DNA from: Candidatus Methanoplasma termitum
GTDB lineage: Archaea; Thermoplasmatota; Thermoplasmata; Methanomassiliicoccales; Methanomethylophilaceae
Direction: 5' to 3'
DNA: 64,000 bases
Assembly: GCF_000800805.1 (NCBI RefSeq)
Contig: NZ_CP010070.1
Coordinates: 1,054,001 to 1,118,000 of the forward strand
Position 1 is the stretch's first letter. Every line of letters begins with the position of its first letter. Below the pieces are notes generated by a model that searched no databases, was not told the origin of the DNA, and saw nothing but the letters and a program-made list of their open reading frames with translations. This document shows positions 1 to 64,000 of the stretch, piece by piece. A program made the translations under genes and the position numbers.

Positions 1-625
1 CTTTGAATGTCTTTCCGCTTCCGTTGCAGTTGCCGCAGTCCCCGACGGAGACCATGTTGCCGAAGGGCGTTCTGCTCACCTTCTGGACCTGTCCTGCGCC
101 TTTACAGACCTGACAGGTCTCTATCTGACCGTCCTTGCCCCCTGTCCCTCTGCAGTCGCTGCATTGGATGGAATGGGGGACGGAGAGCTCGGCGGTCTTC
201 CCTTTCAGAACATCCTGAAGTGTGACCTCCAGATCATATCTTAGGGAATCCCCCTGTCTGGGGGAGTTCCGGGACCTTGATTGCTGCCTTCTTCCGTAGC
301 CCCCGCCGAACATGCTGCCGAAGAGATCCCCGAATATATCGCTGATATCATCGGCGTGGGTGAAGTCCTCCCAGGAGAACCCTCCCTGACTGAACTGCTG
401 GTTCACTCCCGCATGTCCGTATTGGTCATACGTTTTGCGTTTGCCTTCGTCCGAGAGCACTTCGTATGCTTCCGACAGTTCCTTGAACTTGGCCTCCGCC
501 TCCTCCTTGGTCAGATCGGTCACGTCCGGATGATATTTCTTCGCAAGCGTACGGTACGCTTTCTTGATATCGTCCTGTGATGCGTCCTTTGCGACGCCCA
601 GCACCTCATAGTAGTCTCTCGGCAT
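1..625 (-). CDS. dnaJ: Chaperone protein DnaJ (partial, C-terminus outside window)
   Basis: Hsp40 co-chaperone that delivers unfolded clients to DnaK and stimulates its ATPase. The reverse strand reads from ATG at 625 as a J domain ([11 protein letters not shown] start, HPD motif at residues 32-34), a Gly/Phe-rich linker with [10 protein letters not shown], then zinc-finger repeats of CxxCxGxG type: three are visible ([24 protein letters not shown]) before the window edge cuts the gene after about 208 codons, so the fourth repeat and the client-binding domain lie outside. It starts 10 nt after the dnaK stop and belongs to the grpE-dnaK-dnaJ operon. Such bacterial-type Hsp70 systems in archaea are generally ascribed to transfer from bacteria. 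Confidence 0.96.
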
Positions 626-635
626 TCAGCTTACC

Positions 636-2498
636 TTATTTTTCGTCGTCATCCACGATCTTGTAGTCCGCGTCGACGAATTCCTCGCCGTCCGCATCGC
701 CGCCGGCCTGGTCCGCACCGGGGTTCGCACCCTTGGCCTGCTGTTGCTGCGCAGCCTCTTGGTAGACCCTCTGGCTGATGGGACCCATAGCCTTCATCAA
801 AGCATCGAGTTTGGACCTGATGGCCTTCGCATCGTTGCCTTTCATCGCAGATTCGAGGTCGCTGATCGCCGCCTCGACGGATGCTCTCTCTTCCTGAGAG
901 ACCTTCTCGCCCAGCTCTTCCATGGATTTGCGGACAGAGTGTATCGCAGACTCGGCCTGGTTCTTCGCTTCGATCACTTCGAATTTCTTTTTGTCGGCGT
1001 CGGCGAATTGTTCGGCCTGTTTGACAAGGTTGTCTATCTCTTCCTTCGACAGCTTGTTGCCTGAAGCGATGGTGATCTTCTGTTGTTTGTTGGTCCCCTT
1101 GTCCTTTGCGGTGACGTTAATGATACCGTTAGCATCGATATCGAACGTGACCTCGATCTGAGGCATTCCGCGCGGTGCGGGGAGTATCCCTTCAAGGACG
1201 AATCTTCCCAGCGATGTGTTGTCCGCGGCCATTTTCCTCTCTCCCTGGACAACGTTTATCTCCACCTGCGGCTGATTGTCCGCGGCCGTGGAGAATATCT
1301 GCGACCTCTTGGTCGGGATCGTCGTGTTCCTGTCTATCAGTACGGTGGATATGCCGCCCAGCGTCTCTATCCCCAGGGACAGGGGAGTGACATCCAGCAG
1401 CAACACGTCCTTGATCTCTCCGGAGAGCACTGCGCCCTGAACGGCCGCTCCCATCGAAACGCACTCCATCGGGTCTATCCCCCTCTGGATCTTCGGTCCG
1501 ACGATACTCTCGACAAAGTTCTGCACTATCGGCATCCTTGTCGGGCCTCCGACCATTATTATCTTGTCTATCGAGTCTGCGGGCATCTTCGAGTCGGAGA
1601 TGGCCTGGTCGATGGATTTCTTGCATCTTTGAACTATCGGTTCGACAAGCTCTTCCAGCTTCGATCTGTTGATCGTCTGTATCAGGTGTTTCGGTCCGGA
1701 TGCGTCCGAAGATATGAACGGAAGATTGATCTCCGTCTGCATCGTGGTTGAAAGCTCTATCTTCGCTTTCTCGCATGCTTCCCTTACCCTCCAGAATGCC
1801 ATGTTGTCCTTGGAGAGATCTATTCCCGTCTCTTTTTTGAATTGTCCGATCACATATTTCGTGAGGATCTCGTCCATATCGGATCCTCCGAGCTGTGTGT
1901 CCCCGGATGTTGATATCACTTCGAAGACGCCGTCGCTGAAGTCCATTATCGTGACATCGAGGGTTCCTCCGCCGAGATCGAACACCATGATCTTCTGGGC
2001 GGTCCCGCTTTTATCCAAACCGTATGCCAGCGCCGCCGCTGTCGGTTCGTTTATGATACGGACGACCTCCAGCCCGGCGATCGCTCCGGCATCTTTCGTC
2101 GCCTGCCTCTGATTATCGTTAAAGTATGCCGGCACCGTGATGACGGCCTTGTCGATCTTTTCTCCGAGATATGCCTCGGAGTCTTTCTTTATCTTCTGAA
2201 GTATGAATGCGGATATCTGCTGCGGAGTGTACTCTTTTCCCAGGGCCTTGACCTTCTCGTTCGACCCCATTTTCCTCTTGACATTCTTTATCGTTCCGTC
2301 GGGGTTCGTCACCGCCTGCCTTCTGGCCGGTTCTCCTACAAGCAGCTGACCGTCCTTTGTGAACGCTACATATGAGGGGAAGGATTTCCCTCCTACGCTT
2401 GTGCCTTCCGCGCTCGGGATCATGGTCGGCCTTCCGCCTTCCATCACCGATGCTGCTGAATTGCTCGTTCCCAGATCTATTCCTATTATTCTTGACAT
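636..2498 (-). CDS. dnaK: Molecular chaperone DnaK (Hsp70)
   Basis: Cytosolic ATP-dependent Hsp70 chaperone of 620 residues. The ATPase domain shows the N-terminal phosphate loop [10 protein letters not shown] near residue 5, the second phosphate loop [10 protein letters not shown] around residue 175 and the adenosine motif VGGPTRMP; the substrate-binding domain (GERKMAADN, then FDIDANGI) and a helical lid follow, ending in an acidic tail with [10 protein letters not shown]. The start ATG lies inside the end of grpE (13-nt overlap), preceded by a GTGAAG-like site. Order grpE-dnaK-dnaJ on one strand indicates a single stress operon. The length is normal for DnaK and no domain is missing. Confidence 0.98.
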
Positions 2499-3007
2499 GT
2501 TTCTTCACTTTCCTTCTTTTTTGTAACTTTGACTTTCGGACACCTTATTATTTTTCCGTTCATCATGTATCCTTTCTGGAACACCTCTGCTATGTTGCCG
2601 TCGGTGTCCGTTTCCACTATGCAAAGCGCTTCGTGGAGATTCGGGTCGAATTTGCAATCGGTCGGGATCTCCACAATTCCGTTCTCCTCCAGGAGTTTCA
2701 TTAAGTTCTGCCTGATACCTCTTATTCCGATAACGAGTTTGGATTCCTCTCCTGCTGTTCCCAACGCACGATCCATGTCGTCCAGTATGGTAAGCAGGCT
2801 CTTTGCCATACCCGCTGTCGCAAATTTTCTGTACTCTTCGTTCTCCTTTTCCGTTCTTTTGCGGAAGTTGTCAAAGTCCGCCTGAAGCCTCACGGCCATG
2901 TTCAGATACTCCTCCGCCTTTGCGTTCGCTTCGGCTATGGCGTCCGTCATGTCCTCCGATGTTCCTTCAACATCCTCTTCCTTTTTCCATCTAGACCTCT
3001 CAGTCAT
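2486..3007 (-). CDS. grpE: Nucleotide exchange factor GrpE
   Basis: Nucleotide exchange factor for DnaK, 173 residues. A charged, helix-forming N-terminal half (about residues 15-70, with [15 protein letters not shown] typical of the GrpE dimer coiled coil) is followed by the beta domain that contacts Hsp70 (FDPNLHEAL, then [20 protein letters not shown]), a standard GrpE signature. The ATG at 3007 follows a GAGGCGAC site. It overlaps the start of dnaK by 13 nt, consistent with translational coupling. First gene of the chaperone operon; the 61-nt gap to the thermosome gene holds a GC-rich hairpin and an AT-rich stretch that may be its promoter. Confidence 0.96.
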
Positions 3008-3043
3008 GGGTCGCCTCAGTTTAAGTTATTAATAATGATTAAT

Positions 3044-3058
3044 GGGGCCGGAGGCCCC
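3044..3058 (-). terminator. GC-rich hairpin between thermosome and grpE
   Basis: Six-base-pair inverted repeat GGGGCC-GGA-GGCCCC about 10 nt after the thermosome stop codon and before grpE. It is placed like a transcription end for the thermosome gene, though no long T tract follows. It could also be a leader hairpin of the grpE transcript. Confidence 0.4.
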
Positions 3059-3068
3059 GTTTATAGGT

Positions 3069-4700
3069 TTAGTCGTCATCACCCTTGGGCATGTCGCCGG
3101 AGCCGTATTCCATCTGACCGGAGGACTTCGAAGCGATGACATCATCGATCCTGAGGATCATTACCGCAGCGTCGGTGGCCGAGTTGATCGCCTGTTTACC
3201 GATCCTGAGCGGCTCGATGACGTTGAGTTTCTTCATGTCCTCGATCTTTCCGGTGAATGGGTTGAGGCCTGCGTTTACCTTTCCTTCTTTGTGCGCCTTC
3301 CTCATCTGGATGTTGATGTCTATCGGGTCCAGTCCCGCATTCTCTGCGAGCGTGGTGGGAATTACCTCCATCGCCGAGGCGAATGCCTCTATGGCGATCT
3401 GTTCCCTTCCGCCTACAGACACGGCATAGTCCCTGAGCTGCATTGCGATCTCCATTGCGGCTGATCCTCCGCCGGTGACGATCGAGCCGTCCTCTATTGA
3501 TACTCTTACGACCGACCATGCGTCGACGAGCGACCTTTCGACCTCGTCCGCGACGTGGTTGGTCCCGCCTCTTATCAGCACTGAGACCGTCTTCGGCTCT
3601 TTGCATCCGGTGATGAACGTCATCTCTTCTGTCTCAATGACCTTGAGCTCTACGGAATCGGCATATCCGAGGTCGTCTGCGCTCAGTTCCATGATCTTGT
3701 TGCATATGCTTGCGCCGGTGGATCTGGCGAGCCTTTCCATATCGGATTTCTTGACGCGCCTGCATGCATAGATGTTCTCCTTAGCCAGGAAGTGCTGGGC
3801 AAGGTCGTCTATTCCTTTTTGGCAGAACACGACGTTCGCACCTGCTTTCTTGACCTGTGCGACCATCTTCTTCAGCATGTTCTCTTCTTCCTGAACGAAA
3901 GCGGAGAGCTGCGACGGATCTGTTATCTGGATCTTTGCGTCGATCTCGGTCTTCTTGACCTCGAATGCCGCATCGATTACGGCGATCTTCGCCTTCTCGA
4001 CCTTTTTCGGCATCGATGGGGAGACCGGTTCTTTGTCGATTATGAGGCCTTTCACAAGCTGGGTCTCTTCCATGCTCGCACCTGCCTTTTTGACTGTCTG
4101 GATGTTCTTCAGGTCCGCAGTGTAGTTGCCTTTTGCGTCCTTGTCGATGATCGTCTTTACAGCATCGACGACCATCTCTGCGAAGAATTCCTTCGATCCG
4201 CCTACCTGTTTGCTGATCATTGCGTTGGCCGCGATCTGTTTCAGGAGTTTGTCGTCATTGATCGTTACCTTGGTGGATATCTTCCTGAGGACCTCCTGCG
4301 CTTTATGGTTGGCGAGCCTGTATCCGGTCGTGATGATCGTGGGGTGTACGTTCGCATCGATCATGTCCGTGGCTTTCTTAAGGAGCTCTCCGGTGATGAT
4401 GACGGATGTCGTTGTCCCGTCGCCTACCTCTGCGTCCTGTGTCTTTGCGACCTCGACCAGCATCTTTGCCGCGGGGTGCTGCACATCCATCTCTTTAAGG
4501 ATGGTCACGCCGTCGTTGGTGATCACAACATCTCCCATGGAGTCTACGAGCATCTTGTCCATACCTCTCGGACCGAGACTGCTCCTGACAGCGTCTGCGA
4601 TAGCTTTTGCAGCTGTTATGTTGTTGTACTGTGCGTCTTTGCCTTTGTCTCTTTTTGTCCCTTCCCTGAGGATAAGGATCGGTGCATTGCCCATGCCCAT
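3069..4700 (-). CDS. ths: Thermosome (group II chaperonin) subunit
   Basis: ATP-driven group II chaperonin subunit forming a double-ring folding chamber. From ATG 4700 it has 543 residues: equatorial-domain motifs LGPRGMDKM (42-50), NDGVTI (62-67) and the nucleotide-binding GDGTTTS (93-99), intermediate and apical domains, and the late ATP-binding segment [10 protein letters not shown], ending in an acidic DMPKGDDD tail. A TTG nine bases upstream is in frame, but the GGAGG site at 4711-4715 fits the ATG (10-nt spacing) far better than the TTG (1 nt). Monocistronic, with a TATA box at 4771-4780. Whether it is the alpha or beta type cannot be told from this window. Confidence 0.97.
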
Positions 4701-4770
4701 TTTTTTCAAGCCTCCAAATTATTATTCCATTATAGATAGGAATTTCTAAAAGGGTTATGGTTTGTTCTTC

Positions 4771-4780
4771 TATATAAATA
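4771..4780. promoter_or_regulatory. TATA box between divergent thermosome and tag genes
   Basis: TATATAAATA in the 180-nt gap between the minus-strand thermosome and plus-strand tag. On the minus strand it predicts a start of transcription about 35-40 nt before the thermosome ATG, leaving room for the GGAGG site. On the plus strand the same AT core could serve tag. An 8-bp palindrome GGGCGCCC lies at 4800-4807 in the tag leader. Confidence 0.55.
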
Positions 4781-4880
4781 TGACTCGTATTTACACATTG
4801 GGCGCCCCATTCAGTCTACGAAAGAATTTATTTCTTCAAACAGTAGATCTTTCCCATTGAAAGCCGTGAAGGATGAGCTC

Positions 4881-5456
4881 ATGACGAACGAATCGGTCAG
4901 ATGCGACTGGGCGGACCGAAGCCCGCTTGAGCGGATATATCACGATACAAAATGGGGTATCCCGGTCCACGACGATAAAGAACTGTTCAAAATGCTGATG
5001 TTAGAGAGTATGCAGGCCGGATTGAGCTGGTCGACGATCCTGGCTAAAATGGACACGTTATGCGCCGCTTTTGATGATTTCGATCCCTCCTTGGTATCTC
5101 GCTATGATGACGCAAAAATTGAGATTTTGATGAAAGACGATGGGATCATCAAGAACAGGGCAAAGATCAACGCCGCTGTTCACAACGCAAGAATGTATCA
5201 TGCGTTATGCGAAGAACACGGTTCGCTTGATTCTTTTTTATGGAAGTATGTGGACTTTGCGCCCGTCATCAACAGGTGGGAACATATTACACAAGTGCCC
5301 CCAAGCACTGCGCTTTCCGATGTCATAAGCAAGGACCTGAAGAAGCTGGGTTTTAAGTTCGTAGGGTCCACGACAATATATGCTTTCATGCAATCCGTCG
5401 GAATGGTCAACGACCACCTGGTTTCGTGCAGCTACCGGCACACAATATCGCATTGA
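4881..5456 (+). CDS. tag: DNA-3-methyladenine glycosylase I
   Basis: Base-excision repair glycosylase that removes 3-methyladenine from alkylated DNA; 191 residues from ATG 4881. The whole chain follows the Tag family: RCDW near the start, YHDTKWGIPVHDDKELFKMLMLESMQAGLSW-type helices, GIIKNRAKI, and FKFVGSTTIYAFMQSVGMVNDH near the end. The zinc-binding set of the family is retained (Cys8, the His of YHDTKWG, the His of VNDH and the Cys of SCSYR). The frame is open back to a TTG at 4857 and a GTG at 4866; ATG 4881 is preferred because AAGGATGAG lies just before it and the family motif begins at residue 7. Confidence 0.95.
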   Translation: MTNESVRCDWADRSPLERIYHDTKWGIPVHDDKELFKMLMLESMQAGLSWSTILAKMDTLCAAFDDFDPSLVSRYDDAKIEILMKDDGIIKNRAKINAAVHNARMYHALCEEHGSLDSFLWKYVDFAPVINRWEHITQVPPSTALSDVISKDLKKLGFKFVGSTTIYAFMQSVGMVNDHLVSCSYRHTISH

Positions 5457-5503
5457 CAATCTTTATAAGTAAGGTGCGATTAGCTCAAATAAGGTGAAAC
5501 CAG

Positions 5504-6136
5504 ATGGCGGATGATGATTATATGGCCTTGCTCGATAGGGCAAAAGAGGTCCTTCCCGAGACGATAGAGAACCACGAGAGGTTCGAACTCCCGGAACTGG
5601 ACATATTGCAAGAAGGAAAGATCACCGTCTTCAGGAACTTCATTGATGTAACGGACAAACTGAGGAGAGACCCGCAGCACCTTTTGCAGTTCCTGCTCAG
5701 AGATCTCGGTACTCCCGGCAACGTCGAAGGGCGCAGAGCCATTTTCAAAGCGAAGATATCTCCGTCGTCGATCAATGAAAAGATCGGAATATACACTGAG
5801 ACGTACGTTATTTGCTCGGAATGCGGGCTCCCCGATACAAAGATCGTCAAAGAGGACCGCACACTCATACTTGAGTGCGAGGCTTGCGGCGCCAGAAGGT
5901 CCATCAACGTAAGGAAGGCTGCAAAGACAGACGCCCAGAAGGTCCTCAGAGTGGGAGATACGATCGAGATCCTGATCTCGGATGTGGGAAAGAAGGGGGA
6001 CGGTGTCGGGAAACATCTGGATTATATCGTTGTCGTGCCCGGCACTGCCAAGGGCAACACTGTGAACGCCAAGATAACAAATATCTCGGGCAAGACCGCT
6101 TTCGGGACTGTCGTACAGACTCCCGCTGCAAAATGA
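5504..6136 (+). CDS. Translation initiation factor aIF2 subunit beta with C-terminal TRAM domain
   Basis: Beta subunit of the heterotrimeric factor that brings initiator Met-tRNA to the small ribosomal subunit. Residues 1-140 are the usual aIF2-beta: N-terminal helix, alpha-beta core (GKITVFRNF, then DPQHLLQFLLRDLGT) and a C-x2-C...C-x2-C zinc ribbon (CSECG, CEACG) at about 105-135. Residues 147-210 add a TRAM-type beta-barrel (VGDTIEILISDVGKKGDGVG, then GNTVNAKITNISGKTAFG), a predicted RNA-binding extension that makes this 210-residue protein about 70 residues longer than the minimal family member. The ATG follows GGTGA; TTTATAAG at 5461-5468 is a likely TATA box. It is 12 nt upstream of another TRAM protein. 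Confidence 0.96.
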   Translation: MADDDYMALLDRAKEVLPETIENHERFELPELDILQEGKITVFRNFIDVTDKLRRDPQHLLQFLLRDLGTPGNVEGRRAIFKAKISPSSINEKIGIYTETYVICSECGLPDTKIVKEDRTLILECEACGARRSINVRKAAKTDAQKVLRVGDTIEILISDVGKKGDGVGKHLDYIVVVPGTAKGNTVNAKITNISGKTAFGTVVQTPAAK

Positions 6137-6148
6137 TCGGCTGTTGAT

Positions 6149-7378
6149 ATGAGATACTTTGTGGAATCTTACGGTTGCACAATGAATTATGGGGAGGGGG
6201 GCAGACTCTCAGAGATCATGACCGAAATGGGGCATGAAAGGTCCCTGGATGCGGAATCCGCCGATATTGTCGTACTGAACACGTGCACGGTCGTGGACAC
6301 GACCGAAAAGAAAATGATCCGGCGCATGTCGGAACTAAGAAAAGCAGGGAAAGAGGTCGTTGTCACTGGCTGCATGGCAAAGGTCCAGGCGAACCGCATA
6401 ATGATCAGGCTTCCGGGCTCTTTGATAATCCCTCCGGACCGGTACCCGGGGTTCTCATCCGAGATCCGGGAAAGATACGGCGCCGGAACTTCGGACACCG
6501 AGATTGCCGGTTATTCGAACATCCTTCCCATCGCTCAGGGGTGTCTCGGAGACTGCTCATACTGCATAACGAAATTCGCCAGGGGAAGGCTCTCAAGCTA
6601 TGACCCAGACGAGATTTTAACAAGATTCAAAACCCTCATAGGAAGCGGCGTGAAAGAGATACTTGTCACCGCGCAGGACACCGGTTGCTACGGGTTCGAT
6701 ATCGGGACAGACCTCCCTTCTCTGCTGAGAAGAATGCTTGAGAGCAAAGGGGATTTCATGATAAGGATCGGAATGATGAATCCCAACAGTCTTATCGAGA
6801 TCGCCGACGGACTTCTTGAAGTGATGGATGATCCTCGGATCTACAGATTCCTCCACATACCTGTACAAAGCGGAAGCGACACGATCCTGAAGAGAATGAA
6901 CAGGTCTTATTCAACGGAGGAGTTCTTTTCCGTAGTGGATAAGCTTCGTTCCGTCTGCCCTGATGTAAGCATCTCAACGGACATGATATCCGGGTTCCCG
7001 GGAGAGACGGATGAGGATCATCAAAAGAGTTTGGAACTCATCAGAAAATTGAAAGCTGACACAGTGAACATCACCAGGTTCTCTCCGCGGCCGGGGACCG
7101 AAGCGGCGATGATGGAAATAGTACACGGGAGGATCTCCAAGGACAGGTCCGCAGAACTAACAGAGATGAAGAACAAGGTCGAGTACGAGAACAATTCCAA
7201 GATCGTGGGAAGGGTCGAGAGAGTGCTCATCACCGAGAACGGTAAGGACGGAACAATGATCGCCAGGACGAAGAATTACAGGCCTGTGGCGATCCCGGCC
7301 GATCTCCCTATAGGTTCTTTCATCGACGTTGAGATAACCGGTTGCGAATCCACATATTTGATCGGAAAACTCGCATAA
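6149..7378 (+). CDS. tRNA (N6-threonylcarbamoyladenosine-37) methylthiotransferase, CDKAL1/e-MtaB type
   Basis: Radical SAM enzyme predicted to add a methylthio group to t6A37 of tRNAs reading ANN codons. The N-terminal UPF0004 domain carries the auxiliary cluster cysteines in YGCTMN, NTCTV and VTGCMAK. The radical SAM triad CxxxCxxC is at Cys132, Cys136 and Cys139 in CLGDCSYC, and a TRAM domain occupies about residues 345-405. The 409-residue length is normal. The archaeal-eukaryotic subfamily is suggested by the archaeal setting and the CITKFARGRL variant after the triad; MiaB-type ms2i6A activity is less likely because archaea lack i6A. Probably cotranscribed with aIF2-beta. Confidence 0.93.
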   Translation: MRYFVESYGCTMNYGEGGRLSEIMTEMGHERSLDAESADIVVLNTCTVVDTTEKKMIRRMSELRKAGKEVVVTGCMAKVQANRIMIRLPGSLIIPPDRYPGFSSEIRERYGAGTSDTEIAGYSNILPIAQGCLGDCSYCITKFARGRLSSYDPDEILTRFKTLIGSGVKEILVTAQDTGCYGFDIGTDLPSLLRRMLESKGDFMIRIGMMNPNSLIEIADGLLEVMDDPRIYRFLHIPVQSGSDTILKRMNRSYSTEEFFSVVDKLRSVCPDVSISTDMISGFPGETDEDHQKSLELIRKLKADTVNITRFSPRPGTEAAMMEIVHGRISKDRSAELTEMKNKVEYENNSKIVGRVERVLITENGKDGTMIARTKNYRPVAIPADLPIGSFIDVEITGCESTYLIGKLA

Positions 7379-7432
7379 TGCATCTATGTCGCAAAATTGC
7401 GTAGATATTTAAGGAACCGAAAAACACGGCCG

Positions 7433-7447
7433 GAAAATAAAAAAAAG
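7433..7447 (-). terminator. Oligo-T terminator of the PPOX gene
   Basis: Read on the minus strand, CTTTTTTTTATTTTC lies about 20 nt after the stop of the pyridoxamine-oxidase-like gene, the usual form of archaeal terminators. On the opposite side, an imperfect hairpin at 7383-7407 (ATCTA...TAGAT with an inner CGCAA/TTGCG stem) follows the methylthiotransferase gene. Confidence 0.5.
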
Positions 7448-7465
7448 CCCCCGCATTACTCCGGT

Positions 7466-7870
7466 TCACTTCCCGACCTTTATTACTTTGGCGGGTCCGT
7501 GTCCCTCTGTAAGGTAGACTGTGTCGATCACCACTTTGAATACCTTAAGCTTCATCATTCCCGATTCGATGAATTGTTTGAACTCGGGGTGTCTCTCGAG
7601 CAGGACCTTGTTATATGCTTCTGCGTCCTTTTTTCCCGCTTCCGTTGCCTTGCCGTCCAACGCAAGATAGGCGGGCATTCCGCCTACTGTAAGGCTCAGT
7701 TTCGGATTCTTGGCAAGGTTGTTCCCTTTTATCGATCCAGGGTCCGTGCCGAAGAACATACTGTCTCCGATCATCACATATTCCATTATCGACGAACGCG
7801 GTTTATCGTTACTGGAAGTTGCCAGGTTCATAACGCGGTTCGCATTAAGTATCTCCATGAATCTCTCCAT
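7466..7870 (-). CDS. Pyridoxamine 5'-phosphate oxidase-like flavin-binding protein
   Basis: Small split-barrel protein of the pyridoxamine 5'-phosphate oxidase-like superfamily, likely binding FMN or F420. Visible family features are NRVMNLATS, RSSIMEYVMIGDSMFFGT and a run of core strands ending LTVGGMPAYLALDG. In-frame ATGs occur at 7897, 7891 and 7870. The last is chosen (134 residues) because AGGTGA sits just before it, the arrangement used by hcp and radA in this window, and a TATA-like GCGTATATC near 7910 would put the transcript start just upstream. The substrate is unknown; reductases of flavins, haem-related compounds and F420-linked oxidoreductases share this fold. Confidence 0.8.
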   Translation of the reverse strand: MERFMEILNANRVMNLATSSNDKPRSSIMEYVMIGDSMFFGTDPGSIKGNNLAKNPKLSLTVGGMPAYLALDGKATEAGKKDAEAYNKVLLERHPEFKQFIESGMMKLKVFKVVIDTVYLTEGHGPAKVIKVGK

Positions 7871-7961
7871 TTTTTTCACCTGTTCATACATATTCATAAG
7901 GGGAGATATACGCTTATCGTCCCTTTCATGAGACCCGACCTAAAACCTGCGTTATTAGAAC

Positions 7962-7972
7962 GATTATATAAT
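7962..7972 (+). promoter_or_regulatory. TATA box of tRNA-Gln
   Basis: ATTATATAATT centred about 28 nt before the first base of tRNA-Gln, the standard archaeal spacing from box A to the transcription start. Confidence 0.7.
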
Positions 7973-7995
7973 TGAATCAAATTAGAGAGTGATAT

Positions 7996-8068
7996 AGTCC
8001 CGTAGTGTAGTGGTCAATCATGCTGGCCTTTGGAGCCGGTGACGGTGGTTCGAATCCGCCCGGGACTA
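7996..8068 (+). tRNA. tRNA-Gln (anticodon TTG)
   Basis: The 73-nt sequence folds as a cloverleaf: acceptor stem AGTCCCG/CGGGACT, anticodon stem CTGGC/GCCGG closing loop CTTTGGA with anticodon TTG, T loop TTCGAAT, discriminator A. The first pair is A1-T72, the identity element used by the archaeal GatDE amidotransferase to recognise tRNA-Gln. The 3' CCA is not encoded (only CC follows), so the CCA-adding enzyme at 55.8 kb would be needed. Confidence 0.96.
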
Positions 8069-8074
8069 CCTTCT

Positions 8075-9442
8075 TCATTCGTTCTTCTTTTCTGAGTTTA
8101 TCTTCCTCGCTTCATCGAACTTCGCCGTCATCGTCGGATTTCCGCGGGTCAGTTTTTTTATGGTAAGATCTTCCGCTTTGTCATTAGCCAGACGCAGGTT
8201 GTCCTCCGACTTTAACAACGCTTCCTTCGTCTTTTGAAGCTGGTTCATCGTCTTGTCTATGCCATCGATCGCATCCCTGAACCTTTCGCTTGCGAGCCTG
8301 TAGTTCCTTCCGAATTTCTCTTTGAACTCCTCCAGGTCCTTCTCGAAGTTGGTGATGTCAATGTTCTGATTCTTTATCACCGCAAGCTCTGATTTATAGC
8401 CTATGGCCTTCAGCGCATTATCTCTTAGTATCGTTATTATAGAGATGAAACTCTGCGGACGGACCACATACATCTTCTCATAACGGTATGAAACGTCGGC
8501 TATCCCCGAATTATAGAAATCATTGTCCATCTCAAGCAAAGAAACGAGCACAGCATATTCGCATTTCTTTGTCCTTCTATCCTTGTCCAGCTTATCAAGG
8601 AAGTCCTCGTTCCTGTGCTTCGTTGCCGTCTCGTCGGCCTCGTTCTTCATCTCGAACATTATGGAGATTATCTCGGTCCCGTTGGCATCTTTCTCACGGT
8701 ATATGTAATCGCCTTTGGTCCCTTCCTTGACATCGCTGTCCTTTTCGAAATATGCGTTCTTGAATGCAGTTGCCCTCATCCTGTTGAACTCGTTCTGACA
8801 GTGTTGTTCAAGCGACTCGCCGACCATCTTGGTGGATTGCTTTGCCTTGAGGTCTTTGTAATAGGATATCATCTCGTCCTTATCTCTGAGCCTCCTCTCA
8901 TAATCCTCTTTCAATGTTTTTTCCGCAAGCTGTTTTTCACTGTCCTTTGTTTGAAGAACGGTCTTGAGGCGGTCGCGCTCTATCTCGATCTCGGTGATCT
9001 GTGTCTTTATCTCAAGCTGGTTAGCTGTTTCCTGTTGGTTGAGCTTCCCTTCCAGTTCGGCGATCACTGTCTGCTTTCTTGCTAGCTCTGTCTCCAGCAC
9101 AGCATCCTTTTCCCTCAGCTGGCTCTTCAGCGCGGCAATGTCCTTTTCCATCTTGGACATCGCCTCGGTGACCGCCAGCCTCTCTTTCGTTTCGGACGAT
9201 TCTAGTTTTGCCTTCAGCTCCGTGTTCTGCGCTTCTTTGTTTGCGATCTCTTTCTGAAGGCTGCTCTCTTTCTCTTTCACCGCAAGAGCGATCGACATCT
9301 CCTTTTCCGTTTTCCATATCTTCTCACGGTCTGCCAGCTCTTTTTTGAATTCGTTGTCTCGCACCTGTTTGACAATGTCTGCCAGGCCTGATTCGTCAAC
9401 CCTGAAGACCTCCCCGCATTTCGGACATTTTATCTCGTTCAT
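8075..9442 (-). CDS. DUF2130 coiled-coil protein
   Basis: 455-residue protein of the DUF2130 family, function not established. It opens with a zinc-knuckle-like CPKCGEVF (residues 5-12). A long, highly charged coiled coil covers about residues 35-205 (repeated [15 protein letters not shown] and similar). The conserved DUF2130 core follows at about 210-375 ([28 protein letters not shown], then YKSELAVIK), and a shorter coiled coil ends the protein. The core has GDY and E-x-K elements reminiscent of restriction-nuclease folds, an inference only. It starts 14 nt after the cupin gene stop, so the two probably form an operon. Confidence 0.85.
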
Positions 9443-9456
9443 TTCTTTTCCCTTCT

Positions 9457-9807
9457 TTAAAGCAGTGCCGGTGTGAACTTCGCAAGCAGATACAGACCGT
9501 TCTCTCCCGCCGTAACTTTATGAGGCGTACCCTGTGGTATGACCGTCACGGTTCCGGGTACATACCGCAACTTCCTTCCGGCGATGAGACACTCCCCCGA
9601 ACCCTGTATGACCTCATGTATCTCGATCTGCTCGGGGTGGGTGTGGGTATCCAGAACACAGAGGGGTTCTATTTTTACAAGATGGCTGCTGATCCTGCCC
9701 TCTGTTCTTTCACCCGTCACCAAGTGTTTCAAATAAACTCCTTTGAACGTTTTGTGTGGAGTGAATTCCACAATGTTTTCTAATTCGAACGCTTCCGCGA
9801 TGTTCAT
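9457..9807 (-). CDS. Cupin-domain protein
   Basis: 116-residue single-domain cupin. The two cupin motifs are visible as [18 protein letters not shown] (two His and a Glu suited to metal binding) and [15 protein letters not shown]. The open frame runs 62 codons further upstream, but that part overlaps the start of the divergent ABC transporter and is not protein-like; ATG 9807 follows GGGAG. The substrate is unknown: small cupins of this type include sugar isomerases, dioxygenases and sensor proteins. Likely cotranscribed with the DUF2130 gene. Confidence 0.85.
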
Positions 9808-9924
9808 TTTTCTCCCTTTTATTATATCAGTTCCGTCGATTAATACCCTTTCGCAGGGCAGCGGCGGCCTGCTCGGCGCAAACGAGATAGATAATAAGCT
9901 AGGGAGGACATTATCCCATACTCC

Positions 9925-11688
9925 ATGAGACAGATATTTGAAGGGATGAAACACCCAAACCTGAAAGAACTTAGGGTGTTGTACAAAGAGCACCGTTTAA
10001 AGGTGGTGCTTTTCATCTTTTTCACGATATTGTCCGGAATAGTCCTGCTGGCGATCCCGTTCACCTCGGCACAGGTGATCACAGCGATGATGGATCAGCA
10101 TGATTATAACTACATGATACGACAGGCGGCCCTTCTTTTCATACTGGTCGTAATATCGATCGCTGCCGCCCGCACCGCACAATACTTTTACCTCAAAATA
10201 ACAAACCAAATTTTCTTCGAGATACGAAAAAAAATAGCCATAAAAGCGATGTCAATGAATCTTGCATCCATTTACGATAAGGGATCGGGGTTCTTCACTG
10301 AACGCCTGAACGAAGACAGCAGGGAAGCCAGCGGAGTCACGCTGAACGGTTGGAGGGTAATCATCAATCTGACGATCAATATCTCTTTCGTGGGATACAT
10401 CGCAATGGTGGATATCTACCTCGGGCTGCTTTTTACAGGCGGCATCATAGTGCTGATGTATTTGGAATACAGAAGGGTCTCGAAGATGCTGGAGAACAAG
10501 AAGATTTCCAAACGTGCTATCGAAAAGGTGAAAGCGACAGAGATCGAGCTGCTGAATGGAATGAAGGAGATCAAAGGCCTCAATGCAATGAAAAAGGCCA
10601 TTGATAAACACGATGCGGTAAGTTCATACTACACCGAGGTTAAGTACAGCAGAGAAATGTACCAGCAGAAGATGCAGAGTCTGATCGACGGTACCAAGGG
10701 AGCGATCGAACTTATGATATTCCTGTTCGCCGGTCTTTACCTTCTGCCACACGGCCTGATCGAAGAGGCGATGGTGCTTGTCATTTTTAACCTGAGGGGG
10801 AACATCTATGGGTTCATTTCCAACCTGGCAATGATAAAGGACACATACGCCAACGGAGAGCTGGCAGCGAAACGCGTTAACGACGTGATAAAAATGCCGT
10901 TGGGCGAAGTTGACAAATTCGGCGACCGGCACCTTTCGAGAGAGATCGAAACTATAGAGTTCAGGAACGTCCGCTTCCACTACCACGAGGACGATCCTGT
11001 CCTGAAGAATGTCAGTTTTAATATAGACGGCCCGCAGGTGATCGGGTTCGTGGGAAAGAGCGGTTCTGGGAAATCGACAATATTCAGCCTATTAGCCAGA
11101 TTCTACGAACCTACCGGCGGTAACATCCTTCTGAACGGCACAGATATATCAGAATTGGCAGAAGAAGATGTCCGCGGGAACATCACCCCCGTCCTTCAGG
11201 ACCCGTATATCTTCAATGATACGATAATGAATAATCTGCTCTTTGCCGCCCCTGAAGCGACCGAAGAAGAGGTCTTTGAAGCATGCCGCAAAGCGCAGAT
11301 CCATGATGAAATTACAGATATGCCGGGCGGGTACGATACTATCATAGGAGAGAACGGCGCAACAATATCCGGCGGCCAGAAGCAGCGCCTGGAGATCGCG
11401 CGCGTCCTGCTCAAGGATTCTAAAGTCATGTTGTTCGATGAAGCGACAAGCGCCTTGGACAGGAACAATCTGGAAAGGATCAACGACCTTGTGATAGAGT
11501 TGAGCAAAAACAAGATCATACTTGTCATCGCACACCGTTTGGCCATAATGAGACGCTGCGACAGAGTGGTGGTATTGAACGAAGGCGAGATAATCGCCAC
11601 CGGGACGCACAGCGAACTCATTGCCACTTGCCAGTATTATCGGGAATTGTTCAATCAAAATACCGGCACCCGGGGGCAGAATCTGTGA
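9925..11688 (+). CDS. ABC exporter, fused permease and ATPase
   Basis: 587-residue half-transporter of the multidrug/lipid exporter type (MsbA/MdlB-like). Six membrane helices lie in residues 25-310, followed by an ATPase domain with Walker A GKSGSGKS (377-384), signature ISGGQ, Walker B VMLFDEATSALD and the switch His in VIAHR. Such proteins act as homo- or heterodimers; since no second half-transporter is adjacent, a homodimer is likely. The substrate cannot be inferred. A TATA-like GATAATAAG near 9889-9897 puts the transcript start at or just before the ATG. It is followed, on the opposite strand, by an HxlR regulator whose 3' end is 6 nt away. Confidence 0.9.
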   Translation: MRQIFEGMKHPNLKELRVLYKEHRLKVVLFIFFTILSGIVLLAIPFTSAQVITAMMDQHDYNYMIRQAALLFILVVISIAAARTAQYFYLKITNQIFFEIRKKIAIKAMSMNLASIYDKGSGFFTERLNEDSREASGVTLNGWRVIINLTINISFVGYIAMVDIYLGLLFTGGIIVLMYLEYRRVSKMLENKKISKRAIEKVKATEIELLNGMKEIKGLNAMKKAIDKHDAVSSYYTEVKYSREMYQQKMQSLIDGTKGAIELMIFLFAGLYLLPHGLIEEAMVLVIFNLRGNIYGFISNLAMIKDTYANGELAAKRVNDVIKMPLGEVDKFGDRHLSREIETIEFRNVRFHYHEDDPVLKNVSFNIDGPQVIGFVGKSGSGKSTIFSLLARFYEPTGGNILLNGTDISELAEEDVRGNITPVLQDPYIFNDTIMNNLLFAAPEATEEEVFEACRKAQIHDEITDMPGGYDTIIGENGATISGGQKQRLEIARVLLKDSKVMLFDEATSALDRNNLERINDLVIELSKNKIILVIAHRLAIMRRCDRVVVLNEGEIIATGTHSELIATCQYYRELFNQNTGTRGQNL

Positions 11689-11694
11689 CCGTTA

Positions 11695-12057
11695 TCAGAA
11701 CGTGCATTTACGGCAGTTCTGGATCATACAGACGTCGTTATGCACCTTCCATTTCAGCGCCCAGTATTTGATCTGCCTGATAGCTTCCACCAGCTCTTCG
11801 CCGGACTCCGTGAGCCTGTACTCGCTCTTCACCGGGAACGACGAGGCATCTACCCTGTTTATTACAAGACCTTCGCCTTCAAGTTCCTTCAGCCTCTCCG
11901 CCAATATCTTCGGCGAGATGTGTCCCATCAGTGCCTCGATCTCGGAGAACCGTTTCCATTTTTGTTCTTCACCTTTCCACAACTCAAAGAGTATGATTAT
12001 GGTCCATTTCTTTGACAAATAGTCCATAGTTTTGCACAATGTACATTCCGGGTTCAT
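11695..12057 (-). CDS. HxlR-family transcriptional regulator, cysteine-rich
   Basis: 120-residue winged-helix regulator of the HxlR (DUF24) family: KKWTIIILFELWKGE, then RFSEIEALMGHISPKILAERLKELEGEGLV and wing residues SEYRLTESG. Family members often sense thiol or electrophile stress. Five cysteines are placed at the ends (Cys5, Cys8 before the DNA-binding domain; Cys110, Cys115, Cys118 at the C-terminus), which could form a redox switch or bind a metal cluster. The gene is divergent from hcp across an 82-nt gap, so control of hcp and itself is the natural inference. Confidence 0.88.
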   Translation of the reverse strand: MNPECTLCKTMDYLSKKWTIIILFELWKGEEQKWKRFSEIEALMGHISPKILAERLKELEGEGLVINRVDASSFPVKSEYRLTESGEELVEAIRQIKYWALKWKVHNDVCMIQNCRKCTF

Positions 12058-12058
12058 G

Positions 12059-12089
12059 CTTTCCGTTTAGAAAGTATCCCTTATATATA
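12059..12089. promoter_or_regulatory. hxlR-hcp divergent promoter region with inverted repeat
   Basis: The 82-nt gap holds a TATA box TTATATATAA at 12081-12090 for hcp (predicted start near 12110) and, beside it, an inverted repeat CTTTC-N6-GAAAG at 12060-12074 abutting the HxlR start codon. The repeat is a candidate operator for the HxlR protein. Confidence 0.5.
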
Positions 12090-12139
12090 ATTTAGTATTG
12101 TTTATGAAGTTACTACAAAAAATAAAGTGTGGTGAAAAA

Positions 12140-13753
12140 ATGAAATGCATACAATGTGAAGAAAGAATAAAGGGCACCGGATGCATAAAGAAAGGTGTCT
12201 GCGGCAAGACCGCAGAGACCGCCGAACTCCAGGACCTCTTGATCTATTCTCTTAAAGGTCTTGCAATCGCAACAAAACAGGCAAAGGATAAAGGTAAGAA
12301 TGTCGACAAACAGATGGAGCACATCGCGGACGGCCTGTTCTCAACACTTACCAACGTTAACTTCAACGAGGAGTACTTCATTGCAATGATAGACAAGTCC
12401 AAGAAACTAATAAACGATCTCGGAGGACTTTTCAAGAACCCCAAATATGACATCGACTGCGCCGACTATGACTATGTCGAGAAAAAAGAGAAGGCAAAGA
12501 CGGTCGGTATCGAGACCCTTTCATCCAACGAAGACCTGAGCACTCTGAAGCAGCTGCTCCTCTACGGGCTTAAGGGACTCGGCGCATACTATCACCATGC
12601 CCGGGTCCTCGGCTACACTGACAAGAGCGTAGAGGATTTCATGGTCAAGGGACTCATCGCCCTGACCAAGGATCTTTCGGCGGACGAGCTTCTGCCTCTG
12701 GTCCTGGGTTGCGGAGAGGCCGGCGTCACATGCATGGCCCTTCTCGACAAAGCTAACACCGAGACCTACGGAACCCCAGAGATAACCAATGTCAGCCTCA
12801 AAGTGCGCAACAAGCCCGGTATACTCATAACCGGCCACGACCTGAAAGACCTCGAGATGCTTCTCGAGCAGACAAAAGGTACCGGCATCGATGTGTACAC
12901 ACACGGCGAGATGCTTCCCGCGAATGCGTACCCCAAATTCAAGAAATATGACAACCTCGTCGGGAACTACGGCAACGCCTGGCAGAAACAGAAAGAGGAA
13001 TTCGCTTCCTTCAACGGACCTATACTGGTAACGACGAACTGCCTCGTCCCGCCTGCGGACACATATTCAAAGAGGCTGTTCACGACAGGCCTTGCCGGAT
13101 TCTCCGGCATAGAGCACATCCCGGAGAAGAACGGCAAAAAGGACTTCTCGAAGATCGTCGCGCTCGCAAAGACCTGCCAGCCGCCTAAACCCATCGACGA
13201 CATGACCATCCCCATCGGATTCGCACACGGAACGGTTCTGAGCGTAGCGGACAAAGTCCTCGCGGCGATATCGTCCGGTGCATTGAAAAGACTGGTCGTC
13301 ATGGCAGGCTGCGACGGCAGAAGCCCGGACAGAAAATACTACACCCAGTTCGCAGAGGCCCTCCCCAAGGACACCATCATACTCACCGCGGGATGCGCCA
13401 AGTACAAGTACAACAAACTTGCGCTCGGGGACATCGGCGGAATACCCAGAGTATTGGACGCGGGTCAGTGCAACGACTGCTATTCGTTAGTGGTAGTCGC
13501 TCTGAAACTCGCAGAGGTCACCGGACTGTCCGTGAACGAGCTCCCGTTGTCCTTCAATATCGCATGGTACGAGCAGAAAGCGTGCCTCGTGCTGCTTTCA
13601 CTGCTGCACCTCGGCGTCAAGGACATTATGCTCGGACCGAGCCTCCCGGGATTCATCTCCCCGAACATACTGAAGGTGCTCGTAGATACGTTCGGTCTCA
13701 AGGCCAACTCAACGGTAAAGGCAGACATGAAGATACTGAAGATCGAAGGGTAA
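12140..13753 (+). CDS. hcp: Hybrid cluster protein (Hcp, prismane protein)
   Basis: Iron-sulfur-oxygen cluster protein associated with nitric oxide and hydroxylamine reduction and nitrosative or oxidative stress. The 537-residue chain starts with the 4Fe-4S motif C-x2-C-x8-C-x5-C (CIQCEERIKGTGCIKKGVCG), the spacing of anaerobe-type (class I) proteins; the full length excludes the shortened class III. Hybrid-cluster ligands are visible in GHDLKDLEMLLEQ and YTHGEM, VTTNCLVPP, AGCDGR, TAGCAKY and GQCNDCYS. ATG 12140 is chosen over an upstream in-frame ATG at 12098 because GGTGA precedes it and the cysteine motif begins at residue 3. The divergent HxlR gene suggests stress-inducible expression. 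Confidence 0.96.
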   Translation: MKCIQCEERIKGTGCIKKGVCGKTAETAELQDLLIYSLKGLAIATKQAKDKGKNVDKQMEHIADGLFSTLTNVNFNEEYFIAMIDKSKKLINDLGGLFKNPKYDIDCADYDYVEKKEKAKTVGIETLSSNEDLSTLKQLLLYGLKGLGAYYHHARVLGYTDKSVEDFMVKGLIALTKDLSADELLPLVLGCGEAGVTCMALLDKANTETYGTPEITNVSLKVRNKPGILITGHDLKDLEMLLEQTKGTGIDVYTHGEMLPANAYPKFKKYDNLVGNYGNAWQKQKEEFASFNGPILVTTNCLVPPADTYSKRLFTTGLAGFSGIEHIPEKNGKKDFSKIVALAKTCQPPKPIDDMTIPIGFAHGTVLSVADKVLAAISSGALKRLVVMAGCDGRSPDRKYYTQFAEALPKDTIILTAGCAKYKYNKLALGDIGGIPRVLDAGQCNDCYSLVVVALKLAEVTGLSVNELPLSFNIAWYEQKACLVLLSLLHLGVKDIMLGPSLPGFISPNILKVLVDTFGLKANSTVKADMKILKIEG

Positions 13754-13790
13754 GACTTACGATCCACTCTCCATAAACCACTTCCAAAAT

Positions 13791-13810
13791 CTCTTTTTTT
13801 GATTTTTTTC
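13791..13810 (+). terminator. Oligo-T terminator of hcp
   Basis: Two T tracts (seven T and seven T separated by GA) about 40 nt after the hcp stop codon, a typical archaeal terminator. Confidence 0.65.
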
Positions 13811-13848
13811 CCACAATATGATCATTTTTGACGTAAAGTTCATATAGT

Positions 13849-13872
13849 GTGTTGCGTGTTAACACGTAGCAC
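13849..13872 (+). promoter_or_regulatory. Inverted repeat in the aromatic operon leader (candidate operator)
   Basis: A 24-nt inverted repeat with a perfect 12-nt core CGTGTTAACACG and 10 of 12 Watson-Crick pairs overall. It sits between a TATA-like TTCATATAG (13839-13847) and the GGTGA site of the ADH synthase gene, across the predicted transcription start, the classic position of a repressor site. As RNA it could also form a leader hairpin. Confidence 0.5.
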
Positions 13873-13883
13873 GGTGAAATAAA

Positions 13884-14675
13884 ATGTTTGGAAAGAACAT
13901 CAGAATGGAAAGAATAATGGACAGAGAAACGGGGAACGCGGTCATCGTACCGATGGACCACGGAACTTCCATCGGACCGATAGACGGGATAATCGATATG
14001 AAAACGACTGTGAATGCAGTGAGCGGGGGCGGTGCCACGGCGGTCCTCATGCAGAAAGGACTCGTACCGTACGGGCACAGGACATCCGGACACGATGTGG
14101 GGTTGATCCTCCACCTCTCTGCTTCGACGAACCTCGGATTGACATCTGACAGCAAGGTGTTGGTCGCAACTGTCGAAGAAGCGATCAAACTCGGCGCAGA
14201 TGCCGTGTCGATCCATGTGAACCTCGGTGCGGAGACGGAACCGCAGATGCTGACCGATTTCGGAAAGGTGTCTAGAGATTGCGCAGAATGGGGAATACCT
14301 CTTTTGGCGATGGTATACCCCCGCGGACCCACGATCAAGAACCAGTACGATCCCGAAAAAGTGGCGCACTGCGCAAGAGTCGGTGCCGAATTGGGCGCGG
14401 ACCTTATCAAAGTGAGCTACACGGGAGACATAGACTCATTCAAGACTGTCGTTAAAGGCGCACTCGCACCGATCCTCATCGCAGGCGGTCCGAAGATGAG
14501 CTCGGATATGGATATTCTTAATATGGTATACGACTCTATGCAGGCAGGCGGCAGAGGAGTTTCTATCGGAAGGAACATATTCCAGCATAAGAGACCTCAG
14601 GCGATGACCGATGCGATATCAGGCATCGTCCTGAAAGGAATGGATGTAAAAGAGGCCGCGAAGCTGCTGAAGTGA
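13884..14675 (+). CDS. 2-amino-3,7-dideoxy-D-threo-hept-6-ulosonate (ADH) synthase
   Basis: Class I aldolase-type enzyme that makes the ADH precursor of dehydroquinate in the archaeal shikimate route, replacing DAHP synthase. The 263-residue TIM barrel shows [10 protein letters not shown] near residue 24, the YPRGP segment, the Schiff-base Lys region [10 protein letters not shown] and the phosphate-binding IAGGPK and [13 protein letters not shown]. The same fold covers archaeal fructose-bisphosphate aldolase, but overlap with a type II dehydroquinate synthase makes ADH synthase the better call. Start ATG follows GGTGA. The stop overlaps the next start by one base. Confidence 0.92.
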
Positions 14676-15694
14676 TGAAAATGAAAGAGATCTGGATGAG
14701 GGTCGATGCCCCGGACGACATCGAGAAAAGAAAGAAGTTGCTGTTATCGGGATTAGAGAACGGTATAGACACATTCATCGTCCGCCCGGGCGACGAACAA
14801 TTCTCCACCCTCGGTAAGATCAGGCTCGTTGTGAACAAGGACGGGGTGCTTTCGGGCGGCGCCAAAGGCCGTGTGGTCAGCATAACCACCCCGAAAGAGC
14901 AGGAAGCTGCGCTGGCACTATGTAAAAAAGAAGAGGTCTTAGTTGTCTCGACCGGAGAGTGGTCCATCATTCCTTATGAGAACCTCATCGCCGCATCAGC
15001 CGGAAAAACAAAGATCATGGCCTGCGTCTCGTCGTCCGAAGATGCCGAGCTCAGTCAGAACATCCTTGAGAAAGGGACTGACGGCATCGTAGTGGATGTA
15101 AAGACGGGGAGTGCGGTAAAAGATATTGTGAAAGGAGTTAAGAGGACGCCGGATGTCAGCTTGGTGCCGATCAAAGTGGTCAGCGTGAGGAACATACAGA
15201 CAGGCGACCGTATCTGCATAGACACTTGCTCCAATATGGTACCGGGAGAGGGCATGCTCATCGGGTCCCAGTCCTCATGTTTCTTCCTGGTACAATCAGA
15301 AAGCGAAGAGAACGGATATGTTGCCGCGCGCCCGTTCAGAGTGAACGCGGGTGCTGTCCATGCGTACATAATGCTGCCCGACGGCAAAACGAAATACCTT
15401 TCCGAGTTGCGTGCGGGTGACGATGTCCTGCTTGTGAACAGAGGGGGGACCACACAGGTGGCATCGATCGGAAGATGCAAAGCCGAATTCAGGCCTATGC
15501 TTCTCGTCACGGCAACGCATGACGGTGAGGAATACACCACCATACTCCAAAACGCCGAGACCGTGAAACTTGTCACGCCTAAAGGTTCGGTGTCGGTCAA
15601 TGCGCTCAAGAAGGGGGATGAGGTGTTGGCGTACCTTATAGAGGGCGGAAGGCACTTCGGAATGGCTGTGAAGGAGAAGATCAAAGAGAACTGA
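14675..15694 (+). CDS. 3-Dehydroquinate synthase II (archaeal type)
   Basis: Converts ADH to 3-dehydroquinate by oxidative deamination and cyclisation, the second step of the archaeal alternative shikimate entry. The 339-residue chain matches this archaeal family along its length: IWMRVDAPDDI near the N-terminus, DGIVVDVKTGSAVKDI in the middle and, later, GEGMLIGSQSSCFFLVQSES, RPFRVNAGAVHAYI and GRCKAEFRP. It is unrelated to bacterial AroB. The ATG at 14675 overlaps the upstream TGA (ATGA coupling); an in-frame ATG two codons later is an alternative. Confidence 0.94.
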   Translation: MKMKEIWMRVDAPDDIEKRKKLLLSGLENGIDTFIVRPGDEQFSTLGKIRLVVNKDGVLSGGAKGRVVSITTPKEQEAALALCKKEEVLVVSTGEWSIIPYENLIAASAGKTKIMACVSSSEDAELSQNILEKGTDGIVVDVKTGSAVKDIVKGVKRTPDVSLVPIKVVSVRNIQTGDRICIDTCSNMVPGEGMLIGSQSSCFFLVQSESEENGYVAARPFRVNAGAVHAYIMLPDGKTKYLSELRAGDDVLLVNRGGTTQVASIGRCKAEFRPMLLVTATHDGEEYTTILQNAETVKLVTPKGSVSVNALKKGDEVLAYLIEGGRHFGMAVKEKIKEN

Positions 15695-15715
15695 TCTTAC
15701 CAAGCGGTGAAGTGA

Positions 15716-16768
15716 ATGAAGGATCTGGAGCAACTGAGGAAAGAGATAGAGAAGATAGACTCGGAACTTATCAGACTGATGATCAAGCGCAATGAGATTG
15801 CGAAAGAGGTCGGTCTTTTGAAGAATAAGAAGGGGATCGGTCTCCGGAATATTGACGTAGAGAAGAAAGTAATGGAGAGATACCGCAGGATGTCTGAGAA
15901 CACTCTGCTGCCTCCTGATGTCGCGGAAGCGATATGCAAACTGCTCATTGACAGCTCGGTGGAGCTCCAATCCGGTCTTTTGAATAAAAAATGTGAAAAG
16001 AAGATCTCGATCGTCGGCGGCTCGGGAGGAATGGGACAATGGATGAAAAGATACTTTGAAAGAATGGGCGCGGAAGTGAACATCATCGGCCGTTCTTCGG
16101 GGAGTCCTACGGACGCTGAGGATTCAGATGTCGTGATAATCTCCGTACCCCCGTCGGCAATAAGTGCCACATTGAAAAAGATGGTGCCGTTCTGTAAAGA
16201 AGATGCTTTGATATTTGACATATCTTCCATAAAATCCCCCTTTGCAGATGACATAAAAGAAATGGCCAAACACAGAAAGGTTTGTTCCGTCCATCATATG
16301 TTCGGCCCTTCCGCCAAGACCATGCTTGACCGTAATGTTGTCATTTGCGACTGCGGGTGCAAGGAAGCGGTTTCGGAGGTTGCAGACCTTTTCGACAGCG
16401 AGGGATCCAACCTCATATTCACCAGTATCGAAAGGCATGATGAACTGATGGCATACGTTCTGGCCTTCGCTCACGCATCCAATATAGTATTTTTCACCAC
16501 GCTCAGGGAGAGCGGAATATCGTTCGATGAGTTGAATAAGATCGCTTCGACCACGTTCAAAAGATGTCTGAACGCAAGCGTCCCTGTATCTGAGGAGAAC
16601 GCTCCGCTGTACCATGAGATACAGCGCCTTAACGATAATATCGATGACATGTGGGATGTTTTTGAGAAGGCTTTCAAAGAAGTGAAAAAAGCATCACTTT
16701 CAAAAGACCCGGACAGATTCATTGAGATCATGGAAAGCGGAAAAGAATACTTCAGCGATCATCAGTGA
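15716..16768 (+). CDS. Fused chorismate mutase (AroQ type)-prephenate dehydrogenase
   Basis: Bifunctional enzyme for the tyrosine branch. Residues 1-85 form an AroQ chorismate mutase helical domain (EQLRKEIEKIDSELIRLMIKRNEIAKEV, with the catalytic Arg and Lys pattern). From about residue 98 a Rossmann domain starts at KISIVGGSGGMGQWM (glycine-rich NAD(P) site), with VVIISVPPSAI, FDISSIKSP and HHMFGP, then the helical dimer domain with SIERHDELMAYVLAFAH. Total 350 residues. The ATG follows GGTGAAG, 21 nt after dehydroquinate synthase, so the three aromatic genes form an operon. Later shikimate genes are not in the window. Confidence 0.93.
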   Translation: MKDLEQLRKEIEKIDSELIRLMIKRNEIAKEVGLLKNKKGIGLRNIDVEKKVMERYRRMSENTLLPPDVAEAICKLLIDSSVELQSGLLNKKCEKKISIVGGSGGMGQWMKRYFERMGAEVNIIGRSSGSPTDAEDSDVVIISVPPSAISATLKKMVPFCKEDALIFDISSIKSPFADDIKEMAKHRKVCSVHHMFGPSAKTMLDRNVVICDCGCKEAVSEVADLFDSEGSNLIFTSIERHDELMAYVLAFAHASNIVFFTTLRESGISFDELNKIASTTFKRCLNASVPVSEENAPLYHEIQRLNDNIDDMWDVFEKAFKEVKKASLSKDPDRFIEIMESGKEYFSDHQ

Positions 16769-16786
16769 TGGATTTCTCTGATGTGC

Positions 16787-16798
16787 AGAGCATGCTCT
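16787..16798. terminator. Palindrome after the aromatic operon
   Basis: Perfect 12-nt palindrome AGAGCATGCTCT 18 nt after the stop of the chorismate mutase-prephenate dehydrogenase gene; possibly an end-of-transcript hairpin. No T tract follows immediately. Confidence 0.3.
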
Positions 16799-16825
16799 AC
16801 TTTGAATGATAAATAAAAATTCGGA

Positions 16826-16841
16826 TGACGTTCGAAGCTAC
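16826..16841 (-). repeat. 16S processing stem, 3' arm (outer)
   Basis: TGACGTTCGAAGCTAC is an exact 16-nt reverse complement of 18545-18560 on the other side of the 16S gene. In the precursor RNA the arms would pair and bring both 16S ends together, the archaeal pre-rRNA processing stem. Pairing resumes outward (AATTC/GAATT) after a 3-nt bulge, resembling a bulge-helix arrangement. Confidence 0.8.
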
Positions 16842-16849
16842 CTTTAGTG

Positions 16850-16862
16850 TATGGTGAATGCC
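16850..16862 (-). repeat. 16S processing stem, 3' arm (inner)
   Basis: TATGGTGAATGCC pairs at 12 of 13 positions with 18472-18484 across the 16S gene, inside the outer stem. It forms the second helix of the predicted processing structure. Confidence 0.65.
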
Positions 16863-16929
16863 TTTCGGAATTGCGGAAAGGTCACTTTAACTGACTTTCC
16901 TTGCAATATATTTTTACGCTTGTGTTTGA

Positions 16930-16950
16930 GGGTGGGGCTGAGCCCCACCC
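16930..16950 (-). terminator. Hairpin at the 3' end of 16S
   Basis: GGGTGGGG-CTGAG-CCCCACCC, an 8-bp all-GC-rich stem beginning five bases after the mature 16S end. It may be a trimming barrier or the end of the solitary rRNA transcript; the flanking inverted repeat further out argues that transcription continues at least to about 16826. Confidence 0.5.
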
Positions 16951-16955
16951 TGCGT

Positions 16956-18426
<1,471 letters not shown>

Positions 18427-18471
18427 AAATCCTTGTGACATTATCACGTCTTTGGATGGATGAAAGAAACT

Positions 18472-18484
18472 GGCATTTACCATA
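18472..18484 (-). repeat. 16S processing stem, 5' arm (inner)
   Basis: GGCATTTACCATA on the plus strand, partner of 16850-16862 with 12 of 13 matches. Confidence 0.65.
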
Positions 18485-18544
18485 TTTCACCGCTTGCTCC
18501 GTCGGACGGCTCACTCAATCGAATGTCCGTCTAACGGAACATTC

Positions 18545-18560
18545 GTAGCTTCGAACGTCA
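18545..18560 (-). repeat. 16S processing stem, 5' arm (outer)
   Basis: GTAGCTTCGAACGTCA on the plus strand, exact reverse complement of 16826-16841. Confidence 0.8.
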
Positions 18561-18653
18561 GAATTCAAGAGAGCACGCCTAAGGCGGAGATCTTGATTCT
18601 CCATGATTGCACCCCCTCCGAGGGGGGCGCGTATCCCCTGTACTTCAGGGGGG

Positions 18654-18661
18654 TATTTAAG
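18654..18661 (-). promoter_or_regulatory. Possible second rRNA promoter (P2) TATA box
   Basis: On the minus strand CTTAAATA, flanked by a T/A run upstream and a GC-rich hairpin downstream; it predicts a start near 18630, still outside the processing stem. Confidence 0.4.
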
Positions 18662-18770
18662 CTTTTTTACCCGGGGAAGGCTTTTCCCCAGACAACAAGA
18701 TTCAGTGTCAAAAATCACTCATGTTCCGAGTGCAATGGTTGAATCTCGCAGACTCTCTCATACACGCCTG

Positions 18771-18779
18771 GTATATAAA
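18771..18779 (-). promoter_or_regulatory. Main 16S rRNA promoter (P1) TATA box
   Basis: On the minus strand GTTTATATACC, a near-ideal archaeal box A preceded by purine-rich sequence; it predicts a transcript start near 18745 and a leader of about 320 nt. Confidence 0.65.
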
Positions 18780-18855
18780 CATTGCTTGAAGCTGGTTTTT
18801 TCTTTCGCCGGTTTTCCGCCATTATCCGCACCAATAGGCAAAAATTAGGAAAGAT

Positions 18856-18863
18856 TTAAAAGC
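18856..18863 (+). promoter_or_regulatory. TATA box of tRNA-Ser
   Basis: TTTAAAAG, about 30 nt before the first base of tRNA-Ser. Confidence 0.6.
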
Positions 18864-18890
18864 GTTATCCTATTTGCATGAGTTGCAATG

Positions 18891-18973
18891 TGGAGGTAGC
18901 CCAGCCTGGTAAGGCGATAGCCTGCTAAGCTATTGTCCCTAGTGACTCGCGAGTTCGAATCTCGCCCTCCACG
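18891..18973 (+). tRNA. tRNA-Ser (anticodon GCT)
   Basis: 83-nt cloverleaf with acceptor stem GTGGAGG/CCTCCAC, anticodon stem ATAGC/GCTAT around loop CTGCTAA (anticodon GCT), a long variable arm typical of class II tRNA-Ser, T loop TTCGAAT and discriminator G. Reads AGC/AGT codons. No encoded CCA. Confidence 0.96.
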
Positions 18974-19029
18974 CTCATATTACACAAAAGAAAAGACAGT
19001 TTATTAACCACCATTTTATTTCTTGTCTA

Positions 19030-19842
19030 ATGCTCAACGGAACCATGGGTATAATCGGCTGTCCTATTCTAGAGGACGAGATCATATATTCTTTGAGCAG
19101 TGATGAGGACGAGAAGAAGATATACATTGTTGATACTCCGCCATCCAACACTCTGAAAAAGAAACTGCATCTCAAAGGCATTGATTTCTCCACTGTTGAT
19201 GAGTGGGAATTCAACAACGGTTTTTTGAATATCAACAGAGAAAACGGTTTCAACATTGTTGTTTACATGAACAAACTCGGGCTTCACAAGGACCCTAAAT
19301 TCTTACGCGAAACGTTAGAAGGCCAACTTATACAGCACCAAAGCAAGTTCGATGTCATCGCCCTTTACTATGGAATGTGTGGGAACGCCGGGTGGGATAT
19401 ATCCAACTGGGCTTCCGACAACCTTGACATACCTGTTTTTGTGTTCCGTGATGATAATGACGAGGTATGCGATGATTGTATCGGAGTCGCCGTAGGCGGC
19501 CACTTCAAATACTGCAACTTCGTCAAAAAGCATACTGGAATGTTCTTCGTCACACCTGCGATCGCCGGGAACTGGGGCGAATACTCCGAGGAATTGAACT
19601 TCACCAAAGGTTTCGAGATAATGGACATCCACACCGTAAAAGAGGTCTTTGAGATATTCGGCTACACAAAAGCTGTGAGGATCGATACCGGCATCGGGAT
19701 CAAGGGTGAAGAGTTAGACAAAGGATGTGAACGATTCTCGGAGATCACCGGCCTCGAATTCATCACAGCCGCGCCGGGATCGGCCGATCTGTTCCCGACC
19801 GAAAGGATATACAAAGATGCGAAGGGTTCACTGTTGCATTAG
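19030..19842 (+). CDS. DUF1638 family protein
   Basis: 270-residue protein of the DUF1638 family, which is common in methylotrophic methanogens and often encoded near methylamine methyltransferase and corrinoid protein genes; its role is not established. Visible are GIIGCPILEDEI at the start, a central ALYYGMCGNAG, a Cys pair in DEVCDDC, and GHFKYC later, giving a cysteine set that could bind metal or a corrinoid (inference). TTTATTAA at 19000-19007 places transcription start at the ATG, so a leaderless message is likely. This is the only gene of the window ending in TAG; an in-frame TGA follows 14 codons later (19885-19887). Confidence 0.82.
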   Translation: MLNGTMGIIGCPILEDEIIYSLSSDEDEKKIYIVDTPPSNTLKKKLHLKGIDFSTVDEWEFNNGFLNINRENGFNIVVYMNKLGLHKDPKFLRETLEGQLIQHQSKFDVIALYYGMCGNAGWDISNWASDNLDIPVFVFRDDNDEVCDDCIGVAVGGHFKYCNFVKKHTGMFFVTPAIAGNWGEYSEELNFTKGFEIMDIHTVKEVFEIFGYTKAVRIDTGIGIKGEELDKGCERFSEITGLEFITAAPGSADLFPTERIYKDAKGSLLH

Positions 19843-19883
19843 AATGAAACATTAATGTATCCTTTATATTATTATAACAAAAC

Positions 19884-20525
19884 ATGAAGTTCCTTGTCGT
19901 TTCGGATATCCACGGCAACACGGCCGTGACTGATTGGGCCAATTCCATAGCAGATGAGGAAGACGTCGATTTTATCATCGTTCTGGGAGATATAACCGAC
20001 TTCGGCCCGGAGAAGGTCGCCGAGAAGATCCTCGCCCCTCTCGAGAGAGACGTCTATTCGATCCCCGGCAACTGCGACCCGCCCTCCGTACACGACACGA
20101 TCTCCGGATGGACGGTCGACATGCACGGCAAGACGACGAACATCGACGGATTCTATATCGCGGGTCTCGGAGGCTCTAATCCGAGCCCGTTCAACACCCC
20201 GTTCGAATTGGACGAGGATTCCATCTACAAAATATTGAAACCCATATCAAAAGAAGGGATGATCCTCATGGTGCATGCCCCCCCGTACGGGATCAACGAC
20301 ATGATACCTGCGGGGTTCAACGTCGGCAGCAGATCGATATTGAAGATAGTGGATGAATTCAGGCCGATCCTGGTTCTCAGCGGCCACATCCATGAGGACT
20401 ACGGCGCCAAGTATGTCAACGGAACAACGTTCGTCAACCCGGGGCCTGCAAAGGACGGGATGTATGCAATAGTCGAGATCGACGGCGGTGCAGTGAAGGC
20501 TGAGCTGTTCACAGTATCCGGATGA
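19884..20525 (+). CDS. Metallophosphoesterase (YfcE/MJ0936-like)
   Basis: 213-residue calcineurin-like phosphoesterase with the complete dimetal site: VSDIHGN (residues 7-13), LGDITDFG, GNCD, then MVHAPPYG and SGHIHEDYG. The size and motif spacing match small archaeal phosphodiesterases related to YfcE. The physiological substrate is unknown. It begins 42 nt after the DUF1638 stop and ends one base before the convergent membrane protein gene. Confidence 0.88.
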   Translation: MKFLVVSDIHGNTAVTDWANSIADEEDVDFIIVLGDITDFGPEKVAEKILAPLERDVYSIPGNCDPPSVHDTISGWTVDMHGKTTNIDGFYIAGLGGSNPSPFNTPFELDEDSIYKILKPISKEGMILMVHAPPYGINDMIPAGFNVGSRSILKIVDEFRPILVLSGHIHEDYGAKYVNGTTFVNPGPAKDGMYAIVEIDGGAVKAELFTVSG

Positions 20526-21158
20526 TCAAACATCCCAGACGATCTTCATTGTCTTCAGTATCATGTATACTCCGGAGAAAACAACAAACATAAAACAGAA
20601 GGATATCACCAGAATATCCGGTGCCGCATCGAGTTCTACGGTGAAGGAGGCAATATAGCCGTACATCCCCAGGAAGAATGCGATAAGGGCGGTCAACAAC
20701 GTTATCGCAATGTCCGATTTCACACCGATCGTGCCGATGTAGGCCTTGATCTCTTCATCCTCCTCCGCTTTTTTGATGATACATATCAGATCTTCTCTGG
20801 TCATATCATCTGAAATATTGCATTCCTTAATGATGCTTTCAAGTGATTTGGGTACCGGTTTTTTCTTGAAATGTGGGTGCAGCACATTTACCACAAGATA
20901 AACGCTGACAATAGCGAACGTGATCGACACCAGGATCGTGAAGGTACCTTCCATAACACCCGAAACATCCGATCCCGCATTGTGCAACCTCCAAAGACCG
21001 TTATGGAACACGATCGACAGAATAAACGCGAACGCCAGAGATGTCACCACATAAACAGCCTTGCCCGCTATTTTGGATAGTCTGCCCCCTTCATCCGGAT
21101 TTCTCACTCTCAACACTTTTCTCAGAATGTCGGCCGGCTCTCTGCTCTTTTTCGGCAC
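20526..21158 (-). CDS. Four-helix membrane protein of unknown function
   Basis: Predicted 210-residue integral membrane protein with four hydrophobic helices in two pairs (one pair in about residues 25-85, another at 145-205) separated by a charged cytoplasmic loop rich in Lys and Glu (KSLESIIKECNISDDMTREDLICIIKKAEEDEE in part). I do not recognise the family. The frame is open far upstream into S8e, with no ATG in the credible part; GTG 21158 preceded by GAGGG at 21164-21168 is the best start. A TATA-like run near 21180-21188 is close to it. Confidence 0.6.
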   Translation of the reverse strand: MPKKSREPADILRKVLRVRNPDEGGRLSKIAGKAVYVVTSLAFAFILSIVFHNGLWRLHNAGSDVSGVMEGTFTILVSITFAIVSVYLVVNVLHPHFKKKPVPKSLESIIKECNISDDMTREDLICIIKKAEEDEEIKAYIGTIGVKSDIAITLLTALIAFFLGMYGYIASFTVELDAAPDILVISFCFMFVVFSGVYMILKTMKIVWDV

Positions 21159-21233
21159 AGTGTCCCTCAGTGATTCTACATTTAAAAAGATAGATGGGGT
21201 GCTTATGTGATTAATCGGGTTTTTGAAAAAAGG

Positions 21234-21242
21234 TTTATATAC
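21234..21242 (+). promoter_or_regulatory. TATA box of the S8e gene
   Basis: TTTATATAC 28-36 nt before the S8e ATG, predicting a transcript start just a few bases upstream of it. Confidence 0.65.
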
Positions 21243-21269
21243 ACTACCGTAATTGGCAGACCGATAATC

Positions 21270-21653
21270 ATGGCGATTTGGCAGGGAAAATCTAAAAAGA
21301 AGCCCACCGGTGGCAGACTTGTCACCAGCAGGGGCAAGAGAAGGTTCGAGATGAGCAGGGAGACTCAGCACACAAAAATAGGCAAAGAATCCCTGAAACA
21401 GTACCGCGTCAGAGGAGCGAACTCAAAAACAGAGGTCCTTCTCGCAGAGTACGCCAACGTTGTCAACAAAAAGACCAACACCGTCCAGAAATCAAAGATC
21501 CTCACCGTTAAGGTCAACCCTGCAGACCCCAACTATGTTCAGCGTAACATACTCAACAAAGGAGCCAGGATCTCAACCGAGCTCGGCGAGGCGATCGTCA
21601 CCTCCAGGCCCGGACAGGACGGCGCAGTTAATGCAGTTCTCATTGAGAACTGA
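21270..21653 (+). CDS. rps8e: 30S ribosomal protein S8e
   Basis: 127-residue archaeal/eukaryotic ribosomal protein S8e of the small subunit: MAIWQGKSKKKPTGGRL, then KRRFEMSRETQ, NPADPNYVQRNILNKGARI and the C-terminal TSRPGQDGAVNAVLI. Upstream in-frame codons back to 21207 are not conserved-looking and cover the TATA box, so ATG 21270 is the start. Confidence 0.97.
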   Translation: MAIWQGKSKKKPTGGRLVTSRGKRRFEMSRETQHTKIGKESLKQYRVRGANSKTEVLLAEYANVVNKKTNTVQKSKILTVKVNPADPNYVQRNILNKGARISTELGEAIVTSRPGQDGAVNAVLIEN

Positions 21654-21717
21654 TCGCTCTCTTTAAATTTCATTAGCAACTTCTTTAACTCTTTTCTGCA
21701 TTAACGAATGTGATATA

Positions 21718-22014
21718 ATGGCATATGACGCGGACACTGCTATCACGATATGGCCCGAATATTTTGATATCAACAGGACCAGGGCCGAGGGCAGAAGGCT
21801 TCCAAAGAAACTTTGTGTCCAATACCCAGACATCGATATCATTGCGAAGGGCGCACTGATAATGGATCTTGAATATGAGATATTCGAGAACAAAGCGTAC
21901 CCCGCTAACTGGGCTGCCAAGCGCGGATGTGTGAAAGTCGAAAAGGGAAAGATCTCTAAGACGGTTCTTTTACCGAAGATCGCAGAGATCCTTATTAAGA
22001 ACCAGAAAAAATGA
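21718..22014 (+). CDS. srp19: Signal recognition particle 19 kDa protein
   Basis: 98-residue SRP19, which binds SRP RNA and prepares it for SRP54 in co-translational membrane targeting. The family pattern IWPEYFDINRTRAEGRRLPKKL is at residues 11-32, followed by AKRGCVKVEK. The last codons overlap the start of nnr by 4 nt. The SRP RNA gene was not seen in this window. Confidence 0.95.
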   Translation: MAYDADTAITIWPEYFDINRTRAEGRRLPKKLCVQYPDIDIIAKGALIMDLEYEIFENKAYPANWAAKRGCVKVEKGKISKTVLLPKIAEILIKNQKK

Positions 22015-23414
22015 TCACAGCTTTAGATTCAGCCGTCATTGATGCCAATTGCGAGGCCATGGGGGTCAGCGTGTCTCATCTGATGGCCAATGCCGGCGCG
22101 GCGGTGGCCTCTGTGCTATTGACAAGATTCCCCGGTAAACGGATAGCGTTCATATGCGGGGCGGGAAACAACGGCGGCGACGGGATCTCCGCCGCGGATG
22201 TCATGAACGAACAAAAGAATGTGACCGTCTATCTTGTGAAGCCGAGAGAAGCAATAAAATCTAATAATATCCGATCCATTCTATCAAACCTTACATGTGA
22301 GATCAGGGATCTTTCGGATTTCGAGCCGGACCTCCACGACATATTGGTGGATTGCGTATTGGGTACAGGAGCCTCCGGAGAAGTAAAGCCGCCATCCGGC
22401 AAAGCCATAGAGATCATTAACAAGTTCAAAGGGACCGTTGTTTCCGTTGATGTTCCGTCCGGTCTCGGAACAAAGTTGTCCGTCAGACCGGACATTACGA
22501 TTGCATTGCACGACATCAAAGAAGGTATGACAAAGGAGAACTCCGGAGAGATAATCATAAAGGATATCGGCATCCCCATGGAAGCGCAGGAGGGCATCGG
22601 CCCTGGAGACATGCTGAGATATCCCATACCTTCGAAGAACAGCCACAAAGGATCTAACGGTAAGCTTCTGATCATCGGCGGAGGCCCGTATTATGGCGCC
22701 CCTGCAATGTCTGCGCTTGCCGCAATGAGAGTGGGTGTGGATATAGTGAGACTGGCTGTTCCCGAGAACTGCACTCCGCTGATCGCTTCTTTCTCTCCGG
22801 TGCTTATGATCAGCGGGCTTTCCGGAAACATATTGAAACTGGAACATTTGGATCGGCTGTTGGAATTGACAAAACTGCATAATGCGGTACTCATCGGGCC
22901 CGGCCTTGGGACATCAGCAGAGACGGCCGAAACGGTGAGACAGTTCACAAAAAAATGCACTTTACCAATGGTAATAGATGCGGACGGGCTCACCGCTATC
23001 GGAAAGGATTTCAAGTCCAGCGGGAAGACGGTGCTCACGCCGCACAGCAGAGAGTTCGAGGGGCTCGGCGGGAATGCGCTCAGCGCCATCGAACCGACAA
23101 AACATCTTGCAAAGGCTACCAACTCCGTCATCTTATTCAAAGGCAGGACCGACTGGGTCTCGGACGGAAAAAAGCTCAGATACAATACGACCGGCAGTCC
23201 GGGAATGACCACGGCAGGCACCGGCGACGTCTTAGCTGGAATAGTCGGGGGACTCCTGTCCAAAGGCATGAATTGTTTCGATGCCGCCGCGGTCGGTGCG
23301 TTCATCTCGGGAAAAGCGGGAGAATACGCATTTGATGAGAAGTCCTACGGAATGATAGCAACGGATGTCATCGACAACATACCGAAAGTGCTCAAAACAT
23401 ACCTAAGGGGATGA
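22011..23414 (+). CDS. nnr: Bifunctional NAD(P)H-hydrate epimerase/dehydratase
   Basis: Repairs hydrated NADH and NADPH. Residues 1-205 form the YjeF N-terminal epimerase (GAGNNGGDGISAADVM near 50, then VDCVLGTGASGEVKPP and SVDVPSGL). The C-terminal ADP/ATP-dependent dehydratase domain is a ribokinase-like fold with SHKGSNGKLLIIGGGPYYGAPAM-type start, VIDADGLTAI, LTPHSREFEGL and the catalytic TTGSPGMTTAGTGDVLAG. 467 residues, normal for the fused enzyme. Translationally coupled to SRP19 (ATGA overlap). Confidence 0.95.
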   Translation: MITALDSAVIDANCEAMGVSVSHLMANAGAAVASVLLTRFPGKRIAFICGAGNNGGDGISAADVMNEQKNVTVYLVKPREAIKSNNIRSILSNLTCEIRDLSDFEPDLHDILVDCVLGTGASGEVKPPSGKAIEIINKFKGTVVSVDVPSGLGTKLSVRPDITIALHDIKEGMTKENSGEIIIKDIGIPMEAQEGIGPGDMLRYPIPSKNSHKGSNGKLLIIGGGPYYGAPAMSALAAMRVGVDIVRLAVPENCTPLIASFSPVLMISGLSGNILKLEHLDRLLELTKLHNAVLIGPGLGTSAETAETVRQFTKKCTLPMVIDADGLTAIGKDFKSSGKTVLTPHSREFEGLGGNALSAIEPTKHLAKATNSVILFKGRTDWVSDGKKLRYNTTGSPGMTTAGTGDVLAGIVGGLLSKGMNCFDAAAVGAFISGKAGEYAFDEKSYGMIATDVIDNIPKVLKTYLRG

Positions 23415-23415
23415 A

Positions 23416-24204
23416 ATGGATCTCCAGCCGGTACACGGTATCCCTGCGTTGAGAGCGGATGAATACCTTGTGATCGGCGACCTGCACATAGGGATAGAAT
23501 CTCACTTGCGGGCAAAGGGGTTCCATCTTGCTTCAAGGACGGACTACATGCTCGACCAGATCATCGAAGCGGCAGGCAGTTCGGCCAACAGACTGATTGT
23601 CTTGGGAGACGTGAAAGATTCTGTGCCTGGGTCTACGAAGCAGGAGTACAAAGAGATACCGACATTCTTCGAAAGACTGCTGGAACGTTTCGATACTGTT
23701 GACGTGGTAAGAGGGAACCATGACACGAACATTGAGGAATTCCTTCCGGAGCAGGTAAAGATCAGACCCGCTTCTGGAATGAAAATAGAGGGTGTAGGAT
23801 TCGTACATGGTCACACTTGGCCTTCTGCTGAGGTAATGACAGCAGAGACGCTTGTGATGGCTCACGACCATCCTGCGGTCATGTTCAGGGACGGTGTCGG
23901 AAGACAGGTAAATGAGCCTTGCTGGGTAAGGGGGATGTTCAAAGACATTCCATCGGAGAGATACGACACTGTTCCGAAGAATTTTATCATCGTGCCGGCG
24001 TTCAACAAAATGCTTGGAGGATCCCCCGTGAACATTGTCGGTGAGCCGTTGCTCGGCCCGATCATGGGCGGAGAACTGCTTGACCTTGAGAATTCCACTG
24101 TACATCTTTTAGACGGGGTCGATCTCGGAAAGCTTTCTGGACTTATGGTCACCGGGGCCAACAACCGAAAATGGGGAAGAAAGATCAAACAAGAATTATC
24201 CTGA
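23416..24204 (+). CDS. ICC-type metallophosphoesterase (COG1407-like)
   Basis: 262-residue calcineurin-like phosphoesterase with motifs VIGDLHIGIE, VLGDVKDS, GNHDTNIEE, GHTWP and MAHDHPAV. The length and the GDLHIGIE/AHDHP pair fit the archaeal ICC-like group, often encoded next to a large helicase; here it follows nnr by one base and is probably in its operon. The substrate is unknown. A 7-bp terminator-like hairpin separates it from the convergent mvhA gene. Confidence 0.86.
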   Translation: MDLQPVHGIPALRADEYLVIGDLHIGIESHLRAKGFHLASRTDYMLDQIIEAAGSSANRLIVLGDVKDSVPGSTKQEYKEIPTFFERLLERFDTVDVVRGNHDTNIEEFLPEQVKIRPASGMKIEGVGFVHGHTWPSAEVMTAETLVMAHDHPAVMFRDGVGRQVNEPCWVRGMFKDIPSERYDTVPKNFIIVPAFNKMLGGSPVNIVGEPLLGPIMGGELLDLENSTVHLLDGVDLGKLSGLMVTGANNRKWGRKIKQELS

Positions 24205-24244
24205 CCACTTGTTTTCGTATAGAGAAGTTAAAAATATTGAAACA

Positions 24245-24262
24245 GAGGGGATTTCTCCCCTC
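24245..24262. terminator. Bidirectional terminator hairpin between phosphoesterase and mvhA
   Basis: Perfect stem GAGGGGA-TTTC-TCCCCTC between two convergent genes; T-rich sequence follows on the minus strand (ATATTTTTAACTT) and on the plus strand (TGTTTGTTT). Confidence 0.65.
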
Positions 24263-24272
24263 ATATGTTTGT

Positions 24273-25790
24273 TTAAAGGTTCTTAGAGATATTCTCAACG
24301 GTGCCGTCGGCGTACCTGATCGTTGCCTTCAGGGGCATCTGGCCGGGCAGGCTGTGCGTCGCACAGGAGTTGCACGGATCATATACTCTGAATGCCATCT
24401 CGACCATGTTCAGCAGACCGGGGGAGACCTCGTGGTTCTTTATCACCGCTTTTGCGATCTTCGCAACATCGACGTTCATCGGACCGTTGTTGTTGGTGGT
24501 CCCTACAACAAGGTTGCATGCCGTTACGATGCCGTTCTCATCGCAGGTGTAGTCGTGTGTGAGGGTTCCTCTCGGAGCCTCTACGCACCCTACGCCGCGT
24601 CCTCCCGCCTTGACATCTTTCTGCTTTATGTTCGCATCCGTTATGTTGGGGTCGTACGCGTTCTTGTGGACCTTCTCTGCGGCATAGAGCATCTCGATGA
24701 TCCTTGCCCAATGGGTCGCCAGGTTGAAGTGGACAGGTCCGGTCACGCCCAGGCTCTTGAAGATCGCCTTGAACTCGTCGAATGCGGCGTTCGCTTTCGG
24801 TGTGGAGATGCTTGACGATATATTAAGCCTTGAGAGCGGTGTCGCTCTGTAGAATCCGCTGTCGGGGCCGGCGGTCATTCCCTTGTATCCAGGTTTCCTC
24901 AGGTACGGGAACTTCTCGTACGACCACGGCTCGACTCCCTCTGCGATGTGGTTGAGGTAGTCAACCGGATCGTATCTGTCGACCTCTTTGCCTTTCTGGT
25001 CGGTCACTTTGACCTTTCCGTCGTGGAACTCAAGCTGGTCCTTGGAGTTGACGAGACCCATGTTGTAGTACTCATTGTAGTACAGGTCTGGGTTCGTCAC
25101 GATGGCCAAGTAATCTTTGTTGTCTAGAACAACGCTCTTGAACACTCCCAACGATGTCTCTGCGAATGCGACAAGGTTGTCGGCATAGCCCTGGATCTCT
25201 TTGATCTCGTCTTTGCTTATTGCCTTGGTCACTCCGCCGGGAACTCCCATTACGGGGTGGGTCGCTTTTCCGCCGATTATCGCCTGGATCTTCTGTGCCT
25301 GTGCGCGTGCTTTGAGCACTGCGGAACCAAGCTCCAGTCCGACGCGTGCCACTACACCCAGAACGTTCCTCTCTGCGGCCGGTGCTCCCGGCCCGCAGAC
25401 GAAGTCCGGTGCGGCCAATGCGTAGAAGTGCGCTATGTGGCTGTGCACGAAGTGTGCGTGGTAGAAGAGGTCCCTTATGCGGAATGCCGCTTCCGTCGGT
25501 TTTGTGTTGTAGCAGTTGTCGATGGCTTTTGTGGAGGCCATGTGGTGGGCTCCGGGACAGACGCCGCAAAGCCTTGCGGTGATCTGGTTGAGCTCGACTA
25601 CTTTCCTTCCGACGCAGAACCTCTCGAAGCCCCTTACCTCGGGGATCTGCCAGTATGCGTTCTCGACGTTACCTTTCTTATCAAGGAAGATCTCGATCTT
25701 TCCGTGACCTTCGAGACGCGTTATGGGGTCAACGGTCACCCTTTGAGCGGTCGTCTTTTTCTTTTCGTCCCATATTATTGGTCCTGTCAT
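24273..25790 (-). CDS. mvhA: F420-non-reducing [NiFe] hydrogenase large subunit MvhA
   Basis: Catalytic subunit that oxidises H2 and feeds electrons through MvhG and MvhD to HdrA for flavin-based electron bifurcation. Both Ni-Fe ligand motifs are intact: RLCGVCPGAHH in the first quarter and DPCNSCATH near the C-terminus; all four ligands are Cys codons, with no selenocysteine. Twenty-one residues follow the second motif's His, with no clear His-ending maturation peptide. The 505-residue form from ATG 25790 is preferred over an ATG at 25817 inside mvhG because GGAGG lies 7 nt before it and PIIWDEKK-type N-termini start there. One base separates it from the mvhG stop. Confidence 0.96.
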   Translation of the reverse strand: MTGPIIWDEKKKTTAQRVTVDPITRLEGHGKIEIFLDKKGNVENAYWQIPEVRGFERFCVGRKVVELNQITARLCGVCPGAHHMASTKAIDNCYNTKPTEAAFRIRDLFYHAHFVHSHIAHFYALAAPDFVCGPGAPAAERNVLGVVARVGLELGSAVLKARAQAQKIQAIIGGKATHPVMGVPGGVTKAISKDEIKEIQGYADNLVAFAETSLGVFKSVVLDNKDYLAIVTNPDLYYNEYYNMGLVNSKDQLEFHDGKVKVTDQKGKEVDRYDPVDYLNHIAEGVEPWSYEKFPYLRKPGYKGMTAGPDSGFYRATPLSRLNISSSISTPKANAAFDEFKAIFKSLGVTGPVHFNLATHWARIIEMLYAAEKVHKNAYDPNITDANIKQKDVKAGGRGVGCVEAPRGTLTHDYTCDENGIVTACNLVVGTTNNNGPMNVDVAKIAKAVIKNHEVSPGLLNMVEMAFRVYDPCNSCATHSLPGQMPLKATIRYADGTVENISKNL

Positions 25791-25791
25791 T

Positions 25792-27024
25792 TTACTTACC
25801 TCCTTCTTCTTTGACAACTTTCTTGATCAAAGACTTACCCATGGTGAATGCATAGAAGTAACCGAGCGGGTCCTTGATGGTCGACATTATGTCAACGATC
25901 GAATCCTCGCCCATTGTCGCATCGTTATCCAGCACGGGGAACAGAGATGCGATGGCCGTAAGAGCACTGGCTCCCTGCTCCTGAACTGCTGTGGTCGGGC
26001 CATAGCATCCGCGGCACGGTTGTCCGACTCTTGTGCATCTCGCATTGCATCCTCCGACCGTTGCCGGTCCGAGACAGAGTATACCCTGGTCCATAAGACA
26101 CAGTTCGGGGTCCACGTCTATCTCGTGAGGCTCCACGATCTTTGTTATCCTTCTGTTCTCCTTCCTCCTCGGGCACTGCTCACAGAGTGTCTTTGTCGCA
26201 ACGCCTATTATAGTTCCCTTGGGAGGCAGCGCCGCTCCTTTGTACACAAATCCGGCAACGGCTGCCAGCATGTGAGAGATCGTCTCCTGCATAGGCGGGC
26301 ATCCGGGTACGTAGTAGTCCACATCGATCACTTGATCAAGGGTCTTGACCGTGTCATACAGGACCGGGAGAGTAAGGTCCCCTTCCGGTGCCTTGTATTT
26401 TGTCTGCGGTATGACCGGCGACTTCTTGTGGTAGTCCGCCTGGAAGTTGGCCGTCGTGGGCGTCTTCACATATACGTAGTCCAACAGTTCATTCTTTCCG
26501 CCGGGGATCAAGTTGGCAAGTGCCGGGGATCCGCCGTGGCAGGCGCATGCGCCGTATGAGACCACGATGACCGATTTCTTCCTCAGGAGCTTTACCATGT
26601 GCTCGTTCTCTGAGTTCCTGACCGCACCGTTGATTATGGAGACTGTTATCGAGCCGTCCTCCATTTCGGCGATGTCGTGCTCTTTCCCGTCAGCGGCGAT
26701 CGGCCACATGACGATGTTCGCCATGTCTCCGACCGTCAGTATCCTCTCGTTTATGTCGAGAAGCGATACATCGCATCCTCCGCAGGCGGCAGCCCAGTAT
26801 ATTGCAAGGTTGATCTTGCCGTTGGGGGGCGCTCCGGGGAGAAGCTCTCCGAGGTCCGCCATTTTCAGCTGCGCTGCGGCGACCGACTCAGCGGTCTTCT
26901 GTCCGCATGCCGGTCCCGGTGCAGCAGCCTTTTTATCGGCAGGTTTGGCCACCTTCTTTGTTTCTGTCTTTATCGCAGACACGGTTTCGCTGCTCTTTTT
27001 CTTAAATTTGTCCCAGAATGACAT
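25792..27024 (-). CDS. mvhG: F420-non-reducing hydrogenase small subunit MvhG with N-terminal extension
   Basis: Electron-transfer subunit with three Fe-S clusters. The hydrogenase core begins near residue 70 (INLAIYWAAACGGCDVSLLD, proximal cluster Cys pair) and continues with SYGACACHGG, DYYVPGCPPMQE, then the medial and distal cluster cysteines in CEQCPRRKE, CLGPATVGGCNARC and CRGCYGPT. The first 65-70 residues are extra: a Lys/Ala-rich, proline-containing stretch (about 10-45) and a helix with a lone Cys. That and a long C-terminal helix bring it to 410 residues against roughly 300 in classical MvhG. The ATG follows AGGAGG, so the extension is probably real. Confidence 0.94.
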   Translation of the reverse strand: MSFWDKFKKKSSETVSAIKTETKKVAKPADKKAAAPGPACGQKTAESVAAAQLKMADLGELLPGAPPNGKINLAIYWAAACGGCDVSLLDINERILTVGDMANIVMWPIAADGKEHDIAEMEDGSITVSIINGAVRNSENEHMVKLLRKKSVIVVSYGACACHGGSPALANLIPGGKNELLDYVYVKTPTTANFQADYHKKSPVIPQTKYKAPEGDLTLPVLYDTVKTLDQVIDVDYYVPGCPPMQETISHMLAAVAGFVYKGAALPPKGTIIGVATKTLCEQCPRRKENRRITKIVEPHEIDVDPELCLMDQGILCLGPATVGGCNARCTRVGQPCRGCYGPTTAVQEQGASALTAIASLFPVLDNDATMGEDSIVDIMSTIKDPLGYFYAFTMGKSLIKKVVKEEGGK

Positions 27025-27453
27025 TTACTTTTCCTCCTGTTTCAGGGGTGTCGGTCCAAGCTGTTTGATCGTATTGACGAATTCATTCAGCGTGTTCTGG
27101 AATTTCTCTCCTTCAGATGCAGATACCCACTCGAGTTTCAGCCTCTTCGGATCGAATCCGTACTGCTCTATCACCAATCTGATAAGAGCTATCCTTCTCC
27201 TTGCCCTGTAGTTACCTCCGATGTAGTGGCAGTCTGCCGGGTGGCATCCCAGGACCACTACTCCGTCCGCTCCTTTGGCCAGCGACCTGAGTATGAACTC
27301 GGGGTCGACCCTTGCGGAGCACATTGTCCTTATGATGCGGAAGTTGGGGGGCATCTGAAGTCTTGCCACACCTGCTCCGTCCGCTCCCGCGTACGAGCAC
27401 CAGTTGCAGCAGAACACTACTATCTTTGGTTCGAAGTCTGACATTTCCTTCAC
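27025..27453 (-). CDS. mvhD: Hydrogenase iron-sulfur subunit MvhD
   Basis: Small [2Fe-2S] protein linking hydrogenase to HdrA. The 142 residues show FCCNWCSYAGAD near the start, RTMCSARVDP and LGCHPADCHYIGGNYRARRR, the five-Cys pattern of MvhD, and RLKLEWVSASEG near the end. The reading frame opens with GTG 27453, overlapping the hdrA stop (GTGA); an ATG three codons later (27444) is an alternative. Gene order hdrA-mvhD-mvhG-mvhA in the direction of transcription is one operon. Confidence 0.95.
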   Translation of the reverse strand: MKEMSDFEPKIVVFCCNWCSYAGADGAGVARLQMPPNFRIIRTMCSARVDPEFILRSLAKGADGVVVLGCHPADCHYIGGNYRARRRIALIRLVIEQYGFDPKRLKLEWVSASEGEKFQNTLNEFVNTIKQLGPTPLKQEEK

Positions 27454-30400
27454 GCTCCCTCAAACAACGCATCGATCTCTGCGATGATCTGCTTGTTCCT
27501 GAATCCTCTCTGCTCCATTGCTCCTGCCGGGCAAGACGCAACGCATGATCCGCATCCCTTGCAGAGACCGGGGTTCACGTTGCTCACAACGGATCCGCTC
27601 TCGTCTGCGCATATGGTAATGGCGTTGTAGTCGCAGCAGCCTGCGCATACTCCGCATCCGTCGCAGAGGTTGTGGTTGGATACCGCGACTATGCCTTCAG
27701 AGATCAGCTTGTCCTTGGATATGGTGGTCAGCATCCTTGCCGCCGCGCCGGATCCCTGTGCTATGCACTCGTCGAGGAATTTCGGCCAGTGTGCTGTTCC
27801 GGCTACGTAGACCCCTTCTGTTGCGAAGTCTACCGGTCTCAGCTTCTGGTGTGCCTCGAAGAAGAATCCGTCCTTGCTTATCGGGACCTTGACCATCTTC
27901 GCAAGCTCTTCTTTCTCCTCGCGGAGAGGTGTCAGTCCTGCTGCGAGCACGACTGTGTCTACCGGGATCTCAACATCCTCCCCGAGTATGGAGTCGTGAG
28001 CTTTCACGACCTTTCCGTCGTAGCCGGGCATCTCGTTGTCCACACAGTACCTGAGGAACTTCACGCCTAGGCTGGATGCCTTGTTGAAGAGTTCCTCGCG
28101 GAATCCGTATGTTCTGATATCTTTGTGTATAATGGACACGTTCACGGTCGGATCCTTCATCTTTATCTGGATCGCATTGCGGAGCGATGCTGCGCAGCAT
28201 ACCCTTGAACAATACTTCACGGTACTGTTCCTCGAACCGACGCACTGCAGGAATGCCACGTTCTTTCCGCTGAACTTGCCACCAGCCAGAGCTTTCTCGA
28301 GATCGAGTACCGTCATGACCTTCTTGTCGCTTCCGTAGCTGTATTCGGTGGGTTTGTATTGTGCCGCTCCCGTCGCAAAGAGGACCGCACCTACTGCGAT
28401 CTCTTCTTTTTCCGTTACGACCTTGAAGTTTCCTACAAAGCCGGGGATGTCCTTTACATGGGCTCCCTTGTGCACGGTGATCTTCTTGTTGCCTTCGACT
28501 TTTGAGATCGTCTCTCTTACAAATTCCGCAACATCCTTTCCATCCTCTTTGTGGTAGAGGTTCTTCACTGCGAACCCGCCGAGCTCTTTCTCCTTTTCGA
28601 ATATGTGCACGGGTATTCCCTGTGCAGCTATGTCGAGGGCTGCCGTCATTCCGGTTATTCCGCCACCGATGACCGCTGCGACCTTTGTAACGGGTATCTC
28701 CGAACCGACCAACGGCTCAAGGAGTGCCGCCTTTGCGATGGCCATCCTCAACAGGTCTTTTGCTTTTACTGTCGCCGCCTCGTGGGCGTGCATGTGGATC
28801 CATGAACACTGGTCACGGATGTTGGCCATGTTGAACAGATATTTGTTCAACCCGCCGTCCCTGCATGCTTCCCTGAACAACGGCTCGTGGGTCCTCGGTG
28901 TGCATGATGCGACAACGACCCTGTTCAGATCCTGCTCTTTGATAGCATTGGATATCTCTACGAGACAGTCCTGTGCGCATGCGTATTTGGATTCACCGGA
29001 GAATACTACATACGGAAGTCCTTTTGCGTACTCAGCAACTGCCGGAACATCCACCACAGATCCGATGTTGACGCCGCAGTGGCATACCCATACACCTATG
29101 CGGGGCTCTTTGCCCTCTACGTCCTTCTCTGCGGGATATGTCTTCGGCGCCATGGGCTTGAAGTTGGCGTCTACTATGTAAGCGCCCGCTTTTGCGGCGG
29201 ATCCGCTTGCCTCTGCGACCGATGTCGGAATGTCCTTGGGTGCAGCGAACGCTCCCGTTACGAATACTCCTGCCCTTGTTGTCTCGAGCGGCCTGAAGAC
29301 AGATGTCTTACAGAATCCGTATTCATTGAGCTCGATTCCAAGCAGCTTGGAGAATTCCGTTGCTCCCTCTGGCGGAACGAGTCCTATCGAGAGTACAACG
29401 ATGTCGTACTCTGCGGATACTCCGTCGCCGTTCGAGTCGGTATAGTTGATCGTGAGTTTCTTCGTCTTCGGATCCTCTTCCACATTGGATACGCGGGCCG
29501 ACCTGTGCATGTTGATCCCGTACTCATTCTGTGCCCTCTCAATGTAGGCTTCGAATTCTTTTCCGTAGGATCTTATGTCCATGAAGAATATGTCCTCATC
29601 CACTTCTGCGTGCTCTTTCGTGATCATTGCCTGCTTTGTGGCATACATGCAGCACACCGATGAACAGTATTTCTTCCAGCCTGATTTTTCGGATCTTGAG
29701 CCGCAGCACTGGATGAAAGCGATCTTCTTCGGCTCGTCTCCGGAGGACGGTGTGGTTATGTGACCGGTCGATGGGCCGGATGCACACATCATTCTCTCGA
29801 ACTCAAGCGCCGTGACGACGTTCTTGAATCTTCCGTAACCATACTCTGTTCCGATCTTCGCATTCCATACCTCGAAACCGGGTGCGGCGATGATGGAACC
29901 TACTTCGATCACTTTCTCTTTGTCTTTGTCTTCGTAGTTTATTGCTTTCTTCTGACATACCTTTGCGCAAACACCGCACTTGCCGTTCTGTATCATCTTA
30001 CAGTTGAGTGCATCGATTATTGCAACCCTTGGCACTGCCTGTGCATGTGGTATGTAGATCGCCCTTCTTGTTGTCAGACCGAACTCGAACTCATCTGATA
30101 GCCCTTTCGTGGGACACTTCGCCAAACAGTCGCCGCAAGCTGTACAAGATTCTGGATCTACATACCTTGCTTTGCTTTTCAGCGTGACCTTGAAGTCTCC
30201 AGCTTTGCCTTCCACTTTCATTACTTCGTGGAAGGTTAGAGTATCAATGTTCGGATGCCCGATACAATCTGCCATTTTTGGTGAAAGGATACATGCAGAA
30301 CAGTCGTTCGTCGGGAATGTCTTGTCGAGACGGGACATTTTACCGCCTATCGTGGGGAGTTTCTCCACCAGATAAACGTGTATGTCCCTGTCCGCAAGAT

Positions 30401-30458
30401 CCAACGACGCCTGTATACCTGCGATGCCTCCGCCGATAACTAATGCCGATTTCGTCAA
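27450..30458 (-). CDS. hdrA: Heterodisulfide reductase subunit A, double-FAD-module form
   Basis: Flavoprotein that bifurcates electrons from hydrogenase between the CoM-S-S-CoB heterodisulfide (through HdrBC) and ferredoxin. At 1002 residues it is about one and a half times a standard HdrA and holds two FAD modules. Residues 1-450: GGGIAGIQASLD (8-19), DCSACILSPKM, ferredoxin-like CTACGDCLAKCP (about 106-117) and CGVCAKVC. Residues 455-1002: the usual N-terminal HdrA segment (VWVCHCGVNIGSVVDV), a second GGGITGMTAALD near 598 without the inserted ferredoxin, and a C-terminal two-cluster ferredoxin (CDGCGVCAGCC, CKGCGSCVASCP). It starts with TTG, seven bases after GGAGG. hdrB and hdrC are not in the window. 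Confidence 0.95.
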   Translation of the reverse strand: MTKSALVIGGGIAGIQASLDLADRDIHVYLVEKLPTIGGKMSRLDKTFPTNDCSACILSPKMADCIGHPNIDTLTFHEVMKVEGKAGDFKVTLKSKARYVDPESCTACGDCLAKCPTKGLSDEFEFGLTTRRAIYIPHAQAVPRVAIIDALNCKMIQNGKCGVCAKVCQKKAINYEDKDKEKVIEVGSIIAAPGFEVWNAKIGTEYGYGRFKNVVTALEFERMMCASGPSTGHITTPSSGDEPKKIAFIQCCGSRSEKSGWKKYCSSVCCMYATKQAMITKEHAEVDEDIFFMDIRSYGKEFEAYIERAQNEYGINMHRSARVSNVEEDPKTKKLTINYTDSNGDGVSAEYDIVVLSIGLVPPEGATEFSKLLGIELNEYGFCKTSVFRPLETTRAGVFVTGAFAAPKDIPTSVAEASGSAAKAGAYIVDANFKPMAPKTYPAEKDVEGKEPRIGVWVCHCGVNIGSVVDVPAVAEYAKGLPYVVFSGESKYACAQDCLVEISNAIKEQDLNRVVVASCTPRTHEPLFREACRDGGLNKYLFNMANIRDQCSWIHMHAHEAATVKAKDLLRMAIAKAALLEPLVGSEIPVTKVAAVIGGGITGMTAALDIAAQGIPVHIFEKEKELGGFAVKNLYHKEDGKDVAEFVRETISKVEGNKKITVHKGAHVKDIPGFVGNFKVVTEKEEIAVGAVLFATGAAQYKPTEYSYGSDKKVMTVLDLEKALAGGKFSGKNVAFLQCVGSRNSTVKYCSRVCCAASLRNAIQIKMKDPTVNVSIIHKDIRTYGFREELFNKASSLGVKFLRYCVDNEMPGYDGKVVKAHDSILGEDVEIPVDTVVLAAGLTPLREEKEELAKMVKVPISKDGFFFEAHQKLRPVDFATEGVYVAGTAHWPKFLDECIAQGSGAAARMLTTISKDKLISEGIVAVSNHNLCDGCGVCAGCCDYNAITICADESGSVVSNVNPGLCKGCGSCVASCPAGAMEQRGFRNKQIIAEIDALFEGA

Positions 30459-30797
30459 ATACTTGCCTCCGATTGTACCAATTAAATAATTGGAATAAAA
30501 GGTAATATCTCTCCATTAATAAAGCCCTTACTACAAAATGATTAAAATACTAGAACTCAAATTAGTCTGGTCTTTTTCTAAAAAACCATATTTCTCTGTT
30601 ACAAGAATGATTTTAGCTTATTTTAAAAAGACCCAGCAATAAATATTCATTAACAAACATGTATTTTCTAAAAAGGTAATTCAACCCATTCATTAGTAGA
30701 TTATTTGCATAAGAAAATAAAATTCGTATGCATTGAACAGCCTTGGTCCGGACCTACAACCAGAAGTATTAAGAAGGCAAATTTTATTAACCGCTTT
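30459..30797. other. AT-rich intergenic region upstream of hdrA and the zinc-finger gene
   Basis: About 340 nt without a gene, clearly richer in A/T than its surroundings. It should hold the promoter of the hdrA-mvh operon (candidate boxes CTTTATTAATG and CTTTTATTCC on the minus strand, 30495-30525) and of the plus-strand gene (TTTTATTAAC at 30783-30792 or AATAAATATTC near 30640). A 9-bp inverted repeat GGTCTTTTT/AAAAAGACC lies at 30569-30577 and 30625-30633. The open frame back to a TTG at 30705 lacks protein character. Confidence 0.5.
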
Positions 30798-31325
30798 ATG
30801 GGCTTTGGAAATACGATTTTAAGTCTGGCTATTATAATTGTGTTGGTTATATTGTTGATTGCTGTTTTCGTTTTACATCAGTACTTCCGCGCGGTTGCCG
30901 ATAAGAAATTCAAAAAAAATGGGAAATCCAAAGAAATACCTACTATTATTTTGGATGAGAAAGAGGACAAAAAGAAGTGCGAGATATGCTACGGAACAAT
31001 AGAAAATGACCCGATAGCAATATGCAAAAAATGCGGCAAGACGTTCCACGATGCATGCGCAAAACCGACGGGTGCGTGTCCTTACTGCAACACCAAATAT
31101 GAGGGTATGGAAATAAGAGAACCCGAAAGAACAAGGTGCCCGATCTGTGGAAGGTTCATCAAAGGGAACATGTGTCCCAACTGCGACGCCGTCATTCCCA
31201 TAAAAGACGGCACATTCGTCTGCAAATGCGGCAACACGGTCGATTGCGACAAACCGGTATGCAAAAATTGCGGTGCGGTCTATGAGACCGCCATGCGTGT
31301 GATAGAAAAAAACAAAAAACACTAA
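30798..31325 (+). CDS. Membrane-anchored protein with C4HC3 (RING/PHD-like) zinc finger and zinc ribbons
   Basis: From ATG 30798, 175 residues: one N-terminal membrane helix (about 5-28), a Lys-rich linker, then a cysteine-dense cytoplasmic part. Cys61, 64, 76, 79, His84, Cys87, 94, 97 follow C-x2-C-x11-C-x2-C-x4-H-x2-C-x6-C-x2-C, the order of cross-brace RING-CH/PHD fingers. Next come Cys114/117/126/129 (CPIC, CPNC) and Cys142/144/155/158 (CKC, CKNC), two zinc-ribbon-like modules. I do not recognise a named family. It ends 14 nt before the RNase P subunit gene that begins the exosome/proteasome operon. Adaptor or protein-quality roles are possible; function unknown. Confidence 0.7.
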   Translation: MGFGNTILSLAIIIVLVILLIAVFVLHQYFRAVADKKFKKNGKSKEIPTIILDEKEDKKKCEICYGTIENDPIAICKKCGKTFHDACAKPTGACPYCNTKYEGMEIREPERTRCPICGRFIKGNMCPNCDAVIPIKDGTFVCKCGNTVDCDKPVCKNCGAVYETAMRVIEKNKKH

Positions 31326-31339
31326 ACGTGAGGCTCAGA

Positions 31340-31657
31340 ATGGTAGTGAAATCCAAAAGGGGAAGGAGGAGATACATCGCTTTTTCCGTTTCTCCCGAAC
31401 TCAGAAAAGAAGCTCTGATCAGAGGCCTGAGGCAGGTCGACCCGGATAAACCGCCGCACATCATCCAGCTGTCTGGCGGTAAGGCGATAATCCGATGTTC
31501 TCCCGACGAACGGGAGGGGACGATCATTGCGGTCTCTCGGGTCGATCCGTCATCTGAATCGCTCATCACATCCGGTACTCTCCGCACCATCCGAGAAATA
31601 TATCCCGACCTAAAAGAAAAAGAGAAAAAAAATTCTACCGCGCCCGCGCATCTGTAA
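31340..31657 (+). CDS. rnp2: Ribonuclease P protein component 2 (Pop5/Rpp14 family)
   Basis: Protein subunit of archaeal RNase P, which removes tRNA 5' leaders. 105 residues with the Pop5 start MVVKSKRGRRRYIAF, the central GGKAIIRC strand and the segment SGTLRTIREIYPDL. ATG 31340 is preferred over GTG 31328, with GTGAGG just upstream. Its place before psmA and the exosome genes is the standard archaeal superoperon context (Rnp3 is often also there but is missing here). Confidence 0.9.
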   Translation: MVVKSKRGRRRYIAFSVSPELRKEALIRGLRQVDPDKPPHIIQLSGGKAIIRCSPDEREGTIIAVSRVDPSSESLITSGTLRTIREIYPDLKEKEKKNSTAPAHL

Positions 31658-31711
31658 ACCAATAAATAGTCCGGCGCATTTGTGGTCATTGAACAACAGG
31701 AGAAAAAAGAT

Positions 31712-32422
31712 ATGCAACCAGGACAAATGGCATATGACAGGGGGATAACAGTGTTCTCCCCCGACGGAAGATTGTTCCAGGTGGAGTATGCCCGAGAGGC
31801 TGTAAAAAAAGGAACGACCACTATCGGGCTGAAATTCAAGAACGGGGTCATCCTTATGGTGGACAAGAGGTTGTCCAGCAAGCTCGTCGAACCCGGTTCG
31901 ATCGAGAAGATCTATGACATTGACGATTACATCGGATGTGCGACATCCGGTCTCGTGGCCGATGCCAGAGTACTTATTGATGAGGCCAGGAAGAATGCGC
32001 AGAGGCACAAGCTCCACTACGATGAGAACATAGCCACGGAAATGCTCGTTAAGAACGTGTGCGACTACAAGCAGAACTACACCCAGTACGGCGGAGGACG
32101 TCCGTTCGGTGTTGCGCTGTTGGTCGCGGGGGTCGATGACCTCGGCATGCACCTGTTCGAGACGGACCCGTCGGGAGCGCTTGTCGCATACAGAGCAACA
32201 TGCATCGGTTCGGGAAGACCGGTCGTGATGGACATATTTGAGAGAGAATTCGAGGACGGCATGTCGTTCGAGGCCGCCGCAAAGCTGGGATTGAAAGCTT
32301 TAGGCACAGCGATCGACGATACTCTGTCCGCTGCATCCGTTGAGATCGGAGTGGTCGAGAAAGGAAAGAAATTCAGAAGGCTTTCCGACTCCGAAATAAC
32401 GAAGCTCATCGGAAAGGTCTGA
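31712..32422 (+). CDS. psmA: Proteasome subunit alpha
   Basis: Outer-ring subunit of the 20S proteasome, 236 residues. MQPGQMAYDRGITVFSPDGRLFQVEYAREAVKKG is the near-invariant N-terminal gate region with the alpha-type signature; then VADARVLIDEAR, YTQYGGGRPFGVALLVAG and a C-terminal helix. ATG 31712 follows AGGAG; an in-frame start at 31682 lacks a ribosome site. The beta subunit and PAN ATPase are outside the window. Confidence 0.97.
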   Translation: MQPGQMAYDRGITVFSPDGRLFQVEYAREAVKKGTTTIGLKFKNGVILMVDKRLSSKLVEPGSIEKIYDIDDYIGCATSGLVADARVLIDEARKNAQRHKLHYDENIATEMLVKNVCDYKQNYTQYGGGRPFGVALLVAGVDDLGMHLFETDPSGALVAYRATCIGSGRPVVMDIFEREFEDGMSFEAAAKLGLKALGTAIDDTLSAASVEIGVVEKGKKFRRLSDSEITKLIGKV

Positions 32423-32434
32423 GCAGCTGATCAC

Positions 32435-33127
32435 ATGGTCAATCTTGATGAGGCGATCGTAGCAAGACTGGAGAGTCACGGCGAGACATTCGAGGTTCTC
32501 CTCGACCCTGCAGTGATGAATCATCTTAAGCAAGGCAAAGAGATCGATCTTACGGAATACCTCGCCGTTGAGGATGTATTCAAGAACTCCAGAAAGGGGA
32601 CGAGGCCGGCCGAGGACAAGATAAAAGAGGTCTTCGGCACGGGGAATATATCGGAAATAGCCAAAAGGATCGTCGAAAAAGGAGAGGTCCAGATCACCGC
32701 CGAACAGCGGAAAGAAATGCTTGAGGCAAAAAGACATCGGGTGATAACCTACATATCGGCCAACGCAATAAACCCGCAGACCAAGCTCCCTCATCCATAC
32801 ACAAGGATAGAACTTGCTTTGGATGAAGTGAAGTTCCATGTGGATCCGTTCAGGCCTCTGGATAAAGAAATCGAAGAGGCGATGAAGCTTCTCCGTCCGG
32901 TACTGCCGATACGATTTGAGAAAAGTAAGGTAGCCATAAAACTAAGCGGCCCGGACTACGGAAAGTGTTTCGACGATATGATCCACTACGGGCTCATCGA
33001 AAGAGAAGAGTGGACCGCGGACGGTTCGTGGATAGGATTGATGGAACTGCCGGCGGGAATGGTGCCGGAACTGACCGAGAAGCTGAAACATAAGACCAAA
33101 GGAACAGCGTCAATAAAAACGATTTAA
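32435..33127 (+). CDS. sdo1: Ribosome maturation protein SBDS/SDO1
   Basis: 230-residue SBDS homologue, which in eukaryotes releases eIF6 from the large subunit. Three-domain family pattern: FYSH-type N-terminal domain (FEVLLDPAVMNHLKQG, then VFKNSRKGTRP), helical middle domain (QRKEMLEAKRHRVITYISANAINPQTKLPHP in part, a hallmark) and C-terminal ferredoxin-like domain. Twelve nt after psmA in the exosome operon. Confidence 0.95.
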   Translation: MVNLDEAIVARLESHGETFEVLLDPAVMNHLKQGKEIDLTEYLAVEDVFKNSRKGTRPAEDKIKEVFGTGNISEIAKRIVEKGEVQITAEQRKEMLEAKRHRVITYISANAINPQTKLPHPYTRIELALDEVKFHVDPFRPLDKEIEEAMKLLRPVLPIRFEKSKVAIKLSGPDYGKCFDDMIHYGLIEREEWTADGSWIGLMELPAGMVPELTEKLKHKTKGTASIKTI

Positions 33128-33154
33128 ATATACAATTCGAGAGAAGTGATAAAA

Positions 33155-33865
33155 ATGGAAAAAAGAAACGCCAGAAACACACGGGAGGTCGTGGTTCCGG
33201 GAGAGCTGCTGGATGACAGCGGCATGGGAGCCGGGAACAACGCATACGTGCTCAATGGCAAAGTGTACGCCGGAGTATTAGGCGTCAAGAACGTATTCCA
33301 TGATACGATAGGCGTCATCCCGTTGGGGGGACGCTACATGCCCACCACAGGGGACACTGTGATAGGAATAATCGAGGACATAGGCCCTTCGAATTGGCTT
33401 GTTGACATAAACGCCCCGTATCCGGCGCCGCTGCATGTGAGCGAGGTCCCATGGAAGATAGAGTTTGGAGACACTTCAAAATATCTTAACGTCGGGAACG
33501 TCGTGATGCTGAAGGTCCTCATGGTGGATGAGAGCAAGAAAATACAGGTCACCATGAAAGACTCCGGACTCCGGAGGATCGAGGGGGGGCAGATGGTAGA
33601 GATGCCCCATTCCAAAGTATCAAGGGTCATCGGCAAGAGCGGTTCCATGATACAAAAGATAAAGAACCTGACGGACTGCCGCATATTCGTTGGACAGAAC
33701 GGAAGGATCTGGGTCGACGGAGACAAAGAGAATGCGGATGTCGCGGTCGCAGCCATAAAAATGATCGAGAGAGAGGCACAGAGCAGCAACCTTACGGAAA
33801 AGGTTGAAAAATTTATTAAAGAAAAACTCCCGCAAGCGGTAGATGAGAGCGGGGAGGGATATTGA
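33155..33865 (+). CDS. rrp4: Exosome complex RNA-binding protein Rrp4
   Basis: Cap subunit of the archaeal exosome. 236 residues: N-terminal domain ([10 protein letters not shown], then [14 protein letters not shown]), S1 domain ([28 protein letters not shown] split across) and KH domain ([16 protein letters not shown], then [14 protein letters not shown]). ATG 33155 preferred over an in-frame GTG 33146. The stop overlaps the rrp41 start (TGATG). Confidence 0.96.
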
Positions 33866-34608
33866 TGAGCGGACAAACTGACATGGTATTGGTTAATAAG
33901 AAAGGCGTGAGGATCGACGGCAGGAAGACCGACGAACACAGGCCAGTTCACATTGAAGCGGGGGTGCTCAGCAACGCTGACGGCTCCGCATATTTAGAGA
34001 TAGGAAAGAACAAAGTGCTTGCCGCGGTATACGGACCGAGGGAATGCCACCCAAGGCATCTTCAGGATCCGACCAAAGCGATCATCCAGTGCAAATACAA
34101 CATGCAGGCGTTCTCCGTCAGCGACAGAAAAAGACCGGGCCCGGACAGAAGATCCATCGAGATCTCGAAGATAATCGCCGAGGCTTTGGAGAAAGTGGTC
34201 CTGACCGAGCTTTACCCGCGTGCGTCCATCGATGTGTACATCGAGATCCTTCAGGCGAACGCCGGAACGAGATGCGCAGGACTGACAGCGGCATCCGTAG
34301 CGCTTGCCGATGCGGGGATACCGATGCGCGACATTGTCCCCGCCATAGCGGCCGGTAAAGCGGACGGCCATGTTCTGCTGGATCTTAATAAAGAGGAGGA
34401 CAACTACGGACAGGCGGACGTTCCGCTTGCGATAGTTCCGTCAACAGATGAGATCGTCCTTCTGCAGATGGACGGCAACATGACAAGAGAAGAATTCGAC
34501 AAAGCTCTTGACATGGCCTTCGGTGCGTGTCACGATCTGTATGAGATACAGAAGGCCGCGCTTAAAACCAAATACGCCGCGACGAAGGGAGGTGAAGAAG
34601 ATGAGTGA
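33865..34608 (+). CDS. rrp41: Exosome complex exonuclease Rrp41
   Basis: Catalytic RNase PH-like subunit of the exosome hexamer, degrading RNA 3' to 5' with phosphate. 247 residues with [34 protein letters not shown] and the core [38 protein letters not shown] and the active-site region [19 protein letters not shown]. Its C-terminus encodes the ribosome-binding site of rrp42. Confidence 0.97.
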
Positions 34609-35374
34609 ATACATCATCTCCGAGATAAAAAGGGATCATATCATGAACCTTCTGAAGGAAGGTAAAAGAGAGGACGGCAGAGGCGTAGACGATATAAGGG
34701 AAGTTCAGATCTCTGTCGGATGCATTGAGAGTGCGGACGGCTCGGCGAGGGTCAAGGTCGGAAAGACAGAGGTCATCGCGGGAGTGAAGATCATACCTGG
34801 AACACCCTTCGGGGACACGCCGGACAGCGGAGTCCTTACGATGGGTGCCGAGCTGATACCTATGGCTCACCCGATGTTCGAATCCGGTCCTCCAGGAGAG
34901 GATGCGATCGAACTCGCAAGAGTTGTGGACCGCGGTATTCGCGAATCCGGCATGGTGGATGTCAAAGCCCTCTGCATAACCGCAGGAGAAGAGGTTTGGA
35001 TGTGCTTCGTCGATATTTACGCATTGGATTACGACGGGAACCTGTTCGATGCCGCTAACCTTGCAACTGTAAGCGCACTGAGGACGGCGGTCATTCCGGG
35101 AGAGCAGTACGGTAAAGGGGAGAACAGACCTCTGCCCGTGACCTGCACCCCCGTATCGATCACCTCGGTCAAAATAGGAAATGATTTAATACTTGACCCA
35201 AATTTCGACGAAGAGATGATCTCATCTGCCCGCCTGACCGTCACCACAGACGACGACGGCAACTTCAGGGCCATGCAGAAAGGAGGGAAGGGTTCTATCA
35301 CACGAAAAGAACTCAGCCTCTGTCTTGACAGGGCCGTCGAGAAGGGAAAGGTCTTAAGAAAGATCATTGGGTGA
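34601..35374 (+). CDS. rrp42: Exosome complex component Rrp42
   Basis: Non-catalytic RNase PH-like partner of Rrp41, needed for ring assembly and RNA binding. 257 residues: [62 protein letters not shown] and [18 protein letters not shown] typify Rrp42/45. The start follows a perfect GGAGGTGA, embedded in rrp41 (8-nt overlap). Confidence 0.97.
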
Positions 35375-35379
35375 TACAT

Positions 35380-35631
35380 ATGGCAAAAGGAACAAAGAAA
35401 GCAGGTACGTCCGGAAAGTTCGGCGCCAGATACGGTGTGGTTGTCCGCAACAGGGTCAAGAACATCGAAGCACATCAGAAAGCAAAACATGAGTGCCCCG
35501 TCTGCCACCACATGTCCGTAAAGAGGATAAGTTCCGGGATCTGGGAATGCAGGCACTGCGACACGAAATTCGCAGCCGAGGCATACAGCCCCAAAACAAA
35601 AAGGGAAGTATCTCAGGTATCGGAGCAGTAA
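35380..35631 (+). CDS. rpl37ae: 50S ribosomal protein L37Ae
   Basis: 83-residue large-subunit protein (eL43). MAKGTKKAGTSGKFGARYG start and a C-x2-C...C-x2-C zinc ribbon (CPVC, CRHC) around residues 37-58. ATG 35380 preferred over GTG 35371, with GGGTGAT upstream. Classic neighbour of rrp42 and rpoP. Confidence 0.96.
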   Translation: MAKGTKKAGTSGKFGARYGVVVRNRVKNIEAHQKAKHECPVCHHMSVKRISSGIWECRHCDTKFAAEAYSPKTKREVSQVSEQ

Positions 35632-35637
35632 GATAAC

Positions 35638-35769
35638 ATGTACAGATGCGCTAAATGCAACGAGCCTATCAGGAACGTGAACGCACTGGGGCTCCAGTGC
35701 GAGAAATGCGGATCGAAGATCTTCTTCAAGGAAAGACCGAATGTGAAGAAGGTCCTGAAATCCGACTGA
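35638..35769 (+). CDS. rpoP: DNA-directed RNA polymerase subunit P (Rpb12-like)
   Basis: Short 43-residue gene: MYRCAKCNEPIRNVNA, then CEKCGSKIFFKERPN and a Lys-rich tail. The C-x2-C...C-x2-C zinc ribbon and RPN motif are those of archaeal RNA polymerase subunit P. It lies 6 nt after L37Ae and 1 nt before pcc1, in the usual superoperon order. Confidence 0.93.
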   Translation: MYRCAKCNEPIRNVNALGLQCEKCGSKIFFKERPNVKKVLKSD

Positions 35770-35770
35770 T

Positions 35771-36001
35771 ATGTTCGCCGCCGAGATACGGATAACCTCG
35801 GATGATGCGCCAAGCATCATCATCGCACTGAGCCCGGAAGCGGGAAGGGAACTTCCCCGCACAAAGGCCTCGGTCAGGACCGAGGGCGGCACAGGCATAA
35901 TAGAGCTTACCGCCTCAGACGCTTCGGCGATGAGAGCAGCATTGAACTCGTATCTGGAATGCATAAGGATTACCGAAGACATAACCAAAATAACAAGGTG
36001 A
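35771..36001 (+). CDS. pcc1: KEOPS complex subunit Pcc1
   Basis: 76-residue dimerisation subunit of KEOPS, which makes t6A37 in tRNA. AEIRITSDDAPSIIIALSPE, then SVRTEGGTGIIELTASDASAMRAALNSYL in part match the Pcc1 fold. The product of KEOPS is the substrate of the methylthiotransferase at 6.1 kb. Two bases after rpoP. Confidence 0.88.
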   Translation: MFAAEIRITSDDAPSIIIALSPEAGRELPRTKASVRTEGGTGIIELTASDASAMRAALNSYLECIRITEDITKITR

Positions 36002-36005
36002 AAAG

Positions 36006-36347
36006 ATGAACAACATCAGCCCACAGCTACAGAACCAGATAGCTCAGTTCCAGCAGACGCAGCAGCAGCTGCAAGCGGTATCGACCCAGAAACTACAGAT
36101 GGAAGCTCAGAAAAGGGAGATGGAGAGGACCTCCGAAGAACTTGCGAAAGCAACAGGAGATGTCTACAAAAGCTCCGGCTCGCTTCTCATCAAAGTTGAT
36201 GACAAAGATAAAGTAAAAGCAGACCTCGACGAATCGCTTGAGACCATGGAAGTAAGGATCAAAGGTCTCGAACGCCAGGAGAAGTCGCTCCGCGAAAAGT
36301 ATGAGTCTCTACAAGAGACCATAAACAAAGCAATGGGTCAGGCATAA
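36006..36347 (+). CDS. pfdB: Prefoldin subunit beta
   Basis: 113-residue beta subunit of the hexameric prefoldin holdase that passes clients to the thermosome. Gln-rich N-terminal coiled coil (QLQNQIAQFQQTQQQLQAV), the hairpin ATGDVYKSSGSLLIKVD and a C-terminal helix make a canonical prefoldin. Last gene of the exosome superoperon. Confidence 0.95.
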   Translation: MNNISPQLQNQIAQFQQTQQQLQAVSTQKLQMEAQKREMERTSEELAKATGDVYKSSGSLLIKVDDKDKVKADLDESLETMEVRIKGLERQEKSLREKYESLQETINKAMGQA

Positions 36348-36364
36348 ACAAATTCAAAATATAC

Positions 36365-36380
36365 GGGGAACACAATCCCC
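36365..36380 (+). terminator. Hairpin after the exosome superoperon
   Basis: GGGGA-ACACAA-TCCCC, 17 nt after the prefoldin stop and followed by TTATC; possible end of the operon transcript. Confidence 0.4.
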
Positions 36381-36456
36381 TTATCAACCCTTCCGAGGAC
36401 ATATCATATCCGCAGAAAGGTCGTTGAAGGAATTATCAAACAATTGAGGGATACAT

Positions 36457-37176
36457 ATGGAATCACTTATCCTAAAAGATGTGAAAAAATCATATGGAGA
36501 ACATGAGGCCGTCAAAGGTATCAGTTTCTCTGTGGAAGAGGGAGAGGTCTTCGGACTTATCGGCCCCAACGGTTCCGGCAAGACCACCACGCTCCGTATG
36601 ATCTCCACACTTCTGAGAGTTACGTCAGGAAGCATCACGGTGTGCGGCCATGACGTAATGACCGAATCAGATAATGTCAGAAAGGAGATCAGCTACCTTC
36701 CGGAGGATGCTGGAGCCTACAAGAACCTTACCGGGAGAGGCTATCTGAAGTTCATGGCCGGATTCTTCGCTGAAGGCGATGACTTCGAAAAGATGGTCGA
36801 GCGCGGGATGGAGCTTGCCGACCTCGGGAGCAGGATCGATTCAAAGGTGGACACTTACAGCAAAGGGATGGCAAGGAGACTTCTGATCGCAAGGGCGATA
36901 ATGCCTTCCCCCAGAGTAGCGATAATGGATGAGGTGACATCGGGACTGGACGTCATCAACGCTTACGAGATCAGAGAGGTCATCAGGAACATCGCAAAGG
37001 GAGGAGTGACCATCCTTATGTCCTCACATAATATGTTCGAAGTGGACATGCTCTGCGACCGGGTCGCAATGATCGATGACGGCCGCCTCATCCTTACGGG
37101 AACGCCGGCCGATCTTAAGGAGAGATACCGTGCGCCCAATTTGGAAGAAGTGTTCGTAAAGGCGGTGAAGGGATGA
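36457..37176 (+). CDS. ABC transporter ATP-binding protein (NatA-like)
   Basis: 239-residue ATPase of an ABC-2 exporter. Walker A GPNGSGKT (near residue 35), a degenerate signature TYSKGMARRL typical of NatA/Ccm-like ATPases, Walker B VAIMDEVTSGLD (Val where Pro is usual) and the switch His in SSHNMFE. Overlaps the permease gene by 4 nt (ATGA). Exporters of this class carry antibiotics, sodium, lipids or peptides; nothing here fixes the substrate. Confidence 0.92.
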   Translation: MESLILKDVKKSYGEHEAVKGISFSVEEGEVFGLIGPNGSGKTTTLRMISTLLRVTSGSITVCGHDVMTESDNVRKEISYLPEDAGAYKNLTGRGYLKFMAGFFAEGDDFEKMVERGMELADLGSRIDSKVDTYSKGMARRLLIARAIMPSPRVAIMDEVTSGLDVINAYEIREVIRNIAKGGVTILMSSHNMFEVDMLCDRVAMIDDGRLILTGTPADLKERYRAPNLEEVFVKAVKG

Positions 37177-38564
37177 ACCACCTTGTTAACCTGACAAAGA
37201 AAGAGCTTAAGGAGCTCCTTACGCCTGCGGCGTTGATCCCGATCGTTGTTATTGCGCTCATTTTCGTCCTGATCGGATCTGCTGTGGGCGGCGAGGTCAG
37301 CAATGCGACGGGCGCACAGAAGATCGGGTTCGTGAACAATGATGTCCCGACACCGGGTGAGACCGATTTCTCGTTGACTGTCTATGAAGGGATCATCAAT
37401 TTCTACAACACAACATACGGCCTGTCTTTGGATGACAAGAATGCGGGAGACTACATCATAACGCTGGATGCCGGAACGGCAGAACAGATAACGCAGGAAA
37501 TGATAGACAAAGGGATAGGTGCTGCGATCGGGATCGATCCGGGATTCTCGGACAAGATAAATACCAGGGATCCTAACGTCCCGGGAACCATCAGTACATA
37601 CTATGTGTTCCAGAACAAAGGGCTTGTAAGTTCTGCGACCGGCGATATCTCAACACTTACGACCTTTACATTCATATCCCATGAAATATCTGTGAATTTG
37701 GCCGGAAACGACACAGACGCACAATTCATACTTACTCCGGTAGTCATGTCGGGCAACCCGTACACAAACATCAACGGGACCATATACAACGACGGCGTGA
37801 CACCGTCACTGATATCCTCATCGTTACAGAGCCAGAACACCCTGGTGCCGATCATTATCATGATCGTGATAATGATGATAGGAAGCATGGTCATATCCTC
37901 GATGGGGAACGAGAAGGAGAACAAGACCCTTGAGACCCTTCTGACAATACCTGTCAGCAGGACCACGATCGTATTCAGCAAACTGCTCGGTTCCGCCATT
38001 GTGGGGCTGATCTACGGCATAATCTACATGATCGGGATGTCGGTCTACATCAGCAACATCTCCGGCTCAATAGCCGGGGCCAACCTGTCAGATTATGGGC
38101 TCGGCATGGGAATAGAGGACTATGCGATAATGGGCATAATGATATTCCTGGCGATATTCTGCGGTCTGGGACTGTGCATGATAATGGGGGCGTTCGCAAA
38201 GAACTACAGGGCTGCGCAGACGATGTTGATGCCTATCACAGTCCTTGCCATAGTGCCGATGTTCGTAACGCTGTTCTCAAGCTGGAGCGCACTTCCGACA
38301 TTCCTGAAGGGCGTAATGTTCGCAATACCGTTCTCCCATCCCATGATGGCAATGAACAACCTCATGTTCGGAAATATGACGCTTATCTTCGCAGGCATTG
38401 TGTATATGCTGATATTCGCTTTGGTAACGATACTTATCACAGTGAGGATCTATAAATCCGATATCCTGCTGACAGGGATAGGAAAGGGAAGCGGAAAGAG
38501 CCTTCTGGAAAGAAGGAGGGCCTTGCTTATGTCAGGGTTTGCTTACATAAGGAAGCAGAAGTGA
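37173..38564 (+). CDS. ABC-2 type permease (NatB-like)
   Basis: 463-residue membrane partner of the upstream ATPase. One N-terminal helix (about 20-42) is followed by a large extracytoplasmic domain of about 190 residues, then five or six helices from about residue 225, including LVPIIIMIVIMMIGSMVI after the soluble domain and a conserved EKENKTLETLLTIPVSRTTI coupling segment in part. This layout is that of NatB/YhaP-type permeases. Confidence 0.9.
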   Translation: MNHLVNLTKKELKELLTPAALIPIVVIALIFVLIGSAVGGEVSNATGAQKIGFVNNDVPTPGETDFSLTVYEGIINFYNTTYGLSLDDKNAGDYIITLDAGTAEQITQEMIDKGIGAAIGIDPGFSDKINTRDPNVPGTISTYYVFQNKGLVSSATGDISTLTTFTFISHEISVNLAGNDTDAQFILTPVVMSGNPYTNINGTIYNDGVTPSLISSSLQSQNTLVPIIIMIVIMMIGSMVISSMGNEKENKTLETLLTIPVSRTTIVFSKLLGSAIVGLIYGIIYMIGMSVYISNISGSIAGANLSDYGLGMGIEDYAIMGIMIFLAIFCGLGLCMIMGAFAKNYRAAQTMLMPITVLAIVPMFVTLFSSWSALPTFLKGVMFAIPFSHPMMAMNNLMFGNMTLIFAGIVYMLIFALVTILITVRIYKSDILLTGIGKGSGKSLLERRRALLMSGFAYIRKQK

Positions 38565-38594
38565 TCAAGAGATCAATGCAAAAAAGTGAAGAAG

Positions 38595-39569
38595 ATGATG
38601 AAAGAAACAGCGGAGTTGTTGAGAACAGAGAATAAAGTCATCCTTGTTCACAGTAATGCGGACATGGATGCGATCGGGTCTGCGTTCGCGATCTCTGTCT
38701 GTTTCCCAAATGGAGATGTCTTCGCTCCGGGGGGCGTAGACCGGGTCGCAAGTCTGGTCGCAGAAAAACTCGGCATCAGTGTGCTTGAGGAGTGCGACAT
38801 CAGCAGTTACGGAACGGTCGTGGTCGTGGATACATCCTCGCCGGAACAGCTGAGACCGGCCGTCGAATCGATACCGGAAGGAAGCATTGTGATAGATCAT
38901 CATAAACCGACCGGCAAATGGGAAGGGGTGCATTTCTTCTGCGACGATAAAAGAGTGTCGTGCTGCGAGATCGTAAAGGACATTATCGAGTCCGCAGGGA
39001 TCGATATACCCAGGAATGCCGCCATGGCATTGCTCGGCGGCATGATCACAGACAGCGGCCACTTCCAGCATGCCAATCCCGCGTTGATGAGGGCATTTGC
39101 TGATCTGTTGCAAAAGAACGACATACATATTGATGAGATATTCGGCCTTACCAGATCTCAGATGGTGATGTCCGAGAGGATAGCGGTCATGAAAGCCGTA
39201 GGAAGGGCTAAATTCGACAGTGTGGGGGATATGATAGTCGCCACCTCATATGGTGGCAGTTTTGAGGCCTCATCCTGCAGGGCGCTCATAGCGGCGGGCG
39301 CAGATGTTGTTTTTGTCGGTTCCCAGAGAGATGAGGAATTCCGGATCAGTTCCAGAGCGACCCAGGAGATCGTCAGAAGGGGGATCCATCTTGGCAATAT
39401 CGTGGGCGGCATAAGCGGAGAAACGGATACTGACGGCGGCGGCCACGGAGGCGCCGCCGGGATCTCAGGAGAGGGAGACATCGAAGCGATGCTCCACATA
39501 TGCATGAAAAGGACCATGGACGAGTTCAGAGCAATAAAGAAGGCCCAGTCCGATCAGGACATCATCTGA
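38595..39569 (+). CDS. DHH/DHHA1 phosphoesterase (NrnA/RecJ-like)
   Basis: 324-residue DHH-superfamily phosphoesterase with motifs VHSNADMDAIGSA, VVDTSS, VIDHHKP (the DHH motif), LLGGMITDSGHFQHA and the DHHA1 site GGGHGGAAGIS. Candidates are oligoribonuclease or cyclic dinucleotide hydrolysis, or a RecJ-like role; the archaeal protein is too short for full RecJ. ATG 38595 is preferred over an in-frame GTG 38586. The 3' end overlaps that of tyrS by 8 nt. Confidence 0.88.
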   Translation: MMKETAELLRTENKVILVHSNADMDAIGSAFAISVCFPNGDVFAPGGVDRVASLVAEKLGISVLEECDISSYGTVVVVDTSSPEQLRPAVESIPEGSIVIDHHKPTGKWEGVHFFCDDKRVSCCEIVKDIIESAGIDIPRNAAMALLGGMITDSGHFQHANPALMRAFADLLQKNDIHIDEIFGLTRSQMVMSERIAVMKAVGRAKFDSVGDMIVATSYGGSFEASSCRALIAAGADVVFVGSQRDEEFRISSRATQEIVRRGIHLGNIVGGISGETDTDGGGHGGAAGISGEGDIEAMLHICMKRTMDEFRAIKKAQSDQDII

Positions 39570-40629
39570 GCTTGGCCATATTATCGAATATCTGCCTCAT
39601 TGCAACGTAATTATCTTGGTGTTGAGAGAAATATCCCCTTACGGGCCCCAGGATCTTTATCAGGGAATCTGCAACTCCGTTCTTCAGATCGAGCGGGAAG
39701 AGAGCTCCCGAGAAGTAAGAATCAATCAATTCCTCATAGTTGGAGAATGAGAGATCTCCGCCGAACTTTTCAGGTCTGGCTATATCCATTTTACCTAGGC
39801 GGGGGAATATGATATACCTGCACATCATGAGTATCGGATTCTCCCCTTCCTTATCTTTTTCGGGCGGGCAGAACGCTTTCTTCATCTTGCTCTTTATCGC
39901 CTCATCATCATCGTGAATGTTTATGCTGCCGCTGGGATCGCTCTTGGACATCTTGAACGATGCCGGGTCCATCCTGTTCCCTCCTTTAAGGCCCGGAAGG
40001 AGCGGCGTGTGCAAAGCGACGGGTTTCTTCCAACCGAGTTTGTCCGCCGCATCCCTGGCGAGCATGTGTGCTCTTCTCTGGTCCATTCCCGCATAGGCGA
40101 GGTCGATGTCCATACAGAATATATCTGTGGCTTGGAGTATGGGATATATGAGTTTGGAGAAATCCACTTCCGCCTCATCTTCGGTGCGGCCCATTATGGT
40201 CATCGCCCTTTTGACCCTTGACAGGGATGTTGCCTTTGCGACCTTGATCACTTTTTCCCAATACTCGATGTCGCTCAGTATCTCGCTTGCGTAAACGAAT
40301 TTGACCCCGTCCTTGGGAACTCCGAGCGCAATGAAACAATCTTCCATATATCTGGCACATGCCTTGATGTTGTCGAGATCACCGCCCATCTTATCGTTGA
40401 TGTACGCATGCCAATCCGCCCAGAACACGATCACTTCGAACCCCGCATCCGCCAGGTCCTTTATCTTTGATGTCACTAGGGCCCATCCCAAATGAACAAG
40501 GCCGGACGGCTCGAACCCGATATATGCCTTAGGAGTGTTCTTTTTCCGAAGAAGCTCTTTCAACTCCTCCTCCGTAACTATCTCCTCGGCATTTCTGGTA
40601 ATGAGAGCCATTTTTTGTTCGATGTTCAT
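39562..40629 (-). CDS. tyrS: Tyrosyl-tRNA synthetase
   Basis: Class I synthetase of 355 residues charging tRNA-Tyr, whose gene with intron lies at 50.1 kb. Visible are AYIGFEPSGLVHLGWA (HIGH-like HLGW), FWADWHAYIND, YPILQATDIFCMDIDLAYAGMDQRRAHMLARD in part, and FKMSKSDPSG (KMSKS). ATG 40629 is chosen over an upstream in-frame ATG at 40674, because TTTTTATATAAC at 40656-40667 is the TATA box and would lie inside the longer form. Confidence 0.95.
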   Translation of the reverse strand: MNIEQKMALITRNAEEIVTEEELKELLRKKNTPKAYIGFEPSGLVHLGWALVTSKIKDLADAGFEVIVFWADWHAYINDKMGGDLDNIKACARYMEDCFIALGVPKDGVKFVYASEILSDIEYWEKVIKVAKATSLSRVKRAMTIMGRTEDEAEVDFSKLIYPILQATDIFCMDIDLAYAGMDQRRAHMLARDAADKLGWKKPVALHTPLLPGLKGGNRMDPASFKMSKSDPSGSINIHDDDEAIKSKMKKAFCPPEKDKEGENPILMMCRYIIFPRLGKMDIARPEKFGGDLSFSNYEELIDSYFSGALFPLDLKNGVADSLIKILGPVRGYFSQHQDNYVAMRQIFDNMAKLR

Positions 40630-40655
40630 TTGAATCGTGCTGTTATTATTGGTGT

Positions 40656-40667
40656 TATATAAAAAGT
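40656..40667 (-). promoter_or_regulatory. TATA box of tyrS
   Basis: Minus-strand TTTTTATATAAC 27-38 nt before the tyrS ATG; implies a very short or absent leader. Confidence 0.6.
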
Positions 40668-40780
40668 GTAACATAAAGGCACCAGCCCAAAAAAGTACCG
40701 TGCCGCCCCTATTCCAAAATGGGAACGTAGTATAACTGTAGCTTCGGGGGTTTAAGTCATAAAGCGGATTTTATGCTTTT

Positions 40781-42061
40781 ATGGGTCCCGAATTGATCAT
40801 CCTAGTTATAGCCGCATGTTTGGTCGGCTCCTTGATCGGGACATTCACAGGGGTCACTCCGGGGATACATGTGAATACCCTTGCTTCGCTGATGCTGATC
40901 TCGTATCCCGCGATGGAATCTTTCATCGCCTCCTTTACCGCCGCATCTAATGCGCCGATCATCGTTTCATCATGCATAATGTCCGCTTCCATCGTCCATT
41001 CCTTTGTGGATTTCGTTCCGTCGGTATTCATAGGTGCGCCCGATCCGGACGAGGTCCTGACCGCCCTTCCGGGGCACAGGCTTTTGATGAAGGGAGAGGG
41101 GATGAAGGCGGTCCGGGCCGCTGCGATAGGCAGCGCCGTCGGTGCCTCTTGTGCTTTGCTTCTCGCCATACCTTTTCAGTTCCTGATGCTGAACGGGCTG
41201 GCAGATCAACTGGACAAATTCACTATCGCGGTTCTGATCTTTGCTCTGGTCGCGATCGTTCTGAAAGAAAAAGGGATTAAGAATAAACTGTGGGCGGCCG
41301 CACTCGTTTTACTGTCTGGTACATTGGGTCTTTTCTGCATGGACCTTCCGATCCCCTCGACGGGGATATTTGGGGATGGGGGCCTGTTGTTCCCTCTCCT
41401 TACCGGTCTTTTCGGCATACCTGCGCTGCTGAGCTCTGCGAAGAATGCGACTATCCCGGAACAGCGGGACGACGGCTCTCCGCCTGTGGATCACGTTCCG
41501 GGGATCAGGGGCGTGATAATGGGTTCCGTTTCCGGCTGGTACCCGGGGATAACCGCAACGGCAGGTGCATCGTTGTCGTCGATCTTCATGCCGGAGAATA
41601 GACCTGAGAAGTTCATATCGGTCGTTGCTTCGATAGGGACGGTCACTTCGATCTTCTCGCTTATCACACTTTCAGTTTCCGGGAGCGGAAGGTCCGGGAC
41701 CGTGCTGGTGATCAGAGAGATGATCGGGGACGGTGCGTCCGGATTCTGTTCTCCCGATTTCCTTTTGCTTCTGCTATGTTGTGCAATCGCTTCCTTTCTG
41801 GGTTATCACATAACGATCCGTGTCGGAAAGATGATGAGCGGCCTTACTGACAGGATCGACCCTGTCCTCCTTAACAAAGCTGTCCTGTGTTTCGTTATCG
41901 TGCTTGTGGCCCTGCTGACCGGACCTTTCGGCCTGTTGATTCTTGTCATATCGGTCCTCATCGGGCTGATACCGTTGGACATTGATGCGGCCAGGGTCCC
42001 TCTTACGGGATGTCTCATGTTCCCTGTGATAATCCATGGGTTGTTCGGAACGATAATTTGA
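40781..42061 (+). CDS. TctA-like polytopic membrane protein (COG1784 type)
   Basis: 426-residue membrane protein with ten or so helices related to the TctA large subunit of tripartite tricarboxylate transporters (archaeal DUF112-like branch). The N-terminal GSLIGTFTGVTPGIHVNTLA and the internal repeat GVIMGSVSGWYPGITATAGASL show the duplicated family motif (G-x-PGI). No binding protein or small TctB subunit is adjacent, which is usual in archaea. Substrate unknown. TTTAAG at 40751-40756 suggests a leaderless transcript. Confidence 0.83.
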   Translation: MGPELIILVIAACLVGSLIGTFTGVTPGIHVNTLASLMLISYPAMESFIASFTAASNAPIIVSSCIMSASIVHSFVDFVPSVFIGAPDPDEVLTALPGHRLLMKGEGMKAVRAAAIGSAVGASCALLLAIPFQFLMLNGLADQLDKFTIAVLIFALVAIVLKEKGIKNKLWAAALVLLSGTLGLFCMDLPIPSTGIFGDGGLLFPLLTGLFGIPALLSSAKNATIPEQRDDGSPPVDHVPGIRGVIMGSVSGWYPGITATAGASLSSIFMPENRPEKFISVVASIGTVTSIFSLITLSVSGSGRSGTVLVIREMIGDGASGFCSPDFLLLLLCCAIASFLGYHITIRVGKMMSGLTDRIDPVLLNKAVLCFVIVLVALLTGPFGLLILVISVLIGLIPLDIDAARVPLTGCLMFPVIIHGLFGTII

Positions 42062-42069
42062 TGGGTCTT

Positions 42070-42486
42070 TCAGCGCAGTGCTGAATGTGTCGTTTTTTCT
42101 GCCCTTGCCACCGCCTTCTTCATGAACCTCTCCTTGTTCACCAGGAACCTGTCGTGTCTTCCCGACCCCACTTCACCGGCCGCGTCCCATACCTTCACGT
42201 CAAACACTATCCTCGATCTGTCTATCTCAGTGATCTCCACTTTACAAAAAACCTCAGAGCCTATGACCGATGGTGCGGAATGTTTGATCTCCAGATACGT
42301 TCCGACAGAGCTTTCTCCCTCCGAAAGCCTCTGCTGAAGGCATTCTGTCGCCGTCTTCTCGATCAACGATATCATAGCCGGTGTCGCAAACACATCGATG
42401 GCCCCGCTGACCAGCGCCAATGCTGTGTTATCCTTTGTGACAGTCATGCTCGCTTCGTTCGTTATCCCTACAGAGATCATACCCAT
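42070..42486 (-). CDS. Hotdog-fold thioesterase (fluoroacetyl-CoA thioesterase-like)
   Basis: 138-residue hotdog protein of the FlK-like thioesterase group: FATPAMISLIEKTATECLQ, then EIKHSAPSVIGSEVFCKVEI and FLVNKERF near the end. Likely a homodimeric acyl-CoA thioesterase; the acyl group is unknown. It converges on the TctA-like gene, 8 nt apart, and is divergent from the helicase gene. Confidence 0.82.
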   Translation of the reverse strand: MGMISVGITNEASMTVTKDNTALALVSGAIDVFATPAMISLIEKTATECLQQRLSEGESSVGTYLEIKHSAPSVIGSEVFCKVEITEIDRSRIVFDVKVWDAAGEVGSGRHDRFLVNKERFMKKAVARAEKTTHSALR

Positions 42487-42520
42487 ATCATGCCTCCGCG
42501 GATATTAATCTCTTAGGAAG

Positions 42521-42536
42521 GCCCATATATTTATTA
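42521..42536 (+). promoter_or_regulatory. TATA box of the helicase-nuclease gene
   Basis: CATATATTTATTAAAG 21-36 nt before the ATG at 42557, so the message is probably leaderless. Confidence 0.5.
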
Positions 42537-42556
42537 AAGAAAGGATATAGGTTATT

Positions 42557-45500
42557 ATGGGATTGGAAGACAGCTTATACTCCGAGCTCGTTGAGCTCAG
42601 GGATGGTATAAGAGAGGACCGCACGCACTCTACAGGCAGGGTGCCGACTGTATGCACTGATGAGGCGCTGAGAGAAATGGCGCAGAGGGTTCCGACAAAG
42701 GCGGAGGATTTTGCCGCTATCCCCGGAGTGGGACAGAGATTTGTCGAGTTATACGGTGACGAGTTCCTCTCGGTGACGAAGAAATATGCCGTCACCGCGG
42801 CGAGGGGCTCCAATATGGAACAGGATGTTGTCAGGGCGCTTCGGGAACTGCAGAAGAAGCTTACTAACATCAGCAGGAACAACCGCCTACTGTATATGGG
42901 AAAACTGTACAGAAAGAATGCCTTCGATCTGACATCCATTCCGAGCCTCGAGACGATGAACCTCCTCTTCGGAAAGAAGAAATCGCTCAAACTCTGCGAT
43001 TCGACAAAAAGCGCAGAGGATCTGAAAATATTCAAAAATCTCACAGAATTGATAAGAGAGGTCAACAGGGACCAGAGAGATAAGGGCCAATACGACCTTT
43101 ACATCGGATATCCTTTCATCGAGGGGAGACTCCCTGGAGAGGATTTTGATGTCAGGGCTCCTCTCGCATTGTTCCCGGTCATTTTGGACAAGGACGCAAA
43201 GAGCATCTCGGTGAGATTGGACGATTCCCGTGATGCCATTTACAACAACGCTCTTCTGCTGGCATTCATTAAATTCAGCGGCAAGAATAAACCGCTCCCC
43301 TACAACGTGATCGAGGAGTACAGCGCAGAGTCGTTCATGAGCAACCTTGCAACCTTCTACGAATCGCAGGGATTCCCGCTTAAGCTGTCGTACAGCCCCC
43401 TCACTCCGTTCATAGATTACAGAGAGGGAGAATTCCCCAAGTATCTGCCGGGAGATATGAAGGTCGTTCACAATGCGATATTGGGAAAATTCCCATCGTA
43501 TTCCAGCTATATCCAGAAGGATTTCGACGAGTTGCTTGCCGGAAGGGAGATCAACGCCGCCCTTTCCAATCTCGTGAAGGATCTGAACCAAGGCGACTTT
43601 TATTCCGACATGCCGAGTCCTCTTTCTCTGCCGGCCTTGAGGGAGAAAGGGCTGGAGGCTTCGGAGAAGGACATAACATACATCAATACGCTCAACAGCG
43701 CTCAGGAGAATGTCATCACAGCCGTCAATAAGGAGGATGAGCTTGTTGTTCACGGACCTCCTGGCACAGGCAAATCGCAGGTCATTACTGGATTGATCAC
43801 GTCCGCCGTCAATAACGGTAAAACTGTTCTGATGGTATCCGAGAAGAAGACCGCTTTGGATGTTGTATATTCCAGGCTCGGACCCCTGTCGAAATATTGT
43901 CTGCTCATAGACGATACAAGCAACAAGGACCAATTCTACCAGCAGCTCGGGAGGATGCTTGAGGCCGTACCGCCCCGCACCGGTTCCGATCTCGCGGCCC
44001 TTTCGGACAGCATAGATAAGGACGTCTCCGTCCTTTCGAACATTGCCGAGACGATGTACCATGAGGGGCCGTTCGGCATAGAGCCGTACAAACTGTACTC
44101 GATGGACAAATGGCTCAACCTCGAGGATAAGATTGAGTACGAGAAGTACAAGATGATCAAAGCGGCGGTCTCGACAAAGCTGATGAATCTCAAGTACAAA
44201 GAGGTCAAAGAACTGACCCGGAAATTCAACGACAGAGTTCTGATGACCAATTTCAACGAATACAGCGAGTGCCTCGCAAAGACGCCGTGGTTCGCCATAA
44301 TGAAGCAGGACCTCTCCGAATATAACATCGGAGAGATGAAAGCGGACCTGATGAATCTCGAGCTTCAGATCAAGGAGTGGAAAAGCAAAGGCGCGGTCTC
44401 CAGGATGTTATCCAAAGGAAAGGTCAACCGCGACGCGACAGCCTTGCTCGATAAATATTTCGTATCATACAACGAAAAGACCATCCAGACCGTCATCGAT
44501 GACCCCAAGGCCGTGATCGACGCGCTCAAGGACTATGAGTTATACTCATCCCGCGCGACCGTCTACAACAGGCTGAATGAGAAGGAACGCATTTACGGCC
44601 ACGTCATCGTCGCTTTGTCCAAAGAGTCCGGCTGGACCTTCGAGGACAGCAACAACAACATCCTGAAATACATTTTGAACGAGCACCTGCAGAAGTTCGA
44701 TGCGGACCACAAAGCTTTGCTTCAGGACATCCAGGACTTTGACAGCATCGTTGCCGATATGGACCGCAAGATCAACGACAAGAAGAATATCACAAAGAAC
44801 CGTGTCGAAGAGATACTGCAGGCCGATCTCCGCTACATCACCGAGTCCAAACGCCGCGGGGACATCGTCCGCATCATCGAGAACAAAAGAAAGTGGAGCC
44901 TTAACAAATTCCTCAGCCGGTACAGCTTTGAAATGTTCAAGGGCGTCAAGATCTGGCTCCTGACCCCCGAAGTGGTATCCGAGATTATGCCTTTGGAGAT
45001 GGGGCTTTTCGACCTCCTCATATTTGACGAAGCTTCGCAGATGTATGTCGAAAAAGGCATCCCGGCCATCTACCGTGCGAAAAAGGTCGTCATCGCAGGC
45101 GACCACAAGCAGCTGCGTCCCTCAAACCTCGGTTCGGGGCGCATCGACTACAGCAACGAGGAGGATTACGATGAAGAGGAGGATGAAGTGTCAGCTGTGC
45201 TCGAAGAGGAGAGCCTGTTGGATCTTGCCAGGACCCGGTACGACAATATCCTGCTTAATTTCCACTACAGGTCGCAGTACGAGGAACTGATCGCATTCTC
45301 CAACTATGCTTTCTATGGCGGAAGGCTGTACGTTTCCCCCAACGTGGTAGAGCCGGAGAGGCCTCCGATAGAAGTTCACAAAGTGAGCGGGGAATGGGCG
45401 AACAAGGCCAATGTCAAAGAGGCGAGGATCGTCGTGGACCTGCTGAAGGATTTCTTCAAGACAAGGAAAAACAACGAGACCATCGGCATCATCACATTCA

Positions 45501-46303
45501 ATGTTTCCCAGAGAGACCTTATCAACGACCTGATCGATGATGCGGCTACAGCCGACCCTGATTTCGGAAAAGCGGTCAACAAAGAGATGGTGAGGTTCGA
45601 TAACGGTGAAGATGTGGGTCTTTTCATAAAGAACATCGAAAGTGTTCAGGGCGACGAGCGTGATGTTGTCATCTTTTCGATAGGTTACGCCAAAAATAAA
45701 GATGGCAGGCTCATGCAGAGGTTCGGCTGGCTCAATAACAAAGGCGGGGAGAACCGTTTGAATGTCGCGATAAGCCGTTCCAAGAAAAAGATCCACATCG
45801 TACTGTCCTTCGACCCGGAAGAGTTGCAGGTGGACAGTTCGAAGAACGACGGCCCCAGGATCCTGAAGAAGTATCTGCAGTACGCAGAAGCAGTAAGCAA
45901 CGGAAACAAGGAACTCGCGCAAAGCATCCTGAACTCATTCGGAGACAACAGGTGGGTATCTTCACCGACGGTCCCGGGAGAATCCCCTATCAACGAGAGG
46001 GTATACAATGCGCTTGTAAGGAAAGGATACAGCGTGGAGAAGGAAGTGGGCATCGGAGGATACACAATAGATATGGCTATCAAACAGGACGGCAGATATA
46101 TCCTAGGAATAGAGTGCGACTCCCACATTTACGAAATGTCGGACTCTACAAGAGAAAGGGACTACCACAGACAAAAGTACCTTGAATCGAGAGGCTGGCA
46201 CATACACAGAGTATGGACATCCGGAATGTGGAAGGATCCTCAGAAGGAGATCAACAACATCGTGAAAGCGATAGAGAAGACCGGCCCGAGATCATCTCGC
46301 TGA
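42557..46303 (+). CDS. HRDC-DUF4011-SF1 helicase-Vsr-like nuclease
   Basis: 1248-residue multidomain protein. Residues 1-80 form an HRDC domain (EALREMAQRVPTKAEDFAAI). About 90-330 resemble the DUF4011 region (LTNISRNNRLLYMG). Then a UPF1/Dna2-like SF1 helicase: Walker A GPPGTGKS (400-407), motif II DEASQ (824-828), GDHKQLRPS, FHYRSQYEELIAFSN, ENRLNVAISRSKK (motif VI), with a long coiled insertion at about 560-790. Residues 1145-1235 are a Vsr/DUF559-like PD-(D/E)xK nuclease: IDMAI with Asp1172, GIECDSH with Glu1186 and Asp1188, then GWHIHRVWTS. Bacterial DUF4011-helicase-Vsr proteins are linked to phage defence; a repair role is also possible. Confidence 0.85.
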   Translation: MGLEDSLYSELVELRDGIREDRTHSTGRVPTVCTDEALREMAQRVPTKAEDFAAIPGVGQRFVELYGDEFLSVTKKYAVTAARGSNMEQDVVRALRELQKKLTNISRNNRLLYMGKLYRKNAFDLTSIPSLETMNLLFGKKKSLKLCDSTKSAEDLKIFKNLTELIREVNRDQRDKGQYDLYIGYPFIEGRLPGEDFDVRAPLALFPVILDKDAKSISVRLDDSRDAIYNNALLLAFIKFSGKNKPLPYNVIEEYSAESFMSNLATFYESQGFPLKLSYSPLTPFIDYREGEFPKYLPGDMKVVHNAILGKFPSYSSYIQKDFDELLAGREINAALSNLVKDLNQGDFYSDMPSPLSLPALREKGLEASEKDITYINTLNSAQENVITAVNKEDELVVHGPPGTGKSQVITGLITSAVNNGKTVLMVSEKKTALDVVYSRLGPLSKYCLLIDDTSNKDQFYQQLGRMLEAVPPRTGSDLAALSDSIDKDVSVLSNIAETMYHEGPFGIEPYKLYSMDKWLNLEDKIEYEKYKMIKAAVSTKLMNLKYKEVKELTRKFNDRVLMTNFNEYSECLAKTPWFAIMKQDLSEYNIGEMKADLMNLELQIKEWKSKGAVSRMLSKGKVNRDATALLDKYFVSYNEKTIQTVIDDPKAVIDALKDYELYSSRATVYNRLNEKERIYGHVIVALSKESGWTFEDSNNNILKYILNEHLQKFDADHKALLQDIQDFDSIVADMDRKINDKKNITKNRVEEILQADLRYITESKRRGDIVRIIENKRKWSLNKFLSRYSFEMFKGVKIWLLTPEVVSEIMPLEMGLFDLLIFDEASQMYVEKGIPAIYRAKKVVIAGDHKQLRPSNLGSGRIDYSNEEDYDEEEDEVSAVLEEESLLDLARTRYDNILLNFHYRSQYEELIAFSNYAFYGGRLYVSPNVVEPERPPIEVHKVSGEWANKANVKEARIVVDLLKDFFKTRKNNETIGIITFNVSQRDLINDLIDDAATADPDFGKAVNKEMVRFDNGEDVGLFIKNIESVQGDERDVVIFSIGYAKNKDGRLMQRFGWLNNKGGENRLNVAISRSKKKIHIVLSFDPEELQVDSSKNDGPRILKKYLQYAEAVSNGNKELAQSILNSFGDNRWVSSPTVPGESPINERVYNALVRKGYSVEKEVGIGGYTIDMAIKQDGRYILGIECDSHIYEMSDSTRERDYHRQKYLESRGWHIHRVWTSGMWKDPQKEINNIVKAIEKTGPRSSR

Positions 46304-46963
46304 GAGATGGGCTTTCTTTACAAAAAGGGTCCCGGCGCCATTCTTCCACTCTTTTTCATATTCGGTTATCTCCAAGGGCTTACTGTGCATCGGCGAGTCT
46401 GTTGTCAGGGATTCGTACTCCCCGCCCTCCCCGATAACGCTTATGCCGTATCTCCCTCTGAGCGACCTGAGCTCTTCGGCGGCTTTATTGTCTATCTCCC
46501 TTCCGAGCCACGGTTCGTCGAGGCCTTCAGCATAACACCCGATGATCGTCGCCCTTATGCCAGCTGAGATCATTTCTTTCAGGACCGTATCTTGGTCTTT
46601 ATGCCAAAGAGGAGAAAGAACCTTAAGGCCCAGTTCTCCGCAGACCATATTCATCTTATCCCACTGGTAGTCGGACCAGACCGCGCCCGTCACTATCCCG
46701 TCGATGTCCAGATGCGATAATGCTTCGCTGAGGGCCCGAATATCATCCTCTTCCGACCCCGACGTCTCTGCCGTAACAAGTTCGATCCCCATAGACTCTG
46801 CCATGAGCGGCACTATTTTGATATTCGGAACATGGAATATCCACGATTCCTGCGCTTCGGGCACAATGCTCACAAGATACGGTATCTCGTGCCCCATCTG
46901 TAGTGCCAGATATAATGCGAAAGTGGAATCTTTTCCTCCGGAGTATAATGCCGCAAGGCGCAT
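46292..46963 (-). CDS. dph6: Diphthine-ammonia ligase (Dph6-like ATP pyrophosphatase)
   Basis: 223-residue PP-loop protein for the last step of diphthamide synthesis on elongation factor 2. PP-loop YSGGKDST at residues 7-14, then VTAETSGSEEDDI, DGIVTGAVWSDYQ, SPLWHKDQ and IGEGGEYESLTTDSP, all family features. ATG 46963 rather than 46987 fits both the family start and a TTAAATTA box 25-32 nt upstream. The 3' end overlaps that of the helicase by 12 nt. Confidence 0.9.
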   Translation of the reverse strand: MRLAALYSGGKDSTFALYLALQMGHEIPYLVSIVPEAQESWIFHVPNIKIVPLMAESMGIELVTAETSGSEEDDIRALSEALSHLDIDGIVTGAVWSDYQWDKMNMVCGELGLKVLSPLWHKDQDTVLKEMISAGIRATIIGCYAEGLDEPWLGREIDNKAAEELRSLRGRYGISVIGEGGEYESLTTDSPMHSKPLEITEYEKEWKNGAGTLFVKKAHLSAR

Positions 46964-47013
46964 ATCATTCCGAATGGATAACTGCATAATTTAACCTTGC
47001 TTTCGGGTTAATC

Positions 47014-47023
47014 GGGGGGGGGG
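47014..47023. repeat. Homopolymer of ten G
   Basis: G10 on the plus strand between the divergent dph6 and rpiA genes. It is by far the longest homopolymer seen in the window outside A/T tracts. Confidence 0.8.
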
Positions 47024-47103
47024 CTCTCGTTTACTTTACGCTGATCTCACAGAAACCAACGAAAAGATACATTTATTTGTGAAGCGTATTTGCACCGGAG
47101 AAG

Positions 47104-47802
47104 ATGAAGCAGATCATATCCGAGAAGACTCCGAACCTAAAGAAGATCGTGGCGGAAAAAGCAGTTGATGACTTCGTCAAAGACGGAATGACCGTCGGTC
47201 TCGGAACAGGATCGACGGCGGAATATGCCATTAAAAGGGTCGGAGAACTTGTAAAGAACGGGTTTAAGCTGAAATGCGTCGCCACTTCACAAAGAACGGC
47301 CGATCTGGCAGAAAGTCTCGGCGTCAGGATATATGATGTCGATGAGGTGGACCACATCGACGTTACGATCGACGGCGCGGACGAAGTGGACCCGCAGAAA
47401 CAGCTCATAAAGGGTCTGGGCGGTGCGCTTCTAAGGGAAAAGATCGTTGCAGCGGCAAGCTTGGCCGAAGTGATAATCGTTGATGAATCCAAGATCGTTG
47501 AGAAGCTCGGCATGAAGACGCCGCTGCCCGTAGAAGTGATCCCGTACGGCCACAAAAAGACGGCCTATGCGCTAGAAAGACAAGGCTGCAAAGCAACACT
47601 GAGAATGAAAGACGGCAAGCCATTCATCACCGACGCAGGGAACTACATCTACGACTGCAAGTTCGAAGCGATCGAGAGTCCGTTCTTCCTCGAATCAAGG
47701 ATAGACGTCATCCCGGGAGTCGTAGAGAATGGGCTTTTCCTCAACACAGCGGATGTTGTTCTCATCTCCCACCCCGACGGAACGGTCACGAAAAGGGAGT
47801 GA
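47104..47802 (+). CDS. rpiA: Ribose-5-phosphate isomerase A
   Basis: Interconverts ribulose 5-phosphate and ribose 5-phosphate for nucleotide synthesis. 232 residues with GLGTGSTAEYAI, SQRTADLAESLG, DVTIDGADEVDP (catalytic Asp pair), KGLGGALLREKIVA and a C-terminal NGLFLNTADVVL. Normal length. Monocistronic. Confidence 0.97.
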   Translation: MKQIISEKTPNLKKIVAEKAVDDFVKDGMTVGLGTGSTAEYAIKRVGELVKNGFKLKCVATSQRTADLAESLGVRIYDVDEVDHIDVTIDGADEVDPQKQLIKGLGGALLREKIVAAASLAEVIIVDESKIVEKLGMKTPLPVEVIPYGHKKTAYALERQGCKATLRMKDGKPFITDAGNYIYDCKFEAIESPFFLESRIDVIPGVVENGLFLNTADVVLISHPDGTVTKRE

Positions 47803-47834
47803 AATCGCATCCTTTATTATTATAGATAAAGAGT

Positions 47835-47853
47835 GAGGTTTTAATATAACCTC
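47835..47853 (+). promoter_or_regulatory. L44e operon promoter with TATA inside an inverted repeat
   Basis: GAGGTT-TTAATAT-AACCTC: the A/T-rich loop is the likely TATA element (TTTTAATATAAC), so both arms of the repeat flank it. The L44e ATG is 37 nt downstream. Confidence 0.45.
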
Positions 47854-47889
47854 GATAATAGAGCGATACTTCACTTAAGGTGATATAAA

Positions 47890-48168
47890 ATGAAAATGCC
47901 CAGAACGATCAAAACATATTGTCCTTTCTGCAAGACGCACACCCTGCACGACGTAGAAAGGGTAAAAAAGAAAAAAGCCAGCGAGCTCAAATGGGGTCAG
48001 AGAAGATTCAGAGAGGCCACATCAGGATACGGAGGTTTCCCGAGGCCTAAGCCCGAGGGCAGAGAAAAGCCCACAAAGAGGGTCAACATCAGGTTCAGGT
48101 GCGAGACCTGCAAGAAGGCTCACCTGACGTCATGCATAAGAGCAAAGAAGTTCGAACTCACGGAGTGA
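47890..48168 (+). CDS. rpl44e: 50S ribosomal protein L44e
   Basis: 92-residue large-subunit protein (eL42). [22 protein letters not shown] start, [13 protein letters not shown], and a second Cys pair in CETCKKAH complete its zinc site. First gene of the L44e-S27e-aIF2alpha-Nop10-PAC2 operon; preceded by AAGGTGAT. Confidence 0.97.
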
Positions 48169-48172
48169 TCCC

Positions 48173-48340
48173 ATGACTGATGATTTCATAAAAGTAAAAT
48201 GCCCCGACTGCGGGAACGAACAGATCGTGTTCAGAAAAGCAGCCACCAAAGTTACCTGCCACGTTTGCGGATCCGTCCTTGTGGTGCCGAAAGGCGGCAT
48301 CGGAGAGATCAAGGGCGAGATCGTTGAGGTAGTAGGCTGA
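48173..48340 (+). CDS. rps27e: 30S ribosomal protein S27e
   Basis: 55-residue small-subunit protein with a zinc ribbon CPDCG...CHVCG (residues 10-34), the strand [14 protein letters not shown] and a C-terminal [18 protein letters not shown] 48173 lies 4 nt after the L44e stop, with GGAGTGAT before it, and the TGA overlaps the aIF2-alpha ATG. Confidence 0.95.
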
Positions 48341-49122
48341 TGTCTAGGACCAAGGGCTTTCCCGAGAACGGAGAACTCGTCGTCTGCACCGTTACAAGTG
48401 TAAAGAATTTCGGTGCTTTCGTCACATTGGACGAGTACGACGGAAAAGAGGGATTCGTTCACGTAAGGGATGTTGCCACCGGTTGGGTAAAGTACATCAG
48501 AGATTTCATAAGGGAAGGACAGAAGATAGTCTGCAAAGTTCTGGGCGTAGATTCTTCAAAAGGACACATCGACCTTTCCCTCAAATCCGTTAACGACCAT
48601 CAGAAAAGAGAGAAGATCCAGCAATGGAAGAACGAGAACAAGGCCGAGAAGCTTGTTGAGATCATCGCAGAGCGCATGGGCGTTCCGGTCGATGAAGCAT
48701 ACGGTATGTTCGGTGAAGAGCTCACTGAAGCTTATGACACACTTTATGAAGCATTCGAATCCGCGGTAGCTTACCCGAAGGAATTCATGGAAGAATTCTC
48801 CGGCGAATGGATCGAGAAATTCATGGACGTCGCAAAAGAGAATGTGACCCCTCCCTTTGTTGAGATCGACAGTGTTCTGGAAATGACCTCCTCTGCGCCG
48901 AACGGCATAGATCATATCAAAAAAGCCCTTAATGCGGGCCTCAAGACCGCAGACGATGCGAACGTAACGATCACCTCGATCGGTTCGCCGAGATACAGAG
49001 TGGTGGTCACGGCAAGCGAGTACAAGGACGCGGAAGAGATAATGAAAAAGGTCACGGCTAAGGTCATGAACGACTTCACCGCCGCAGGCGGCGTTGTTAC
49101 CTTAAAGCGCGAGAGTAAGTAA
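48340..49122 (+). CDS. Translation initiation factor aIF2 subunit alpha
   Basis: 260-residue alpha subunit of aIF2. N-terminal S1 domain (GELVVCTVTSVKNFGAFVTL, then EGFVHVRDVATGWVKYI, GQKIVCKVLGV), helical middle and C-terminal alpha-beta domain that binds aIF2-gamma. Overlaps the S27e stop by one base. The eukaryotic regulatory Ser51 equivalent region is not phosphorylation-typical here. Confidence 0.96.
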   Translation: MSRTKGFPENGELVVCTVTSVKNFGAFVTLDEYDGKEGFVHVRDVATGWVKYIRDFIREGQKIVCKVLGVDSSKGHIDLSLKSVNDHQKREKIQQWKNENKAEKLVEIIAERMGVPVDEAYGMFGEELTEAYDTLYEAFESAVAYPKEFMEEFSGEWIEKFMDVAKENVTPPFVEIDSVLEMTSSAPNGIDHIKKALNAGLKTADDANVTITSIGSPRYRVVVTASEYKDAEEIMKKVTAKVMNDFTAAGGVVTLKRESK

Positions 49123-49311
49123 ATGGCCTCTTCTTTCAGAAGATGTGCCGCATGCAAGCGCTATACGATGAAGGATAAATGCCCTTCCTGCGGTTCGATG
49201 ACAACGGATCCCGCACCGATAAAATACTCACCTGAGGATCGCTACGGCGAATACAGAAGGAAAGCAATAACAGAGGAGTATGGGGAAAATGGAAAGTATC
49301 GTAGTCTATGA
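49123..49311 (+). CDS. nop10: H/ACA RNP complex subunit Nop10
   Basis: 62-residue subunit of the pseudouridylating H/ACA ribonucleoprotein. N-terminal zinc ribbon CAACKRYTMKDKCPSCG and the PAPIKYSPEDRYGEYRR linker that contacts Cbf5. Starts directly at the end of aIF2-alpha; its last codons overlap the PAC2 gene. Confidence 0.94.
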   Translation: MASSFRRCAACKRYTMKDKCPSCGSMTTDPAPIKYSPEDRYGEYRRKAITEEYGENGKYRSL

Positions 49312-50038
49312 TAGCAAACCGTCTCTTAAGGATCCGATCTTCATCGAGTGTCTCCCGGGCATAGGCAATGTCGGCAAAGAGACCGGCGACTTTTTGGCCG
49401 GATCCCTGAAGGCAAAAAAGTTCGCAACGATATATTCAAAAAATTTCCCGTCCCAAGCGATACTGGATAATGAGAACATCATTGATATGACAAACAATCA
49501 GCTGTGGTATTCTAAAGATGTTAACGGCAGGGACGTGATATTCCTCATCGGAGCTTTTCAGTGCTCCACCCACGAAGGGCAGTTCGAATTGTGCAGAGAG
49601 ATAATGAGCATACTGTTGGACTACAAGATATCTGAGATCATCACTCTCGGAGGCTATGGCACAGGCCAGATGGTAGAGGCGCCGAGAGTGTTCGGAGCCG
49701 TGACAGACCTAAAAATAAAGAAAGAATATGCCGGATACGGCGTGGAGTTCCCTCCCGGAGAACCGAGTGCGGGGATAATAGGTGCCAGCGGAGTGTTCCT
49801 CGGACTCGGGAAGATATATTCTGTCCCGTCAATATGTTTGATGGGAGAGACATCCGGGTACTTTGTTGACCACAAGAGTGCAATGGCAGTGGTCAAGATA
49901 TTGATTAAAAAGCTCGGTGTTGAATTGGATCTGAAAGAGCTGATAGATAAATCCGAACAGATAGACGAGATCACCGCAAAGATCAAAGAGGTCGAGAACC
50001 GCAACTGCAACTGCCGGGATCTCGGATATATCGGATAA
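49289..50038 (+). CDS. PAC2-family proteasome assembly chaperone homologue
   Basis: 249-residue COG2047/PAC2-family protein: FIECLPGIGNVGKETGDFL, then LIGAFQCSTHEGQFELC, ITLGGYGTG and LMGETSGYFVDHKSA. The family is related to eukaryotic proteasome assembly chaperones and to ATP-grasp-like enzymes; archaeal function is not settled. The tail has a Cys-rich end (NCNCRDL). ATG 49289 sits 10 nt after GAGGAG; an ATG at 49280 is too close to it. Confidence 0.87.
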   Translation: MESIVVYDSKPSLKDPIFIECLPGIGNVGKETGDFLAGSLKAKKFATIYSKNFPSQAILDNENIIDMTNNQLWYSKDVNGRDVIFLIGAFQCSTHEGQFELCREIMSILLDYKISEIITLGGYGTGQMVEAPRVFGAVTDLKIKKEYAGYGVEFPPGEPSAGIIGASGVFLGLGKIYSVPSICLMGETSGYFVDHKSAMAVVKILIKKLGVELDLKELIDKSEQIDEITAKIKEVENRNCNCRDLGYIG

Positions 50039-50062
50039 ACCCGATTTTTAGATCAGGATTAC

Positions 50063-50070
50063 ATTTAAAT
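50063..50070 (+). promoter_or_regulatory. TATA box of tRNA-Tyr
   Basis: ATTTAAAT, 24-31 nt before the first base of tRNA-Tyr. Confidence 0.6.
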
Positions 50071-50093
50071 AGAGTATCCTTAATCATGTGTTA

Positions 50094-50203
50094 CCCCGCC
50101 TAGCTCAGCCTGGCCAGAGCGGCTGACTGTAGAAGTGTTCTCGGAGAGATCCGATACAGCCGCTGAAATCAGCAGGTCCCCGGTTCAAATCTGGGGGTGG
50201 GGA
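50094..50203 (+). tRNA. tRNA-Tyr (anticodon GTA) with 35-nt intron
   Basis: The mature tRNA has acceptor stem CCCCGCC/GGTGGGG with C1-G72 (the archaeal tRNA-Tyr identity pair), anticodon stem GCTGA/TCAGC, anticodon GTA at 50129-50131 and discriminator A. A 35-nt intron at 50133-50167 follows position 37, the canonical site cut by archaeal tRNA splicing endonuclease; it contains GCCGCTGA, which can pair with the anticodon arm to form the splice helix. No encoded CCA. Confidence 0.95.
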
Positions 50204-50318
50204 CCATCCATTTCTATCTGGCTATACGCTGTTTTCGCATAAATTCGGACATATCATAATAATTTATGGCGATCGCAGCAAACTCCTGAAGTAAGGGTTA
50301 ATTAATCAGATGTTTAAT

Positions 50319-50337
50319 GACCTATCATGGATAGGTC
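50319..50337 (+). promoter_or_regulatory. Palindrome enclosing the acetyltransferase start codon
   Basis: GACCTATC-ATG-GATAGGTC: perfect 8-bp arms with the start codon as the 3-nt centre. TTAATTAA near 50298-50305 is the likely TATA box, so the repeat also covers the transcription start. Candidate repressor site or start-codon hairpin. Confidence 0.5.
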
Positions 50338-50896
50338 GGGGGTTTGGGAGATTCTTAGAACCGGGGGGACAGTAGGCAGAGATACTCCCGGCCATGAGGA
50401 TTATGACCGAGCTTTGAACGAATGCATCGTAAAAAGGCTCAGGTACAACACGCTGCCGCTTACCCCGGAAGAAAGGAAGGCGGCGCTTTCTGATCTGTTA
50501 GGATATCCTGTGAGTGAAAATACAAAAGTGGTCCCTCCTTTCCACTGCGACCTGGGATTCAACATAAAGCTCGGAAAGAATGTACTGATCAACTATGACT
50601 GCATCCTTTTAGATACAGCGGAGATATCGGTCGGAGATAACACGCTGATCGGCCCCGGAACGAAGATAGTTACCGCCAACCATCCCCATGACGCTGAAAA
50701 AAGAAGGGACTGGTCGGTGTCCGGTAACCCCATAAAGATCGAAGAGGACGTTTGGATGGGTGCGGGAGTGGTAGTGATCCCGGGTGTGACGATCGGCGCC
50801 CGTTCCATAATCGGAGCGGGCTCCGTTGTCACAAAGGATGTTTCGCCCGATACGGTCGTTGCCGGGAATCCGGCAAGGATCATCAGATACCTTTGA
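50327..50896 (+). CDS. Maltose O-acetyltransferase-like hexapeptide-repeat acetyltransferase
   Basis: 189-residue left-handed beta-helix acetyltransferase of the Maa/LacA/NodL type: N-terminal helical cap (LRYNTLPLTPEERKAAL), hexapeptide repeats from about residue 75 (INYDCILLDTAEISVGDNTLIGPG in part), catalytic His in TANHPHD, and KIEEDVWMGAGVVVIPGVTIG, ending GNPARIIRYL. Acceptor likely a sugar; not known. The ATG lies in a perfect palindrome. Confidence 0.9.
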   Translation: MDRSGVWEILRTGGTVGRDTPGHEDYDRALNECIVKRLRYNTLPLTPEERKAALSDLLGYPVSENTKVVPPFHCDLGFNIKLGKNVLINYDCILLDTAEISVGDNTLIGPGTKIVTANHPHDAEKRRDWSVSGNPIKIEEDVWMGAGVVVIPGVTIGARSIIGAGSVVTKDVSPDTVVAGNPARIIRYL

Positions 50897-51673
50897 TCAG
50901 AACTCCCTTTTTATGAAGGCCAGCCATGCCAGCACCGTTGTTGCCACGAACCATATTGCCATTACTCCGGCCGCTCTTCCAACGTGCAGCATCGGGATGA
51001 CAGGATAGCCGTCGACAAATGCAGAAGGCACAAGCTCATGTGCCGCCTGATCAAGCATGAACCATGGATCGAACCCCGCAGTGGAGATCACAAATGAAAC
51101 CATCGAAAATATCATAGCAAGAGTAAAGAAAGTAAGAACTGCAGAGATGCTCGACTTCTTCAAAACCGAACTTATGAGCATCGAAACGCCTGATGCGCTC
51201 ACGATATACACTAACACAAGTCCCAAAGACTTGAAGAATTCGTTCGGTATTCTTCCGTCGACGATCTGCAATATTACTGCAACACCCAGATAGTACAGCG
51301 CAATGAAGAGCACCCCTACAATGATACAGCCCACTATCTTGCCCAAAAATATCGATGTCTTTTTTATTGGTCTTGTGAATAGAACCAGAGCGGTCCTCTC
51401 TTCATATTCTGAAACAATGGTACTGGATGCGAAAAGGGTCGCTCCGATGATCACCATCAAGAACATAAAAGAGAGATAAATCGGAATTATACGACCTTCG
51501 CCATAAGTTTCGTTGAAACTTTCCCCCAATAAAAATGGAAGTGCTGTCCATAATATGAACATTATGGTAACCATTACACCATACGCCAAAAACTTCTTAC
51601 CACGGATGAACTTTCGAATTTCGTTTACCGCAACCACATATGATTGCCTGAAATCATCAAATTCTACATACAT
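50897..51673 (-). CDS. ABC-2 type permease
   Basis: 258-residue membrane protein with six helices, starting with a cytoplasmic segment (residues 1-25). ASSTIVSEYEERTALVLFTRPIKKTSIFLGK in part is the coupling region typical of ABC-2 permeases. Shares one base with the upstream ATPase gene stop and abuts the convergent acetyltransferase stop. Confidence 0.88.
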   Translation of the reverse strand: MYVEFDDFRQSYVVAVNEIRKFIRGKKFLAYGVMVTIMFILWTALPFLLGESFNETYGEGRIIPIYLSFMFLMVIIGATLFASSTIVSEYEERTALVLFTRPIKKTSIFLGKIVGCIIVGVLFIALYYLGVAVILQIVDGRIPNEFFKSLGLVLVYIVSASGVSMLISSVLKKSSISAVLTFFTLAMIFSMVSFVISTAGFDPWFMLDQAAHELVPSAFVDGYPVIPMLHVGRAAGVMAIWFVATTVLAWLAFIKREF

Positions 51674-52611
51674 TATCTCGACTCCTTTATCAATCTGAGA
51701 TATGTTGCTTCGAGAGCATCTTCTTCATTTACACCGTAAACACCTATTCTGAGTGCGCTCAGATCATCAAAGAAGGTGACACATGCACTGTTGCCACCAT
51801 CGATAGTGACGTCGATATCGTTTCCGAACCTTTCGGCCGAGACCACGTTGTTCAGCTTAGCAATCTTGGATATCATCTCCGGGGCGGGGATGGAGTTGAC
51901 CTTTACCGTCATCCTTCTTTTTGTATCGTTCTTCCCGAAATTACTTGTGTCATCCTCAAGGATCATCTTCCCGTGATTTATCAGAACTATCCTGTCGCAA
52001 AGGTCGCTCACCTCATAAAGCATGTGCGAACTCATTACAACAGTAAGGCCGTTTGACTGGAGCCTGATATTCTTTAAGATCTCTCTCATCTCGGCCATGC
52101 CTCTCGGATCAAGACCGGATGTGGGCTCATCAAGGATTATGACGCTCGGATCGTTCAAAAGCGACAGACCGAGCGCTACCCTCTGCCTCATGCCCTTTGA
52201 GAATGTACCTAACCTTTTGTCGGCCCATTCTGTCATCTTGACCATTTCCAGGATCCTGCCGGTCTCGCTTTTTATTGATTCAGGTTTCATCCCTATTATC
52301 TGCCCAACATACCTGAACGTCTCATTCGGCGTTAGATATAGGTAAAATTCCGGTGTTTCGACTACGGTCCCGACGCCTGTGAGCGCCTTTTTCGGATCTT
52401 TTGTCACATCTGTGCCGTTTATGTATGCTTCTCCGGATGTTGCGTTTATCAAATGTGTCAGAACCTTCAGGGTCGTGCTCTTTCCCGAACCGTTCGGCCC
52501 CAAGAACCCCGTGAAACTGTTCTTTTTCACAGAGAAGGTCAGATCGTCCACCGCAGCGAACCCTTTGTACACTTTTCGTAAGTTCACAATCTCTATCGGG
52601 TCGCCGGACAT
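51673..52611 (-). CDS. ABC transporter ATP-binding protein
   Basis: 312-residue ATPase partner of the permease. Walker A GPNGSGKS near residue 39, signature-like TFSKGMRQRVALG, Walker B VIILDEPTSGLD, SSHMLYEV switch, and a C-terminal accessory domain of about 90 residues as in CcmA/BcrA-type drug and lipid exporters. Start ATG 52611. Confidence 0.92.
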   Translation of the reverse strand: MSGDPIEIVNLRKVYKGFAAVDDLTFSVKKNSFTGFLGPNGSGKSTTLKVLTHLINATSGEAYINGTDVTKDPKKALTGVGTVVETPEFYLYLTPNETFRYVGQIIGMKPESIKSETGRILEMVKMTEWADKRLGTFSKGMRQRVALGLSLLNDPSVIILDEPTSGLDPRGMAEMREILKNIRLQSNGLTVVMSSHMLYEVSDLCDRIVLINHGKMILEDDTSNFGKNDTKRRMTVKVNSIPAPEMISKIAKLNNVVSAERFGNDIDVTIDGGNSACVTFFDDLSALRIGVYGVNEEDALEATYLRLIKESR

Positions 52612-52666
52612 AAACGTCTCAATGTGAAATTAGTATTTACGCATTACCTGAAACTCGGATGTTCGA

Positions 52667-53545
52667 TCACTTACTGATCTTTCTTCTTGTTCCGCGCCTT
52701 ATCGTCATTGCCATCTGGTATGATTGGACTTTTACAACGGCCGGAGCATAGTCCAGGAAATTATAGAATGATGTCAATCCTGTGAGCGCCCGTCTCGGAA
52801 AGTCCTTTTCGGATCCCCTCACAGCATTTTTCCTGTTCAAAATATTATTCAGGAAGCTTTCCGCATCGTCTGCTTTTGATATTGTGACTACTGAGCCCAG
52901 ATCCTCTGCGATGTGTCCGTCGCTTCCGCCGGTTATGCCAAGGCCGTGTCTTTTAAAGGACCTTATCGCTTCGACGTTGTCATCGCGGGTCATCCCTCCA
53001 CAGATGACCTCGTACGCATCCAATCTTCTTATCACATCATCTGAGATGTACCCTTTCCTGTTGCAGATCTCGATCCCCTTGTTTGATCCGAGATATCCCA
53101 TCGGATGCGCTCCGGATGTCACACAGTTGTGATCCTCAAGCATATCAAGCAGCTGCTCGGTGGTGCAATCCTTAAGTGCCAGCCACGGACATGATTGTAT
53201 GCGCGGTTCGATATTCTCCTGCCAAAAACTCCGGAGGTCCTTCATTTCGTAGAAGTATGTAAGTATGTGCGGCCCGTCGGATGTACTGACCTCCATCCCG
53301 GGTATTATGAAAACATCCTCTTTCTCGATTTCTATCGATTCAAGAGAGCTTATCAGATTGTGGTCGGTTATCGCCATGCCTACTTTCCTTTCTTTGGCTA
53401 TCTTCAAAAGCCTCCTGATGCCGCTGTAAGAATCGGAACAATCGGTGTGTATGTGCATGTCAGCACAGAGATATCCTGCTTCGGTGATGCTTTCCCAATC
53501 CGGATTCTCGAACTTTATCCTCGGCCTGTCGTTTACCTCAGGCAT
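52667..53545 (-). CDS. PHP-domain metal-dependent phosphoesterase
   Basis: 292-residue PHP-superfamily hydrolase: DMHIHTDCSDS (motif I), AITDHNLISS (motif II), IPGMEVSTSDG, HPMGYLG and TGGSDGH near the end supply the expected His/Asp metal ligands. Related to YciV-type nucleotide phosphoesterases and to histidinol phosphatase; the substrate is not fixed. ATG 53545 is within the end of the deaminase gene (13-nt overlap), so coupled translation is likely. Confidence 0.86.
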   Translation of the reverse strand: MPEVNDRPRIKFENPDWESITEAGYLCADMHIHTDCSDSYSGIRRLLKIAKERKVGMAITDHNLISSLESIEIEKEDVFIIPGMEVSTSDGPHILTYFYEMKDLRSFWQENIEPRIQSCPWLALKDCTTEQLLDMLEDHNCVTSGAHPMGYLGSNKGIEICNRKGYISDDVIRRLDAYEVICGGMTRDDNVEAIRSFKRHGLGITGGSDGHIAEDLGSVVTISKADDAESFLNNILNRKNAVRGSEKDFPRRALTGLTSFYNFLDYAPAVVKVQSYQMAMTIRRGTRRKISK

Positions 53546-54822
53546 AGCGAGCGCCACATCTCCTCGGATTCGGACAGCACCTTTTCTTCGTCGATGGTCG
53601 TTACCCTGCCTTCTTCCAAAACAATATCTCCCTGGCACATCACAGTTCTCACGTTAGATGAGGATGCGGAATATATGATATTCGAGATCATGTTCTCCGG
53701 AAGAAGCGGTCTGAGATTCGGAGATCTCCCGCTCAGGATCACTATGTCCGCATATTTCCCGGCCTCTATCGATCCGAGGGAATCCTGCATTCCGATCGCC
53801 TTTGCGGCGTTGATCGTAGCGAAGTCGAGAAGCTCCTGTGCGTTCGCGACCGTGGGATCCCACCGGCTTGACTTCTGCAGGAGCCCTAATGTCTTCATCT
53901 CTGCCATCATATCGAGGCTGTTGTTGGTCGTGCTTCCGTCCGTTCCGACGGTCACGTTCACACCGTACTTCAGGAATTCCGGGATCGGTGCGACACCTCC
54001 GGTAGCCAATTTCATATTGGAGACCGGGCACGATGAGATCGACATTCCCGCATCGGCCATGGCTCTGACCTCGTTCATGGTCAGCCATGCGGAGTGCGCT
54101 GCGATACAATTCTTCCCGAGAACGCCGATATCATTGAGCCATTCAGCCGGCCTCTTTCCTGTCTTTTTCCTGTGTTCGTTGACCTCTCCTCTCGTTTCTG
54201 AAAGATGGAAGGTCAGCGGCAGATTCTTCGCGTCCGAGAACTCCTTTGCGCCTCTGCACGTTTCTTCGTTGCAGACGTATACTCCCTGTAGTCCGACGCC
54301 GGGCATTATTTTCCTTTTCCTTTTGAAACTGTTGTAGAAGTTCTTGCAGTTCTGAAGAGGATTTCCGATTTGAGTTGTCATCTCCTGATCGAGAACACAC
54401 CAGCATAACACCCCTCTTATACCGGCCTCCATCGTTGCCTTCGCGATCACATCTTCTGAGTAGTACAGGTCGACAAAGGTCGTTGTGCCGGTACGTATCA
54501 TTTCCGCACAACCGATCTTCGTTCCTATCGCTATATCCTTATCTGTCCGGTCGGAATCTATCTTGAAGACCCTTTCCAGGAATTTGGGGAACGGAACGTC
54601 ATCGACCGTCCCTTTCATTACCGTCATTGCAACGTGGGTGTGCGTGTTTATCAGCCCCGGCATAACGATGTCGCCTGAGGCTTTGATCTCCTTGTCCGCC
54701 GTCCCTTTGAACTCTTTTCCGACGGAAGCTATCTTCTCCCCGTCTATGACCACATCCCCTCTGATCATCCTTCTCTGCGGGTCCTGCGTGACGATCCATG
54801 CATCCCTTATTACCGTGATCAT
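53533..54822 (-). CDS. 5-Methylthioadenosine/S-adenosylhomocysteine deaminase-like amidohydrolase
   Basis: 429-residue amidohydrolase. Metal motif NTHTHVAM, the conserved EMIRTGTTTFVDLY, FHLSETRGEV, AAHSAWLT and VGTDGSTTNNSLDMMAEM follow the MTA/SAH or 5'-deoxyadenosine deaminase (DadD) group. In methanogens this enzyme recycles SAM by-products, including 5'-deoxyadenosine from radical SAM enzymes such as the one at 6.1 kb. The frame is open 42 codons upstream of ATG 54822, but that part crosses the divergent promoter. Confidence 0.9.
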   Translation of the reverse strand: MITVIRDAWIVTQDPQRRMIRGDVVIDGEKIASVGKEFKGTADKEIKASGDIVMPGLINTHTHVAMTVMKGTVDDVPFPKFLERVFKIDSDRTDKDIAIGTKIGCAEMIRTGTTTFVDLYYSEDVIAKATMEAGIRGVLCWCVLDQEMTTQIGNPLQNCKNFYNSFKRKRKIMPGVGLQGVYVCNEETCRGAKEFSDAKNLPLTFHLSETRGEVNEHRKKTGKRPAEWLNDIGVLGKNCIAAHSAWLTMNEVRAMADAGMSISSCPVSNMKLATGGVAPIPEFLKYGVNVTVGTDGSTTNNSLDMMAEMKTLGLLQKSSRWDPTVANAQELLDFATINAAKAIGMQDSLGSIEAGKYADIVILSGRSPNLRPLLPENMISNIIYSASSSNVRTVMCQGDIVLEEGRVTTIDEEKVLSESEEMWRSLCLR

Positions 54823-54867
54823 GCGCCTGGATTCGAATCTTATGTAATAACCGTTTCGCAATTGAAA

Positions 54868-54900
54868 AAATGAATATATGATACCGCCATTAAGCGGTAT
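54868..54900. promoter_or_regulatory. Divergent promoter with inverted repeat before the MBL gene
   Basis: ATGAATATATGAT at 54868-54880 is TATA-like on both strands and lies between the divergent deaminase and MBL genes. Immediately beside it is an inverted repeat ATACCGC-CATTAA-GCGGTAT at 54881-54900, an operator-like arrangement. Confidence 0.45.
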
Positions 54901-54910
54901 GGTGTTCAGA

Positions 54911-55735
54911 ATGACATTCCTCGGTACCGGCGGCGGTAGGCACACCACGATGTATCAGACACGCTGCACCGGAGGGATATTGATCGAACACAGCAACGGA
55001 AAACACCTTCACATCGATCCCGGCCCGGGCGCGCTGACTCAGATGCACCGGATACACTACGACCCCGCGAACACAGATTCTCTGATAGTCACACATGCGC
55101 ATCCCGACCACTATTCTGACGCCGAGTCGGTATTAGAGGGAATGACGCACGGGGGGGTGAGGAAAAAAGGGCACCTGTACGGCAGCCCCACCGTGATCAA
55201 CGGGGAAGGTCTGCTCGGACCGTGCATATCTCTATACCACATCAGGATGGCCAGCGAGGTCACCGTGCTGGCCCCGGGAATGGACCTGCTTATAGATGGC
55301 CTCAAGACAGAGGTCTGCAGGACGGACCACAGCGACCATACGAATGTGGGGTTCAGATTCGACAGCGGCAGCGGATACGTCTCGTATGTGAGCGACACCA
55401 GCTTCTCCGTGGAAATAGCCAGGCAGCACATCGGCAGCCGTGTGCTGATACTCCCGGTCACCACTCCCGATGATATGAGGATCAGCTATCATCTCTGCAC
55501 AGAGGATGCCGTACGATTCATCGAGATAGTCAAACCGGAATTGGCGATATTCATTCATTTGGGGATAGTAATGATAAAAAAGGATCCCGCCAAACAAGCG
55601 CAGAAGGTGCAGGAGAGGACGGGAGTAAGGACCATTGCGTTCAGAGATCTTGATGTATTGGAAGTGGGGGAAGAACTGTCATTTTCAAGACCGACAACAT
55701 ATGATGACGAGTGGATACCGAACAGCTCACCTTGA
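54911..55735 (+). CDS. MBL-fold metallo-hydrolase
   Basis: 274-residue metallo-beta-lactamase-fold protein: MTFLGTGGGRHTTMYQ start, DPGPGALT, the metal motif THAHPDHY, a later HSDHTNVGFRF, YVSDTSFS and FIHLGIVM. Similar to archaeal ribonuclease Z-like and phosphodiesterase-type MBL enzymes, but without an RNA-specific mark. In-frame ATGs occur at 54878, 54899 and 54911. The first overlaps the TATA-like element; 54911 fits the family start, 54899 would suit a leaderless message. Confidence 0.85.
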   Translation: MTFLGTGGGRHTTMYQTRCTGGILIEHSNGKHLHIDPGPGALTQMHRIHYDPANTDSLIVTHAHPDHYSDAESVLEGMTHGGVRKKGHLYGSPTVINGEGLLGPCISLYHIRMASEVTVLAPGMDLLIDGLKTEVCRTDHSDHTNVGFRFDSGSGYVSYVSDTSFSVEIARQHIGSRVLILPVTTPDDMRISYHLCTEDAVRFIEIVKPELAIFIHLGIVMIKKDPAKQAQKVQERTGVRTIAFRDLDVLEVGEELSFSRPTTYDDEWIPNSSP

Positions 55736-55808
55736 ATACGCATCTGAACTATGTCTGTTTTTTGACAGAATAGACAATGCTTAAATCCTGAAGGTGTATT
55801 TTTCTACA

Positions 55809-57137
55809 ATGACTTTGGAGTCAACTGTGTTGGGAAGGATCAAACCGACCGCCGAAGAGATCGAATCCATAACACAAACCGCCGATGAGCTGAAGAAGAA
55901 GGTGGAGGACTACATCAAAGAGAACGGCATCAATGCTGAGGTCCGCTTTGTGGGCTCATACGCAAAAGGCACTTATCTGTCAGATCCGGACATCGATCTG
56001 TTCCTTCTTTTCCCGGAGACCACACCGCCCGGAGACCTCAAGACGGTCGGATCGTCAGTCGGAAAGTTCGTGTTGGGCGAGACCGTGGAGATGTATTCCG
56101 ATCACCCCTATACGTGCGGAAAATATAACGGCGTAGATGTCGATCTCGTGCCGAGCTATGCGATCTCGACAACCGACAAACTGAGAACAGCGGTCGACAG
56201 GACCCCGTTCCATACAGACTTTATACTCAAAAACCTCAAAGAGGCGCAGAAAGATGAGGTCAGGCTCCTAAAAAAATTCATGAAAGGGATCGGAGTATAC
56301 GGTGCCGAGCCGAACACCAGAGGGTTCTCGGGATACCTTTGCGAGCTTCTCGTCCTTCACTACGGAAGTTTTAGGAATGTTCTCGAAGGCGCAAGCAACT
56401 GGAAGGACGGGACCATCATAGCGATCGATAACAAAAGAGGGCCGCCGATAATCGGATCGCTCGTAGTCTACGACCCTGTTGATCCGAAAAGGAATGTCGC
56501 TTCTGCGGTCCACATCGACACCATGGCCCTTTTTATCGTTGCCTCCAAATCCTACTTGTATTATCCGTCGGAGAAGTTCTTCTTCCCGGTCGACAGAAAA
56601 CCGCTATCAAGAGAAGAACTGCAGAAGATATCCAACAGGAACGGGTCCAGGATCGTGACGGTCGTATTCGACAGACCGGACATAATCGAAGAGAACCTGT
56701 ACTCCCAGTTGTGGAAAACGCGTTATGCGCTTACAAGAAAGCTGAACGATTTTGATTATAATGTTCTCAAGGCCGTACAGGACATGTACGAAAAGAAATT
56801 GGAAATCGTATTCGAGTTGGAGAGGGATGAGGTCTCCAAAACGTACAAGCACACCGGCCCGCCTGTGTGGGTGAAAGCGGCGGATTCATTCCTCTCCAAA
56901 TGGAAGAATAATGTTTACGGGCAACCTTTCGTCGAGGACGGATGCTGGAATGTTATTGCCGAAAGGATGTATTTCACCGCAAAAGAGATGCTTGCGGATG
57001 AGGCCGCTGTTTCGGGGATAGGGAGAGAGATAGATCCGAACAATATGAAAATAAGAGATCATGAAACTTCCCTGAATGAAACGAACCCCGCTCTTCTCAC
57101 GGAGTTGTTGGATCCCAAACAAAGTTGGGAAGTATGA
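55809..57137 (+). CDS. cca: CCA-adding enzyme (archaeal class I tRNA nucleotidyltransferase)
   Basis: Adds or repairs the 3' CCA of tRNAs; none of the three tRNA genes here encodes it. 442 residues: GSYAKGTYLSDPDIDLFLLFP holds the GS and DxD catalytic motifs in part, the third Asp is in GVDVDLVPSY, followed by LKNLKEAQKDEVRLLKKFMKG and GFSGYLCELL. TTAAATC at 55781-55787 places the transcript start almost at ATG 55809; a GTG at 55794 is the alternative. Confidence 0.95.
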   Translation: MTLESTVLGRIKPTAEEIESITQTADELKKKVEDYIKENGINAEVRFVGSYAKGTYLSDPDIDLFLLFPETTPPGDLKTVGSSVGKFVLGETVEMYSDHPYTCGKYNGVDVDLVPSYAISTTDKLRTAVDRTPFHTDFILKNLKEAQKDEVRLLKKFMKGIGVYGAEPNTRGFSGYLCELLVLHYGSFRNVLEGASNWKDGTIIAIDNKRGPPIIGSLVVYDPVDPKRNVASAVHIDTMALFIVASKSYLYYPSEKFFFPVDRKPLSREELQKISNRNGSRIVTVVFDRPDIIEENLYSQLWKTRYALTRKLNDFDYNVLKAVQDMYEKKLEIVFELERDEVSKTYKHTGPPVWVKAADSFLSKWKNNVYGQPFVEDGCWNVIAERMYFTAKEMLADEAAVSGIGREIDPNNMKIRDHETSLNETNPALLTELLDPKQSWEV

Positions 57138-57497
57138 TCACAGATTGATCCCCAAAATGCATACGCCGAGCGCAAGCATCAGGAACAGAAAATAATCCGC
57201 CAGTAACGTCTTCGTTTCCAAAAGATCGACACGATATCCCAGCAAAATAAGCAGTTTCTTCATGCCGAGGATCATAAGGAATGCGATTGCCGTCGCCGGT
57301 GCCCAGCCGATGCTGGGGCTGATATTGTACAGAATGGCGCCGACGATCCCGACTATAATGGCCAATGCTGTTATGACGAACAGTACTTTCGTACCGTATA
57401 TGTCTTTCAGTATGAATTCGCGCTCATCGAACTCGGAAGGGATGAATTGGTATTCCTCCTCTTTCTTCTCTTCGACTCTGTGCCTTTTCTTCGCCAT
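57138..57497 (-). CDS. Small membrane protein of unknown function
   Basis: 119 residues from ATG 57497: a basic, charged N-terminal region (MAKKRHRVEEKKEEEYQF), then three or four hydrophobic helices beginning near residue 37 (VLFVITALAIIVGIVGAILY, ATAIAFLMILGMKKLLILLGY, YFLFLMLALGVCILGI). No family recognised. It abuts the cca stop. A TATA-like GTATAAACG at about 57530-57538 fits its promoter. Confidence 0.6.
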   Translation of the reverse strand: MAKKRHRVEEKKEEEYQFIPSEFDEREFILKDIYGTKVLFVITALAIIVGIVGAILYNISPSIGWAPATAIAFLMILGMKKLLILLGYRVDLLETKTLLADYFLFLMLALGVCILGINL

Positions 57498-57630
57498 AGT
57501 GATACGCATTCCCATCAACAATATAAACGTTTATACTTTAGGTCGGAGTCTTATTTGAAAAGACTTTATTTTGCGAGACAGCTGGTTATAATTTCTAATG
57601 GAAAAACGTGCAAAATCCGAGGTTAAAGTT

Positions 57631-57675
57631 GTACTTTCGGTACTTTCGGACACCCCCTGATTCGGCTTATATACT
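57631..57675 (+). promoter_or_regulatory. radA promoter with tandem 9-bp repeat
   Basis: GTACTTTCG occurs twice in direct tandem at 57631-57648, followed 20 nt later by the TATA box CTTATATAC (57666-57674). The predicted transcript start near 57697 leaves room for the GGTGA site of radA. The repeats lie where an activator or repressor would act. Confidence 0.5.
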
Positions 57676-57706
57676 CAAAAAAACTTGATGCTATCAGGTG
57701 AAAAAA

Positions 57707-58648
57707 ATGCCTGCAAAAACCCTAGAAGATATACCAGGAGTAGGACCAGCCATAGCAGAAAAACTCCGTGAAGGTGGGTACACAGAAATGATGGCCATTG
57801 CAGTAGCCTCGCCAAAAGATCTTGCAGAGACGTGTGAGATCGGTGAGAAGAAAGCGATGGACATCATAGAGGGCGCAAAGCTTTGCGCCGATATAGGAGG
57901 ATTTGAGACCGGGGACAGCATCCTTGAACGCCGCAAGGCCGTTACAAAACTGACGACCGGGTCAAAAGCCTTTGATGAACTTATGGGCGGTGGGTTGGAG
58001 AGCCAATCTATTGTTGAATTCTTCGGAGAGTTCGGAAGCTGCAAGACTCAGGTCTGTTTCCAACTCGCCGTTAACGCCACTTTGCCTGAGGAAAGAGGAG
58101 GACTGGATTCGGAAGTGATCATGATAGACACAGAGAACACTTTCAGGCCGGAAAGGATAATCCAGATGTCGAACTACCTGGGCGTGGACCCGGAGGACAC
58201 TCTCAGAAAGATACACGTTGCGAGGGCTTTCAACTCCCAGCATCAGATACTGCTTGTGGATAAAGCGATAGAGCTGGCACAAACAAAGAAGATCAGACTG
58301 ATGATCGTCGATTCCCTTACTTCGCACTTCAGAGCGGAATACTTGGGAAGAGGCGCCCTCGCAGAGAGGCAGCAGGTACTGAACAGACATATGCACGACC
58401 TCCTTAACTTTGCCACCCTCAACAACGCTGTTATTGCGGTCACGAACCAGGTTGCCGCAAAGCCGGATGCATTCTTCGGCGATCCGACGAGACCCATCGG
58501 GGGACACATTGTCGGACACACGGCGACCTTCCGCCTATACCTCAGAAAGGGTAAGGCGGGAAAGAGGATCGCCAGACTCATCGACTCTCCGAACCTTCCG
58601 GAAGGAGAGGCAGTGTTCTCGGTGACCGAAGATGGTATTAAGGACTGA
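57707..58648 (+). CDS. radA: DNA repair and recombination protein RadA
   Basis: Archaeal RecA/Rad51-family recombinase for strand exchange, 313 residues. N-terminal helix-hairpin-helix domain ([15 protein letters not shown]), the polymerisation/linker region, then the ATPase core. The P loop reads GEFGSCKT at residues 107-114, with Cys112 where Gly is nearly invariant; the Lys and Thr are kept. Walker [14 protein letters not shown]1/L2 regions and [20 protein letters not shown]-type C-terminal motifs are normal, and IDTENTF replaces the common IDTEGTF. ATG 57707 follows GGTGA. Confidence 0.95.
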
Positions 58649-58654
58649 AACCTA

Positions 58655-59662
58655 ATGGGGTCCGTGGACCCCGTTTTCTTTTTTGAACTATCCGGCGAAT
58701 CCAAGGATATGCCTAAAGCAGAAGCTGAAAGGTGCATCATGGCAGAGTGTTACCGATACAACATCATCGGCAACGGTCCCGGATATCTTTTAGCTTCATT
58801 CCCAGAGAGTTGCCTGAACAGTATAGCTGATCGTCTGGCTCTTACACATTCGATCGGAAGATATCTCGGGACGTACGACCCTGAGAACACCGCTCAGCTT
58901 TCGAATGCGCAACTGCCCGAGGGTACTTTTGCAATTAAAGCGAAAAGATTTGAAGGTATGATGAAAGATACGGACTCACAGAAGACCATAAGAGATATCG
59001 GCAATATTCTTTCAAAGAAGAACGATGTCGACCTTCGCAACCCCGACGTGGTCGTAAAGATGCAGATGTGCGACAAGATCCACCTTTACGTTGAAGAAAG
59101 GGTCATCGACCCGAACATTATGGAAAAGAGAAAGGTCGGAGAGCGCCCATTCTTCTCGCCGATCTCCCTTCACCCGAAATATGCCAGAGCACTGATCAAC
59201 CTCACCGGTGCGAAAAAGGGAGACACTATCCTCGATCCGTTCTGCGGAACAGGCGGGATCGTGATCGAAGCGGCAGAGATGGGTATGAAAGCCATCGCTT
59301 CCGATTTCGACGAGGAGATGGTCCTGGGATGCAGAGAGAACATGGATTTTTACGGTCTGGCACTTCATGATCATGAGGTGATCGATATCAAAGACATCCC
59401 CAACAGATTCTCCGAGATAAATGCGGTTGTGACCGATCCGCCGTATGGAAGGTCTACAAAAACAGGCGGCGAAGATGTGACCTATATCCATGAATGCGCC
59501 ATGCGTTCGATACCAAAGGTTCTGATCTCAGGAGGAAAGGCCGGCATCATACTCCCCTATGAAATGAGACGTTCCACGATGGAGCTGGATTCTGTTTTCA
59601 AGCAACATGTCCACGGAACGCTTTCCAGATTCTACCACGTGTTGAAAAAACCCAATCACTAA
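58655..59662 (+). CDS. tRNA (guanine(10)-N2)-dimethyltransferase (THUMP-containing, Trm11/TrmG10-like)
   Basis: 335-residue SAM-dependent methylase modifying G10 in tRNA. The N-terminal half is the THUMP-containing RNA-binding region; the catalytic half begins FFSPISLHPKYARALINLTG, then SAM site LDPFCGTGGIVIEAA and the N-methylase motif DPPYGRS. The gene begins 6 nt after the radA stop, so the two are probably cotranscribed. Confidence 0.93.
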   Translation: MGSVDPVFFFELSGESKDMPKAEAERCIMAECYRYNIIGNGPGYLLASFPESCLNSIADRLALTHSIGRYLGTYDPENTAQLSNAQLPEGTFAIKAKRFEGMMKDTDSQKTIRDIGNILSKKNDVDLRNPDVVVKMQMCDKIHLYVEERVIDPNIMEKRKVGERPFFSPISLHPKYARALINLTGAKKGDTILDPFCGTGGIVIEAAEMGMKAIASDFDEEMVLGCRENMDFYGLALHDHEVIDIKDIPNRFSEINAVVTDPPYGRSTKTGGEDVTYIHECAMRSIPKVLISGGKAGIILPYEMRRSTMELDSVFKQHVHGTLSRFYHVLKKPNH

Positions 59663-59692
59663 CTATTTTAACGGTAATAATATCATAGCCGC

Positions 59693-60508
59693 GTGAACAG
59701 ATTCCTCCGCCTTTTCAGGCTCGGAAACGGCATAATGGGCATTCTTGGAGTCATAATAGGTGCCTTCATCGCCGTCGGATTCGATATCGGGGATCATGTT
59801 CTGAATCTGATAATCGCGGGCGGCGTGATCCTTGCGTTCATAATCGGCGGGAACTCCATTAATGATTACATCGATGTGGAGATCGACAGAACAGCCCACC
59901 CGGAAAGGCCTCTCCCGAGAGGCGAGATATCCCCGACAACCGCACGCAATATCGGTATTGCGGGACTTGTCGTCTCTTGCGCGTTGTCCGTTGCTATGCT
60001 GTCCATAATTGTAACAGCAATTGTATTGATCGCGGCGGTCCTGATGATATCGTACGAACTCCTGCTCAAGCAGAGAGGGTTCATCGGGAATGTTGTTATC
60101 GCAATTCTGACAGGGATGATCTTCCTTTTCGGCGGGGCAGTGGTGAACAGCCTCGAAAGTAACATCATTATTGCCGCAATGGCAGCGTTGGTGAGTATAG
60201 GAAGGGAGATCGCCAAGGACATCCAGGACATGGAATCCGATGAAGGGAGGAAGACCCTGCCCATGGCCATCGGAAAGAAAAATGCCGCTATGATCGGAGC
60301 TGTGTTCTTCATACTCGGCCCCGTTCTCAGCATTTGGCCGATCTTTGATGACATGTTCGGATGGCTGTACTATATTGTGTTTATCGCGGACGCGCTCTTT
60401 ATTTATAGTGCATTCATTATCTTCCGCAGAGCAGACGTTTCGCAGAAGGTCGCGAAGTACGCAATGTTCATCGCATTGATCGCGTTTGTGTTGGGTGTCG
60501 TATGGTGA
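59693..60508 (+). CDS. Digeranylgeranylglyceryl phosphate synthase (UbiA family)
   Basis: Membrane prenyltransferase that adds the second geranylgeranyl chain to make archaeal ether lipid. 271 residues with eight or nine helices and both Asp-rich motifs: NSINDYIDVEIDRTAHPERP and DIQDMESDEGRKTLP. It starts with GTG (59693). A 7-nt overlap with the next gene, the enzyme of the preceding step, supports the DGGGP synthase call over quinone prenylation. Confidence 0.94.
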   Translation: MNRFLRLFRLGNGIMGILGVIIGAFIAVGFDIGDHVLNLIIAGGVILAFIIGGNSINDYIDVEIDRTAHPERPLPRGEISPTTARNIGIAGLVVSCALSVAMLSIIVTAIVLIAAVLMISYELLLKQRGFIGNVVIAILTGMIFLFGGAVVNSLESNIIIAAMAALVSIGREIAKDIQDMESDEGRKTLPMAIGKKNAAMIGAVFFILGPVLSIWPIFDDMFGWLYYIVFIADALFIYSAFIIFRRADVSQKVAKYAMFIALIAFVLGVVW

Positions 60509-61242
60509 CTGTAAAAGAATATCTCACAGAAAGGATGAAAAAAGGGACCATTCACTTGGCCCTCCTCGATCCAGATAAACAAGACAGTCGGGAGGCGGGT
60601 GCCATCGCAAAGAGAATGAAAGATGCCGGTTCCGATGCGATAATGATCGGAGGCTCTACAGGCGTCACAAGTAAGAATCTTGGCGAGACCGGAAGAGCGA
60701 TTAACAAGATGTCCGGTCTCCCGACCATACATTTTCCGGGCGGTCCCGGCGAACTTTCCAAGGACGTCGATTCGATCTTCTTTATGAGTATGGTCAACAG
60801 CAGGAATCCGTTCTGGATCATAAGGGCACAGGCTGGCGCCGCTCCTTTTGTGAAGAAACTCGGTATAGAGACGATCTCCCTCGGTTACATCATCATAGAG
60901 CCGGGAATGAAAGTAGGCGAGGTCGGCGAAGCGGACCCGATCAAACACAGCGAGATAGACAAAGCCGTGGGATATGCGCTGGCATGTGAGATGTACGGGA
61001 TGGATTTTGTCTATCTGGAAGCTGGAAGCGGTGCTGACAGGCCGGTACCTCCCGAAATGATCTCGGCGGTAAAAAAGGCATTATCGATACCTTTGATAGT
61101 GGGCGGGGGCATCAGGACCCCGGAGGCCGCAAGGGCGGCGAGGCTTGCGGGCGCCGATGCAATAGTTACCGGTACATTCGTAGAAAGATGCTCGGACGAC
61201 AGCATGCTGAAGTCTGTAGTAAATGCATCAAAAGGCAGGTGA
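60502..61242 (+). CDS. Geranylgeranylglyceryl phosphate synthase
   Basis: Soluble TIM-barrel enzyme joining geranylgeranyl diphosphate to sn-glycerol 1-phosphate, the first committed step of archaeal lipids. 246 residues: HLALLDPDKQ, DAIMIGGSTGVTS, FPGGPGELS, YLEAGSGADRPVP and VGGGIRTPEAARAARLAGADAIVTGT in part (phosphate site). Coupled to the DGGGP synthase gene. Confidence 0.95.
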   Translation: MVTVKEYLTERMKKGTIHLALLDPDKQDSREAGAIAKRMKDAGSDAIMIGGSTGVTSKNLGETGRAINKMSGLPTIHFPGGPGELSKDVDSIFFMSMVNSRNPFWIIRAQAGAAPFVKKLGIETISLGYIIIEPGMKVGEVGEADPIKHSEIDKAVGYALACEMYGMDFVYLEAGSGADRPVPPEMISAVKKALSIPLIVGGGIRTPEAARAARLAGADAIVTGTFVERCSDDSMLKSVVNASKGR

Positions 61243-61246
61243 TATC

Positions 61247-61594
61247 TTGTCGGAACCGCCCGCATATCGTCAACCCATATCGCCGAGGGCCCCCATGTGG
61301 CTTACGCCCGAGGAGAGATCGGCGAACATCACAAAGGAACTGAAGATAGCGGCAAGACGGTTCCTGTGTCCGACCTGCGGCAAAGAATTCAGCCTTTTCC
61401 AATCCAGAGCGATAGCATGCAAATATTGCCCGCAGGCAAACAAGAATTGCCCCAACGTACGCTGTCCGCACTGCGACTCGGAGTTCCCTCTGCAGGGGTT
61501 CATTGTTCCTGACAACAAAGAAGATAGGATCCGTATGAACAAGTACTCAGACACGGTATTCAACAATTTCGACGACACTTACAACAGAAGATAA
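61247..61594 (+). CDS. Zinc-ribbon protein of unknown function
   Basis: 115 residues starting at TTG 61247, four bases after an AGGTGAT site and immediately after the GGGP synthase stop. A proline-rich N-terminus is followed by CPTCGKEF, CKYC, and CPNVRCPHCDSEFP (about residues 48-88), enough ligands for two zinc sites, then a charged tail ending NRR. No family recognised. ATG at MWLTPEERS (61295) is a shorter alternative. Its place suggests cotranscription with the lipid genes. Confidence 0.65.
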   Translation: MSEPPAYRQPISPRAPMWLTPEERSANITKELKIAARRFLCPTCGKEFSLFQSRAIACKYCPQANKNCPNVRCPHCDSEFPLQGFIVPDNKEDRIRMNKYSDTVFNNFDDTYNRR

Positions 61595-61595
61595 G

Positions 61596-62039
61596 TCACA
61601 GTTCCAGTATCTTTATTCCTGTCCTTTTGTCCTTCTTACGTACGGCGCCTTCGCCGATCAATTCAATAAGCACTACTTCCAGGACCAACCATGCTATGAC
61701 GCCCGTTCTCAGGCACCCTGTCACCGCTCTGCCCTCTCTTCCCGCCGATCCGTGGATGTGCACCATTGGGCTGCCGTCCTCATCGGGGAATATTGTGCCA
61801 GATGCCGTAAGTTCATGCGGCGCATCTAATTTGAACACGATCGGAACGATGCCTTTTTCATATGGCATTTCGGGGCCGACGGTCATCCGCGATCCTTCAC
61901 CGATACCGCCGACAACGGACACGTATGCGTTTTGGATCCCGTTCTTGCGGCAGAAACTCTCCAAAACTTCATGGAGCACTTCTCCGGTCTCCAACCTGAG
62001 GACGAACGTCCTTCCCCTTTCCATCTCCAGAGACCTCAT
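61596..62039 (-). CDS. PPC/DUF296 domain protein
   Basis: 147-residue protein of the PPC (DUF296, COG1661) family: FVLRLETGEVLHEVLESFCRKNGI, VVGGIGEGSRM, HELTASGTIFPDEDGSPMVHIHGSAGREG in part and GCLRTGVIAWLVLEVVL. The family forms trimers and occurs in plant AT-hook proteins as well as single-domain archaeal and bacterial proteins; a conserved His cluster suggests metal binding. Function unknown. Six nt before it on the same strand lies the Lys-rich gene. Confidence 0.85.
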   Translation of the reverse strand: MRSLEMERGRTFVLRLETGEVLHEVLESFCRKNGIQNAYVSVVGGIGEGSRMTVGPEMPYEKGIVPIVFKLDAPHELTASGTIFPDEDGSPMVHIHGSAGREGRAVTGCLRTGVIAWLVLEVVLIELIGEGAVRKKDKRTGIKILEL

Positions 62040-62045
62040 GTCCGC

Positions 62046-62402
62046 TTAACGGTATTTGCTGTATTTATCCATTAGTCTGCTGATCTTATCGAATTCGTCC
62101 TTCGTCAGATCGCCTGCGTCCAGGAACGTTTTCACATAGTCTTTAGCATCCCTCGTGGAAACTCTGGTCGCTTTTGCGATAACAGATGCAAGGAAAGCCG
62201 ATGATTTGGCCGGGTCCATCGCTGATGCGGAAAGCACTTCGTTCATGTCATATTTGAACGGTGCAAGTTTTTGGGTATTGAGCATAGATTGCCTTTTGCT
62301 GCTTACCTTCACTTTTGGTTTTGGTTTTTTTGTCACGCTGTCAGAATTCCCCTTATAAGTGGAAGGGGCCTTCTTGACCGTACCGCTTTTGATATCTGCC
62401 AA
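62046..62402 (-). CDS. Lys-rich protein of unknown function
   Basis: 118 residues. The first 45 are basic and disordered-looking (KKAPSTYKGNSD, then TKKPKPKVKVSSKRQ). The rest is a compact helical part (MNEVLSASAMDPAKSSAFLASVIAKATRVSTRDAKDYVKTFLD in part) that might be a small DNA- or RNA-binding domain. I do not recognise a family; the basic tail is only suggestive of nucleic acid binding. Probably cotranscribed with the PPC gene. Confidence 0.6.
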   Translation of the reverse strand: MADIKSGTVKKAPSTYKGNSDSVTKKPKPKVKVSSKRQSMLNTQKLAPFKYDMNEVLSASAMDPAKSSAFLASVIAKATRVSTRDAKDYVKTFLDAGDLTKDEFDKISRLMDKYSKYR

Positions 62403-62448
62403 ATAGATTACTCCGCAGTACTGCTACCTCTTAATGTTATTTAATATT

Positions 62449-62467
62449 CACTGAGAAAAAATCAGTG
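62449..62467. promoter_or_regulatory. Inverted repeat between divergent genes at 62.4 kb
   Basis: CACTGA-GAAAAAA-TCAGTG in the 123-nt gap between the Lys-rich gene and the AlbA_2 gene, flanked by TATA-like runs on both sides (GAATATTAAATAAC for the minus strand, GATTAATATTTTAAGG for the plus strand). Confidence 0.35.
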
Positions 62468-62525
62468 CGCAGAAGATTAATATTTTAAGGTAAAAATAAA
62501 TAGGAACCAGCTGATTCTACTAACA

Positions 62526-63716
62526 ATGCCTAGGGAGACAGAGGTAGCCATCAATGAGGATAACCACCCCGTTGGAAAAAGATCTCGCCGGATCCTTTAT
62601 GTGGTCTATATAGCAATGCTTGTGGTATCTGTCGTTATCCTTTTAGTGGGCATATACAAAGGGAATTTTCTTCGTGTCTTCGTGGTCGTGCCTGTTGCAC
62701 TGATACTTGCCAATGCTATCTTCATTGACAGAAGGACGCTGCATATGCCTCCGCTGATGATCTTTCTTTTAGTCAGCCTTATGGTGATAGTCATAGTGGA
62801 AAAGTTCATGTTCAATGCCAACCCGATCTACATGGCTCTGACAGACCTTGTCTTCGGGATATTACTGGGAGTGTGCGGGATCATTTTGACCTATTCTTTT
62901 GTGACAATGATATTCGATATATACGGCGACAAATCAACAAAAGCGTTGCTGGTCTCGATCTCCGTGTCACTATCGATATATGTCACGTGGCTCATTTTCC
63001 AATATTATATCGGCTTAGCGGTTAATGCCGACAAATCACCCTTTACACGAGGTTTCATGATCCTGACCAGCATGGAACAGACAATGAATCAGCTGACATA
63101 TGTCATAATAGGGATATTGATCGTGTCAGCGGCCTTCTATTTCGGAAGGAAATCCTCTGCGGTCAAACTTCTGGTCACAAAATACCCCGTGCTTGGCGCA
63201 ACCCTGTTGAAAGTGGAATACAACGAGATGAAGGGGATCGAGAAAGCAATCGAAGGCGGAGAATGCGAGACGGTTGAGTTCAAATCAACATTAAGAACAA
63301 GTCTTATCACCGGGGAAAGGGACGAAATGATCGAGAGGGCGGTCCTAAAGACCTTGGTCGCATTCCTTAATAGCAAGGGCGGATTGCTCCTTATAGGTGT
63401 GGAGGACAACGGGAATGTCATAGGAATAGACCCGTCTTTTAAGAACAGAGACAAGGCCGGTCTGCACCTGACGAACCTTATAACTACCCATATCGGGAAC
63501 GAGTTTCTCCCTTACATTTCTTTCAAAGTAGCTGACCACAAGGGAAAAGAGATAATGGTCGTTACTTGTACGAAGAGCCACAGCCCCGTATTTCTGAAGG
63601 AGTGGCCGCATGAGACATTCTTTGTAAGATCCGGGTCGGCAAGCGTAGAGTTGGATGGGGCCAATATGCTGAAATATATCAGCAACCATCGTTTTAAGAA
63701 AGAAGTAAAAAGATAA
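62526..63716 (+). CDS. Polytopic membrane protein with C-terminal Schlafen-like AlbA_2 domain
   Basis: 396 residues. Six or seven membrane helices fill about residues 18-218; a cytoplasmic AlbA_2 (Schlafen core) domain occupies about 240-385: GECETVEFKSTLR, LVAFLNSKGGLLLIGVEDNGNVIGID, then FFVRSGSASVELD near the end. Glu246-x4-Glu251 in the first motif and Asp294 in GVEDNG match the positions of the Glu/Glu/Asp nuclease residues known from Schlafen RNases. Standard AlbA_2 proteins are soluble; fusion to this many helices is unusual. RNA cleavage or nucleotide binding are both possible. Confidence 0.82.
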   Translation: MPRETEVAINEDNHPVGKRSRRILYVVYIAMLVVSVVILLVGIYKGNFLRVFVVVPVALILANAIFIDRRTLHMPPLMIFLLVSLMVIVIVEKFMFNANPIYMALTDLVFGILLGVCGIILTYSFVTMIFDIYGDKSTKALLVSISVSLSIYVTWLIFQYYIGLAVNADKSPFTRGFMILTSMEQTMNQLTYVIIGILIVSAAFYFGRKSSAVKLLVTKYPVLGATLLKVEYNEMKGIEKAIEGGECETVEFKSTLRTSLITGERDEMIERAVLKTLVAFLNSKGGLLLIGVEDNGNVIGIDPSFKNRDKAGLHLTNLITTHIGNEFLPYISFKVADHKGKEIMVVTCTKSHSPVFLKEWPHETFFVRSGSASVELDGANMLKYISNHRFKKEVKR

Positions 63717-63735
63717 ATTGTTTTTAAAATGGGTT

Positions 63736-63993
63736 TTACTCTTTATCTTCTGCTTTTATCTGATCCGTCAGTTTCTTGGTCTGCCTGGCAATTATTAGTA
63801 TCATTATGACTGCCAGTATCGTGACGAGGATCGCATAGATGAACAACCCTACAAGGTTGCTTCCGGGGCCGAGGACCTCGTCTATCGCCGCTTTGATCGC
63901 TTGGTTCCAGGCCAATGCCGCAACAAGGCCGAATGCGGCCGTGATGAGGGCAGAGAACGTTGTAACGAACTGAAGCTTTGTATCCGTTTTCAT
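63736..63993 (-). CDS. DUF5654 small membrane protein
   Basis: 85 residues with two membrane helices (about 10-30 and 45-68) and a charged C-terminus; FVTTFSALITAAFGLVAALAWNQAIK is the typical DUF5654 pattern, a family seen mainly in archaea with no known function. Its 3' end is 19 nt from the convergent AlbA_2 gene. Confidence 0.78.
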   Translation of the reverse strand: MKTDTKLQFVTTFSALITAAFGLVAALAWNQAIKAAIDEVLGPGSNLVGLFIYAILVTILAVIMILIIARQTKKLTDQIKAEDKE

Positions 63994-64000
63994 GTTTCAA

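Follow-up and report, generated by a model that had tools for sequence, protein, structure and literature searches.

A candidate membrane-anchored RING-like E3 of an archaeal ubiquitin-like system, encoded at the head of the proteasome–exosome operon in Methanomassiliicoccales

Gene content of the locus

The window is a stretch of 64,000 nucleotides from Candidatus Methanoplasma termitum, the genome of which is a complete archaeal chromosome of 1,488,669 bases. The gene studied here, referred to below as ZF, is the open reading frame at window positions 30798-31325 (+), with 528 nt and 175 aa. The features of the locus are the following (window coordinates, with the evidence for each in brackets):

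27450..30458, minus strand: HdrA-like gene, divergent, the constant left neighbour of ZF (NCBIfam HdrA2 is the best match, E 6.5e-283, below its cut-off; synteny)
30798..31325, plus strand: ZF gene, candidate membrane-anchored RING-like E3, 175 aa (both the alignment of orthologs and the AlphaFold model back the ATG)
30816..30881, plus strand: transmembrane helix of ZF, residues 7-28 approximately (sequence; AlphaFold helix 3-40; hydropathy of relatives)
30978..31088, plus strand: C4HC3 RING-like finger of ZF, residues 61-97 (Pfam, orthologs, PDB profile, predicted fold)
31137..31184, plus strand: first ribbon ligand set of ZF, C114-C129 (invariant in 52 orthologs; DZR-like, below cut-off)
31221..31271, plus strand: second ribbon ligand set of ZF, C142-C158 (invariant in 52 orthologs)
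31328..31657, plus strand: rnp2 / Pop5, with a conserved ATG at 31340; the ZF stop is 14 nt upstream (PDB profile search)
31682..32422, plus strand: psmA, proteasome alpha subunit (PF00227, E 3.2e-62)
32435..33127, plus strand: SBDS (Pfam)
33146..34608, plus strand: open reading frames which we take to be the exosome genes Rrp4 and Rrp41, from knowledge of the families and an earlier note on this DNA (ORFs; synteny)

The identity of rnp2 is based on a profile search of PDB sequences, which returned RNase P component 2 (E 0.0055). The gene order 3' of ZF is Pop5/Rnp2, psmA, SBDS, Rrp4, Rrp41, a second RNase PH-like gene, L37Ae, Pcc1 and prefoldin, and includes the rnp2–psmA–SBDS–Rrp4–Rrp41 order of the archaeal proteasome–exosome operon. 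The earlier note, made from the letters alone, had placed ZF 14 nt before this operon, a distance borne out by the conserved rnp2 ATG, and had named a separate transcript with no conserved neighbourhood as grounds for refutation; the neighbourhood of ZF is instead kept across the order. The arrangement hdrA (divergent)/ZF/rnp2/psmA/SBDS/Rrp4/Rrp41 is found in essentially all loci of the window's family, as far as the contigs reach, and across 46 loci of the family the distance from ZF to rnp2 ranges from -19 to +25 nt. In the sister families f2-f6, ftsZ lies between the two genes (ZF–ftsZ–rnp2–psmA). Sixteen genomes that have no ZF at the locus keep other genes of the hdrA–rnp2–psmA–SBDS–Rrp4 stretch. 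Two local departures were seen: in G321 further genes besides ftsZ separate ZF from rnp2, and in L044 (G094) about 1.6 kb lies between rnp2 and psmA, unlike in its relatives.

The DNA immediately 5' of ZF (window 30700-30797) resembles that of relatives in the genus Methanoplasma even when translated (HKKxxFVC, then SIKKxxFIN), and conserved promoter DNA is a more likely reason for this than an N-terminal extension of ZF. In a six-frame scan of the window, ZF was the sole match to the RING-like Cys/His pattern. A single-sequence search of the genome, an incomplete count of its RING-like proteins, gave only weak matches besides ZF, the nearest of which (L034, L035) are other zinc proteins.

Domain organisation and conservation of ZF

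ZF starts with a single hydrophobic helix, as the earlier note had read it, and this helix spans residues 3-40 in the AlphaFold model. Basic residues follow, and from their position the finger is predicted to be cytosolic; after them come a linker, the finger and two Cys4 ribbon sets. The finger ligands are C61, C64, C76, C79, H84, C87, C94 and C97, giving the spacing C-x2-C-x11-C-x2-C-x4-H-x2-C-x6-C-x2-C. The two zinc ribbons that had been proposed after the finger are found as two sets of ligands, C114, C117, C126, C129 and C142, C144, C155, C158.

Orthologs were searched for in 102 genomes of the window's family: 58 had a match, and about 54 of these matches are orthologs at the same locus. 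All 16 ligand positions of finger and ribbons are invariant in the 52 aligned family orthologs, the overall identity of which falls to ~26-30%; this invariance is far beyond chance. Based on 62 relatives, the spacing of the finger is C-x2-C-x(10-14)-C-x(1-2)-C-x4-H-x2-C-x(5-6)-C-x2-C. The window's ZF is unusual in having C-x2-C at ligands 3/4, where 60 of the 62 have C-x1-C. The helix has a hydropathy above 1.6 in only 52/62 relatives and is missing in several sister families, so it is not a defining feature of ZF. The homologs of families f2-f6 are longer (229-274 aa) and carry more ribbons, and the f16 homolog, which has no helix, has TPR and RfcS genes as its neighbours. The homolog of G264 (L117:2758-3501) reads CGTGKVFH, with finger ligand 4 replaced by Thr; E2 is still present in this genome.

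Fold of the finger and E2-contact positions

The best Pfam matches of ZF are Prok-RING_1, PHD, zf-RING_2 and DZR, all under their cut-offs. Prok-RING_1 (PF14446) is the best match of the finger, with 24.8 bits against a cut-off of 29.1 (E 2.2e-5), and the match does not extend to the ribbons. RING-CH (RINGv/MARCH) fingers have the spacing C-x-C-x7-H-x2-C-x11 or longer-C-x2-C, and PHD fingers are C4HC3 fingers whose last pair is preceded by x12 or more. The earlier note had called the spacing of ZF typical of RING-CH/PHD; its C4HC3 finger is confirmed, but the spacing fits neither class. RING-CH is rejected since x4 precedes the His and x5-6 the last pair in 62/62 relatives measured, and PHD on account of the same x5-6 and a Pfam score of 21.4 bits (cut-off 24). 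Judged by its spacing, the finger is a short RING-like form.

A profile of 21 ZF orthologs was compared with all PDB sequences, and RING E3 entries take the first 23 places (E 7.5e-5 to 6e-3), among them ZNRF3 (7.5e-5), RNF165, Arkadia, RCHY1, AMFR, XIAP and FANCL. AlphaFold2 models full-length ZF with a pLDDT of 82 and the finger by itself with one of 89.5, and the finger has a beta-beta-alpha unit. The top Foldseek matches of the finger are almost all RING/U-box E3 domains, with probability 0.96-1.00 for most and TMq ~0.5-0.67, but no E-value is significant (0.013 and 0.017 are the best); rubrerythrin and one 30S ribosomal protein are also among the matches. Structure prediction had been proposed as a check, with the lack of a cross-brace as refuting result; the predicted finger is RING/U-box-like, and this fold match suggests a cross-brace. 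Eight Cys/His ligands in four pairs, as in RING domains, are thus found in 52/52 orthologs together with a predicted RING fold.

E2-binding RINGs have a hydrophobic residue at C1+2 and a Pro at C7+1. Among the relatives of ZF the former is present in 61/62 and the latter in 62/62. The linchpin Arg after the last Cys, common in eukaryotic RINGs and not universal in them, is present after C8 in just 1/62. Similar fingers exist in Thermoplasmata families in which no E2 of the ZF-associated type was detected, so this type of finger alone is no proof of an E3.

The E1–Ubl–E2–JAMM operon of the same genome

The earlier note had seen no ubiquitin-like protein (Ubl) or E2 in the window. This holds for the window, but both are encoded elsewhere in the same genome, as a cognate E2 and Ubl of a RING-type E3 should be, in an operon at chromosome positions 45066-47052 (+) (L141:7067-9053) that contains no RING gene. 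Its genes are the following (chromosome coordinates):

45066-45833, plus strand: E1, single ThiF-type domain, 255 aa (Pfam ThiF, E 1.9e-50)
45830-46072, plus strand: Ubl (Pfam ubiquitin, E 6e-5, just below cut-off)
46074-46559, plus strand: E2 (Pfam UQ_con, E 7e-14)
ending at 47052, plus strand: JAMM (Pfam JAB, E 1.2e-16)

The cluster has, by its sequences, the make-up of an archaeal ubiquitin operon: E1, a Ubl with GG, an E2 with a catalytic Cys, and a JAMM protein. The E2 profile matches UBE2B/UBE2A at 7e-13 to ~1e-12, and the HPN motif and the Cys are conserved. Among PDB sequences, the Ubl has only ubiquitin as its closest matches, with best E-values that are inflated by polyubiquitin repeats. 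In 17 of the 18 loci read, the C terminus of the Ubl is PDPEGG followed by 0-9 residues, and in the other it is PDPQGG; the HSH motif of JAMM is kept in 16 of the loci read. As the Ubl of the window genome ends in PDPEGGS, trimming of one residue by JAMM would expose GG. None of the E1–Ubl–E2–JAMM clusters viewed in the order contains a RING gene. A defence-system reading was set aside: ZF had no PADLOC match, and E1 and JAB gave partial matches to E1–E2 and JAB models.

E2 proteins of this family are also present in about a dozen further families of Thermoplasmata. In f11, the gene for E2 divergently adjoins a protein of 1452-1458 aa with a C-terminal finger of ZF-type spacing in 5/5 testable genomes, and the profile of the ZF finger matches these proteins (L181-L183, L185, L186) at 2e-8 to 4e-12. 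A RING protein adjoining E2 was seen in f11 only, among the clusters viewed. A similar protein of 1538 aa exists elsewhere (L139). In families f29 and f32 (L195, L196) components of the same operon are enlarged: the Ubl-containing proteins have 355-377 aa and the JAMM proteins 629-879 aa.

Shared presence and shared loss of ZF and E2

In a first panel searched with UQ_con, one E2 over the cut-off was found in 24/24 ZF-positive genomes and in 0/12 ZF-negative ones. Across 147 Methanomassiliicoccales genomes, 91 have both ZF and E2, 48 have neither, six have E2 only and two have ZF only. Restricted to the 74 genomes that are at least 90% complete, the numbers are 49 with both, 24 with neither, none with E2 only and one with ZF only (G099). 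Seven of the eight discordant genomes are less than 90% complete and one is 91% complete. The two with ZF and no E2 are G045 (68% complete) and G099 (91% complete, JAB also missing); each is either an assembly gap or a real exception. Fisher tests for ZF and E2 gave p = 2e-29 and 1e-18, values which ignore kinship, overstate the evidence and are not relied on.

Losses were counted by Dollo parsimony on a tree of psmA and SBDS from 72 genomes, with nodes of less than 0.9 support collapsed for a conservative count. All 9 branches on which ZF is lost are also branches of E2 loss, and at least 4 events remain after collapsing. A single deletion does not account for the co-loss because the loci are unlinked: ZF lies at 1085 kb and the operon at 46 kb of the 1.49 Mb chromosome, ~0.45 Mb apart.

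JAB is absent in every ZF-negative genome tested, and JAMM follows the ZF/E2 pattern except in three genomes of genus g7, which have ZF and E2 and no detectable JAB. Also in g7 (L155, L152), one JAMM relative lacks HSH and several E2 matches run across a stop; in this genus the Ubl system seems to be decaying before loss. Neither of the two controls, ThiS and FtsZ, shows the distribution of ZF, and a ThiS/SAMP-type modifier is rejected as its partner, as it shows no association with ZF across genomes. The phylogenetic profile proposed in the earlier note has thus paired ZF with E2 and not with ThiS, while the proteasome–exosome operon stays in place where ZF is lost.

Proposed function and alternative explanations

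The architecture of ZF, the partner operon, and the shared presence and loss are read from sequence; the RING-like fold is predicted. On this evidence we consider it likely that ZF is a RING-type E3 of an archaeal Ubl cascade whose E1, Ubl, E2 and JAMM lie elsewhere on the chromosome. Since both are kept or lost together across Methanomassiliicoccales, ZF is very probably the missing ligase of the Ubl system. In the proposed cascade JAMM would trim the Ubl to its GG end, E1 would adenylate it and the conserved cysteine of E2 (GGxVC motif) would carry it. The finger of ZF, presumably with zinc bound, would dock the charged E2 and act as its ligase; the ribbons may select substrates or conjugates, and the N-terminal helix would keep the complex at the membrane in the Methanomassiliicoccales lineage. 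Tagged proteins would pass to the 20S proteasome, the alpha subunit of which is encoded in the operon of ZF, and this proteasome is their likely destination. A membrane E3-like protein beside the proteasome had been raised in the earlier note, and the E1–Ubl–E2–JAMM operon, the co-loss with E2 and the predicted fold all argue for it.

A different role within the same Ubl system is unlikely: ZF could be a non-catalytic receptor or scaffold that gathers conjugates or E2 at the membrane or proteasome, with E2 conjugating without a true E3. The same co-loss data, the missing linchpin Arg and the location in the proteasome operon would fit such a protein, and zinc ribbons are able to bind ubiquitin. 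However, nearly all relatives retain the hydrophobic C1+2 and the Pro at C7+1 of E2-binding RINGs, the PDB sequences nearest to ZF belong to E3 RINGs, and a finger of the same type adjoins E2 in f11.

That ZF and E2 occur together through general loss of genes in some clades, and not for a functional reason, is improbable. The losses do cluster in g7 and g9, and the clades are related, which is why the Fisher values overstate the evidence; but the separate concordant losses, at least four, include genus g22 (lost in G304 and G352, kept in G438 and G440) and g5, ThiS has no such link to ZF, and the g9 genomes are not smaller, being mostly 1.5-2.4 Mb.

It is very improbable that ZF is an adaptor that binds RNA or ribosomes, the fallback reading of the earlier note, and that it serves the RNase P/exosome/SBDS operon by anchoring RNA processing to the membrane. 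The position of ZF and its tight gap to rnp2 would suit an adaptor, binding of RNA or ribosomes is common among archaeal zinc ribbons, and one 30S protein is among the Foldseek matches. Against this, ZF disappears together with E2 and the exosome/proteasome operon stays behind, as in the 16 genomes described above, and the f16 homolog stands outside the rnp2–exosome operon.

An FtsZ-associated, ZipA-like role is hardly credible and is largely refuted by the profile of FtsZ across genomes: the order ZF–ftsZ–rnp2–psmA in f2-f6 and the N-terminal helix with a cytosolic domain would fit it, but FtsZ is over the cut-off in 0/26 genomes tested of the window's family (f1), many of them with ZF, it is present in G240 and G304, both without ZF, and the helix is missing in several families with ftsZ beside ZF. 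As FtsZ is undetected above cut-off in the f1 genomes tested, this family would have to divide by other means.

Within the E3 reading, we propose more tentatively a membrane-localised ubiquitin–proteasome route. In it, a RING E3 with a single membrane pass, expressed together with the proteasome, might tag membrane/secretory clients, which would be its substrate class, for degradation; this would be an archaeal functional analogue of ER-associated/plasma-membrane E3 quality control that evolved separately in this lineage, by the addition of a helix to a RING–ribbon protein that is soluble in several relatives. This route is possible, though we do not favour it.

Comparison with known systems and significance

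The closest known system is that of Caldiarchaeum subterraneum, Rpn11–Ub–E2–E1–srfp(E3), the cascade of which has been reconstituted (PMC5654768, PMC6043591). A Ubl with GG, an E1, an E2 with Cys and HPN, a JAMM deubiquitinase and a small RING protein are found in both. Ligands 3/4 of srfp are shifted as well: they lie two residues out of register, and there is an extra Cys (PMC5654768). In contrast to Caldiarchaeum, the E1 found here is a single ThiF-type domain and the E1–Ubl–E2–JAMM operon has no RING gene; the RING protein heads the proteasome–exosome operon, and its RING is joined to a membrane helix and two ribbons. Operons with Ub, E1, E2 and JAMM have been described in prokaryotes, and RING E3s were noted solely for Caldiarchaeum and Asgard archaea (PMC6043591). 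The E3-less operon described here fits the former; the difference is that a site for the E3 is now proposed.

Eukaryotic RING-H2 E3s (ZNRF3, Arkadia, RNF165, AMFR), some of which are membrane-anchored, are the first PDB matches and are of the same predicted fold class (AlphaFold/Foldseek). ZNRF3-type proteins have a single helix and a cytosolic RING, as predicted for ZF, whereas ZF is C4HC3 with C-x(1-2)-C-x4-H instead of C-x-H-x2-H, has no linchpin Arg and carries two ribbons after the finger. An Rpn11 homolog was noted in Methanomassiliicoccus luminyensis (PMC4453063) and RING and UCH genes were reported in one marine group II euryarchaeote (PMC4327156). We found no description of an E2/E3 system in Methanomassiliicoccales in the open-access literature. 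The order has rumen isolates, ISO4-G1 and ISO4-H5 (PMC4824259, PMC5011839).

Among archaea, complete E1–E2–E3 ubiquitylation has been demonstrated in Caldiarchaeum, and there are reports of it for Asgard archaea. To these the present analysis adds methanogens of animal and termite guts, with a full candidate cascade whose putative E3 lies in the proteasome operon. This would be a direct genomic link between Ubl tagging and the archaeal proteasome, and it makes the candidate ligase, its membrane anchor and their natural losses comparable within one order.
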